Both the position numbers and the translations under genes were made by a program. Source: Bacteroidota bacterium (GTDB taxonomy: Bacteria > Bacteroidota > Ignavibacteria > Kryptoniales > JAKASW01). From it: DNA of 42,854 nt. This document shows, one piece after another, positions 1 to 42,854 of the stretch (position 1 is its first letter; each line of letters opens with the position of its first letter). The DNA lies in assembly GCA_021812985.1 (NCBI GenBank), contig JAKAMG010000018.1, positions 1 to 42,854 of the forward strand, written 5' to 3'. The notes beneath the pieces were generated by a model, which saw nothing but the letters and a program-made list of their open reading frames with translations, was not told the origin of the DNA and searched no databases.

Positions 1-968
1 GCCGACGGCTCCTTCGATATGTGCAGGTTGTGTCCTTTCACCATCGCTTCCCCCTTTCTGTCGCAGAAAATACAGTCGGCGTCGCAGCGTAGCGTAAGGT
101 TCAGATAAAGCGAGCTTCTTATTTGATACGCGATCTTAGGCTCAGGAGTGACCCCGATGCCGAACAGCTTGTAGGCGTTGTAGGAAGTTATCCTCGAGAT
201 GTCCTCGACCGTCAGCCTCTGAAGCTCCGCGACCTTTGATACGATATGGGGGACGAAGGCGGGCTCATTGTTCTTTCCGCGGTGAGGTACGGGTGCGAGA
301 TAGGGCGCATCTGTCTCAACGAGAAAATGCTCGGGTTCTACGCTCGCGACTACCCGTTGAAGTTCGGACTCGTTCGATTTTCCGAAGGTGACCATCCCGC
401 TTATCCCCAAATAAAATCCGAGCGTTATTGCCCGCCGTGCCATCTCCATGTTCGAGTTGAAGCTGTGGAGTACGCCTCTTTGCTGCAGTCTTACCTGGTA
501 ATCAAACCGTCTCGGAAGAACCCATCCTCGTTCTACCTGCCTGGCGAGTATTTCCATCAGATCGGAATCCGACTCCCGATTGTGGATCGAGACGGGCAGC
601 TTTACGGTCTTGGCGATTTCAATTTGAGCTTCAAATACTTTCTTCTGAGTGTCGGGAGGGGAGAGGTTGTAATGATAGTCGAGTCCGATCTCCCCGATCG
701 CGACCACCTTCTCATGCGCCGCCATCCCGGCGATCTTCGATAACGTTGCATCGTCCGCTTTAGAGGCGTCGTGCGGGTGAATCCCGACGGCCGCGAAAAC
801 ATTCCGGTGCTTTTCGGCAAGCTCGACGGCCTTCGCGCTTGATTCTATGTCCCAGCCGGGGACGACGATGTACTGAACTCCGGCGGCCGTGCCCCGCCCG
901 ATCATCTCGTCGAGATCAGCAAACTTTTCATGGTTCAGGTGGGCGTGCGTATCAACAAGGTAAGTCAT
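1..968 (-). CDS. TatD-family nuclease fused to a radical SAM domain (3' end cut by the window)
   Basis: Reading leftwards from an ATG at 968-966, 322 codons are open to the window edge. Residues 1-270 are a TatD-type metal-dependent hydrolase. The DTHAHL motif gives H8 and H10, IGEIGLDY gives E93, SIHN gives H129, LHSF gives H168 and VETDAPYL gives D220, so the whole metal-ligand set is present. TatD enzymes are 3'-5' DNases of about 260 residues. This frame instead continues without a stop into a sequence containing CDADCIFC (C295, C299, C302), the CX3CX2C motif that binds the 4Fe-4S cluster of radical SAM enzymes. A TatD-associated radical SAM family is known from other bacteria, sometimes as a separate gene; its substrate is not known to me. 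There is an extra loop at about residues 143-163. The gene stands alone here, with a 417-base gap on its upstream side. Confidence 0.9.
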   Translation of the reverse strand, partial: MTYLVDTHAHLNHEKFADLDEMIGRGTAAGVQYIVVPGWDIESSAKAVELAEKHRNVFAAVGIHPHDASKADDATLSKIAGMAAHEKVVAIGEIGLDYHYNLSPPDTQKKVFEAQIEIAKTVKLPVSIHNRESDSDLMEILARQVERGWVLPRRFDYQVRLQQRGVLHSFNSNMEMARRAITLGFYLGISGMVTFGKSNESELQRVVASVEPEHFLVETDAPYLAPVPHRGKNNEPAFVPHIVSKVAELQRLTVEDISRITSYNAYKLFGIGVTPEPKIAYQIRSSLYLNLTLRCDADCIFCDRKGEAMVKGHNLHISKEPS

Positions 969-1385
969 TTGGGAATCGCAGTGTCCTTTTTCATGAACAT
1001 TTGTGTGATGCTGTCAGGTCCTTACGCAAACAAATTTCCGGATCTTAACTCGGCTGTCATCAATTTCGTGAAATGCGATTTAAATTTCACGGTGGGCAGT
1101 GAAACCGGTCGGGAATTTTTCCCCATCTGATTAAGGTGCGGTCGCGCGGTAACGGCAGGTCCGGCAGGAAATTACTGTGGCAAGTTGTCTCAGTGACTGG
1201 TGGAACATTTCTCCCCTGGGTTTCTATTTTCGCCAAAAAGAGCTATAATTGCGGGCACGTTGTTTGACGCACTTAAACGTGAATCATTCGGTTCATAACG
1301 AATCTGCCGCTCCGGCGAAGAGAACCTTCACGGTGAATCGGCTGATAAATCTGTCCTTTGCACAAAATGCGGGAGGAGAACAAGG
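969..1385. other. Intergenic region between divergent genes
   Basis: This 417-base gap separates the reverse-strand TatD/radical SAM gene from the forward porG operon, so it should carry promoters for both. Only a candidate forward promoter near 1221-1249 and the porG ribosome binding site just before 1386 are visible. Short open frames in it have no ribosome binding site, no family resemblance and look like chance. Confidence 0.6.
1221..1249 (+). promoter_or_regulatory. Candidate promoter of the por/kor operon
   Basis: A perfect -10 box TATAAT lies at 1244-1249, with a weak -35 (TTTCTA, 1221-1226) 17 bases upstream. It would give a leader of about 130 bases before porG. The -35 matches the consensus at only three of six bases, so this is tentative. 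Confidence 0.35.
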
Positions 1386-1994
1386 ATGATCGAAATCAGG
1401 ATGCACGGCAGAGGCGGCCAGGGGGGAGTGATTGCCGCGAAGATTCTCGCATCTGCCATTTTCAAGGAGGGAAGGTTCGCGCAATCGTTCCCTTCATTCG
1501 GAGTCGAGAGACGTGGGGCGCCTGTCCTGGCGTTCACGAGGGTCGACGACAAACCAATAAGGCTCCGTACCGCGATATACGAACCCGACCATCTCATAAT
1601 CCTTGACGCTACACTCATCAAGTCCACGAACGTCTTCTCAGGGCTGAAGAAGGGAGGGACGATACTCGTAAACGCATCGACCCCCGCGTCCGTTTTTAAT
1701 TTTCCCGAGGAGTACGCGCCTGCGATCGTCGATGCCGCGTCGATAGCCGCGAGACATGGACTCGGAACCAGGAGTATGCCTATCGTCAACACGGCGATAC
1801 TCGGCGCGTTCGCCAAATTCTCGGGCGTCGTCGGGATAGATGCGATTCTCGAGGCGATCCGGGAGGGAGTACCGATAAAGCAGGAAGAGAATGCCGCGGC
1901 TGCGCTCGACGCGTATGAAGAGGTGGAGGCGGCACCGATCTACGACATCCATCGTCCCGGGTCGGATGAGAACGAAATTGTAACGGTAAACTAA
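1386..1994 (+). CDS. porG: Pyruvate/2-oxoacid:ferredoxin oxidoreductase, gamma subunit
   Basis: A 202-residue protein, the usual length for the gamma subunit of four-subunit pyruvate or ketoisovalerate:ferredoxin oxidoreductases. The N-terminus has the family signature RGGQGGVIAAKILA (about residues 9-22), followed by the GVERRGAPV segment (about 39-47) that contacts CoA in this family. The enzyme interconverts 2-oxoacid plus CoA with acyl-CoA, CO2 and reduced ferredoxin in the cytoplasm. The ATG at 1386 follows a clear purine-rich site (GGGAGGAG). The next gene starts 11 bases after the stop, and porA and porB follow, so this is the first gene of the operon. Pyruvate is the most likely substrate, but a branched-chain oxoacid cannot be excluded from sequence alone. 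Confidence 0.92.
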   Translation: MIEIRMHGRGGQGGVIAAKILASAIFKEGRFAQSFPSFGVERRGAPVLAFTRVDDKPIRLRTAIYEPDHLIILDATLIKSTNVFSGLKKGGTILVNASTPASVFNFPEEYAPAIVDAASIAARHGLGTRSMPIVNTAILGAFAKFSGVVGIDAILEAIREGVPIKQEENAAAALDAYEEVEAAPIYDIHRPGSDENEIVTVN

Positions 1995-2005
1995 GGGCGG
2001 CTGTC

Positions 2006-3709
2006 ATGTCAGACTACAAATTCACAAGCGTCGAGCAGATGCCGCCGCTTGCATTCTCGCTGGAATCTACCCGAAAACTCCAGACAGGAAGCTGGCGCCA
2101 TGTCAGGCCGGTGTACCAGGACAGGACCTCCCCATGCGAAGTCGGCTGTCCGGCCGGCGAGAATATTCCTCTCTATTTCCAGCTAGTGAGGGAAAAGAAG
2201 TACGAGGAGGCGTGGCATAAGATCCTGGAGGACAACCCGCTTCCGGGTGTCACAGGACGAGTATGCTATCATCCCTGCGAGGGGGCGTGCAACAGGACGG
2301 GGTACGACGAGCCGGTAGCGGTCCATCTCATAGAGAGGTTTATAGCCGAGAGGAATTTCAGCAACAAGCTTCTTCCCGAGCCTGCGGGTTCGAGAAAGAG
2401 CGAGAACGTCGCCGTCATCGGGTCTGGACCTGCGGGGTTGTCATGCGCGTACCAGCTTACAAGGCGAGGATACAGAGTCGTTATATATGAGGCCGATCAC
2501 GAGGCGGGGGGGATGCTCAGATACGGCATACCCGACTACCGCCTCCCGAAAAACGTACTCGACAAAGAGATCGCAGACATCGAGAGGATCGGCGTGGAGA
2601 TAAGAGTCGATTCGAGGATCGGCGGAAATGTCGCGTGGAGTGAGCTTGAGAAATATGACGCGGTCTTCGTGGCGATAGGGGCAATGAAGAGCAGAAAGCT
2701 TGATGTGCCTGGCGAAGACATGAAGGGAGTGTACACCGGAGTGGAGTTCCTCCGGGAGCTCAATACCGGGAGTGCACCGAAGCTCGGCAGGAATGTCATG
2801 GTGGTCGGTGGCGGCAACACTGCAATTGATGCCGCCCGCAGCGCAGTCAGGCTCGGCAAGAAGGCGACCATACTATACAGAAGGACGCGGGCCGAGATGC
2901 CCGCGGTGCCTGAAGAGATCGAAGAAGCCGAAAAGGAGGGAGTCCGCTTCGAGTTCCTGGTGGCCCCCGCCAGCGTCGTCGGTGTGCGCGGGAAGGTCAC
3001 GGGCGTGGAACTCGTGAGGATGAAGCTCGCCGAACCTGACGAGAGCGGGCGAAGACGCCCGGTCACGGTGAAAGGGTCGAATTTCTCGCTTCGGGCGGAC
3101 ACCGTAATCTCCGCAGTGGGCGAGGAGCCAGACCTTTCTTTCCTCCCTTACTCCTTCCTGAAGAAAGGGGTGAGGCTGTTTGTAGACGACGACTATTCCA
3201 CCGGCGTGCCCGGGATTTTCGCGGGAGGCGACGCGGCCACGAATCCGAACGGCACCGTCGTGAACGCGATCCGGTCGGGAAAAGAAGCGGCTTGTTCGAT
3301 AGACGAGTTCCTCGGATGGCGAGCCAAATCTAACGGCGCTGCACCGGACGTAGTCAAGCCGGAGCGGGTGAACACGTTTTACTTCCCACACGAGAAACGG
3401 ACCTCCGTTCCCAGGATGTCTGTGGAGAAAAGCAAATCGTCGTTCAGGGAAGTGAACAGAACTCTGAGCGAGGCGCAGGCAGTGGCGGAAGCGGAGAGAT
3501 GTTTCAGCTGCGGGACATGTCTCCACTGCGACGTGTGCATGACATTCTGTCCGGACGTTGCCATCAGCAGGAATGAGGAAGGTGATTACGTCATAGATTA
3601 TGAGCACTGCAAGGGATGCGGCATATGCGTGGCTGAATGTCCGCGCGAAGCGATGACCCTCGTGCCGGAGGGCTCCCGCGAGGTGGAACAGGAGGTTGAG
3701 GCGGCATGA
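2006..3709 (+). CDS. GltD-like NAD(P)H flavoprotein fused to a 2x[4Fe-4S] ferredoxin (por operon delta-type subunit)
   Basis: A 567-residue protein built of recognisable parts. An N-terminal cysteine-rich FeS domain of the glutamate-synthase small-subunit type (C44 and C48 in CEVGCPAG, then VCYHPCEGACNR) is followed by an FAD-binding Rossmann motif (VAVIGSGPAG, about 134), an NAD(P)H motif (VVGGGNTAID, about 265) with YRRTR downstream, and the second FAD motif GIFAGGDAATNPNG. The C-terminal 70 residues form a dicluster ferredoxin (CLHCDVCMTFCP and CKGCGICVAECP), preceded by an extra CFSCGTC. In four-subunit oxidoreductases the delta subunit is a small ferredoxin. Here that ferredoxin is attached to a flavoprotein, suggesting direct electron exchange between NAD(P)H and the oxidoreductase. 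The stop overlaps the porA start (ATGA), implying translational coupling. The NADPH preference is inferred from the arginines only. Confidence 0.88.
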   Translation: MSDYKFTSVEQMPPLAFSLESTRKLQTGSWRHVRPVYQDRTSPCEVGCPAGENIPLYFQLVREKKYEEAWHKILEDNPLPGVTGRVCYHPCEGACNRTGYDEPVAVHLIERFIAERNFSNKLLPEPAGSRKSENVAVIGSGPAGLSCAYQLTRRGYRVVIYEADHEAGGMLRYGIPDYRLPKNVLDKEIADIERIGVEIRVDSRIGGNVAWSELEKYDAVFVAIGAMKSRKLDVPGEDMKGVYTGVEFLRELNTGSAPKLGRNVMVVGGGNTAIDAARSAVRLGKKATILYRRTRAEMPAVPEEIEEAEKEGVRFEFLVAPASVVGVRGKVTGVELVRMKLAEPDESGRRRPVTVKGSNFSLRADTVISAVGEEPDLSFLPYSFLKKGVRLFVDDDYSTGVPGIFAGGDAATNPNGTVVNAIRSGKEAACSIDEFLGWRAKSNGAAPDVVKPERVNTFYFPHEKRTSVPRMSVEKSKSSFREVNRTLSEAQAVAEAERCFSCGTCLHCDVCMTFCPDVAISRNEEGDYVIDYEHCKGCGICVAECPREAMTLVPEGSREVEQEVEAA

Positions 3710-4983
3710 AGAGCACTAAATCTGGAAACGGGAACAATGGGGGACTTCTTCATCCCTCGGTAGACAAGGTCCTCGTCATTGAGGGGACGCATGCGGCATC
3801 TTACGCGGTGAAGCTCGCCCGCGTTCAGGTCATAGCAGCATACCCGATAACCCCGCAAACAAGCGTGGTTGAGAAATTATCGGAGATTGTGTCGGCACAT
3901 GAGCTCGACGCCAGGTTCATACGCGTGGAATCGGAACACTCCGCCATGGCGTGCTGCATTGGGTCATCGATAAGCGGCGCTAGAGCGTTCACGGCCACTT
4001 CTTCCCAGGGGCTCGCTCTTATGCACGAGCTTCTCCACTGGTCCGCAGGAAGCAGACTTCCCATAGTCATGGTCAACGTAAACCGGGCGATGGCCCCTCC
4101 GTGGTCTATCTATGTCGACCACAACGACAGCCTTTCCCAGCGTGACACAGGCTGGCTGCAGTTTTACGCCGAGAGCAATCAGGAGGTCATGGACACCGTC
4201 CTCCAGGCGTACAAGATCGCGGAAAGGGTCTCTTTGCCCGTGATGATCAATCTTGATGCTTTTGTCCTTAGCCACACTTCCGAGCCCGTGGCGATTCCCA
4301 AACAGGAAGTCGTCGATCATTTCCTGCCGCCGCGGAAAGCATCTTTCAGAGTTGACCCAAGCGATCCGAGGGCTTTCGGTGCGCTCATAGGTCCGGAGGC
4401 ATACATGGAGATGCGCTACAAGCTTTTCCGCGCGATGGAGGAGTCGAGGAGCGTCATTCGTGATGTCGATTCTGAATTTGGCGAGACGTTCGGCAGGAAT
4501 TATGGCGGCCTCGTAGAAGAATATCGGACCAGCGACGCGGAGATTGTTCTGATCACTTCAGCTACTGCCGTGAGCACCGCCAGGATCGCGGTCGACGAGA
4601 TGAGAAGCCTGGGATTTCCTGTCGGGCTTCTGAAACTCCGCGTCTTCAGACCTTTCCCGCTGGATGAGATCCGTTCGCTTGCAGCGCATGTGAAGAAGAT
4701 CGGAGTGTTGGATCGCAATATATCGTTCGGTGCAACTGGGATGATTTACCAGGAGGCGAAGGCTGTTCTGTACAACAGTGAAGTCAGACCCCCGCTATTC
4801 GGTTTTATAGCCGGACTCGGGGGACGCGACATCACTCCTGAAACCATTAAGGAGATTTTCTCCCACCTCATGAATCATGAGGAACCGGAGAGCGAGACGA
4901 TCTGGGTGGGACTCAGGACGGAGGCGACGGATCCAACCGTGCCACAGTTCTCGAGGCACGACAAGAAGAAGGAAGGGGTCTGA
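3706..4983 (+). CDS. porA: Pyruvate/2-oxoacid:ferredoxin oxidoreductase, alpha subunit
   Basis: A 425-residue alpha subunit that binds the pyrimidine part of thiamine diphosphate together with PorB. The signature AAYPITPQTS lies near residue 45, followed by RVESEHSAMACCIGSSISGARAF split over about 65-90 and TSSQGLALMHE. The C-terminal half holds the transketolase C-like domain (LLKLRVFRPFP, then IGVLDRNISFGATG). Alpha subunits of archaeal-type pyruvate synthases are about 390-410 residues, so this one is full length with about 20 extra residues at each end. The start overlaps the preceding stop by four bases and porB begins three bases after its stop, so the three genes are tightly coupled. 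Confidence 0.93.
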   Translation: MKSTKSGNGNNGGLLHPSVDKVLVIEGTHAASYAVKLARVQVIAAYPITPQTSVVEKLSEIVSAHELDARFIRVESEHSAMACCIGSSISGARAFTATSSQGLALMHELLHWSAGSRLPIVMVNVNRAMAPPWSIYVDHNDSLSQRDTGWLQFYAESNQEVMDTVLQAYKIAERVSLPVMINLDAFVLSHTSEPVAIPKQEVVDHFLPPRKASFRVDPSDPRAFGALIGPEAYMEMRYKLFRAMEESRSVIRDVDSEFGETFGRNYGGLVEEYRTSDAEIVLITSATAVSTARIAVDEMRSLGFPVGLLKLRVFRPFPLDEIRSLAAHVKKIGVLDRNISFGATGMIYQEAKAVLYNSEVRPPLFGFIAGLGGRDITPETIKEIFSHLMNHEEPESETIWVGLRTEATDPTVPQFSRHDKKKEGV

Positions 4984-4986
4984 GCG

Positions 4987-5964
4987 ATGGGACAGATAAA
5001 ATATAATTTGCCTCCAGATGAGGTGCTGGCGCCCGGACACTTCGCTTGTCCGGGTTGCGGCGGGACGCTTACGATGCGGTACGCACTCAAGGCGCTCGGG
5101 AGGAAAGTGGTTGTTGTGATACCGGCTTGCTGCTGGTCAGTCATCGACGGGCCGGTCCCTTATTCGGCGGCCGGGGTTCCGGTGTTCCACACCGCGTTTG
5201 AGACGGCGGCTTCGACCGCCAGCGGAATCAAGGCTGGGCTCGAGGCGCAGGGTGACCACGAGACCACGGTCGTCGCGTTCGCGGGCGACGGGGGGACTTT
5301 CGATATAGGCTTCCAGGCACTCTCCGGAGCGGCGGAAAGAAATGAGGATTTCATCTACATCTGCTACGACAACGAAGCCTACATGAACACAGGAATACAG
5401 CGAAGTTCGGCTACCCCTTTCGGTGCCTGGACCACTACCACGCCGGCAGGCTCATCGAAGTCTGAAAACAAGAAGAACATTGTCGAGATACTTGCGGCAC
5501 ACCGCATTCCTTATCTCGCGACCGCGAGCGTTGCGTACCCGGACGACATGATCGCGAAAATTCAGAAGGCCCGCGAAATTCGGGGTTTCAGGTTTATCCA
5601 TGTGTTCTCTCCTTGCCCTCCCGGCTGGAAGTTTGAGCCTGAAGATTCGATAAAAATATCCCGAATGGCTATCGAGAGCAGAGTATTCCCGCTTCTCGAG
5701 ATATTTAATGGAGTCGAATACCGACTTTCGCGGGAGCCAGCGGGGAGTCCGGTCCGGGATTATGTTAAGATGCAGGGAAGATTCCGCCATCTCAACGACG
5801 ATCAAATAGAGAAGATCCAGCAGAACGTGGACGAGGAGTGGCAGAGGTTGAATACCAAAATCCCGTCACCGCAAAAGGACTTCCGGAAATCGGGAAAGTC
5901 AACTCAGCCGGAGGATGCGTTGCGCGCGGCCTCAAAGAGAAAATCTGAAAAGACATCGAGGTAG
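4987..5964 (+). CDS. porB: Pyruvate/2-oxoacid:ferredoxin oxidoreductase, beta subunit
   Basis: A 325-residue beta subunit that binds the thiamine diphosphate phosphates and one [4Fe-4S] cluster. The four cluster cysteines are visible: CPGC near residue 19, PACCW near 48, and SPCPPGW near 211. The Mg-TPP motif GDGGTFDIG is near residue 100, with the YDNEAYMNTG segment that follows it in PorB proteins. The length is normal for PorB, with a charged, lysine-rich tail of about 40 residues rich in K, S and R that is probably disordered. It completes the enzyme with PorG, the ferredoxin fusion and PorA. A 99-base gap with a candidate small reading frame separates it from korA. Confidence 0.93.
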   Translation: MGQIKYNLPPDEVLAPGHFACPGCGGTLTMRYALKALGRKVVVVIPACCWSVIDGPVPYSAAGVPVFHTAFETAASTASGIKAGLEAQGDHETTVVAFAGDGGTFDIGFQALSGAAERNEDFIYICYDNEAYMNTGIQRSSATPFGAWTTTTPAGSSKSENKKNIVEILAAHRIPYLATASVAYPDDMIAKIQKAREIRGFRFIHVFSPCPPGWKFEPEDSIKISRMAIESRVFPLLEIFNGVEYRLSREPAGSPVRDYVKMQGRFRHLNDDQIEKIQQNVDEEWQRLNTKIPSPQKDFRKSGKSTQPEDALRAASKRKSEKTSR

Positions 5965-5968
5965 AAAG

Positions 5969-6067
5969 ATGACGGCGGAAAATATATCCGTGACATCGTC
6001 TTGCCCAGTGGATAAGAGAGGTCGAAGGCTCTTCGCCTTAATTGTTTGGCCCTCTACGTTTGAATGA
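5969..6067 (+). CDS. Possible 32-residue upstream reading frame before korA
   Basis: A frame of 32 codons starts with ATG at 5969, seven bases after a GAGG at 5958-5961, and its TGA stop overlaps the ATG at 6064 by four bases. The predicted peptide begins MTAENISVTSS and has no recognisable domain. The placement would couple translation of korA to that of porB. No homology can be judged, and the frame could be chance. Confidence 0.25.
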   Translation: MTAENISVTSSCPVDKRGRRLFALIVWPSTFE

Positions 6068-6078
6068 TCGGAGGATTT

Positions 6079-7212
6079 GTGTCTCGGTATAGAATACGGA
6101 ACGGTAATCAGATGATCGCGGAGGGGGCTATCGCGGCCGGATGCAGATTTTTTGCCGGTTATCCGATCACCCCGGCTTCAGGCATTTACAAGTTCATGAT
6201 TGACGAACTGCCGAAACGCGGGGATGTGGCATTGAGCTCGCCCGATGAGATCTCCGCGCTTGCGTTCTGCGTCGGTGCTTCTCAGCGCGGATTCAAGGCG
6301 ATGACCGCCACATCAGGCCCGGGCTTTTCTCTCATGGTCGAGACCCTCCAGTATGCCGTCATGACGGAGACACCCGTCGTGATTGCACTTGTCCAGCGTC
6401 TTGGTCCGAGCACCGGCGGCGCCACGCAGGGAGGACAGGGAGACGTACTCTTTGTTGGCAACTCGATAGCTGGCGGATACACCATTCCGGTCTTTTCCCC
6501 TTCATCGCCGATGGAGGCTTACGAACTTACGTTCCATGCATTTAACGTCGCGGAGAGACTCAGAACGCCGGTGATAGTCTTGACTGACAAAGAAGTCGCG
6601 ATGACATCGGAAAACATCGACTACTCAGCTCTTCCGCGTCAGGACCTGTATGATCGGAAGTATTTCGCGGGCGGAGACGGAAAGTCTTTCAAGACATACG
6701 GATTCGAAGAGCTTGGCGATGTCCCAGAGTTCGCGGCGATCGGCGGCGGGCAGAAGACCACTGTTACTGGGTCGGCCCACGACAAGCGAGGCCGCCTGCA
6801 AAAGAACTCGCCTGAAACCATAGAAGTCTTGAGGCATCTTCAGGAAAAAATATCTTCCAACGCGGCGAGCATAACCAGGCTCGCCGTTGATGCCCCCAAG
6901 AAGGGGGACACCGTTATTTTGAGCTACGGCATAAGCGCCAGGACGGCAATGGAAGCCGTCGGCGGACTGAGGTCGAGGGGAAAGAACGTGTCCCTTTGTA
7001 ACGTGCAGACCCTCTTTCCAATCCCTGAGAAGGAACTTGCCGAGGCCGCTCGCAGCGCAAAGAAGGTGGTCGTGGTCGAAGAGAATTTGACCGGCCTCTA
7101 CAGGAGCCAAGTCGCCCGCCTCTTCCCCGACAAAGAAGTGGTCGGCGTGAACGCGGTGGGACGCATGATCACGCCAGGCGAGATCGAAGAAACTGTTCTT
7201 TCGGAGAACTGA
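6079..7212 (+). CDS. korA: 2-oxoacid:ferredoxin oxidoreductase, alpha subunit (2-oxoglutarate type)
   Basis: About 377 residues of the KorA type. NGNQMIAEGAIAAGCRFFAG is followed by YPITPASGIYKF, the ATSGPGFSLMVE motif, and QRLGPSTGGATQGGQGDV, all diagnostic of 2-oxoglutarate/2-oxoacid:acceptor oxidoreductase alpha subunits. The C-terminal domain has TVILSYGISARTAMEAV and VVVVEENLTGLY. There is no N-terminal gamma domain; that domain is instead fused to the beta subunit encoded next. I chose GTG at 6079 because GGAGG lies at 6070-6074, directly upstream; an in-frame ATG at 6064 would add five residues but has no ribosome binding site of its own. 2-oxoglutarate is the probable substrate, with other 2-oxoacids possible. 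Confidence 0.9.
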   Translation: MSRYRIRNGNQMIAEGAIAAGCRFFAGYPITPASGIYKFMIDELPKRGDVALSSPDEISALAFCVGASQRGFKAMTATSGPGFSLMVETLQYAVMTETPVVIALVQRLGPSTGGATQGGQGDVLFVGNSIAGGYTIPVFSPSSPMEAYELTFHAFNVAERLRTPVIVLTDKEVAMTSENIDYSALPRQDLYDRKYFAGGDGKSFKTYGFEELGDVPEFAAIGGGQKTTVTGSAHDKRGRLQKNSPETIEVLRHLQEKISSNAASITRLAVDAPKKGDTVILSYGISARTAMEAVGGLRSRGKNVSLCNVQTLFPIPEKELAEAARSAKKVVVVEENLTGLYRSQVARLFPDKEVVGVNAVGRMITPGEIEETVLSEN

Positions 7213-7222
7213 GAGGAAAACT

Positions 7223-8563
7223 ATGAGCGAGGCCATGACACAGAACCCCGAGAGAATCCAGACCTATCTAAAAGTCACGGAGAAGTTCCCGTTCTGCAAG
7301 GGATGCGGGCATCACCACGTAACGGGGGCGATAAATTCGGCGCTCGTGAAACTCGGACTTGAGCCGGAACACGTAAACATCACAAGCGATATCGGCTGCG
7401 TCGGACTCATTGACGCCCTCTTTGAAGGCGTTCATTCGTTTCACACTACGCACGGAAGGTCGACAGCATTCGCTACCGGCGTTGAGATTGCCGATTCGGT
7501 CCTCGCAGACTCGAAGTTGAAGAACATAGTCGTCATAGGGGACGGCGGTGCCACGATCGGGCTCCTCCATCTCGTCAATGCGGCACAGATGAACGTCGAC
7601 GTCACCGTTATACTTTATAATAATTTTCTCTTTGGCATGACCGGCGGGCAGAATTCCGGTTTCTCCCCAGTCGGGTTTGTAACCGCGACTACGCCGAACG
7701 GGAACATAATCCCTCCCGTAGACATGATTTCGGTACTCAGAGGTGCGAATGCCTCTTTCCTCGCGCGCAAGACCGCGACAGACGCGGATCTTCCCGAGAC
7801 CATCGCCCAGGCAATCTCGCATCCGGGCTTCGCGCTTGTGGAGGTACTCGAACTCTGTCCGGAGTATGCTCTCCGTGGAAACGCAATTAGGGGAAACAAA
7901 CTTGCCGAGACGGCATCGGCTCAGGAACTCGGCGTCGTCGTCAGCAGGCGTGAGAGGATGGAATTTGGAGAGGCATACAGGTCGAAGTTTCCCCGGGTTG
8001 AGCAAGAGATCGGGGCGAGGGAGATAGAACCGCGCTATGAGAATTCTTTGGAGAAGAGATTCGGAATCGTTGTGGCAGGTACTGCGGGGGAGCGGGTCCA
8101 GTTCTCATCCCACCTTCTCGTGGAGGCGGCGGTCCTGTCCGGCGCCAACGCTACTCAGAAGAACGATAACCCAGTCACGCAGGGAACCGGATTTTCGCTG
8201 TCGGAAGTGGTCCTCTCCGGCAAACCGATATACTATACCGGAATAGACGTCCCGGATATTGTCGTTGCGGTGTCAGAAGATGGCGTTAGGGAACTCGCAT
8301 CAAAGGGGATATTCGAGAGGACGGGGAGCGACACGCTGATCGTCACAGATGAGAGCCTCGAGATTCCGAAATGTGAAGGGAGAATTGTAAAACAGCCCTT
8401 CAGACGGAAGTACATGCCGGGCGGGGCTGCCTTTGCCGGGATACTCACGGCGGTCAGCATGACGGGCATAATCCCCATGCTGGCGTTTCAGGATATCGCC
8501 GCCTCTCAGAAAAAATCCGAAGAACTGCTGTCAATAATAGAACACGTCCTAGGGGGAATATAG
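7223..8563 (+). CDS. korB: 2-oxoacid:ferredoxin oxidoreductase, beta-gamma fusion subunit
   Basis: A 446-residue protein, whereas a KorB alone is about 270-290. Residues 1 to about 260 are the beta subunit: cluster cysteines in FCKGCGHHH, DIGCVG and LELCPEY, the TPP motif GDGGATIG, and the FGMTGGQNS segment. From about residue 268 the sequence changes to a gamma-type domain starting GIVVAGTAGERVQFSSH and ending near the C-terminus with PGGAAFAGI. Together with KorA it would make a two-polypeptide enzyme with alpha, beta and gamma parts. The usual GRGGQG loop of the gamma domain is altered to GTAGERV. The start follows a GAGAGGAAA site, ten bases after the korA stop; the ferritin-like gene follows ten bases downstream. 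Confidence 0.9.
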   Translation: MSEAMTQNPERIQTYLKVTEKFPFCKGCGHHHVTGAINSALVKLGLEPEHVNITSDIGCVGLIDALFEGVHSFHTTHGRSTAFATGVEIADSVLADSKLKNIVVIGDGGATIGLLHLVNAAQMNVDVTVILYNNFLFGMTGGQNSGFSPVGFVTATTPNGNIIPPVDMISVLRGANASFLARKTATDADLPETIAQAISHPGFALVEVLELCPEYALRGNAIRGNKLAETASAQELGVVVSRRERMEFGEAYRSKFPRVEQEIGAREIEPRYENSLEKRFGIVVAGTAGERVQFSSHLLVEAAVLSGANATQKNDNPVTQGTGFSLSEVVLSGKPIYYTGIDVPDIVVAVSEDGVRELASKGIFERTGSDTLIVTDESLEIPKCEGRIVKQPFRRKYMPGGAAFAGILTAVSMTGIIPMLAFQDIAASQKKSEELLSIIEHVLGGI

Positions 8564-8573
8564 GGAGAAGATC

Positions 8574-8822
8574 ATGAGCGATGATGAGCGCGAAGTCAGG
8601 GAGACGCTGATCTCGATTCTGGAAGAAGCAATCGAGAGCGAGATCGAGTCGGAGGAGAAGTATCGTCACGCCGCGGGACTCGCCACAGACACGAGGATCA
8701 GAGACTTTTTCCTTTCGCTGGCCAAGATGGAGATGGAACACAAGGTTCAGTTGACCGCGCAGCTTGAGGAGCTGCGGGCCCAGATGATGATAGTCGGCGA
8801 AATGAATGATATGTTTATTTGA
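8574..8822 (+). CDS. Short rubrerythrin/ferritin-like protein (two-helix half)
   Basis: An 82-residue, strongly helical and acidic protein. It has two segments with the ferritin-like spacing: EEAIESEIESEEKYRHAA (about residues 17-34) and LAKMEMEHKVQLTAQ (about 49-63), giving one E...Y..H and one E..H pair. Rubrerythrins and ferritins carry four such helices and two such pairs, so this is half of a di-iron four-helix bundle and would need to dimerise to build a complete site. It has no rubredoxin domain and no CxxC. It is the last gene of the operon, ten bases after the korBC stop. A role in protecting the oxygen-sensitive oxidoreductases or storing iron for their clusters is inferred only from position. 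Confidence 0.75.
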   Translation: MSDDEREVRETLISILEEAIESEIESEEKYRHAAGLATDTRIRDFFLSLAKMEMEHKVQLTAQLEELRAQMMIVGEMNDMFI

Positions 8823-8855
8823 GGAGCGAGGTGGTGCGTCTCTCTCCGGCGGGTG

Positions 8856-8876
8856 GCTGCCTCTTAAGATGGCAGC
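8856..8876. terminator. Candidate hairpin between convergent genes
   Basis: GCTGCC (8856-8861) and GGCAGC (8871-8876) form a 6-bp stem with a 9-base loop, in the 66-base gap between the end of the ferritin-like gene and the end of the converging lipoprotein gene. No T-tract follows on either strand, so terminator function is uncertain. Confidence 0.3.
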
Positions 8877-8888
8877 GCGCTTGATCTC

Positions 8889-9293
8889 CTAGTTCTGTGG
8901 GGCCCCTTCTGCAATCCAGGTCTTCAAGCCGTTGATCTGGTTCTGATTCAGAAGTGATGTGAGCGCGGGGTAATGATAGAATTTTCCTTCAACATATTGG
9001 ATCAATATACTATTCTCCGGCTTCCCGGGGATCACCATCCCGGAAACTGAAGTCATAGTGCTCGACCATGAGGTGAAGCTCACCTTCGCGTCAGTGTTCA
9101 CGGCGCCATCGTCATGACACCCTGAGGTAATGCAATCCTGGTAGAAGAGCTGTTCCACGGTCGTGTAGTGCACGTTCGAGGAAGGGAATACCACCGGTGT
9201 GCCTGATCCCGGCGTAAATGAGTTCTTGCAGGAATCCAGCGCGACCGCGGCTGCGATGGCGAATACAGCGATGGCTAAGAGCGAAATTTTCAT
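8889..9293 (-). CDS. Lipoprotein with CX4CH cytochrome c-like motif
   Basis: 134 residues. A signal peptide with a hydrophobic run (SLLAIAVFAIAAAVA) ends in LDSC, a usable lipobox with C22 as the lipid-bearing residue. The mature part contains FYQDCITSGCHDDG, where CITSGCH is a CX4CH motif (the ordinary haem c motif is CX2CH), then VIPGKPENS and a C-terminal INGLKTWIAEGAPQN. This arrangement is shared with the small cytochrome-like lipoproteins of many Bacteroidota and Planctomycetes. The position where an MP pair often provides the distal methionine reads HYP here, so haem ligation is doubtful. It is probably exported and membrane-anchored. It is divergent from a second protein of the same design (9695-10108). 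Confidence 0.8.
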   Translation of the reverse strand: MKISLLAIAVFAIAAAVALDSCKNSFTPGSGTPVVFPSSNVHYTTVEQLFYQDCITSGCHDDGAVNTDAKVSFTSWSSTMTSVSGMVIPGKPENSILIQYVEGKFYHYPALTSLLNQNQINGLKTWIAEGAPQN

Positions 9294-9694
9294 TTGTGAA
9301 TTTTAAGATTATCTGGGTCTGAATCAATACCAAACAGAACAGTTCCCGCCGTCCTCGCTTCTTCTTCAAATCGCCTCGCTTCATTAAATTAAGGACATGA
9401 GGACGCTCGTTTTCTTCTTCGCGCTGAGTTTCTATACGGCCGTGACAAATATAGATCCACGGCCTGTCGAACCCGTCCCGATCGTCTATGTTATGCAGAG
9501 GAGGCGTTTGAATCTCCCTCGTCGAAAATGCTCTAACATGGCAAGAATAGGCATAGGCGAATAACTTCTCCCCCTCTCGTCGTGCCACCCGACGCCCGTC
9601 GATAGCTTCCACTACTTTTGAGGTATCCGTTTCCAGTTCCTGTTCGGAAACTTTCAGGCATGGCGAAGGCGTTATGTCTCGAAAAGGAAAAATC
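9294..9694. other. Intergenic region between two divergent lipoprotein genes
   Basis: A 401-base gap that should contain the divergent promoters of the two cytochrome-like lipoproteins. No clear -35/-10 pair stands out. It contains one small forward reading frame with a signal-like start (9397-9564). Confidence 0.5.
9397..9564 (+). CDS. Possible small exported peptide
   Basis: A 55-residue frame beginning MRTLVFFFALSFYTAV, which resembles a short signal or membrane segment, followed by a proline- and arginine-rich tail. AAGGA lies only one base before the ATG, so it is a poor ribosome binding site. No family is recognised. It may be chance in this gap between two divergent genes. Confidence 0.2.
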   Translation: MRTLVFFFALSFYTAVTNIDPRPVEPVPIVYVMQRRRLNLPRRKCSNMARIGIGE

Positions 9695-10108
9695 ATGAAG
9701 TATGCGCTGGTGGTTATGCTCGGACTTTCTGTCGCGGCCTGCTCCAAATCTTCGAGTACTTCAACTTCGCCGACGGGTCCCTCCGGGTCGGACACGACGA
9801 TAAGTTTCGCGAGCCAGGTCCAGCCGATTTTTAACGCCAGCTGTGCCGTTTCAGGATGCCACGTGGCGGGGGGATCGGCGCCGATGAGCCTCGAGGCGGG
9901 AAAGTCTTACTCACAGACTGTAAACGTCAGCAGCATCGAGCAGCCCGCTCTCGATCGCGTGACGCCTTTTAGTCCCGACAAGAGTTATCTGTACCTGAAA
10001 ATTACCGGTCAGGGAGGGACCAGGATGCCACTTGGAAGGGCGGCGCTCGGCAGCGCGGATGTCAACACGATTGAATCGTGGATCTCCCAGGGGGCGAAGA
10101 ACAACTGA
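9695..10108 (+). CDS. Lipoprotein with CX4CH cytochrome c-like motif and MP pair
   Basis: 137 residues from the ATG at 9695; an ATG at 9674 would add seven residues before the signal peptide. I chose 9695 because it is preceded by AAAAGGAAA and gives a compact lipoprotein signal MKYALVVMLGLSVAAC with C16 as the lipid site. A Ser/Thr/Pro-rich linker follows, then VQPIFNASCAVSGCHVAGG with a CX4CH motif, and further on GGTRMPLGRA, where the MP pair is placed as in small cytochromes that use methionine as distal ligand, and ESWISQGAKNN. The overall plan matches the divergent neighbour at 8889-9293, so the two look like a diverged pair. Likely an exported, membrane-anchored protein; redox function is inferred. 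Confidence 0.82.
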   Translation: MKYALVVMLGLSVAACSKSSSTSTSPTGPSGSDTTISFASQVQPIFNASCAVSGCHVAGGSAPMSLEAGKSYSQTVNVSSIEQPALDRVTPFSPDKSYLYLKITGQGGTRMPLGRAALGSADVNTIESWISQGAKNN

Positions 10109-10122
10109 ATACCGGTGCAAAC

Positions 10123-10151
10123 TTGTAAGCATCGCACCAATTTGTTAATAT
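10123..10151 (+). promoter_or_regulatory. Promoter of the fluoride riboswitch transcript
   Basis: TTGTAA (10123-10128) and TAATAT (10146-10151) are separated by exactly 17 bases. Transcription would begin near 10158, just before the riboswitch aptamer at 10161, which is the expected arrangement. Confidence 0.65.
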
Positions 10152-10160
10152 ATTTCGACT

Positions 10161-10249
10161 GGCGATGGAGTTCGCCAGGTTAAATAAGTTTCTCTAAAAG
10201 AGAATGATGACTCCTGTCGGCTTGTTAAATTGTCGGCAGGAGTTTTTTT
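10161..10249 (+). ncRNA. Fluoride (crcB motif) riboswitch with expression-platform terminator
   Basis: The aptamer begins with the hairpin GGCGATGGAGTTCGCC (10161-10176), followed by an AT-rich junction, a stem of TTCTC and GAGAA around TAAAA, and the characteristic TGATGACTCC (10205-10214). The loop bases GGAGT (10167-10171) can pair with ACTCC (10210-10214), the pseudoknot that closes around fluoride in this class. ACTCC is also the first part of the terminator stem (10210-10243), so ligand binding and termination compete: fluoride should favour read-through. The next genes are a fluoride channel and DUF190, which fits. Identified from the known consensus, not from a covariance search. Confidence 0.92.
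10210..10249 (+). terminator. Intrinsic terminator of the fluoride riboswitch
   Basis: ACTCCTGTCGGC and GTCGGCAGGAGT form a 12-bp stem with two G-U pairs and a 10-base loop, followed by seven T residues (10243-10249). The 5' arm overlaps the aptamer pseudoknot, so it works as the switch. Confidence 0.88.
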
Positions 10250-10292
10250 GTGTCATGACTGATTTGTTGAACAAAAACAGGCGTATTTATAG

Positions 10293-10664
10293 ATGAAGAT
10301 TTTTGTCATCTTTATAGGCGGTGGGATCGGCTCTGTGTTTAGGTATCTCATGTCTGGATGGGTGTACTCTTTTCTCGGGGCGGACTTCCCGTACGGCACG
10401 TTCTCGGTTAACATACTGGGAAGCTTCATAATAGGCTTCTTTCTTACTCTGGCGGAGGATAGGTTTCTCGTGAGCCCTGAGCTGAGGGCGTTCGTGGCAA
10501 TTGGGATCCTCGGCGGTTTTACCACGTTCTCCACGTTCACTTACGAGACGCTTGGGCTTTTCAAGGAAGGTTCGTTCTTCATTGGGGCAACCAACATACT
10601 GGCCTCGGTAGCCGTGGCGCTGATTGCCGCCTGGTTTGGTAATTTGCTTGGAAGACTGATATAG
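10293..10664 (+). CDS. crcB: Fluoride ion channel CrcB/FluC
   Basis: A 123-residue membrane protein with four predicted helices, the standard length of a Fluc fluoride channel, which exports F- as an antiparallel dimer. Family signatures are GGGIGSVFRYLMS at residues 9-21, the pore motif GTFSVNILGSFIIGF near 36-50 with its conserved asparagine, and GGFTTFSTFTYE near 75-86, the broken third helix with the phenylalanine and threonine/serine residues of the F- path. It lies 44 bases after the terminator of a fluoride riboswitch, which supports the assignment independently. Expected to be switched on by fluoride. The DUF190 gene begins ten bases after its stop. Confidence 0.96.
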   Translation: MKIFVIFIGGGIGSVFRYLMSGWVYSFLGADFPYGTFSVNILGSFIIGFFLTLAEDRFLVSPELRAFVAIGILGGFTTFSTFTYETLGLFKEGSFFIGATNILASVAVALIAAWFGNLLGRLI

Positions 10665-10674
10665 GAGGCAAAAT

Positions 10675-11025
10675 ATGAAATTGGAAGGGAAGGGCAAGCT
10701 TCTCAGAATTTTTATCGGCGAGGACGATCATCTCGAGAAGAGGCCGCTGTACCATGTCATCGTGGAAAAGGCTCGAGGGCTCGGCATGGCCGGTGCGACG
10801 GTTGTCAGGGGCGTGGAGAGTTTCGGGGCGGGGAGCATGATACACACCGCGAAGCTCCTCGAACTCAGCGAGGATCTCCCGATCGTCATAGAAGTCGTGG
10901 ATACCGAAGAGAAGGTGGACGCGTTTCTGCCGGCAGTGGAGGATATTTTCGAGAAAGCGGGATGCGGCGGCATGATCACGGAGGAAAAGGTCAACGTCAT
11001 CCACTACACTCACGGGAAGAGATAG
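10675..11025 (+). CDS. DUF190 protein (PII-like) linked to the fluoride channel
   Basis: A 116-residue soluble protein of the DUF190 family. Visible family features are LLRIFIGEDDHLEKRPLYHV near the N-terminus, the AGATVVRGVESFGAGS segment (about 39-54), and DLPIVIEVVDTEEKV. DUF190 proteins have a ferredoxin-like fold resembling PII signalling proteins and are frequently encoded beside crcB. The start has an ideal ribosome binding site (GGAGG, six bases before ATG). A regulatory role on the channel is plausible but not demonstrated as far as I know. It is under the same riboswitch. Its stop faces the converging oxidoreductase gene 99 bases away; no clear terminator is seen between them. Confidence 0.92.
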   Translation: MKLEGKGKLLRIFIGEDDHLEKRPLYHVIVEKARGLGMAGATVVRGVESFGAGSMIHTAKLLELSEDLPIVIEVVDTEEKVDAFLPAVEDIFEKAGCGGMITEEKVNVIHYTHGKR

Positions 11026-11124
11026 CGGTGCCGCGCTTCACGGAGAAAGACGGCTCTGAGCTGGACCGATCCGCGTTTCGACCGGCCCCCGTTCCATTCT
11101 GAATCTACTCCACTACTCGCCGCC

Positions 11125-12759
11125 TTACCATTGCCTCATGATCTCTCCGAAGCATTCCACTCCGCTGGCGAGAACACTGCCGTAGCCATGGCCCGGCTTT
11201 GTCCAGGCCCCCGCAAGATATAGATTTGAAATCGGAGTCTCGTGGGCGAGCCTGCTCGGCCCCGAATTGTCGACTGTCTGATCGAGCCCGTAGATTGCTC
11301 CACGATAGTTGCTCGTGTAGCGCACATTGGTCAGAGGGGTCCCGATCTCCTTCACCTCGATGGCCCCGGCAAGCCCGGGGAGGAGCGTCTTCTCTGCGTG
11401 GGCTATCAATGCATCTGCTATCCGCTCCTTTTCCTTGCGGTATGCTTCCTTGTTCCCCTTCAGGTAATCGGATTCGTATTCCTTCCACCTGTCATAACCC
11501 ATGAACGTTGTGATGTTGACAGTGTTTTTTCCGGGAGGGGAGTAGCCTTTGTAGATGTTGTCATAAAGTGTCATGGCAAAGCCGCGGTTCTCGACGTCAC
11601 CTCTCACGGCCGCGAGATACCCCTCCTCCATGTCGTATCCTGTCTCATAAAAAATCTCGGAGTCCTTGAGCCCGCTCTTTCCAACGATGTCTTCCTTCAA
11701 GCCGAGAAAGACCTGGAAGGACGAAAGGCTGACGCTGTAGTGGTCCAGTTGCTCGAGGTATGATTTCAGGTAATCATCCGAGTTTGTCATGCTGCGGAAT
11801 GTTTCGTATGGATTAGCGTTCGAGACGACGACCCTGGCCTTGAACTCGTCGCCGCTCGCGCTCCTTACACCGTATGCCGTGTGATCCTTGGTGAGTATTT
11901 TCGCCACGCGTGAATTGAGCTCGACCTTGCCGCCGCGGTCTACTATGAATTTCACGATCGCGTCGCTTATGTCCTGCGACCTCCCGCGCGGGTAATATCC
12001 ACCATGAGTGAGGTACCCGAGGGCCGGCATCGCGTAATAGAAACTGACCAGCCTGGAAGGGGGGAGGCCGTAGTAGACCCACTGCGCCGAAATGATTGCC
12101 CGGAGACGCGCATCCTTCACTCTCGCGTCAAGCATGTCTTTCCATGTACGGTTGTAGAGCCTGGAGAGGAAGGGAAAATCGACGGGGAATCTCTGCATGT
12201 CGATCTGTCCGTTTGCCTCGGAAAGCTTCTGAATGTCGTTAGCAAGACCGCGCATGTCGTCGAAGAGTCCGAGAATCTCTCCTTTCTCGTCTGGGAAATA
12301 CGCAACCAGGGTGTCGATGTACTCGCTCAAGTTTCTTTGAGGCACGGTGATGTCGTAGTCCGGGAATATGACGCGGTAGAGACTCGGGTGCGGGACGAAC
12401 TCAACTTCCGTTATTTCAGGGAAACCGGGGATGAGATTATGCAACCCGTTTCGTTCTCCGACACTCGTGGAATGGAGCGATACATCGAATGTGAATCCTC
12501 CCGGGCGATTGAACGCCGTGGCATATCCGCCGGGCTTGTCGTGCTGTTCCAGGACAAGCACCTTGAAGTTCTGCCTCGCGAAAGCTGCGGCACAGCTCAG
12601 TCCCCCGAGCCCTGATCCGATCACCACGGCATCATACTCGTTGTCCGATGTGTGCTTCGCGATGCCTTTCGGAAGGGATTTCCAGTCGAGCGCGAGCATT
12701 CCGACTCCGCCGAGTACGTACTTGAGGAAGTCCCTCCTTTCGATTCCTCGTCTGCTCAT
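11125..12759 (-). CDS. Tat-exported CrtI-like FAD-dependent oxidoreductase
   Basis: 544 residues from the ATG at 12759, preceded by GGAGG seven bases upstream; an upstream ATG at 12819 is less likely. The N-terminus MSRRGIERRDFLKYVLGGVG has a twin-arginine signal (RRDFLK) and a hydrophobic stretch. Then comes the FAD motif DAVVIGSGLGGLSCA (about 44-58), EQHDKPGGYATAF, and at the C-terminus LYLAGAWTKPGHGYGSVLASG, the FAD-binding end of phytoene desaturase, carotenoid isomerase and retinol saturase-type enzymes. The family usually works on isoprenoid chains at membranes. Folded export with FAD bound suggests a periplasmic lipid or polyene substrate; the actual reaction is unknown. A promoter and structured leader lie upstream. 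Confidence 0.88.
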   Translation of the reverse strand: MSRRGIERRDFLKYVLGGVGMLALDWKSLPKGIAKHTSDNEYDAVVIGSGLGGLSCAAAFARQNFKVLVLEQHDKPGGYATAFNRPGGFTFDVSLHSTSVGERNGLHNLIPGFPEITEVEFVPHPSLYRVIFPDYDITVPQRNLSEYIDTLVAYFPDEKGEILGLFDDMRGLANDIQKLSEANGQIDMQRFPVDFPFLSRLYNRTWKDMLDARVKDARLRAIISAQWVYYGLPPSRLVSFYYAMPALGYLTHGGYYPRGRSQDISDAIVKFIVDRGGKVELNSRVAKILTKDHTAYGVRSASGDEFKARVVVSNANPYETFRSMTNSDDYLKSYLEQLDHYSVSLSSFQVFLGLKEDIVGKSGLKDSEIFYETGYDMEEGYLAAVRGDVENRGFAMTLYDNIYKGYSPPGKNTVNITTFMGYDRWKEYESDYLKGNKEAYRKEKERIADALIAHAEKTLLPGLAGAIEVKEIGTPLTNVRYTSNYRGAIYGLDQTVDNSGPSRLAHETPISNLYLAGAWTKPGHGYGSVLASGVECFGEIMRQW

Positions 12760-12842
12760 TAGAGTTCCTCCGTTACACAAAAGTGTTTCTTTGAAGCAAG
12801 GCGGCAAACATGTTGCCACCGGTTTCTGGGTTTCATCGATTT

Positions 12843-12901
12843 CAGAGAAAGCTGTCGAATTGACGCGAATGATTGAGAAATCGCGTCATTTTGAATCTCT
12901 G
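12843..12901 (-). repeat. Nested inverted repeat in the leader of the CrtI-like gene
   Basis: Inner arms TGACGCGA (12861-12868) and TCGCGTCA (12881-12888) are perfectly complementary with a 12-base loop; outer arms CAGAGA (12843-12848) and TCTCTG (12896-12901) also pair. It sits between the promoter and the start codon, so it could be an RNA hairpin or a protein-binding operator. Confidence 0.6.
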
Positions 12902-12962
12902 TAACGGGAAGATGGTTTGCGCTGCTTAACGCATTGTGCGCGAGTTGGACTGTAACGAGACT

Positions 12963-12991
12963 ATTCTAAAATCCGCACTCCATTTTTGCAA
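12963..12991 (-). promoter_or_regulatory. Promoter of the CrtI-like gene
   Basis: On the reverse strand TTGCAA (12991-12986) and TAGAAT (12968-12963) are separated by 17 bases. Transcription from about 12956 would give a leader of nearly 200 bases before the ATG at 12759. Confidence 0.5.
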
Positions 12992-13161
12992 GTGCTTCGT
13001 CCCCATGTGGAGCACCGTTGCGGGTCGGGAATCTGTGGGCTGATTAAGACGTATAATGGAGGTGGCTCCTTCCGGAAATCAGATGACGAACGGTGCGCAC
13101 CTCAAATCAGGAATGATATCTACCCGACATGATCTGAAAGCAGCCCAACCTGGTGCGGGAT

Positions 13162-14109
13162 TTAAATGCTTATGCCGAAGACCGATCTGGAGAGAAGTCC
13201 TACCGCGTAAGTGACTCCGACGGCGATCAGGAGTATGACCAGGTTGGTCAATATCCTTCTCCGCATCTTCATGCCGGAGAGGAATGCGATGACTGTTGAA
13301 ATGAAGAGCATCACTGCTGCGGCGAAACCGAGCGACCAGAAAATATTCTTCGCCCCGAGCAGGACAGGGAGTACAGGCACGAGCGCCCCGAAGAAATAGG
13401 AAACGCCTACGATTATGGCAGACTCGGTGGCGCTTGTGGAGCGAGTTGTCACCTCGGCAGGTTTCCCCTCTATAAATTCCCTCTTGGCACTCTCGACACG
13501 CTCAACCTCCTTTTCGGAGTTGAGGGCGCCGAACGCGCCGGCGGCCATGGAGATCGACCCGGCTACGGCCACCGCCGCACTCGCGGCGATCACGGCCGGT
13601 ATGCTGGAGAGTGCAGCGAAGAAGCCCGATACGGCTCCGAGTATTTCAACCAGCCCGTCGTTCAAACCGAGGAATATATCGCGGACACGCTCCGGGTGGA
13701 TGAGCCTTTCACTCGCGGAAGATACTATGTCGTCCTCATGCTGGAACTCGTCTTCGAGCACCTTCCGCACGGCCTCTCCCATGGGAGTACCTTTGTACTT
13801 TTCCCATACCGCGATGTACTTACGGACGCCGTACACCTCGATCGCCTCGATGACGAGATGTGTGCCGAGGCTGCCGAATAGCCGTGCCACCATAGTAAGC
13901 ACGGCGAGCTTCATCGTCCGCCTGAAATCCAGGCGATCCAGTTTGATCGAGAAGAAGTCCTGCCAGAATTTAAGATGCTTGGTTTCGGTAGGGATGAGTT
14001 CATCGAAGAGCGGCTTCAGATCATCCGATACGATCTCCCGCATCCGTTTGTAGAGCGTCAGATCGAAGAGCTCGTCAAGGACAAGCTCTTTTCCTAATTC
14101 GCGTTCCAT
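13162..14109 (-). CDS. Ferritin-like domain fused to a VIT1/CCC1 metal exporter (MbfA-like)
   Basis: 315 residues. The first 140 are a helical ferritin/rubrerythrin-like domain with spaced acidic and histidine residues (ELIPTETKHLKFW near 38-50; VLEDEFQHEDD near 118-128). From about 145 the VIT1/CCC1 transporter begins with the diagnostic IFLGLNDGLVEILGAVSGF, continues with AGSISMAAGAFGALNSEKE, and ends with three further membrane helices. This two-part design is that of the membrane-bound ferritin MbfA of rhizobia, which exports iron and protects against peroxide; VIT1 relatives also move manganese. Likely role: efflux of ferrous iron or manganese across the inner membrane. It is encoded alone, 84 bases after the PPC-domain gene. 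Confidence 0.9.
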   Translation of the reverse strand: MERELGKELVLDELFDLTLYKRMREIVSDDLKPLFDELIPTETKHLKFWQDFFSIKLDRLDFRRTMKLAVLTMVARLFGSLGTHLVIEAIEVYGVRKYIAVWEKYKGTPMGEAVRKVLEDEFQHEDDIVSSASERLIHPERVRDIFLGLNDGLVEILGAVSGFFAALSSIPAVIAASAAVAVAGSISMAAGAFGALNSEKEVERVESAKREFIEGKPAEVTTRSTSATESAIIVGVSYFFGALVPVLPVLLGAKNIFWSLGFAAAVMLFISTVIAFLSGMKMRRRILTNLVILLIAVGVTYAVGLLSRSVFGISI

Positions 14110-14193
14110 GATGCACTAATTTAGAAGGTTCCGCCCGGCGAAGCAAAGGTTGCCATGATTGGAGCGGCGCCCGGCCGTATCGTGCGCCTGCCG

Positions 14194-14739
14194 CTATCTG
14201 TAGTTCTTGTCGTCTATCCGGCTGAGGTCGGCGGTATCCGGGAGGACCCCCAGTGTCACGATGGCAAAGGTAAACACGCCGGTACCCTGCTCGAGGTGGC
14301 CGCCGAACGCCTTGTCCGCGTCCGTGAAAGTTACGTGCGTATGCACTCGTCCGTTCACGATGTAACCGTTCATGCTTACTATGTCCGCAGGTGAGGAATC
14401 GTTTTGCACGAAGATGTTTCGGGTCGGAAACCCGAGGTTGCTTATCGCGTGGTAATGGAACGATGTCACGGAACCAGTCCCAGCTATTATAACCGCATTA
14501 CGGATGCCGTTTCCCTTCGTCCACTTTTCTATCCCCTCCAGAAGGTCCGTCCCGTACTTAAGCCTCAGGACAACCACTCGCTCGAACCTGGCCTCGATCG
14601 CATAAACTTCTGGCACCGAGTCGGAGTTAGCCAGCGTGTCATAACGTGAAGGCGGGGAGGTGAACTCTTTCCTTGTCTCCTGCGCTCCGGCGATTCCCGT
14701 TATCACCGCCGTGAGTATGATGTAAAACACCTTTCTCAT
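14194..14739 (-). CDS. Exported PPC-domain (DUF296) protein
   Basis: 181 residues from the ATG at 14739, which has GGAG nine bases upstream; an ATG at 14754 would add five residues. MRKVFYIILTAVITGIAGAQ is a clear signal peptide. The mature part is a PPC/DUF296 domain: RFERVVVLRLKYGTDLLEGI, IIAGTGSVTSFHYHA, and the conserved GRVHTHVTFTDADKAFGGHL with its histidine cluster. Bacterial PPC proteins form trimers and many lack the AT-hook that makes the plant relatives DNA-binding. A signal peptide on this domain implies a periplasmic protein, so DNA binding is unlikely. The histidines could hold a metal. Function unknown. Confidence 0.85.
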   Translation of the reverse strand: MRKVFYIILTAVITGIAGAQETRKEFTSPPSRYDTLANSDSVPEVYAIEARFERVVVLRLKYGTDLLEGIEKWTKGNGIRNAVIIAGTGSVTSFHYHAISNLGFPTRNIFVQNDSSPADIVSMNGYIVNGRVHTHVTFTDADKAFGGHLEQGTGVFTFAIVTLGVLPDTADLSRIDDKNYR

Positions 14740-14854
14740 GTCCGTCTTCTCCATATCGCAACTTTGTTCATGTCAAGGATCACCGTTGGGTTTAGAAACA
14801 GCTGATATGCCTCGGAAGCAAAGAGCCGTCTGACCGCAAACGAGTGCGATTCAA

Positions 14855-15295
14855 TCAGTACTTCCCGAAGAGCTTCACGAAGAATCGGTGGAATGCGTGG
14901 ATCGATTTGACAGGTGTCGCGTACATCAGTATGCATTTGCCGGCGACGACGTTCATTCCGAGCCTGCGCCCCTCGTCCAACGCGGCCTGACTTTCGGCTC
15001 CCTGCTGGAGCCATACATCCCGGATTCCGGCATCGGCGGCCTCCCCAAGAAGAGCCGAGACCTTTTCCGGCCTGGTACACAGTATGGCGGCATCGACCTG
15101 CCCCCGGAGCGCGGACAGGCTTGAGAAGCATTTCTCCCCCGCAATTTCCTCGGAAGTGGCGTGCACCCCATAAACCTCGTAGCCACGATTCTTTAACTCC
15201 CTGAAGATTGTGTTCCCGAATTTCTTCGGGTCGCGCGACACGCCGACGACGGCGAAGCGCTTCGACTTCACGAACCCGGCGACCTCGGTATTCAT
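14855..15295 (-). CDS. CoA-binding domain protein (YccU-like)
   Basis: A 146-residue single-domain protein of the CoA_binding family. The N-terminal Rossmann motif reads FAVVGVSRDPKKFGNTIFRE (about 14-33), then GYEVYGVHATSEEIAGEKCF, AAILCTRPEKV and VWLQQGAES, all typical of the small YccU type related to succinyl-CoA synthetase alpha. Such proteins bind CoA or a thiol derivative in the cytoplasm; no reaction is assigned. Ribosome binding site AAGGAG precedes the ATG. No obvious functional partner is next to it. Confidence 0.9.
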   Translation of the reverse strand: MNTEVAGFVKSKRFAVVGVSRDPKKFGNTIFRELKNRGYEVYGVHATSEEIAGEKCFSSLSALRGQVDAAILCTRPEKVSALLGEAADAGIRDVWLQQGAESQAALDEGRRLGMNVVAGKCILMYATPVKSIHAFHRFFVKLFGKY

Positions 15296-15457
15296 CTTTG
15301 CTCCTTTACTTTCAACCCAGACTCATGACCGCCTCAGTCAAAATGGGGATAAGCCCCCGGTTGTGTCCCGTTAATTGACTAAGGTTGTGTTGAGTTTCTA
15401 ACCTGACATGAAAAGGTAATCAATCATGCGCACGATGACAAGAGGAGTCGTCTCTGA

Positions 15458-16759
15458 CTAGGAAGGGAGGGGAGCGGTACCGGCTCCCGACGGGCTCCTC
15501 TTCCGGAATTTGGTTTGTTCGAGCAACCAGAAGAGTATTGCTGTTGCTCCATATACCATTCCAAGAACGCAGACGCCGGTCCATCCGTGTGAACTGTAAA
15601 TGGCGGCAGAGGTGGCGGAACCTATCGCGCCGCCGGAGAAATAGCTCGTCATATAAACTGTGGTGAGGCGGCTCCTGGCTTCGGGGCTGAGACGATAAAT
15701 CTCGCTCTGGTTCGTGATGTGTGTCCCCTGTACTCCGGCATCTAACATGAGTATTCCCAAAATTACCGGGAAGAGGTGGCCGGTACCCGGAATCATCAGC
15801 AGAAATGCGCCCAGGTTCAGGAGAAGGAGCACTATGGTGGTTCGGTTCGCGTGTCCCCTGTCCGCAAGTCGTCCTGCGACATTCGCCATGACGGCGCCGG
15901 CCGCACCCACGAGGCCGAAGAGACCGATTATCGCGTCTGAAAAATGATAGGGAGCTCCGGCGAGGAGAAACGTGAGGCTGGTCCAGAGGACACTGAAATC
16001 GGCGAACACGAGCGCGCCGTAAACGGACCTCGTTCTGAGGACGGGCTCGGTCCTCACGAGATGACGTATCGACGAGAGGAGGCGCGGGTAGCTCATATCA
16101 AGCGGGTGCCTGTGCTTCGGAAGGGAACGCCAGAGGAGTGCGGTGAGTGCGAGTATGAGAATCGCGGCGAAGCCGAACACCGCACGCCAGCCTGCCAACT
16201 CCGAGATTATTCCGGCGAGTGTCCTAGCGAATAGTATCCCCAGGAGCGTGCCGCTCATTACCTTGCCCACAACGGCACCGCGCTCGTGATCAAGTGCCAG
16301 GCTCGCGGCGAACGGGACGAGTATCTGCACGACAACCGACGTGACCCCCACGACCAGCGATGCGGCAATGAAGAAATGAATGGAGGGTGAAAGCGCGGCG
16401 ATGACAAGCGATACAAAGATGAAGAAGGAGATTGTTATGATCAGTCTCTTCCTCTCGAGGAGGTCGCCGAGGGGGACGATGAAAATGAGGCCGATGGCAT
16501 AACCGATCTGAGTGAATGTGACTATGAGACCCGCTGTCGCGGTTCCTGTACCGAACGCTCTGGCGATGGTGTCGAGGAGTGGCTGCGCCCAGTAAAGATT
16601 TGCCACGCTGACGCCGCAAGCGACGGCCATTATCAGGACAATCCTTCCGCTAAGGCCGCTAGTGCCGTCAGGTTTATTGACGTACAAGTCGTGGTGCGGA
16701 TTGTCCAATCGTTCTTCAGTTTTCACGATTCGTTTGTATTTCAGTTTTGGTCCCTGCAC
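15458..16759 (-). CDS. Major facilitator superfamily transporter (YgaY/AraJ-like)
   Basis: 433 residues with about twelve predicted membrane helices. The loop between helices 2 and 3 carries the MFS motif A as PLGDLLERKRL, and helix 1 includes ANLYWAQPLLDTIARAFG, characteristic of a group of putative drug or sugar efflux permeases. The start is uncertain: GTG at 16759 gives a long hydrophilic N-terminus of about 38 residues, and no better start precedes helix 1. A perfect 13-bp inverted repeat lies 10 bases upstream of this start and may be an operator. Substrate unknown. Confidence 0.85.
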   Translation of the reverse strand: MQGPKLKYKRIVKTEERLDNPHHDLYVNKPDGTSGLSGRIVLIMAVACGVSVANLYWAQPLLDTIARAFGTGTATAGLIVTFTQIGYAIGLIFIVPLGDLLERKRLIITISFFIFVSLVIAALSPSIHFFIAASLVVGVTSVVVQILVPFAASLALDHERGAVVGKVMSGTLLGILFARTLAGIISELAGWRAVFGFAAILILALTALLWRSLPKHRHPLDMSYPRLLSSIRHLVRTEPVLRTRSVYGALVFADFSVLWTSLTFLLAGAPYHFSDAIIGLFGLVGAAGAVMANVAGRLADRGHANRTTIVLLLLNLGAFLLMIPGTGHLFPVILGILMLDAGVQGTHITNQSEIYRLSPEARSRLTTVYMTSYFSGGAIGSATSAAIYSSHGWTGVCVLGMVYGATAILFWLLEQTKFRKRSPSGAGTAPLPS

Positions 16760-16768
16760 AAAGCGTAG

Positions 16769-16798
16769 GAGACTGACAAAAATACTTTTGTCAGTCTC
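16769..16798. repeat. Perfect 13-bp inverted repeat upstream of the MFS gene
   Basis: GAGACTGACAAAA (16769-16781) and TTTTGTCAGTCTC (16786-16798) flank ATAC. No T-tract follows on either strand, so it is a poor terminator. The form (TGACA/TGTCA arms with an A/T centre) and the position just before a transporter start suggest a repressor operator, for example of the TetR type. Alternatively it ends the transcript of the upstream dehydrogenase. Confidence 0.6.
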
Positions 16799-16852
16799 AG
16801 GTTTCCGAATTCAATTCCATAAATACTATGGCGATGCGCCGAATGAGGGGGG

Positions 16853-19756
16853 CTATTCGATCATGCTGTCGCCACCGGGGGAATAGGTTTGCTCTTCATG
16901 GCGCCTCTCCTGCGGAGCCTGTTGGCCTCCTGCTTTTTCGTACGCCCGGTAGGAGTCGTTCAATATCTTCGCCAGGTGTTCCACTTTCCCGCCAGTTCCC
17001 TGGGCAATCTGCATGTTGCATGTGCCGCAGGTCGTGACGACAGAGTCGACCCGCGCCTCCTGTATCTGGCTAAACAGGTTCGAACCGACGCTCATCGAGA
17101 GATCATAAAACTGGCTCTTGAGTCCGAAAGTTCCTGCCATTCCGCAGCAACGGTCCTCTGGGAGCTCGACAACCTCCAGTCCGGGCACGAGCCGCATGAG
17201 CTCCAAAGGCTGGTTTGTCACATTCATCGGGAGAGAGTGACACGGGTTGTGGTATGTGACTCGTTTCCGCAATTCGCCGAATCTCGTGTTGAGCGTCCCC
17301 TCCTTTAGGAGGCGGAAGAGATAATCCGCCAGGTCGAAGACATGTCCGGAGACAAGTCTGCTGTCCTCGTTCGCCACGATGCCAGGATAATCCTCTTTGA
17401 TCGCGAGCCCGCAGCTTGGTGCGGATGCTATTATGTCAAATCCATCTTTGACGTATTTCGCGAGTTCGGAGACGTTCCAGGCTGCATCGTCCCTGATGTC
17501 CTCTCTCGCGCCGGAGGTAATCTTCGCTATGCCGCAGCATCTGAGGCTGTCGAGCACGCGGACGTCGATCGCGTTTCTCCTAAGTATCTCGATCGTCGCG
17601 AGTCCTTCGCCCGATGGATCGTTGTAGTTTGCGTAACAGCCCGCGAAGTATATGACCTTCTTCTGAGCGCTGGGTACCTCCCGGTTGATCCTGACCCTCT
17701 TGTAGAGAGGTTTGTGAAAACGCGGGAGCGCCCGGCGACTATCAATTCCGAAGAGCTTTTCAATCGGCTTTCTTACAAATTTGATCTTAGCCCCTATGCT
17801 TGCGAGAGTCGGGGTTACGGAGGCAACCGCGGAAAGGGCAGGGAGGATAGAGATGAACTTATCCTGGTTTGTCGGGGAAGTCTTCGAGTGATAAATCGTC
17901 TTTGCTTCAATTACAATTCCAGGGATGTCTATCTGCGTGGGACATTCGGTAAGACATAGCTTGCAGTTAAAGCAGTAGTCCAGGACCTCCTTGAACTCTC
18001 TCCTTTCAAGATAACCAGCGTCGAGGCCGCCGTCGATTATGGAACGCAGTAAGTTTCCTTTCGCGCGGGGTGTAGCCCTCTCGTCGCCTGTGGCCAGCGC
18101 AGTCGGGCAATAACTGAGACACGTCCCGCAGCCGTGACACTTCTCTATCTCGTGGGCGATCCCCGCGTTGTCCAGCGACGTGCCGGACTCGACTCTTGAA
18201 TACGACTCGCCGTACCGTAGGTCATGGACTATCGATGTTCCTTGTTCACTCACTACCTTGCCGGGATTAAGTATTCCTTTCGGATCGAAGATCTCTTTCA
18301 CCTTGTGGAAAAGTGAATAAATCTCATCGCCGTATAGGCTGGAGAGAAATGGTGTCCTCAGGAACCCGTCGCCATGTTCACCGCTGAGCGTACCACCTAA
18401 TGAAATTGCGAGGCCGTAGATATCACGTGCTATCGGGTCTATCTTTCTGAGATGGTCTTTGTCCCTAAGGTCGAGGAGGACAATGGCGTGAGTGTTTCCA
18501 CTCCCGGCATGACCGTAGAGCGCATACTGGACGCCGTGTCTTTCGAATATTCCGCGTGCCCCCGTGAGGTAGTCCGGAAACTTCTCCACAGGCACAGCCA
18601 CGTCCTCCACGAACGATGTCTTCTTGCCCGGTTTCTCAATCCTGTAGAATATGGAGGACGCTTCTTTTCGCACGCGCCAAAGTTTCGCCGCCTCGCCGGC
18701 GTCGCGCGGGAGTATCTGCCTGCTGCTGAGTCGGAGTTTCTTCAGAAGCTCTGATAATTTCGAGATTTTGTCGTCGGCGAGTCCTTTTTCGCCCTCTTCG
18801 AATTCGAAAATCAGAATGGATACGAAGTCCTCCGAAAGGAGCGCGTCGACTTGCGGATCGAGCCCCATCGCGGCGGACGCGAATGTCTTGTCGAGCATCT
18901 CGACAGCGGCAGGCTTGAACTGGAGCGATTCCATCGCCGCCGTGGCGCAGGACTCGTAGGAGGGGAAGTACGCGATCAGGTTTCTTCGCTCAAGAGGCGA
19001 GGGCACAAGCTTGAGTGTGGCCTCGACTGTTAGCCCCAGCGTCCCTTCGCTTCCACAGAGAAGCTTGGTCAGGTCGACGCCGTCGTCAGTCAGTGCCTCC
19101 TTCAAGTTGTACCCGCATGAATTCTTCGGCGCCTTTGGCCACCTTTTAAGTATCTCGTTTCTATGGGGATAGAGTACCGCGCGAGTCTTTTCCGCAAGCT
19201 CTCCACCGGTGCCCTCGGAAATATCGAGAAGCTCGCCGCCTGCTGTGACGATTTTCAGCGCGCGAACGTTGTCCTTCGTCGACCCGTACTTGACGGTGTG
19301 CGGTCCGGCCGCGTTAGTGCCAACCATCCCGCCGATAACACACTGGTTTCCGCTCGACGGATCGGGTCCGAACATCAGTCCCTTGTTTGAGAGAGCCTTG
19401 TTCAGCTCGCCGAGGACCACGCCGGGTTCTGCCGTAACCGTATTCGCTTCGGCATCAACTTCGCCAATCTCCTTGAAGTACTTGTTGAAGACCATTACAA
19501 TTCCCCAACCTATCGACTGGCCGGCGAGACTAGTCCCGGCGCCCCTCCCCGTTATCGGGATGCCCCTTTCGCCGCAGTATCGGACAGTCTCGATCACGTC
19601 CTCGATTCCTCTCGGTACGACAACCCCGAGCGGCTTCACGCTGTACATGCAGGCAGCGGTACTGAAGAGGGATCTGGAGATGTCGTCGAAGAGGACCTCT
19701 CCAGCTACGCGTCGGCTGAGGTCCCTGCCGATCTGTGCCGATTCATCGTTCGTCAT
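16853..19756 (-). CDS. FAD-linked D-2-hydroxyacid dehydrogenase fused to FeS/CCG domains (YdiJ-like)
   Basis: 967 residues from the ATG at 19756, which overlaps the stop of the CDF gene as ATGA, so translation is probably coupled. Residues 1 to about 500 are a GlcD/D-lactate dehydrogenase unit: the PCMH FAD-binding segment GRGAGTSLAGQSIG and PDPSSGNQCVIGGMVGTNAAG, then LYGHAGSGNTH and SLGGTLSGEHGDG. The second half has two ferredoxin motifs (CHGCGTCLSYCP and CFNCKLCLTECP) and two cysteine-rich CCG domains (SLRCCGIAK and EDRCCGMAGTFG). This is the architecture of E. coli YdiJ, reported as a D-2-hydroxyglutarate dehydrogenase; D-lactate or glycolate are alternatives. It would pass electrons from the hydroxyacid through FAD and FeS to the respiratory chain. 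Confidence 0.9.
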   Translation of the reverse strand: MTNDESAQIGRDLSRRVAGEVLFDDISRSLFSTAACMYSVKPLGVVVPRGIEDVIETVRYCGERGIPITGRGAGTSLAGQSIGWGIVMVFNKYFKEIGEVDAEANTVTAEPGVVLGELNKALSNKGLMFGPDPSSGNQCVIGGMVGTNAAGPHTVKYGSTKDNVRALKIVTAGGELLDISEGTGGELAEKTRAVLYPHRNEILKRWPKAPKNSCGYNLKEALTDDGVDLTKLLCGSEGTLGLTVEATLKLVPSPLERRNLIAYFPSYESCATAAMESLQFKPAAVEMLDKTFASAAMGLDPQVDALLSEDFVSILIFEFEEGEKGLADDKISKLSELLKKLRLSSRQILPRDAGEAAKLWRVRKEASSIFYRIEKPGKKTSFVEDVAVPVEKFPDYLTGARGIFERHGVQYALYGHAGSGNTHAIVLLDLRDKDHLRKIDPIARDIYGLAISLGGTLSGEHGDGFLRTPFLSSLYGDEIYSLFHKVKEIFDPKGILNPGKVVSEQGTSIVHDLRYGESYSRVESGTSLDNAGIAHEIEKCHGCGTCLSYCPTALATGDERATPRAKGNLLRSIIDGGLDAGYLERREFKEVLDYCFNCKLCLTECPTQIDIPGIVIEAKTIYHSKTSPTNQDKFISILPALSAVASVTPTLASIGAKIKFVRKPIEKLFGIDSRRALPRFHKPLYKRVRINREVPSAQKKVIYFAGCYANYNDPSGEGLATIEILRRNAIDVRVLDSLRCCGIAKITSGAREDIRDDAAWNVSELAKYVKDGFDIIASAPSCGLAIKEDYPGIVANEDSRLVSGHVFDLADYLFRLLKEGTLNTRFGELRKRVTYHNPCHSLPMNVTNQPLELMRLVPGLEVVELPEDRCCGMAGTFGLKSQFYDLSMSVGSNLFSQIQEARVDSVVTTCGTCNMQIAQGTGGKVEHLAKILNDSYRAYEKAGGQQAPQERRHEEQTYSPGGDSMIE

Positions 19757-20664
19757 TTTCGGCTTGCCGCGTGATTCCTGTCGCGGAACTGGGATATGAG
19801 ATTCTCTTCGCAAGGTTCGGCCTCGAGCTGGAAAGTGGGATGGTCAATTCCGAATCTTTCGGACAGCTCACGGTCTAGCCTCGTAGTGATTTCTGTCGCG
19901 CTGCTGAGTCGCATATCTTCAACTACGATATGTGCCGAGAGGGCCCTGAAGTTGGTGGACAGGCTCCAGATGTGAAGATGGTGTACCCCTTTGATGTCTG
20001 GAAAACTCTTTATGAATTGTGCGACCTCGTTCAGGTCGATGCCTTTGGGCGAGCCTTCCGTCAGTATGTTCACGGATTCTAGGAGCAGGTCCCATGAACT
20101 CTTTATGATCAGCAGTCCAATGGCAATAGAGACCACCGCGTCCAGTATGTGCAAATTGAACAGCGAGATGAGGAGCGCCGTGATTATCACCGCCGCCGAC
20201 TCGAGCGCGTCTGTCATGAGGTGAAGGAAAGCGCTTCTCGCGTTCAGGCTTTCACCCCTGTGAGGATGAAGAAGGAGCACCGAAACAACGTTTGCCACGA
20301 AACCTATCGCTGCGATGATTATCATGAGGCGCGACTGGATCTCAACGGGGGTCGAGAGGCGTGAAATCGCCTCGTAGATGATGTAGACTCCTATTAGTAC
20401 GAGCGCGACGGAATTTATAAACGCCGCGAGAATCTCAACCCTGAAATAGCCATAAGATTTTTTCTCGTTGTTCTCCCAGTGCATCACTCGTGATGCGATG
20501 AAGCTGACTATGAGGGCGATGAAGTCACTGAAATTATGGAGGGCATCTGACATTAGCGCGAGGCTGTGCGAAAGCAATCCCCCCACGAACTCCGTAAGGG
20601 CGATCGCGCCGTTGAGAACTATGGAGATCAGGAGCGGCCGCTCTATAGTGTGTTTTCTAAGCAT
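19753..20664 (-). CDS. Cation diffusion facilitator (CDF) metal exporter
   Basis: 303 residues with six predicted membrane helices and a cytoplasmic C-terminal domain. Metal-site motifs are in helix 2 (LMSDALHNFSD, about 37-47) and helix 5 (HLMTDALES), giving the H/D pairs of zinc-type CDF exporters such as CzcD. The C-terminal domain has the expected GVHHLHIWSLS and a HIVVED segment. Likely exports Zn2+ (possibly Co2+ or Cd2+) in exchange for protons. It overlaps the dehydrogenase gene downstream by four bases; why these two are coupled is not evident. Confidence 0.93.
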   Translation of the reverse strand: MLRKHTIERPLLISIVLNGAIALTEFVGGLLSHSLALMSDALHNFSDFIALIVSFIASRVMHWENNEKKSYGYFRVEILAAFINSVALVLIGVYIIYEAISRLSTPVEIQSRLMIIIAAIGFVANVVSVLLLHPHRGESLNARSAFLHLMTDALESAAVIITALLISLFNLHILDAVVSIAIGLLIIKSSWDLLLESVNILTEGSPKGIDLNEVAQFIKSFPDIKGVHHLHIWSLSTNFRALSAHIVVEDMRLSSATEITTRLDRELSERFGIDHPTFQLEAEPCEENLISQFRDRNHAASRK

Positions 20665-20806
20665 GCATCAAATTTGAAAGGCCTGAGAGATATAATCAAA
20701 TCACGACAGCAATACCTCGGGAACTTCTTCGATGAGTCTTCCGGGAATGTTTCGAAGGCGGTGCGACTCGGACTTTAAAACGGAGGGGCACGGCGGACAG
20801 CAGCTA

Positions 20807-21886
20807 TCAGGATGCCGTTCGCGGCGCGTCAGAGAGGAGTAAAGAGGTTTCCCTGAAAACCATTTCGACGCCGAGTTCCTTGATGCACTTGAACTTCACG
20901 TCGTGACGGAAGCATTTGAGAGGGCGGGGAGAGTATATGAAGCAGGGGGAACAGTCGAGTCCAAGCGATGCAATTCGGTACTCCGTGTGCCAGGGATGTA
21001 TGTAATTTGTGTTGGTCGGGCCGATGATCGCGACGATCCTGCGTTTCATCGCTGAGGCGATGTGCATGAGTCCCGAGTCGTTTGTCACGAACGCGTTGCA
21101 CCTATTAATGACTGCCGCTGTTTCGGGAATGCCGGGAGCTTCAACCGTGATGACGTTCGCGCGGCCGCTTCCATCGAGTATCTCGCGCTTGAGGTCGGCC
21201 TCATCGGGACCTCCGAATATCAGCACCCTGGCTCCCAGTTCGGTCACAAGCCGTCTGCTGAGCTCAGCGAATTTCTGAGGCTCCCATCTCCGCTTGATCT
21301 GATTCTTGAAAGTCGCGGTGCCCGGATGCATCCCGACAACGAGCTCGCGTTCGGCGATTCCATTTTTCTTCATGAACGAATCTGCGAATGCCTCGTCATC
21401 CGCAGTCAGCGGGAACTGAAGATCGGGAATGTTATCCACCTTGAAAGAGAAAACCTTTTCGCAGATGGCGACGTTCTCTTCGACGCAGTGGAGTGAGTCG
21501 TTTTCGGTTACCGTCCGGTTGTTGAGGAACCCGAGCTCCATGGTGTCGCGTCTCAGGTATCTGACCCCTCCTCTCGCCTTTGCGCCTATGAGAAGCTGAA
21601 TGATATTATACTCTTTCCTGTTGGAGGGGTAGACGTTCACTGATGCGTCGTATCTCCTCCTGAGGCGGAGGGTGAGCTTCAGCGATTCCAGCGGTGGACG
21701 GTTCAGGAAATCGTGGAAAATGACGTTGTCGAAGAGCCCTGTCCGCTCGTACATCTGTCTTGCCCCTTTGAACATTACGAGGGCGTCGATGGTGGCTTCG
21801 GGAAACCTTGACCGGAGGGACCGCGCGGCTGGGGTGAACAGGAGGGCATCGCCAATGCCCGAAAGTGCTATGACAAGAATTCTCAA
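20807..21886 (-). CDS. Glycosyltransferase family 9 (heptosyltransferase-like)
   Basis: 359 residues of the GT9 family, which includes ADP-heptose:LPS heptosyltransferases. MRILVIALSGIGDALLFTPA is the N-terminal signature; the C-terminal half has VVGMHPGTATFKNQIKRRW, VLIFGGPDEADL, and NDSGLMHIASAMKRRIVAIIG split over about 268-288, the nucleotide-sugar pocket. A cysteine-containing tail (LDCSPC and PLKCFRHDVKFKC) is as found in many members. The start appears to be TTG at 21886. The methyltransferase gene ends 52 bases upstream, suggesting a surface glycan operon. Confidence 0.9.
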   Translation of the reverse strand: MRILVIALSGIGDALLFTPAARSLRSRFPEATIDALVMFKGARQMYERTGLFDNVIFHDFLNRPPLESLKLTLRLRRRYDASVNVYPSNRKEYNIIQLLIGAKARGGVRYLRRDTMELGFLNNRTVTENDSLHCVEENVAICEKVFSFKVDNIPDLQFPLTADDEAFADSFMKKNGIAERELVVGMHPGTATFKNQIKRRWEPQKFAELSRRLVTELGARVLIFGGPDEADLKREILDGSGRANVITVEAPGIPETAAVINRCNAFVTNDSGLMHIASAMKRRIVAIIGPTNTNYIHPWHTEYRIASLGLDCSPCFIYSPRPLKCFRHDVKFKCIKELGVEMVFRETSLLLSDAPRTAS

Positions 21887-21938
21887 CTTTGCTGAAACGT
21901 CCTCACGATTCTCCGCCGGCCTTAAGCGGCCTTCCCCA

Positions 21939-22739
21939 TCAGGGCTTTCTGCTCACAATGCCGCAGGAGAGGGAGGTGTAAAGTGCCAGCGGGGTGGGGC
22001 GCAGACCTTCCCTTATCTTCCTGCGCAAACTCGTCAGTGATTTGAAGGGAGCAGGGTTCAGCGGAAGTTTTACTCCCACTTTCATCAGGCCTTCTCTCAC
22101 TACGCGATAGAAAAGACTGGGGTACATCCATTCGCCGTATCTGTAAAACGGATTTACGCCGAGCGAGCGAAGGAGTCGGTCGAGCTCCGGAATCGAAAAC
22201 TCGCGCTCCCATCCCGCAAACCACTTATCGAGGGCTATCAAAATGTGTTTCATCAGTGTATAGACGTGGTACCGCTGCGGAACGTCGACCAGGAGGAGGC
22301 CGCCGTGTTTGAGAACTCTGATGTTCTCGAGGAGGAGGTTGTTGGCTTCCTTCTCCCGGAAGTGCTCGAGGAGCCCCTGGTGAAACACGATGTCGAACGT
22401 CCCGTCCGGGAAGGGGAGCGAGAACGCGTTCCCGCCGACCGGGCTCACCTCGATCTTTTCCTCTTCGGCTATGTTCCTGATTATGCGGAGCGAACTCGAC
22501 GCGTAGTCAAGCATTACGACGCTTGCCCCTCGTTCCACGAGTCCGAAGCTGTCTCGTCCTGTCCCCGCTCCGACTTCGAGCACGCGTTTCCTGCGGAGAT
22601 CTGTCAGCTTGACCAGATTCCTCAGAACCCTGTTGTCGTTGGAATATACCTCGTGGAACTCTTTCTTGTCGGACCAGAAATTCTCCCAATGAGACCTGGT
22701 GGATTCTTTCTGTGCTGGCGCGGTTTGATTTATATCCAT
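21939..22739 (-). CDS. Class I SAM-dependent methyltransferase
   Basis: 266 residues. Motif I is VLEVGAGTGRDSFGLVERGA (about 55-74), motif II-like VVMLDYASSSL, the acidic post-motif LPFPDGTFDIVFHQGLLEHF (about 109-128), and VLKHGGLLLVDVPQ, all standard for the Methyltransf_11 group. The C-terminal 90 residues are basic and may recognise the substrate. It is transcribed towards the GT9 gene, so a glycan or lipid-linked substrate is plausible but not shown. Confidence 0.88.
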   Translation of the reverse strand: MDINQTAPAQKESTRSHWENFWSDKKEFHEVYSNDNRVLRNLVKLTDLRRKRVLEVGAGTGRDSFGLVERGASVVMLDYASSSLRIIRNIAEEEKIEVSPVGGNAFSLPFPDGTFDIVFHQGLLEHFREKEANNLLLENIRVLKHGGLLLVDVPQRYHVYTLMKHILIALDKWFAGWEREFSIPELDRLLRSLGVNPFYRYGEWMYPSLFYRVVREGLMKVGVKLPLNPAPFKSLTSLRRKIREGLRPTPLALYTSLSCGIVSRKP

Positions 22740-23039
22740 GTTATTTTTTTTCTCGCGATAAGATTATCAAAACAGGAATCTTTTGGATGCAGTCTTTCCC
22801 TCGTCGATCCCATTAAAACTCAAAGCTGTTTTTACGAGGATAGGCCGTGAGTCGAATTTCCCAAGGCGTAATAGAGATTAATAACCGGCCGGGCTTTTTA
22901 CAAGTATGCTCGTAGGGCATGGGACGCGATCCAGCGGCCGTCCATGGCTGTCCATTAACTCCTTTGAATGGTTTGTAGAGGGACCGTCCCCTAATTCTCC
23001 CGCCAGTTGAGGTCGGCGGGAGCTGTCACCTTGTCGGAT
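22740..23039. other. Intergenic region with palindromes
   Basis: A 300-base gap between two reverse-strand genes. Near the DUF2723 end it has an inverted repeat at 22997-23022 and a palindromic GGGACCGTCCC at about 22980-22990. The rest is unremarkable; an A/T-rich stretch just upstream of 22739 may belong to the methyltransferase promoter. Confidence 0.5.
22997..23022 (-). terminator. Candidate terminator of the DUF2723 gene
   Basis: CTCCCGCC (22997-23004) and GGCGGGAG (23015-23022) form a perfect 8-bp G+C-rich stem with a 10-base loop, 18 bases beyond the stop of the DUF2723 gene. Only AATTA follows on the reverse strand, so it may act weakly or protect the transcript end. Confidence 0.5.
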
Positions 23040-25799
23040 CTATTTTGCCGCTGGGTCGGGGGCCGCGCCAGCGTTACCCTTCGTGAGTCTTTGGAGCTCT
23101 CCAATTCTGTATTGGATGCTCCTGTCATTCGGGAACATTGCCTGCAGCCTCGTGAGGAGATCAAGCTCCTTGCCGTATTCCTCTCTGAGGTCGTATAGAT
23201 CGAGAAGAATCCTGTACGGGTTGTAACCCGACCTGACGTCCATTGGGTTTTTCTCAATCGCGGCCAGAGCGTCCTTCTCCACGATGGCAGAATACTTTGT
23301 GAAGTTATCTTTCGCTCCTGCCATGTAGTATATCCTTGCCACGTCCGAAAGGATCCTGTAGTCCATCGGCACTACTTCGATTGGAATCTTCTCTTCCATC
23401 CTGTCGAGGGCGGCGACCGCAGCCAGGCTGTCCCTCATTTGATACTCATAGATCGCGAGGCGCATGAATGGATTGCGATAGTTGAGCGTCAGCCTGCGCG
23501 CGTTGTCATCAAAGTAAACGTTTGGATCGTTCATGTTCGTGAACCTGAATCCGTAGTGCGGCTCCGTATAGGCACGCCCCGGGTTATCCATCAGGCACTG
23601 GCTCATTACGGCGCCGTCAATTTTGTACTGACCGTCTGCCGAAATCTGTTCGACAGGCATCACCTGCAGAGCCATCCCCTGCATCTCAAGGTATCTGTCG
23701 AGGCCGATGAAGTTGCTGCTAGCGACAGTCACCGCAAAGTAGACAGGACGTTTCCAGTTGTTGGTTTCCATTATGTCCCTTACCAGAATGTCCTGCACAC
23801 GAATCCCGCTGACCCCTCCTCCGCCGATCGTCGGGCGCATCACGAAAGTTATTGCGTGTCTGTTGGTGAGGGCTGTGTCCGTCACGCCGTATTGTGCGTA
23901 CACTTCCTGAGGAACTGGGAGAGTCACCACCGACTGTCTCCACTGCACCGGGCCGAGCTGGTCTATCTCGGCGTCGCTTATGCTTATCGGAACTTTCAGT
24001 GCGCCGTGTGGTGTATCGTTCTTGAGCTGATGGATGTACCACTCCGTGTTGAGGAGGCTCAGGTTGACTATTCTAATATCTGTGCGAATCCCCTCTACCT
24101 CCTGAAGGTACCAGAGAGGAAAGGTGTCGTTGTCGCCGTTGGTGAAAAGGATGGCGTTCTTCTTGCAGGATTGAAGAATGTTGTAGGAGTAATCGAACGG
24201 GACGTAGTTACCGCGCCGGTCGTGGCTGAAATGGTTCTCAGCGTACATGTTCACGGGGAGTACGATGAAGAAGAGCGCTGACAAGCCCTCGGCTGCGAGT
24301 AGCTTATGCTTCCCGTCCCTGAAATATCCTGAGACCATCTCAATGAGTCCCGACACACCTATCCCTATCCATAGGGCCATTACGAAGAAGGCTCCCACGA
24401 AGAAATAGTCACGTTCCCGCGGCTGAGGCTCGGCCATGTTGAAGTAGACTGCCAATACCGGTCCCATTACCAGGAAAAGGGTCAGTATAGCGAGGCCGAA
24501 TTTCCAGTCCCGCTTGAAGTGATACCATAGTCCCAGGAGGGAGATGATGAGCGGTATCGCGAAATACCTGGCCGGATAGCCGCGTGTGCCATCGAACCAG
24601 TTGCCGGACGAATTGAAGAGCGCAGTCGGTGCATCCTGTATGTCGCCTGTCCTGCCGACGAAATTCCAGCCGACGTAACGAAGAAACATGTGCCTAACCT
24701 GATACTCCCAAAAGAAATCCCAGTCGGATGTGTACTTTTCGTAGCTCCGCACGTGAGCAGGGTCATTCGTGTCCCATCTCCTTTTGAAGATTGATGGCTG
24801 CTGGCCGTACTGTTCCCGATTCAGGTAACTTACAAGTCGCGTCAGGTTGTTCGGGTTGTTCTCGTTTATTGGCGGGTTCGCGTTCGCGCGTATGAGTACG
24901 AGCGCGTATGTCGAATAGCCGAGCACGACGAGGAGGGAAGCGAGGAGCGATAGATTCAGTATTTTCCTGTGCTCCTTTTGGGAACGGTAAATTCCGTAAA
25001 TTGCCGCGATGATGAGTATCACGGGGAGAAATTTCAACGTGGTGCTGTCGGTAATATGGATCGGCCCAATCTCCACGTCGCCATCAAGTATTCCTGGAAG
25101 CCATTCCACGATAACCGGATATATGACACCGAACGAAGCCGCGGTGATTATGCCGAAGTAGACGAACTTCTTCACGTTGAACTCGTTATATCTAAAGTAC
25201 ACGAACATTGCCACTGTGAAGTACGCCAGGAGGCTGAGCTGGTGAATCCCGATCGAAAGCCCCATCAGATAAGCCGCGAGGAGGAGATATTTCTCGTTCC
25301 CGGGCTGATCGGCCTTCTCATACCACACCAGACCGAGCCAGACGACGCAGGAGACGAAAAACATGCTGAGGGCGTAGACTTCAGACTCGACCGCGTTGAA
25401 CCAGAATGTGTCGGTGACAGAGAATAGAAGGGCTCCGATCACAGAAGAGCCGAAGACGATGAGGGCGCCGATAGTGTCGTTCGGAAACTCCCTCCAGCGA
25501 GTGATCAGTTTCACCGCTATGAGGTACATGAACATGACTGTGAGCGCACTTGCCAGCGCCGACAGGAGATTTATTCTGAAACCCGCATCACTGACGAAAG
25601 GAACCATCATCGCCACCCTTCCTAAGAGCGAGAAGAGCGGAGCACCAGGTGGATGTGGAACCTCAAGAGAAAATGCCGTAGCCGCGAATTCGCCGCAGTC
25701 CCAGAAGGCCACGGATGACTGAGTGGTGAATGTATACATCACAAGAGTTAATACAAAAATCGCCGCAGCGATATAATTGTTGAGTTTCCTGAAGTTCAT
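23040..25799 (-). CDS. DUF2723 multi-pass membrane protein (GT117-like)
   Basis: 919 residues from the ATG at 25799; a longer frame to 25892 adds 31 residues without a membrane segment or a ribosome binding site and is less likely. The N-terminal half has about a dozen predicted membrane helices. Its first external loop carries VAFWDCGEFAATAFSLEVPH followed by PPGAPLFSL, the conserved start of DUF2723/GT117 proteins, resembling the acidic loop of GT-C protein mannosyltransferases. The C-terminal 450 residues are soluble, with IVNLSLLNTEWYIHQL and TPR-like repeats near the end (LAAVAALDRMEEKIP and similar). Large DUF2723 proteins are typical of Bacteroidota. A GT-C-type glycosyl transfer at the periplasmic side is expected. 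Confidence 0.9.
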   Translation of the reverse strand: MNFRKLNNYIAAAIFVLTLVMYTFTTQSSVAFWDCGEFAATAFSLEVPHPPGAPLFSLLGRVAMMVPFVSDAGFRINLLSALASALTVMFMYLIAVKLITRWREFPNDTIGALIVFGSSVIGALLFSVTDTFWFNAVESEVYALSMFFVSCVVWLGLVWYEKADQPGNEKYLLLAAYLMGLSIGIHQLSLLAYFTVAMFVYFRYNEFNVKKFVYFGIITAASFGVIYPVIVEWLPGILDGDVEIGPIHITDSTTLKFLPVILIIAAIYGIYRSQKEHRKILNLSLLASLLVVLGYSTYALVLIRANANPPINENNPNNLTRLVSYLNREQYGQQPSIFKRRWDTNDPAHVRSYEKYTSDWDFFWEYQVRHMFLRYVGWNFVGRTGDIQDAPTALFNSSGNWFDGTRGYPARYFAIPLIISLLGLWYHFKRDWKFGLAILTLFLVMGPVLAVYFNMAEPQPRERDYFFVGAFFVMALWIGIGVSGLIEMVSGYFRDGKHKLLAAEGLSALFFIVLPVNMYAENHFSHDRRGNYVPFDYSYNILQSCKKNAILFTNGDNDTFPLWYLQEVEGIRTDIRIVNLSLLNTEWYIHQLKNDTPHGALKVPISISDAEIDQLGPVQWRQSVVTLPVPQEVYAQYGVTDTALTNRHAITFVMRPTIGGGGVSGIRVQDILVRDIMETNNWKRPVYFAVTVASSNFIGLDRYLEMQGMALQVMPVEQISADGQYKIDGAVMSQCLMDNPGRAYTEPHYGFRFTNMNDPNVYFDDNARRLTLNYRNPFMRLAIYEYQMRDSLAAVAALDRMEEKIPIEVVPMDYRILSDVARIYYMAGAKDNFTKYSAIVEKDALAAIEKNPMDVRSGYNPYRILLDLYDLREEYGKELDLLTRLQAMFPNDRSIQYRIGELQRLTKGNAGAAPDPAAK

Positions 25800-25877
25800 G
25801 GTTAGCCCGCCTGACTTGTTGGAAAGTATGTCGGCACAATTTATCGGCACAGGTCTCAAAAAACAAGGTGAGTCAGC

Positions 25878-25937
25878 GGCAGGAGGAGGCAAGGAGATGG
25901 GGAGACAATGAGACAGGGAGAGCGGGCGGGCGAGGGG
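25878..25937 (+). repeat. Purine-rich low-complexity tract
   Basis: About 60 bases of nearly pure GA content with repeated GGAGA, GGGAGA and GAGACA units, upstream of the DUF2723 gene on the opposite strand. Such GAGACAGGGAGA-like tracts are low-complexity DNA; no function is evident. Confidence 0.5.
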
Positions 25938-26051
25938 ATCCGGCGCATATACAATCTCAGGTCGGTTATATTAAGTTCAACCCCGGTAGGAATCGTGCGA
26001 AATTTCGGTGTCCCGTCAATCGGCCATTCCGCTATTCCATAAATCCACTCA

Positions 26052-26080
26052 TTGGAAATCTTCCCTGGAAGGAATAAATT
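26052..26080 (+). promoter_or_regulatory. Promoter of tRNA-Arg
   Basis: TTGGAA (26052-26057) and TAAATT (26075-26080) are 17 bases apart. Transcription would start near 26087, seven bases before the tRNA. Confidence 0.6.
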
Positions 26081-26093
26081 ATGTCAGTTAGCC

Positions 26094-26170
26094 GCCCCCG
26101 TAGCTCAGTTGGATAGAGCAAGAGTTTCCTAAACTCTGTGTCGCGTGTTCGAGTCACGCCGGGGGCACCA
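26094..26170 (+). tRNA. tRNA-Arg (anticodon CCT)
   Basis: A complete cloverleaf of 77 bases with encoded CCA. Acceptor arms GCCCCCG and CGGGGGC pair perfectly; D arm GCTC/GAGC; anticodon stem AGAGT/ACTCT with the loop TTCCTAA, giving anticodon CCT (reads AGG, Arg); T arm GCGTG/CACGC with TTCGAGT. No variable-arm expansion. Confidence 0.97.
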
Positions 26171-26180
26171 ACGAATAAAA

Positions 26181-26312
26181 AATCAAATTCCAAGGTCCAG
26201 GTTCCAAACAAAAACAAAATCTCAAATCAGGAAAGCTAAAAGGGGGAGCAAATTGAGATTTGATTTTTGTGGTTGGTATTATATTGGAGCTTGGTATTTG
26301 GAACTTGGAGCT
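26181..26312 (+). repeat. Imperfect inverted-repeat element between tRNA-Arg and proS
   Basis: Left and right arms 26208-26225 and 26253-26270 are complementary over 18 bases with two mismatches, around a 27-base loop. Outside them lie CCAA-rich (left) and TTGG-rich (right) stretches such as TTCCAAGGTCCAGGTTCC and TTGGAGCTTGG that also partly pair. The A+T content is unlike the surrounding genes. It resembles a small interspersed, MITE-like element; neither transposase nor target duplication is seen. Confidence 0.55.
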
Positions 26313-26321
26313 TAATAAGAG

Positions 26322-28016
26322 ATGAGACTTAGCACCTATTTTCTTCCCACACTGAAAGAGAACCCTGCTGATGCGACGATGGCCAGCCATCGACTGATGG
26401 TGAGAGCGGGCCTGATTCGTCCACTGGCCGCCGGAATCTACTCCTGGCTCCCGATGGGCTGGCGCGTCATGAAAAAGGTGATGGAAATAATCCGAGAGGA
26501 AATGGACGCGATAGGCGGACAGGAATTCCAGCTTCCCGCGCTCAACCCCATCGAAATCTGGGAGGAGACGGGGCGCGTCGAAGCCTTTGGCGACACCCTC
26601 TTCCACATCAAGAATCGCCCGCTCGTTCTCGCGCCGACCCACGAGGAGATTTTTACGACGATCGCCAGAGACAATATGAAGTCGTATCGCGATTTCCCCC
26701 AGATTTGGTATCAGATTCAGACGAAGTTCAGGAACGAACCGCGTCCCCGATCCGGCGTTATAAGAGGACGTCAGTTTTTCATGAAGGATTCGTACACGTT
26801 CGACAGAAGTTTCGAAGAGCTTGACAAGAGCTATCTCCTTCACAGGGAAGCGTACAAGAAAATATATTCAAGGAGCGGCCTGAAGTTCTTCATCGTGGGC
26901 GCTTCGAGCGGTGCGATGGGTGGAACTGGGTCACAGGAATTCATGGTCGAGTCGGTTGACGGCGAGGACACATGCGCGCTTTGCGACGATTGCGGCTATG
27001 CGGCCAATCTTGAAGTGGCATCGAGCGCCGTGAAGCCGGTCGGAAGACTCGACGACTCCAGGTCAATAGAGGAAATCCACACCCCGAACGCGAAGACAAT
27101 AGATCAGGTTGCCGCTTTCCTTAAAGTGTCGACAGACAGACTCGCCAAGTCGCTCGTTTACAAGACGGATGACACGGCGGTCCTTATTCTCATGGCCGGC
27201 AACGACCAGCTCAACGAAGCGAAACTAACTGCCGCGCTCGGCAAGGGAGCGGTTCCCATGCAGCCCGAGGAGCTCGCCCTCAGCACCGGAGCGGGCGCGG
27301 GTTCGATCGGCCCGGTCGGCCTGAAGAATTTCAGGATAATAGCCGACAAGCGGCTCGAGGACGCTAACGAGCTCATCAGTGGAGCCAACAAGGATGATTA
27401 CCACATCGCACACGTCGATCTCATGCGTGATGTGAAGGTCGATGGCTATTATGACCTTCGGACGATATCGGCGGGTGAATCATGCCCGGGCTGCGGCCAT
27501 CAGCTTCGTGTCGTCAACGCGATTGAAATCGGACACATATTCAAGCTCGGCACGAAATATTCGGCGGCGCTCCACGCGAGCTATCTGGACGAGGCGGGAG
27601 AAGAAAAGCCCATCGTGATGGGAAGCTACGGAATCGGCGTCGAACGAATCATAGCGTGCCACATCGAGCAGAACCATGATGACAATGGCATAAAGTGGGA
27701 CAAGGCCGTCTCGCCCTTCGACGTGCATCTGGCGTCGGTTAACATGGACAACAAAGACGTTGTAGCTGCCGCCGACAAAGTTTATTCGGACCTGAAAGAA
27801 GCGGGAATAGAAGTGCTCTACGACGACAGGCAGGGCGTTACTCCGGGCTTCAAGTTCAAGGATGCCGATCTGCTCGGGATGCCGGTGCAGGTAATAGTGG
27901 GCGAAAGGAACCTCAAGCAGGGGAACATAGAGCTGAAGTTCAGGAGCACGGGCGAGCGAAAGGTCGTTCCCTCCGCGCAGGTGCTTTCGGAAATAAAGAG
28001 TTACCTGGCAAATTGA
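26322..28016 (+). CDS. proS: Prolyl-tRNA synthetase
   Basis: 564 residues, the size of bacterial-type ProRS with the inserted editing domain. Class II motifs are visible: motif 1 around WLPMGWRVMKKVMEIIREEM, motif 2 as TKFRNEPRPRSGVIRGRQF (about 134-152) and motif 3 as GSYGIGVERIIACH (about 433-446). The insertion (about 225-385) includes LVYKTDDTAVLILMAG and the GAGAGSIGP region of the editing domain, which hydrolyses Ala-tRNA(Pro). The C-terminal anticodon-binding domain has VLYDDRQGVTPGFKFKDADL. It charges tRNA-Pro in the cytoplasm. The ATG at 26322 has only a weak ribosome binding site, and an interspersed repeat fills its leader. Confidence 0.97.
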   Translation: MRLSTYFLPTLKENPADATMASHRLMVRAGLIRPLAAGIYSWLPMGWRVMKKVMEIIREEMDAIGGQEFQLPALNPIEIWEETGRVEAFGDTLFHIKNRPLVLAPTHEEIFTTIARDNMKSYRDFPQIWYQIQTKFRNEPRPRSGVIRGRQFFMKDSYTFDRSFEELDKSYLLHREAYKKIYSRSGLKFFIVGASSGAMGGTGSQEFMVESVDGEDTCALCDDCGYAANLEVASSAVKPVGRLDDSRSIEEIHTPNAKTIDQVAAFLKVSTDRLAKSLVYKTDDTAVLILMAGNDQLNEAKLTAALGKGAVPMQPEELALSTGAGAGSIGPVGLKNFRIIADKRLEDANELISGANKDDYHIAHVDLMRDVKVDGYYDLRTISAGESCPGCGHQLRVVNAIEIGHIFKLGTKYSAALHASYLDEAGEEKPIVMGSYGIGVERIIACHIEQNHDDNGIKWDKAVSPFDVHLASVNMDNKDVVAAADKVYSDLKEAGIEVLYDDRQGVTPGFKFKDADLLGMPVQVIVGERNLKQGNIELKFRSTGERKVVPSAQVLSEIKSYLAN

Positions 28017-28021
28017 CGCGC

Positions 28022-28054
28022 GCCGGCGCGGAAGGCATCGGCTTTTCCGCCGGC
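28022..28054 (+). terminator. Candidate hairpin after proS
   Basis: GCCGG-CG-CGGAA (28022-28033) pairs with TTCCG-CCGGC (28045-28054) leaving a two-base bulge and an 11-base loop. No T-tract follows, so it may be a weak terminator or an RNA-stabilising hairpin. Confidence 0.35.
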
Positions 28055-28097
28055 TATGTGGTGGGACTGTTTAGGGAAGCGATTGCGGATTGATACG

Positions 28098-29516
28098 ATG
28101 AATTACAGGCTTTTTATTGGCGGTAAATTTGTAGAGACGGCGGGGGCACTCCCGGTCGCAAATCCATACGATGGCACAGTTGTCGGAGCGGTCTGCCAGG
28201 CCGGCGAGGCTGAAGCTGAACTCGCCATCGATTCGGCAGAGAAAGCATTCGGCATAACAAGAAAGCTTCCTTCATACAAAAAAGCCGAAATCCTTCTTAG
28301 CATTGCGGAGCAGATCAGCGCGCGGAAGGAAGAACTGGCCAAGATTATGACGATGGAGTCGGGGAAACCGATCCGGCTAACCCGCGGAGAGGTTGACAGG
28401 GCTGTCCTTACATTCACAATCTCCGCCGAAGAGGCCAAACGTATCCCCGGAGACGTGGTCCCGCTCGATCTCGCGGCAGGTTCTGAAAACCGCTGGGGGG
28501 TTGTCAGGCGATTTCCAATCGGTCCGGTTGTCAGCATAACCCCATTCAATTTTCCACTTAACCTTGTGGCGCACAAGATCGGACCCGCGCTCGCGGCAGG
28601 GAACACGGTTATACATAAGTCTCCGCCTCAGACGCCGATCACCTCCGCGCTTCTCGGCGAGATCATAATGAACTCGGGTGCGCCTGACGGTGCGGTCAAC
28701 GTCCTCGCTTGCGGGAACGATGTCGCTGAAAAGATCGTACTCGACCCGCGCGTGAAGATGCTAAGCTTCACGGGGAGTCCGCGGGTAGGCTGGTATCTCA
28801 AGTCGAAGGTACCGAAGAAGAAGGTGATACTTGAACTTGGCGGGAACGCGGCGGTCGTTGTGGAACGCGATGCCCGCCTCGAATTCGTGGCCAGAAGGGT
28901 TGCCTCGGGCGCGTTTGCAAATGCCGGTCAGGTCTGCATCTCTGTCCAAAGAATTTTTGTCCACGAGAAGGTGTACGACGAGTTCCGGAAGTTTTTTGTC
29001 GCCGAGGCGAAAAAGATCAAGACCGGGGATCCGATGGACCCAGAAACGGTTGTAGGACCGATGGTGAGTGCTGGTGAAGCGGACAGGGCTTACCGGTGGA
29101 TTGAAGAGGCGGTTGGTGCCGGAGCGCGTGTGCTCACGGGTGGAAAAAGGAATGGGAATCTCATCCAGCCGACCGTGTTGGAAAATGTTGCGACTAATGT
29201 TAACCTTTACTGTGAAGAGGCTTTCGCGCCTGTTGCCATACTGGAGAAGTATTCCGAGTTTGATGACGCGATCGAGAGAGTTAACGACACTCGGTTTGGT
29301 TTGCAGGCGGGAATTTTTACAAAAGACGCCGGGATAATCTTCAAGGCGTTCGATGAATTACAGGTTGGTGGTGTGGTGATAAACGACTATCCTACTTTCA
29401 GGATTGACAACATGCCTTATGGTGGCGTGAAGGATTCCGGATTCGGTCGAGAGGGGGTCCGGTACGCCATAGAGGAAATGACCGAACCCAGGTTGCTCGC
29501 TTTGAATTTACAGTAG
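28098..29516 (+). CDS. Aldehyde dehydrogenase (lactaldehyde/GAPN-like)
   Basis: 472 residues from ATG at 28098; an ATG at 28056 gives a less likely 14-residue extension. The NAD(P)-dependent aldehyde dehydrogenase fold is clear: PVVSITPFNFPLNLVAHKIG (about 146-165), FTGSPRVGWYL, the glutamate motif LELGGNAAVV (about 250-259), the catalytic cysteine in NAGQVCISVQRIFVH, and EEAFAPVAIL. The QVCISVQRI form resembles archaeal lactaldehyde dehydrogenases and non-phosphorylating glyceraldehyde-3-phosphate dehydrogenases; the true substrate cannot be read from the sequence. Confidence 0.92.
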   Translation: MNYRLFIGGKFVETAGALPVANPYDGTVVGAVCQAGEAEAELAIDSAEKAFGITRKLPSYKKAEILLSIAEQISARKEELAKIMTMESGKPIRLTRGEVDRAVLTFTISAEEAKRIPGDVVPLDLAAGSENRWGVVRRFPIGPVVSITPFNFPLNLVAHKIGPALAAGNTVIHKSPPQTPITSALLGEIIMNSGAPDGAVNVLACGNDVAEKIVLDPRVKMLSFTGSPRVGWYLKSKVPKKKVILELGGNAAVVVERDARLEFVARRVASGAFANAGQVCISVQRIFVHEKVYDEFRKFFVAEAKKIKTGDPMDPETVVGPMVSAGEADRAYRWIEEAVGAGARVLTGGKRNGNLIQPTVLENVATNVNLYCEEAFAPVAILEKYSEFDDAIERVNDTRFGLQAGIFTKDAGIIFKAFDELQVGGVVINDYPTFRIDNMPYGGVKDSGFGREGVRYAIEEMTEPRLLALNLQ

Positions 29517-29536
29517 CAAGTCTGCGGTGCCATAGA

Positions 29537-30175
29537 TTGGGTCAGGGATTGAAAATCGCCGCCGTCCTTGTGGCGACGGCTTTTTCTTCTTGCGCGCTCC
29601 TCGTGCCAACGGCTGTCGTCAATCTTGAGCGAGTGCCGGCTGACTACGTCATCGCTCCCACCGACACGACCGAGAGTGTTCTTGAAATAAGTTCTAACAT
29701 GCACGCGGATTTCAGCCTCAACGGCTCGAACATGGTGAAGCTCGAGCCCGGAGACTGGGAGTATCTCGCGGCAGGCATTGCGCCAGGGTGGTATTATATG
29801 AACATAGTCAGTGCCGACACATGGGTCAGGAACGTGCCGGTATTTCTCAGAGGCGGCGACCGTGTTCCGATTGACGTCGGGCCAAATCATCTTGACATCG
29901 ATGGAAAGATTTTCTTCGATTCATATCAGGGGAAGAGCACGCTCTACTCTTTCTATCCGATGCTTTCGCTGAGTTGCTACGGTTGCACGACACAGCCGCT
30001 CCTGAGATTTGACGGTAACGAAACCGCTGTTACTCAGCCCTGGATCACAGTGACGCCCGGCTGGCACTCCATCGAGATTTACAGCCCGCTTGACCATGTA
30101 CAGCTCTATTACAGAACACTCTTTGACAATTACACAATAACCGAATTCGAGCTTCACCCTATATCTACATTTTAG
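29537..30175 (+). CDS. Uncharacterised beta-rich lipoprotein
   Basis: 212 residues starting with TTG at 29537 (a second TTG at 29549 is possible). The N-terminus LKIAAVLVATAFSSC is a lipoprotein-like signal with an acceptable though not classical lipobox. The mature part is predominantly beta, rich in aromatic residues and repeated patterns such as GDWEYLAAGIAPGWYYMNIV and TVTPGWHSIEIYSP, hinting at two similar beta domains. A pair of cysteines (SCYGCTTQP) is the only other notable feature. No family is recognised. It ends two bases before dnaE, so it may be co-transcribed with it. Confidence 0.7.
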   Translation: MGQGLKIAAVLVATAFSSCALLVPTAVVNLERVPADYVIAPTDTTESVLEISSNMHADFSLNGSNMVKLEPGDWEYLAAGIAPGWYYMNIVSADTWVRNVPVFLRGGDRVPIDVGPNHLDIDGKIFFDSYQGKSTLYSFYPMLSLSCYGCTTQPLLRFDGNETAVTQPWITVTPGWHSIEIYSPLDHVQLYYRTLFDNYTITEFELHPISTF

Positions 30176-30177
30176 AA

Positions 30178-33100
30178 ATGCCACAGTTTGTCCATTTACA
30201 TAATCACTCCCATTATAGCCTCCTCGACGGCGCGTCGCAGGTGGATGACATGATACAGCGCGCGGTCGAACTGGGGATGCCCGCGCTCGCCCTGACCGAC
30301 CACGGTGTCGTCTTCGGGGCGATCGAGCTCTACAAACACGCGAAGAAAGCGGGCATAAAGCCAATCGTCGGCTGCGAAATGTACGTGGCTAAAGGAAAGA
30401 GGAACGAGAAGAATGGCTACAACCATCTTACCGTCCTCGTGAAGAACTACGCCGGATACAAGAACCTCATCAAGCTCGTATCGCTGGCGCATCTGGAAGG
30501 ATACTATTACAAACCCCGCATTGATTTTGAGCTGTTGAAAGAACACAGTGAGGGGCTGATCGTGTTGAGCGGATGCCTTAGCGGACCTGTATCTGAGCCG
30601 ATAGTCGACGGCGACATTGAGTCTGCCAGAAAAGCCGCCAGGATGTACAGGGAAGTTTTCGGAGACGACTATTATCTGGAGGTCCACAATCACGGGCTCG
30701 AGGAAGAGAAACGCGTCCTCGCGGCCATGCCCGCCATCGCGAAGGAGATCGGCGCCAGGCTCGTCGCCGTCAACGACGGACACTACCTCAGCAGGGAGCA
30801 CGCGGTTCCGCACAATATACTCTTGAATATCTCTCAGTCTAGCAACGGCCAGAAGGATCCGACTGAACTTCGCTACAAAGTGCCGGAGTTTTATTTCAAG
30901 AGCGCCGACGAGATGGCGAAGGCATTCGCAGACTACGATTTCGGTCCGCAGGCCATGGAGAGCACGGTTGAGATCGCGGACAAGTGCGACCTCAAGCTCG
31001 AGTTGAAGCAGGACCTGATGCCCCGGTTCCCGATACCGATTGATGCCGGAGTCTCCAGTCCCGAGGAGTATTTCGAGAAGCTCGCCAGGAATGGTCTTGA
31101 GAAAAGGTACGGAGACATCACTTCCGACATCGAGAAGAGGTTCGGGCATGAGATACAGGTCATCAAGAAGATGGGGTTTGCAGGTTACTTCCTGGTCGTG
31201 CAGGATTTCATCAACACCGCTAAGGAGATGGGGGTACGTGTCGGGCCAGGTAGAGGAAGCGCCGCGGGGAGCATTGTCTCTTACGCCCTCGGAATCACGG
31301 ACGTCGATCCGCTCAAATACGGACTCCTCTTTGAGAGGTTTTTGAACCCTGAACGCGTGTCGATGCCCGATATCGACGTGGACTTCGCGGACAACAAGCG
31401 CGACAAAGTTATAGAGTACGTCAAGGAGAAATACGGAGAGGGGTCCGTCTGCCAGATCGTAACGTTTGGAACACTCTCGTCGCGCGCTGTCCTTAAAGAC
31501 GTCGGACGCGTTCTCGGAATACCCCTATCCACTATCGATTCCATTACCAAGCAGATTCCTGTCATCCTCGGGAGGGTCACGCCTCTCCAGGAAGCGATAG
31601 ACACGATACCGGAGCTCCGGTGGGTTAAGGAGAGCAACGACCCCAAAATAAAACAGCTCATCGAATATTCGCTGGTGCTTGAAGGAACAAACAGGAATGT
31701 CGGCATGCACGCGGCCGGCGTTGTCATCGCGCCCGCGATAATAACGGATTACGTCCCGCTCTATAAAACTCCTTCTACGGAAGTAATTACTCAGTACGAA
31801 TACAAGAGTCTGGAGGAGATCGGCCTCCTCAAGATGGATTTCCTCGGCCTGCGAACGCTTACGGTTCTGGAGGACACCCTGGCTCTGATCAGGAAAAACT
31901 ACGGGAGGGAAATCGATCTAAATAATATCCCTTACGACGACCCGAAGGTCTACGAGCTTTTCTCAAACGGGCAGACAGTTGCAGTGTTCCAGTTTGAAAG
32001 TTCAAAGATGCAGGAGTACCTCAAGAAGCTGAAGCCAACATCGATCGACGACATAATAGCGATGAACGCGCTCTATCGCCCCGGCCCGATGGACATGATC
32101 GACGACTTCATTGACAGGAAGCTGGGAAAGAAGCCGATCGAGTACCTGCATCCTGACATGGAAAAGATTCTCCGGGCTACCTACGGAGTCATGGTTTACC
32201 AGGAACAGGTAATGCAGATCGCGAGCGAGATCGCCGGGTTTACGCTCGCTCAGGCAGACATGATGCGTCGCGCCATGGGAAAGAAAGACCTGATCCTGAT
32301 GGCCAAGCAGAAAAAGCTGTTCGTCGAAGGAGCCGAGGCCAGGGGGATCGACAGGAAACTCGCCGGCGAAATATTCGACCAGATTGACAAGTTCGCGTCG
32401 TACGGATTCAACAAGTCACACAGCGCGGCGTATTCCGTCCTCGCGTATCAGACGGCCTATCTAAAGAAGTATTATCCGGCTGAGTTCATGGCAGCGACGT
32501 TGACGAGCGAAATCGGCGACATCAACAAGATGACGCTTCTCCTCGACGAGTGCAGGAAACAGGGAATAACAGTCCTCGGACCGGACGTGAACGAAAGCAT
32601 CGCTACCTTCTCCGTAGTGAACGGCATGCTCCGCTTTGGCCTGAGCGCGATAAGGAACGTCGGCGTCGGCGCTGCAGAGGCGATCACTCAGGAAAGGGAA
32701 GACAAGGGGAAATTCGAGAACATATTCGATTTCGTCTCGCGCGTCGATCTGAAGGCCGTAAACAAGAGGGCGCTCGAAAGCCTAGTGCAGGCGGGCGCGT
32801 TTGATTCGCTCGGCCATAAGCGCGCTGTTCTGCAGAATTCCCTCGAGGCAATCGTACAGTTCGGCCAGTCTACACAGGAAAGCCGCAACAGCTCGCAGTC
32901 TTCTCTGTTCGACTTGCTGCAGGGCGATCAGAAGAAGATTGCGACGTACCCGAATCTCCAGGAGGTTGAGGAATGGAGCCAGGGCGAAAAACTGAATCGT
33001 GAGAAAGATCTCCTGGGTGTGTACATCTCGGGGCATCCCCTCCTCAAATTTGAGCAGGAGTATAATTCATTCACGAGCATCAGACTGGGGGATTCGAGCA

Positions 33101-33615
33101 CTGTGGTCGAAGGTTCCTCCGCCCGGGCGGCAGGAATTGTCGTGGACGTGAGGCGAAAGATAGACCGCAAGGGGAACACCATGGCGTTCGTTCAGCTCGA
33201 GGACTTCACCGGCAAGGGGGAAGTCATATTTTTCTCTGACGCCTTCTCGAAATATCAGAACATTCTCTTCCCCGATGCGATAGTGCTCATAGCCGGCAAG
33301 GCAGAATCAAACGGCGATTCGGTCAGGCTAATGGCGAGCGAGGCCTACCCTCTCGAAGACGCCGCGGCTAGGCTCACGAGGAGTATTGCAGTCTCCGTAG
33401 ACTCGAGCGAGCGTTCGAAAGAGCTCCTTTCCACCTTCAAGCAGCTCCTCGGCGGGAGCCAGCGCGGGAATTGCTCGATCTTTTTTAGTGTTACAAGTGG
33501 TGACTCGAAGCCGAAGATATTCCGATCGGGATCGTACACTGTTACGCCGGACCGCAAACTTCTCGACTCGCTTTACAACTTGTTTGGAAGAGATAACATA
33601 AAATTACTTACTTGA
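30178..33615 (+). CDS. dnaE: DNA polymerase III alpha subunit
   Basis: 1145 residues, full length for DnaE1-type replicative polymerase. The PHP domain begins VHLHNHSHYSLLDGA (about 5-19), with LALTDHG and NDGHY further on. The catalytic aspartates are D398 and D400 of PDIDVDFADNKRD. The palm, fingers and helix-hairpin-helix region continue normally (GPGRGSAAGSIVSY near 360; NRNVGMHAAGVVIAP near 504). The C-terminal OB domain is IVVDVRRKIDRKGNTMAFVQ followed by LEDFTGKGEVIFF, and then a short tail of the tau-binding type. It is the chain-elongating subunit of the replisome. The HNHSHYS form of the PHP motif is common in the Bacteroidota lineage. Starts with ATG two bases after the preceding stop. 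Confidence 0.97.
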   Translation: MPQFVHLHNHSHYSLLDGASQVDDMIQRAVELGMPALALTDHGVVFGAIELYKHAKKAGIKPIVGCEMYVAKGKRNEKNGYNHLTVLVKNYAGYKNLIKLVSLAHLEGYYYKPRIDFELLKEHSEGLIVLSGCLSGPVSEPIVDGDIESARKAARMYREVFGDDYYLEVHNHGLEEEKRVLAAMPAIAKEIGARLVAVNDGHYLSREHAVPHNILLNISQSSNGQKDPTELRYKVPEFYFKSADEMAKAFADYDFGPQAMESTVEIADKCDLKLELKQDLMPRFPIPIDAGVSSPEEYFEKLARNGLEKRYGDITSDIEKRFGHEIQVIKKMGFAGYFLVVQDFINTAKEMGVRVGPGRGSAAGSIVSYALGITDVDPLKYGLLFERFLNPERVSMPDIDVDFADNKRDKVIEYVKEKYGEGSVCQIVTFGTLSSRAVLKDVGRVLGIPLSTIDSITKQIPVILGRVTPLQEAIDTIPELRWVKESNDPKIKQLIEYSLVLEGTNRNVGMHAAGVVIAPAIITDYVPLYKTPSTEVITQYEYKSLEEIGLLKMDFLGLRTLTVLEDTLALIRKNYGREIDLNNIPYDDPKVYELFSNGQTVAVFQFESSKMQEYLKKLKPTSIDDIIAMNALYRPGPMDMIDDFIDRKLGKKPIEYLHPDMEKILRATYGVMVYQEQVMQIASEIAGFTLAQADMMRRAMGKKDLILMAKQKKLFVEGAEARGIDRKLAGEIFDQIDKFASYGFNKSHSAAYSVLAYQTAYLKKYYPAEFMAATLTSEIGDINKMTLLLDECRKQGITVLGPDVNESIATFSVVNGMLRFGLSAIRNVGVGAAEAITQEREDKGKFENIFDFVSRVDLKAVNKRALESLVQAGAFDSLGHKRAVLQNSLEAIVQFGQSTQESRNSSQSSLFDLLQGDQKKIATYPNLQEVEEWSQGEKLNREKDLLGVYISGHPLLKFEQEYNSFTSIRLGDSSTVVEGSSARAAGIVVDVRRKIDRKGNTMAFVQLEDFTGKGEVIFFSDAFSKYQNILFPDAIVLIAGKAESNGDSVRLMASEAYPLEDAAARLTRSIAVSVDSSERSKELLSTFKQLLGGSQRGNCSIFFSVTSGDSKPKIFRSGSYTVTPDRKLLDSLYNLFGRDNIKLLT

Positions 33616-33640
33616 ATAAAATGCGGAAGGAATTTTGAAG

Positions 33641-33970
33641 ATGCATCCAATCGTGGTGAATTCGCAGAACTTTGACGCTGAAGTCGTGAAGAGCAACATC
33701 CCCGTACTGGTGGATTTCTGGGCATCGTGGTGCGCCCCTTGCAGAATGATTGCGCCGGTTGTGGAGGAGCTCGCAAAGGAATACAACGGAAAGCTCAAGG
33801 TGGCAAAGCTCGACGTCGACGCGAACCAGGAGGTTGCCATGGCGTTTGGGATAATGAGCATACCTACGCTCCTAATTTTCAACAATGGCCGCGTCGCAGA
33901 CCAGCTCGTCGGCGCCGTTCCGAAATCGATGCTCGTGGACAAAATCACAAGAGTCCTCGAGCGCAACTGA
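33641..33970 (+). CDS. trxA: Thioredoxin
   Basis: 109 residues from ATG at 33641; TTG at 33635 is an alternative. The active site is WCAPC (C31, C34) in LVDFWASWCAPCRMIAP, the cis-proline motif is MSIPTLLIF and the later GRVADQLVGAVPK is standard. One variation from the usual WCGPC is alanine at the second position, which is common. No signal peptide, so cytoplasmic disulphide reduction is expected. It begins 25 bases after dnaE. Confidence 0.95.
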   Translation: MHPIVVNSQNFDAEVVKSNIPVLVDFWASWCAPCRMIAPVVEELAKEYNGKLKVAKLDVDANQEVAMAFGIMSIPTLLIFNNGRVADQLVGAVPKSMLVDKITRVLERN

Positions 33971-33984
33971 GTTTGTCCCGGAGT

Positions 33985-34021
33985 CAGGCGCGTACATCGC
34001 CCTAGCGGTGAATGTCGCCTG
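33985..34021 (+). other. Hairpin in the gap before the glutaredoxin-like gene
   Basis: CAGGCG (33985-33990) and CGCCTG (34016-34021) pair, and inside them ACAT (33994-33997) pairs with ATGT (34012-34015) after a three-base bulge. It lies between trxA and the next gene with no T-tract, so it could be a leader structure or a weak terminator. Confidence 0.35.
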
Positions 34022-34066
34022 TCTGGGCTTGTAGACTATCAGAAGAACAGCTAAGAGAGGAAACAC

Positions 34067-34318
34067 GTGTCAGAGATAGAGAAGAAACTGACGATGTATA
34101 CGACGGCCTGGTGTCCTGATTGCAGGAACGCCAAGCGTTTTCTTGATTCTCATAACATCAGGTACGAAGAGATAAACATAGATGAGGATCCTAACGCCGA
34201 GGCTCTGGTAATAAGGGAAAGCGGCGGACGGAGAGTCATACCGACAATCAATGCGAATGGCAAGTACCTTTTCAATCCCCCTCTGGCACTCCTTGCCAGG
34301 GAATTGAATATAGAGTAG
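34067..34318 (+). CDS. Glutaredoxin-like protein (CPDC active site)
   Basis: An 83-residue single-domain glutaredoxin/NrdH-like protein starting with GTG, after GAGAGGAAA. The redox pair is C16-P-D-C19 in YTTAWCPDCRNAKRF, and the cis-proline is in GGRRVIPTINANG. The CPDC motif differs from the classical CPYC and resembles mycoredoxin and other UXXT-type glutaredoxins. Probable cytoplasmic thiol-disulphide exchange; the reductant is not known. It follows thioredoxin in the same direction. Confidence 0.9.
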   Translation: MSEIEKKLTMYTTAWCPDCRNAKRFLDSHNIRYEEINIDEDPNAEALVIRESGGRRVIPTINANGKYLFNPPLALLARELNIE

Positions 34319-34346
34319 GGTACTTCCCAAACTTCAGGAGGAGGAT

Positions 34347-35099
34347 ATGAGGAAAAAGGCATTAACGCTGCTCGGGTTGATTTTGTTCGCGGGAGTCGCC
34401 GGGGCGCAGAGCATACGGACGATGAACGTGAGCTATGTGAGCGGCAAAGACACCGTCTCGGCCTATCTTGCGGCTCCGATATCTGGAGGAAAACATCCTG
34501 CCTTGATCGTCATACACGAATGGTGGGGCCTGCGGGACTGGATCAGGGAGACTGCGAGGGATTTCGCGGGGAAGGGTTATGTCGCCCTTGCTATTGATCT
34601 CTATCGCGGTCAAATCACCGACAATCCTCAGGAAGCTTACAAGCTCATGATGTCTGTTCCGCATGAAAGGGCGATCACCGACCTGAAATCCGCCTTCGAA
34701 TACCTTGCCGGACTGAAGGATGTCAACTCGTCGAAGATCGGTGTAATAGGCTGGTGCATGGGAGGCTCGTATGCCTACCTTGCGGCCACGACACTTCCGA
34801 AACTTGCGGCCTGCGTCGTGGACTACGGAAACGTTGGTACGACCAGGGGGGAGGTGGAGCCCATAATGTGTCCCGTCCAATGCAACTTCGCCGAGAAGGA
34901 TATGACGTACACTGTCAAGATGGGAAAGGCGTTTGTCTCGGCGATGAAGGAAAGCGGGAAGTCGGTCGAGTTTCACGAGTATCCGGGCGTCAACCATGCC
35001 TTTATGAATCCCAATAATCCAGATGTTTATGACAAGGTTGAAGCTGAACGCGCCTGGAAAAATATCTACGCCTTCCTGGCGAAGCGCCTGAAGAAGTAG
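34347..35099 (+). CDS. Exported dienelactone hydrolase-family protein
   Basis: 250 residues. MRKKALTLLGLILFAGVAGA is a signal peptide, so the protein is likely periplasmic. The alpha/beta-hydrolase core has VIHEWWGLRDWIRETARDFA, the nucleophile elbow GWCMGGSYAYLAA with cysteine as nucleophile as in dienelactone hydrolases, an acidic residue in EKDMTYT, and the histidine in YPGVNHAFMNP. Dienelactone hydrolase proper cleaves chlorocatechol-derived lactones, but this broad family has many unassigned esterases, so the substrate is unknown. Ribosome binding site AGGAGGA precedes the ATG, and it is 28 bases after the glutaredoxin-like gene. Confidence 0.92.
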   Translation: MRKKALTLLGLILFAGVAGAQSIRTMNVSYVSGKDTVSAYLAAPISGGKHPALIVIHEWWGLRDWIRETARDFAGKGYVALAIDLYRGQITDNPQEAYKLMMSVPHERAITDLKSAFEYLAGLKDVNSSKIGVIGWCMGGSYAYLAATTLPKLAACVVDYGNVGTTRGEVEPIMCPVQCNFAEKDMTYTVKMGKAFVSAMKESGKSVEFHEYPGVNHAFMNPNNPDVYDKVEAERAWKNIYAFLAKRLKK

Positions 35100-35271
35100 G
35101 GCGCAGAATGACATGGCGGAGAGTGGCGAATGCTGCTGTCCGCCTTGCCAGACTTCCCTCGGGCAGATTCGGAAAGTGCGAACAAACTGACGAATTGTGA
35201 GCCTCTAACACTAATAATACCTTATCCCGTCGGTATCCTGCGTCCGTTTGCATTACTTCCCACCAAAATCC

Positions 35272-35300
35272 TTGATAAATCGGTTCGATAATCCTAAATT
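35272..35300 (+). promoter_or_regulatory. Candidate promoter of tRNA-Glu
   Basis: TTGATA (35272-35277) and TAAATT (35295-35300) have 17-base spacing. The transcript would carry about 80 bases before the tRNA, which is processed off. Confidence 0.5.
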
Positions 35301-35386
35301 ATTCCTCACGATAGCTGAGATTCATGGGCCTCAAGGGAGCAGGAGCTTTCCTTGTGCGCCGTGAGCTGTCAGCCAGGAGCTAATCT

Positions 35387-35462
35387 GTCCCCATCGTCTA
35401 GTGGCCTAGGACATCGCCCTTTCACGGCGGTAACAGGGGTTCAAATCCCCTTGGGGACGCCA
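35387..35462 (+). tRNA. tRNA-Glu (anticodon TTC)
   Basis: A 76-base cloverleaf with encoded CCA. Acceptor arms GTCCCCA and TGGGGAC pair; anticodon stem TCGCC/GGCGG (one G-U) around CTTTCAC, giving TTC (Glu); T arm AGGGG/CCCCT with TTCAAAT. The sequence closely follows the familiar bacterial tRNA-Glu. Confidence 0.97.
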
Positions 35463-35540
35463 CATCGCAAAATTCCTGCCTCACTCGCATTTGTCGTTTT
35501 CCTCCGATAAATTTCTACTCGTTGAAAAGGAGGATGAGTT

Positions 35541-35876
35541 TTGAGCAAGGACTTTGATAGTTTTAGGAAGTTCTATCCTTACTATCTTTCTGAGCACAGT
35601 ACGCCATGGTGCAAGAGAATGCATTTCATCGGAAGCGCGCTCGTTCTCTTTGCCCTCCTGGAATTTCTTCTCACATCGAGCCTTTATTGGCTGCTCCTTA
35701 TGCCTGTGCTCGGATATGGATTCGCCTGGGTAGGACACTTCTTCTTTGAAAAGAACAAGCCAGCGACATTTAAATATCCGTTGTACAGCCTGAGGGGGGA
35801 CTGGGTGATGTTCAGGGATGTACTGATAGGGAGGGAGAAGCTCTGGCTGGTGCGCTCGTCACAGACTCCTCATTGA
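35541..35876 (+). CDS. DUF962 (Mpo1-like) membrane protein
   Basis: 111 residues starting with TTG at 35541, seven bases after a strong AAAAGGAGG. The family signature is FYPYYLSEHSTPWCKRMHFIG (split over about 11-31), then two membrane helices and WVGHFFFEKNKPATFKYPLY, with conserved histidines, and LRGDWVMFRDVL. Related yeast Mpo1 is an iron-dependent dioxygenase of fatty-acid alpha-oxidation, and the histidines fit a metal site, but bacterial roles are unproven. It stands before the porU promoter. Confidence 0.9.
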   Translation: MSKDFDSFRKFYPYYLSEHSTPWCKRMHFIGSALVLFALLEFLLTSSLYWLLLMPVLGYGFAWVGHFFFEKNKPATFKYPLYSLRGDWVMFRDVLIGREKLWLVRSSQTPH

Positions 35877-35880
35877 GTCC

Positions 35881-35909
35881 TTGACAGAGCTTTTGTTTCC
35901 TGCTATATT
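35881..35909 (+). promoter_or_regulatory. Promoter of porU leader
   Basis: A perfect TTGACA (35881-35886) and TATATT (35904-35909) with a 17-base spacer. Transcription should start near 35916, giving a leader of about 130 bases before porU. Confidence 0.75.
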
Positions 35910-35930
35910 TTTCGAAAAGAAGGAAGGCTT

Positions 35931-36038
35931 AGAGAAGGTTCGTTAAAGGTTTAAAACTGACGGTGCTGTAGACCTTTGACGAATTTTCTGATTGCCGAAT
36001 TACGGTGCAAAAAGGTCTGCACGGAATTCGGCTTTTTT
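35931..36038 (+). ncRNA. Structured porU leader: two hairpins with terminator (riboswitch-like candidate)
   Basis: Hairpin 1: arms 35939-35950 and 35972-35983 pair over 12 bp with one G-U, extended by AGAGAA (35931-35936) with TTTTCT (35984-35989) around a GG bulge. Hairpin 2: GCCGAATT (35994-36001) with AATTCGGC (36025-36032) and inner GTGCA/TGCAC, followed by six T. AGACCTTT (35970-35977) in hairpin 1 can instead pair with AAAGGTCT (36011-36018) in the loop and 3' arm of hairpin 2, so the structures can compete. The T-tract ends six bases before the chosen porU ATG. I do not recognise a known riboswitch class. Confidence 0.55.
35994..36038 (+). terminator. Intrinsic terminator in the porU leader
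   Basis: An 8-bp stem (GCCGAATT with AATTCGGC) plus an inner 5-bp stem, then six T (36033-36038). It may end transcription within the leader or close the upstream DUF962 transcript. Confidence 0.75.
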
Positions 36039-36043
36039 ATTTA

Positions 36044-39000
36044 ATGAGGTTGATGACTAAAGGTGCTTTCACGGCAGGGGCTGTTCTCCTGCTTCTCTAT
36101 TCGGTCGTATTTGCGGGTACGGGACAGTCGGTCGTTGTTCAGTCGCTCGGCGGAAACTCTATAACGATTTCTGTATCCCCAGATTCGCTGGGCGCCGACA
36201 CGTTGACGGTGAATGGCGAGAAATGCCTCGAGCTGAACTACCGTGGCGCAGTTGCTGAAGTGGGGGGCGAGGGGGGCTACGTGAGGAGCTTCATACCGGT
36301 TATGGTGGGGGTCTTCTCGCCGCGCGTCCAGGTCCAGGTCCTGCAGGCAGACTACGCGACAGTTCCCATGCTCGCACCGCAGCGCAATCCCAGCTATGCC
36401 ACGGAAACGAAACCGCAGACCGTGTCCGAATTTGTCTCGTATGACGGCCCGTTCATTCAGAGGAGGCATCTTGTCGCGCGACTTCGCGTTTACCCGTACA
36501 GCTACGACAGCCGGACAGGAATGTACAAGCTTCTGAGGAGGATCGTGGTACAGGTTACTTCCTCGGGGAGCAGTGTTCAGACCCCCGAGAGTTACGCCGA
36601 TCCTCTTCTGTCGGAATCGCTCGTGAACTACGATCAGGTAAAGAACGCCGTGGCTGGCGAACCTTCGAAACTGCTGAAGACGACCGCGTCCAGTGTTCTT
36701 GCGCAGGGGCACTGGTACAAGCTTGCTGTTTATTCCAGCGGCATATACAAGCTGACCTATTCACAACTGAAGGCCGCAGGCGTTCCCATAGACAGCGTCG
36801 ATATGAGCACGATAAGGATATTTAACAACGGCGGGACGGAGCTTCCCGAGGACCCGAACGCGTCACGGGTCAACGACCTGGAGGAGAACGCGATATATGT
36901 GAGCGGTGCGGGAAAGTTCGGCGCGAACGATTACTTACTCTTTTACGGCAAATCCACGAGGGGTTGGACGTACGACCCGGGCCATAAGACCTATTCACAC
37001 TTCATAAACAATTATTCCGACACCAACTATTATTTCATGACCTGGGGAGGAGTCCAGGGGAAACGAATGGCCGTCGAGCAGGGTGCTGGTGCCGCCAGCT
37101 ACTACCGCCCGCAGAGTTTCACATGCGGCATCTTCCAGGACTCTTCCATGTTCAACCTACTCGGGTCAGGCCAGGACTGGTACGGGCCTGAGCTTCAGCC
37201 CCCCAGCCAGGGGGTGGACAACTCGACGTATCTCTGGCAGAACAAGCTGTACGGTCTCAACACCTCCGGGAACATCACTTACCGCGTGAGGCTTATATCT
37301 AGAAGCGACCTCGGGACATCAAACTATTTTTCGATTAGCGAAAACTCAACCGGAACCGCGCTCGGCGTTATCCCTGCAGGCACAGTCGATATGTCCAGTT
37401 TCTACAGCGACATTGGATATTATGCCTACCCGCTTTCGCCGTACACCGCGACAGGCCCCGGTAATCTTCCTGACGACAGGAGCATCTTCAGGGTTTCTTA
37501 CAGCGCGACGTCAACATCTTCCGTGGGGTACATAGACTGGATGGAGCTTCTTTACCAGCGCTACTTCCAATCGCTTGGAGACGTGCTCGATTTCTACGGC
37601 CCCGATACTACCTCGAATGTATATTACGCCGTCAGTGGCTTTTCGAGCAACAACGTGGATGTCTTTGACGTGACAGATTTCGCGAATGCCGCCATGGTCA
37701 CGCCAGATTCCGTGAGCAACGGCACAGCTTACTTCGGTAGTCGGTCCACTGCCGGCTCAAGCAGGGAATACTACGCCGTCGGTGATAAGGGGTATCTCAC
37801 CGTTTCTTCGATCTCCGCGGTGCAGAATTCGAACCTGCACGGAGAATTGTCGGGAGCGGACCTCATCATAGTCACCGCGCCTGACTTCCTGACTCAGGCT
37901 GACGAGCTTGCGAGTTGGAAGGAAAGCAATGACGGTCTGAAAAGTATTGTCGTCACAACGACGCAGATCTACGATGAGTTCGGCTGCGGCATACCCGATC
38001 CCACGGCCATAAGAGATTACCTGAAGTACGCCTACACGAACGACCAGCAGTTACCGTCATATGTCCTGCTTTTCGGATCCGGCACTTATGACTACAAAGG
38101 CATAGTCGCGAAGAACAGCGAGTTTGTACCGCCATATGAGTCGCAGGAGTCACTATATCAGACGTATACATATTGCAGCGATGACTATTACGTGCAATTC
38201 ACGGCTCCCCTTATGCAGACACCTATATCCATGGCTATTGGCAGACTCCCTGCAAGAACGACGGGAGACGCAGACGCGATGGTGAGCAAAATCAAGAGCT
38301 ACGAGAGCTCGCCCGATTACGGGAGCTGGAGAAACCTGATTACGTTCATTGGGGACCAGGGCCTGCAAACAAAGGGGATCGATGACGGTTCACTCCACAC
38401 TGACTCGGCGGACCTCCTTGCCCAGAATTATACACCCGCTTCGTTTGACAAACGGAAGATCTATCTGATTCTTTACCCAGTCATAAATACGACGCAGGGG
38501 AGGCGCATACCTCAAGCGGCGGCCGATATCGTTAACCAGGTCAATGATGGGACCCTCATAGTCAACTTCGTGGGGCATGGCGCTCCAAATGTTTGGTCCT
38601 ACACCCACGTCTTTGAGAACGCGGTAACGATACCTCAGCTAACTAACAAGAACCGGCTCACTCTTTTTGTGGCAGCAACCTGTGACTTCTCCCGTTATGA
38701 TGACCCGTCCCAGTACAGCGGCGGAGAACTCCTCGTCGATTCGCAGCAAGGGGGGGCTATCGGCGTTGTGAGCGCGACACGGGTGGTTTACGCGACGGAT
38801 AACGAGACCATCAACAGCGGCTTCTTTCAGAATCTACTTTACGCGCGCGATTCTCAGCACAGGCCCCCCGCCATCGGCGAAGCACTGTTCGAGACGAAGC
38901 AGGCTGACTACCAGTTACATACATATATAAAGTATAACTACCTCGGTGACCCAACTGTCCGGATTGGGATGCCACTCTATGACGCGAGTGTAGACAGCCT

Positions 39001-40042
39001 CAACGGAAAATCGCTGAGCCAAACCGCACATATCCGCGCCCTCGACAAGCTTGATATCAAAGGCTCCGTCTACCAGTCGAACGGCTCGCAATGGAGCAAT
39101 CTCTCGAGTACAGGCCTCGTGACCGTTTATGATTCAGACAAGCCGGTCTACGTGCCCGCCTGGGACAGGACGTATCTCTTCCAGGGATCTATACTTTTCA
39201 GAGGTCAGGTCTCAGTAAAGGAAGGTAAGTTCGACGCACAGATGGTAATCCCCTCTGACATATCATACAGCAACAGCAACGGTAAGGTAGAGCTTTATTT
39301 CCAGGGAGGGGGAGCGGACGGTCTCGGCTACACTCGAAACGTTATCGTCGGCGGTACTGACACAAACGTGACCAACAATCACATCGCTCCTCAGATTAGC
39401 ATCTACTTCGATTCTAGGAATTTCAAGGATGGAGACATCGTCTCTTCCAACCCGACAATGATTGTGGACCTTCACGCGGCGAACGGTCTGAACCTTTCGG
39501 ACGCGGCGGTCGGCCACGGTCTGGAAGCGATCTTCGACGGTGGTCAGTCGGTCAATCTTGCCCCCTACTACACTGGCAAGCTCGACTCTTACCAGGATGG
39601 CACCGTGACTTATCCCGTGACAGCTGACCTGTCATACGGACAACACAGCGTAACCGTCCAGGCGTTCGACGTCTTTAATAATCCAGCAGAAGCGAGCGCA
39701 AGCTTTGATGTTGAGTCGGACACCACGCTCTCGATAACGGATGTTTATAATTATCCCGATCCGTTCAGGTCAGGAACCGCGTTCACGTTCAGAAGAACCG
39801 CCGCGGGTGGGGCTGGAGAACCGATCAACGTGACGATAAAAGTGTTTACTATCGGAGGAAGGCTGATAAAGACGATAAAGGCGTACGGCATAACCGATAC
39901 CTTCGTGAAGGTAGACTGGGACGGGCTGGACGACGAGGGAGACAGACTTTCTAACGGAGTATATCTCTACAAGGTGATAGCCACGACTATCGACGGCACG
40001 TACACGAGCGAAGCCCTCGGGAAGATGGCAGTCGTGAGATGA
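36044..40042 (+). CDS. porU: Type IX secretion system sortase PorU (C25 peptidase family)
   Basis: 1332 residues from the ATG at 36044; ATG 36053 or GTG 36005 are alternatives and none has a good ribosome binding site. MRLMTKGAFTAGAVLLLLYSV with FA-G after it is a signal peptide. The gingipain-like peptidase core has H845 in VNFVGHGAPNVW and C880 in AATCDFSRYDDPSQYSGGE, so the catalytic pair is intact. The last 100 residues form a FlgD-Ig-like/sorting-type domain (VYNYPDPFRSGTAFTF, then SNGVYLYKVIAT). PorU is the outer-membrane sortase that cuts off the C-terminal signal of cargo and attaches it to anionic lipid. PorV, its outer-membrane partner, is encoded next. P. gingivalis PorU is about 1160 residues, so this one is somewhat longer. 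Confidence 0.93.
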   Translation: MRLMTKGAFTAGAVLLLLYSVVFAGTGQSVVVQSLGGNSITISVSPDSLGADTLTVNGEKCLELNYRGAVAEVGGEGGYVRSFIPVMVGVFSPRVQVQVLQADYATVPMLAPQRNPSYATETKPQTVSEFVSYDGPFIQRRHLVARLRVYPYSYDSRTGMYKLLRRIVVQVTSSGSSVQTPESYADPLLSESLVNYDQVKNAVAGEPSKLLKTTASSVLAQGHWYKLAVYSSGIYKLTYSQLKAAGVPIDSVDMSTIRIFNNGGTELPEDPNASRVNDLEENAIYVSGAGKFGANDYLLFYGKSTRGWTYDPGHKTYSHFINNYSDTNYYFMTWGGVQGKRMAVEQGAGAASYYRPQSFTCGIFQDSSMFNLLGSGQDWYGPELQPPSQGVDNSTYLWQNKLYGLNTSGNITYRVRLISRSDLGTSNYFSISENSTGTALGVIPAGTVDMSSFYSDIGYYAYPLSPYTATGPGNLPDDRSIFRVSYSATSTSSVGYIDWMELLYQRYFQSLGDVLDFYGPDTTSNVYYAVSGFSSNNVDVFDVTDFANAAMVTPDSVSNGTAYFGSRSTAGSSREYYAVGDKGYLTVSSISAVQNSNLHGELSGADLIIVTAPDFLTQADELASWKESNDGLKSIVVTTTQIYDEFGCGIPDPTAIRDYLKYAYTNDQQLPSYVLLFGSGTYDYKGIVAKNSEFVPPYESQESLYQTYTYCSDDYYVQFTAPLMQTPISMAIGRLPARTTGDADAMVSKIKSYESSPDYGSWRNLITFIGDQGLQTKGIDDGSLHTDSADLLAQNYTPASFDKRKIYLILYPVINTTQGRRIPQAAADIVNQVNDGTLIVNFVGHGAPNVWSYTHVFENAVTIPQLTNKNRLTLFVAATCDFSRYDDPSQYSGGELLVDSQQGGAIGVVSATRVVYATDNETINSGFFQNLLYARDSQHRPPAIGEALFETKQADYQLHTYIKYNYLGDPTVRIGMPLYDASVDSLNGKSLSQTAHIRALDKLDIKGSVYQSNGSQWSNLSSTGLVTVYDSDKPVYVPAWDRTYLFQGSILFRGQVSVKEGKFDAQMVIPSDISYSNSNGKVELYFQGGGADGLGYTRNVIVGGTDTNVTNNHIAPQISIYFDSRNFKDGDIVSSNPTMIVDLHAANGLNLSDAAVGHGLEAIFDGGQSVNLAPYYTGKLDSYQDGTVTYPVTADLSYGQHSVTVQAFDVFNNPAEASASFDVESDTTLSITDVYNYPDPFRSGTAFTFRRTAAGGAGEPINVTIKVFTIGGRLIKTIKAYGITDTFVKVDWDGLDDEGDRLSNGVYLYKVIATTIDGTYTSEALGKMAVVR

Positions 40043-40051
40043 AAAGATGGG

Positions 40052-40080
40052 TAGAAAATATTGAGTCAACTTTTTATAAT
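40052..40080 (+). promoter_or_regulatory. Candidate promoter of porV
   Basis: A perfect TATAAT (40075-40080) lies 17 bases after TAGAAA (40052-40057), a partial -35. It suggests porV can be expressed apart from porU. Confidence 0.4.
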
Positions 40081-40106
40081 GAAAGCCAAATGAGGAGTCA
40101 GTATTT

Positions 40107-41297
40107 ATGAAGACAGCATTAAGTGCGGCAGTCATTGCAGTTTCACTGCTCGCTTTCGCTCCCGGAGTGTTCGCCCAGGGCGAGACCGCCGTCCCGTTCC
40201 TGTTAATAGCGCCGAACGCGCGCGCAGGCGGCATGGGTGAGACCGGAACAGGTTTGGCAGACGACGGCAGCGCAGTCTTCTGGAACCCCGGCGGGCTCGC
40301 GTTTCTGCGCGGTGACAAGATTAGCCTTACGCACGCACCGTGGTTGCCTGAGTTCAGCTCTGACCTCAGCTACGATTTCCTGAGCTACACGCACTACCTC
40401 GACGGATGGGACGGAAGTCTCGGCGCAAGCGTCACCTTCTTCAACCTCGGTACTTTTGTCCACACGTCGTCGATAGCGCCTGACCCGAATAACCCAAACA
40501 GCAATGTGCTGGGGACATGGCACGCCTATGAAATAGCCGTCACCGTGGGTTACGGCACGCAGGTCTCCGACGGGCTTGGTCTCGGTGCTAACTTCAGATA
40601 TATAAGAAGCGAACTCGCTCCTTTCGGTACCGAGCAGGAGGTGGGATCGGGAATTGCGAATGACGTCAGCTTCGACCTGGGACTTTTATATCGACCTCAC
40701 GTCTTCAACATACCGCTCCTGGGCGACCTCGGCGACCGGCTTGGTTTGGGCGTGGACCTCAGCAATCTCGGTCCGAGCCTGTATTACATCGACCAGGCAC
40801 AGGCCGATCCTCTCCCGACAAACCTGAGAGTCGGACTCGCGCTCCATGTTCTCAAGAGCCAGTACAACAATATGTATCTGACGCTGGACCTGAGCAGGAC
40901 GCTTGTCCGTGTCAACACTGACTCAACGATCGGTTCGATAAACCCGAACGCGCAGGGCGGACCGGACACTACCTGGAACTACACAAACGAGGTCGATCCA
41001 CTTCCGAAGTCGCTCATCACGACGTGGGGTGACGGCAGCGGTCTGAAGCGCATAATCATAAGCGCGGGCGCCGAATACTGGTACGGAAGCCCGAGACTTA
41101 TCGCGCTCAGGATGGGTTACTATAAGGAGAATCCGAATTTCGGAGGGAGAAACTTCCTGACTTTCGGCGCGGGCATCCGGTACGATATATACGGTTTTGA
41201 CTTTAGCTATATTTCGACCTTCGATCAGAATAACCCGCTTTCCAACCAGCTCAGATTTTCCCTTTCTCTAAACCTGGGCGGGACAAACGAGCTTTAG
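40107..41297 (+). CDS. porV: Type IX secretion system outer-membrane protein PorV
   Basis: 396 residues with a signal peptide ending near VFAQGE. The conserved PorV/UPF0164 N-terminus is APNARAGGMGETGTGLADDG followed by FWNPGGLAFL (about 35-65). The remainder is a beta-barrel of alternating segments, ending in the aromatic-hydrophobic strand LRFSLSLNLGG, like FadL-type porins. PorV carries cargo from the secretion channel to the PorU sortase and is needed for anchoring. A GAGGAG site precedes the ATG. The gene order porU-porV is characteristic of type IX systems. Confidence 0.95.
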   Translation: MKTALSAAVIAVSLLAFAPGVFAQGETAVPFLLIAPNARAGGMGETGTGLADDGSAVFWNPGGLAFLRGDKISLTHAPWLPEFSSDLSYDFLSYTHYLDGWDGSLGASVTFFNLGTFVHTSSIAPDPNNPNSNVLGTWHAYEIAVTVGYGTQVSDGLGLGANFRYIRSELAPFGTEQEVGSGIANDVSFDLGLLYRPHVFNIPLLGDLGDRLGLGVDLSNLGPSLYYIDQAQADPLPTNLRVGLALHVLKSQYNNMYLTLDLSRTLVRVNTDSTIGSINPNAQGGPDTTWNYTNEVDPLPKSLITTWGDGSGLKRIIISAGAEYWYGSPRLIALRMGYYKENPNFGGRNFLTFGAGIRYDIYGFDFSYISTFDQNNPLSNQLRFSLSLNLGGTNEL

Positions 41298-41322
41298 TCC
41301 TTCATTCCGCAGGATCCAATGG

Positions 41323-42854
41323 ATGCTTGCCGTAGTATCGGCAGTGTCCATTGGATCGCTCGGACAAGCATCCTCCGCTCTGGCGTCAGGCGTTCCGCAC
41401 GAACCTCAGCTGAGCCATCCGCTCTCGATAGTACAGAGAACCTCGCCGAGGATATCTCTGGCCAACGGGAATGTCAATGTCCTGGCCATAATGGTGCAGT
41501 TCCAGACAGATCAGGACAGCCTTACGAGCGGGAACGGGCATTTCATGCTGTCGAACGACACGGGGCTGGACGCGCCGCCACACGACAAGGGGTATTTCGA
41601 GAATCATCTCCTCTTCCTTCAGAACTATTTCAGGAAGGTTTCCGGCGGAAAGCTGAATATCAGCTACACGGTCCTTGATTCCGTCATCACGCTCCCACAC
41701 ACCATGAAGTATTATTCCCCTCCGAAGAAGGGGGTGACGAACCCGGACAATCTCGGCCTCCTGTACCAGGATGCCTGGCACACCGCCGACTCCATCTATG
41801 GCGGTAGTTTCGATTTCAGTCAGTATCAATGTTTCGTTATCTTCCACGCGGGAGCGGGAAGGGACATAGATTTCTCCACCGCTCTTGGATACGATCCTCT
41901 CCCCTACAACCTCCCATCGGTATATCTGAACCTCGCCTCACTGCAGTCGATGTTTGATTCCCCCGGCTACCAGGGGGTGGTTGTCGACGGCGGGAAGTTC
42001 CGCATTCCCAACTCGATTATCATGCCGGAGAGCGAAAGATATCTCGTCATGGATTCGCCGCAGGACACCGTGATCAACCTGACACTCGGGTCGAACGGGC
42101 TCCTCGCCGCAAGCTTCGGTAGCTTTCTCGGACTTCCTGATCTCTTTGACACGCAGACCGGCGTGACGGGAATTGGAAGGTTCGGACTGATGGATGGCCA
42201 GGCGATATTCGCCTATGGAGGCCTTTTCCCTCCGGAGCCGTCGGCGTGGGAAAAGACTTATCTCGGCTGGGTAACCCCCGTAGAGGTTTCCCCTCCCACA
42301 GCCACGCAATACACACTCTACGCGAACGAGACGGGGAAGTATTCGGTACTCAAGGTCCCTGTCAGCGGAAGTGAATACTTCCTGATCGAAAACAGACAGC
42401 GTGACGCACACCAAGACGGCGAAAGAATCACGACTTATTACCAGGGGAGCTATCACACCACAACAATCGGCCTCGCCTACGACACGAGTTATTTTGACGG
42501 TACTCAAATATCTAACATCAACGGGGTGGTGACGGACGCGGATGAGTTCGACTGGGCGCTCCCCGAACCTGACTACCCCCCTGACCGGGCGACTTTCCAC
42601 GGCGGAATACTTATATGGCACATCGACCAGAACGTCATTGACGCCAATCTCGGCAGCAACACTGTCAACGCGAACCCCGTTCACAGAGGGGTGGCGGTGA
42701 TGGAAGCGCATGGCGCAAACGAGATAGGGAGGCTCATCGCCGATTTCACCGGACAGCTTTACTATTACGACGGTTCAGCCTTCGATTTCTGGTTCAAGGG
42801 GAATCCGATCCCGTCATACGGCAACGCGTTTACACCGAACTCCCTTCCGAATTC
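41323..42854 (+). CDS. M6-peptidase-like protein lacking the zinc motif (pseudopeptidase; 3' end cut)
   Basis: At least 510 codons from the ATG at 41323, eight bases after AGGA; the frame is open to the window edge. MLAVVSAVSIGSLGQASSAL with ASG is a signal peptide. The body follows the M6 (immune inhibitor A-like) family: VNVLAIMVQFQTDQ, HDKGYFENHLLFLQNYFRKV, VIFHAGAGRDIDF, GLPDLFDTQTG, GRFGLMDGQ, YFLIENRQ and GILIWHIDQNVID. Where the family has HEFGH, this protein has A263-S264-F-G-S267: both histidines and the glutamate are gone. No other HExxH occurs in the visible part. It is therefore probably proteolytically inactive, and may serve binding or secretion. It is placed 25 bases after porV. 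Confidence 0.85.
   Translation, partial: MLAVVSAVSIGSLGQASSALASGVPHEPQLSHPLSIVQRTSPRISLANGNVNVLAIMVQFQTDQDSLTSGNGHFMLSNDTGLDAPPHDKGYFENHLLFLQNYFRKVSGGKLNISYTVLDSVITLPHTMKYYSPPKKGVTNPDNLGLLYQDAWHTADSIYGGSFDFSQYQCFVIFHAGAGRDIDFSTALGYDPLPYNLPSVYLNLASLQSMFDSPGYQGVVVDGGKFRIPNSIIMPESERYLVMDSPQDTVINLTLGSNGLLAASFGSFLGLPDLFDTQTGVTGIGRFGLMDGQAIFAYGGLFPPEPSAWEKTYLGWVTPVEVSPPTATQYTLYANETGKYSVLKVPVSGSEYFLIENRQRDAHQDGERITTYYQGSYHTTTIGLAYDTSYFDGTQISNINGVVTDADEFDWALPEPDYPPDRATFHGGILIWHIDQNVIDANLGSNTVNANPVHRGVAVMEAHGANEIGRLIADFTGQLYYYDGSAFDFWFKGNPIPSYGNAFTPNSLPN

Follow-up and report, generated by a model that had tools for sequence, protein, structure and literature searches.

An M6-like pseudopeptidase encoded beside porV is separable from PorU and PorZ and is a probable non-catalytic component or partner of type IX secretion

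The analysed window, a stretch of 42,854 nucleotides from a member of the Bacteroidota, closes with three consecutive genes on the forward strand. The first, porU (36005..40042, +), encodes the type IX sortase, a C25 peptidase with a sorting domain (CTD), and reaches 924 bits against NF033707 (cut-off 420) and 311 bits against PF01364. It is followed by porV (40107..41297, +) for the outer-membrane shuttle or channel protein, which exceeds the cut-offs of PF19572 (94.7 bits) and NF033709 (277 bits) and lies slightly below that of the PorV equivalog NF033710 (237.8 bits, cut-off 250). The third gene (41323..42852, +) encodes a signal peptide and an M6-like pseudopeptidase domain; on the basis of the family model NF052323, an AlphaFold model and a match to the solved structure of InhA2 it is referred to here as M6i. 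Its reading frame comprises 510 codons and is still open where the window stops, and the end of the window marks a scaffold gap of 100 N inside the gene, not the gene terminus. The remainder of M6i lies beyond the gap (L002:2024-2866, positions 43023-43865 of the contig) and encodes a propeller of FG-GAP repeats followed by a type A sorting domain (type A CTD). The first-pass annotation had allowed that the missing part might hold a HExxH motif; the continuation across the gap contains none. Full-length relatives mostly comprise 980-1130 codons and consist of signal peptide, M6-like domain, beta-propeller and CTD. The next gene of the operon (L002:2863-6114, contig G000:C50) encodes a TolB-like PD40 propeller protein with a HEFTH motif, weakly assigned to Peptidase_MA_2, and an end that is probably an outer-membrane barrel. 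This gene is kept after M6i in most relatives, so that an intact HExxH adjoins a dead one. The genome also encodes SprA and, on another contig (L130, G000:C29), a second porU-like and porV-like pair (ORFs 6702-11546 and 5695-6801), which resembles NCBIfam PorU2 (NF052324) and PorV2 (NF052325), both below cut-off.

The observation that ASFGS takes the place of HExGH in the ORF at 41323-42852(+) while LGLPD is intact is confirmed. ASFGS covers residues 263-267 (42109..42123, +), LGLPDLFD follows in register (residues 269-276; 42127..42150, +), and a Met-turn-like FGLMDG is found at residues 287-292 (42181..42198, +). In the zinc motif HExxHxxGxxD the Asp serves as third ligand (PMC3890501). M6i reads ASFGSFLGLPD here, with the Asp alone left, and motif and register together place Asp273 at the third-ligand position. 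Among about 130 relatives across the phylum, including the orthologues near porV, we detected neither a zinc His nor a catalytic Glu in register, and HExxH is absent from 41 proteins of this genome and its relatives; the sole HExxH among relatives is an off-register HEMAH in genome G215. In an alignment of 119 proteins, which takes in 79 named-contig loci (Kryptonia, Ignavibacteria, Melioribacter and others), the replaced columns are occupied by A/S/G/N, S/N/T/M and S/N/T. Asp273 is Asp in 119/119 of these proteins, a conservation biased by the scan pattern GLPDLF[DN]TxT, which partly selects those columns; it is also Asp in 20/20 divergent members and in 24/24 M6 proteins with the zinc motif. 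The 41 proteins and the 20 divergent members were found without this pattern, and the latter, picked for divergence across the phylum (down to 358 bits against the family model), likewise lack HExxH. The Met of the Met-turn is kept in 93% of M6i proteins and in 24/24 zinc-motif M6 proteins, and Asp291 is specific to M6i (98%, compared with 0% of the latter). A general decay of M6 proteins in this genome was considered and rejected, as a zinc-motif M6-like protein with a CTD is encoded elsewhere (L129:2711-6163(-), G000:C3) and retains HELGH..GWPD.

Sequence scores place M6i below the curated cut-offs for M6 peptidases: Pfam PF05547 gives 16.5 bits (cut-off 22) and TIGR03296 a significant 71.4 bits (cut-off 110.8), and a phmmer search with the single M6i sequence against the PDB sequences returned no M6 entry. 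Modelled with AlphaFold, the M6i domain of the window (pLDDT 88.1, pTM 0.92) has as its best match among solved structures Bacillus InhA2 (4yu5/4yu6; Z 20.9, 3.3 A over 356 residues), with the runner-up at a Z of about 10. The model therefore makes membership in M6 clear and assigns the domain the M6 (immune inhibitor A) fold. With the full-length model the list of PDB matches consisted of propellers throughout and the M6 domain was unreadable there. Zinc-motif M6 proteins of related genomes align in register with M6i (HEFGH..GLPDLYD), and 24 of them share with it Tyr131, Gly177, Gly270, Pro272, Asp273, Glu356 and other positions. M6i thus has in common with InhA2 the fold, GLPD, the Met of the Met-turn and a large part of the framework, but differs in lacking HExxH, in its own invariants (Asn258; Phe275, Tyr in M6; Asp291, Ala in M6; Trp432), in a short conserved insertion around residues 83-92, which M6 proteins with the zinc motif do not have, and in the attached propeller and CTD. 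The view that the protein follows the M6 family almost throughout was consequently too strong at the level of sequence. The zinc-motif paralogues have a longer stretch ahead of the first core strand than M6i, and this suggests that M6i is made without a propeptide.

The family itself has already been named: NCBIfam NF052323 is the "T9SS-dependent M6-like inactivated metalloprotease" (T9SSA_dep_M6i), and since this model is curated with "inactivated" in its name, the core of our finding is known at the level of annotation. Both features of NF052323, an M6-like domain that lacks the catalytic residues and a CTD of type A, are present in M6i. The half of the gene ahead of the gap reaches 595.8 bits and the part behind it 195.3 bits; the cut-off of 600 bits applies to the whole protein, which is split by the 100 N so that no single stretch can reach it, and it is exceeded in 10/12 genomes of the same genus, including most full-length relatives there. 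The model supplies the name alone, whereas the linkage to porV and the independence of PorU and PorZ come from the present analysis. Our literature search found no paper describing the M6i family and no description of a phylum-wide porV linkage of M6i or of its separability from PorU and PorZ.

Substitution rates indicate strong purifying selection on the M6 domain. In the three closest pairs dN/dS is 0.02-0.05 in the M6 region and 0.13-0.16 in the propeller, values that are rough since dS is high; among the PorU-less genomes described below dS is saturated and yields no value. Conservation amounts to 2.6 bits per column in the M6 core, 2.45 in the CTD and 1.5 in the propeller. Together with the absence of the motif, the low dN/dS supports the earlier proposal of an inactive M6 scaffold under selection, and none of the computational checks suggested with that proposal refuted it.

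Both a linkage to T9SS genes and a T9SS signal, the CTD, are present for M6i. In all relatives with a sufficiently long contig porV is the immediate upstream neighbour of M6i, and the order porU-porV-M6i is found in nearly all relatives with testable contigs; in the family of locus L229 porU is inverted and porV-M6i is unchanged. Downstream of M6i there is usually a gene for a HExxH-containing TolB-like propeller protein and, in many cases, one for a DUF5683 protein. Three loci of family f11 (L120, L125, L128) carry porU-porV followed directly by a DUF5683-like gene, without M6i or the propeller gene, and a 90% complete genome of the same genus (L126, G006:C8) has porU without porV or M6i alongside; the related genome G001 contains a second porU (G001:C31). 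Plasmids yielded a single, distant match to M6i and phages none. Across 97 loci the tree distances of M6i correlate with those of PorU (r 0.91) and PorV (r 0.85), compared with 0.19 at most in a label-shuffled control, a correlation which shows common descent of the operon and does not in itself prove interaction. Of the connection to type IX secretion proposed in the first-pass annotation, the phylum-wide synteny, the CTD of M6i and the tree distances matching those of PorU speak in favour; a joint tie to porU and porV did not stand, since PorU proved separable, and the structural or cargo-recognition role suggested there is at this stage a hypothesis.

In a single draw of 296 phylum genomes that were at least 90% complete, M6i is present in 114 and PorU in 196; 105 genomes encode both, 9 M6i without PorU, 91 PorU without M6i, and 91 neither. 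The nine M6i-encoding genomes without PorU are 97-100% complete and all belong to family f35. A permissive search for PorU in them returned only CTD-type matches lacking the C25 domain, and PorZ was not found above cut-off in any of the nine, so that the occurrence of M6i is not restricted to genomes with PorU and PorZ. Among seven sampled f35 relatives with PorU, six encode PorZ (407-438 bits) and in the seventh (G204) PorU is not accompanied by a clear PorZ. All nine PorU-less genomes have a complete SprA and retain porV and M6i, the latter again without a zinc motif in register. At seven of the nine loci (L278-L280, L282, L284-L286) the genes lying immediately upstream of porV equal in size those flanking porU in PorU-encoding relatives, and comparison of one pair, G109 and G136, identified a thiolase as the neighbouring gene in each; porU is therefore missing from an otherwise similar locus. 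A tblastn search for a porU remnant at these loci gave matches solely in the CTD of M6i. As the genomes are related, the losses of porU in f35 may represent one event or few. Conversely, families f8, f11, f15 and f16 have porU-porV without M6i and f5 has porU without it, which indicates that the T9SS functions without M6i. Given these PorU-encoding genomes on the one hand and the nine PorU-less keepers on the other, M6i is obligatory neither to the sortase arm nor to the T9SS in general. Its separability from PorU and PorZ, read from gene content, is what is new here, and as porV is its constant neighbour, PorV and not the sortase is the likely partner of M6i.

In Porphyromonas gingivalis, the sortase PorU is tethered by PorV, which also binds newly secreted substrates (PMC5562754). 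PorU and PorZ retain their CTDs, which carry an extra hairpin (PMC11285876). The family profile of the M6i CTD matches PorU among the PDB sequences with an E-value of 4e-4 and PorZ weakly (E 0.04), which is weak evidence as few CTD structures have been solved; the modelled M6i CTD has seven strands and no clear extra hairpin. PorU resembles M6i as a CTD-bearing T9SS protein encoded beside porV, with weakly similar CTDs, but its catalytic domain, that of a C25 cysteine peptidase, is unrelated, and it has been lost independently of M6i. PorZ likewise combines a beta-propeller part with a CTD (PF21544, NF052228; PMC11285876), but has no M6 domain, coexists with M6i, and was lost along with PorU where M6i persists. 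M6i as a substitute for PorZ was rejected, as PorZ occurs in genomes with and without M6i alike.

In the main rival to a role in secretion, M6i would be cargo dedicated to the surface, for example an adhesin or a protein that binds polymers or peptides, co-transcribed and co-inherited with its shuttle PorV, and would use the T9SS without contributing to secretion; we regard this as a real possibility, though a doubtful one. Such a cargo would possess a type A CTD of the ordinary kind and an FG-GAP propeller, as M6i does, type B substrates are often linked with a PorP/SprF-like shuttle of their own (PMC12618676), and both the many T9SS genomes that dispense with M6i and its survival without PorU fit. 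However, all type A CTDs rely on PorV (PMC12618676), which leaves no obvious reason why one cargo should have stayed beside porV throughout the radiation, M6i sits at the porV locus wherever it could be read, and the M6 core appears conserved above what would be expected for an exposed adhesin. The strict form of the earlier proposal, in which M6i presents cargo to the sortase as one subunit of the PorU/PorZ attachment complex, would account for the order porU-porV-M6i in most genomes and for the close agreement of the PorU and M6i trees; given nine genomes that lack PorU and PorZ and yet retain intact M6i, and the coexistence of M6i with PorZ, which shows that it does not substitute for PorZ, we consider this form unlikely.

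Two further explanations concern the active site itself. Catalysis by other residues, for instance at a rearranged metal site of Asp273 and new ligands, could draw on the retention of Asp273, of the Met in the Met-turn and of many M6 positions and on the invariant Asn258 and Asp291, but is highly improbable, as both His ligands and the general-base Glu have given way to small residues in all relatives and NCBIfam names the family inactivated. That ASFGS is a sequencing error or marks a recent pseudogene, as the scaffold gap within the gene might suggest, is refuted for practical purposes by relatives from across the phylum, which carry the same replacement in open frames of some 1000 codons and are subject to purifying selection.

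M6i is thus a probable component or partner of type IX secretion that has no enzymatic role. More specifically, it may be a non-catalytic surface partner of PorV, separate from the PorU/PorZ arm, a reading we hold about as probable as its negation. That every relative has lost the catalytic residues but conserved the M6 framework counts in its favour; against it, the same synteny would be expected of a cargo co-transcribed with its shuttle, and the CTD lacks a clear hairpin. As a PorV partner, M6i would be made with a signal peptide and pass the outer membrane by means of its own type A CTD, which it would then retain, and PorV would hold it at the cell surface, by analogy with PorU in P. gingivalis. 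The M6 fold, having lost catalysis and kept the framework of the cleft, would most likely bind a polypeptide, either secreted cargo or a partner, and the variable propeller could offer a second binding surface; M6i would act with PorV and not with the PorU/PorZ sortase arm. A bolder version, which we put forward tentatively and think more probably wrong than right, sees M6i as a structural T9SS component, a PorV-tethered pseudopeptidase that takes or holds type A cargo on the cell surface by a PorU-independent route and has become the main surface handler where PorU and PorZ have been lost.

Most of what is understood about the T9SS comes from Porphyromonas and Flavobacterium. The existence of a third CTD protein linked to porV, encoded by 114/296 sampled genomes of the phylum and outlasting the sortase, would mean that cargo is handled differently after translocation in much of the phylum, and the PorU-less genomes with M6i provide a clean natural contrast for the role of PorV without the sortase.
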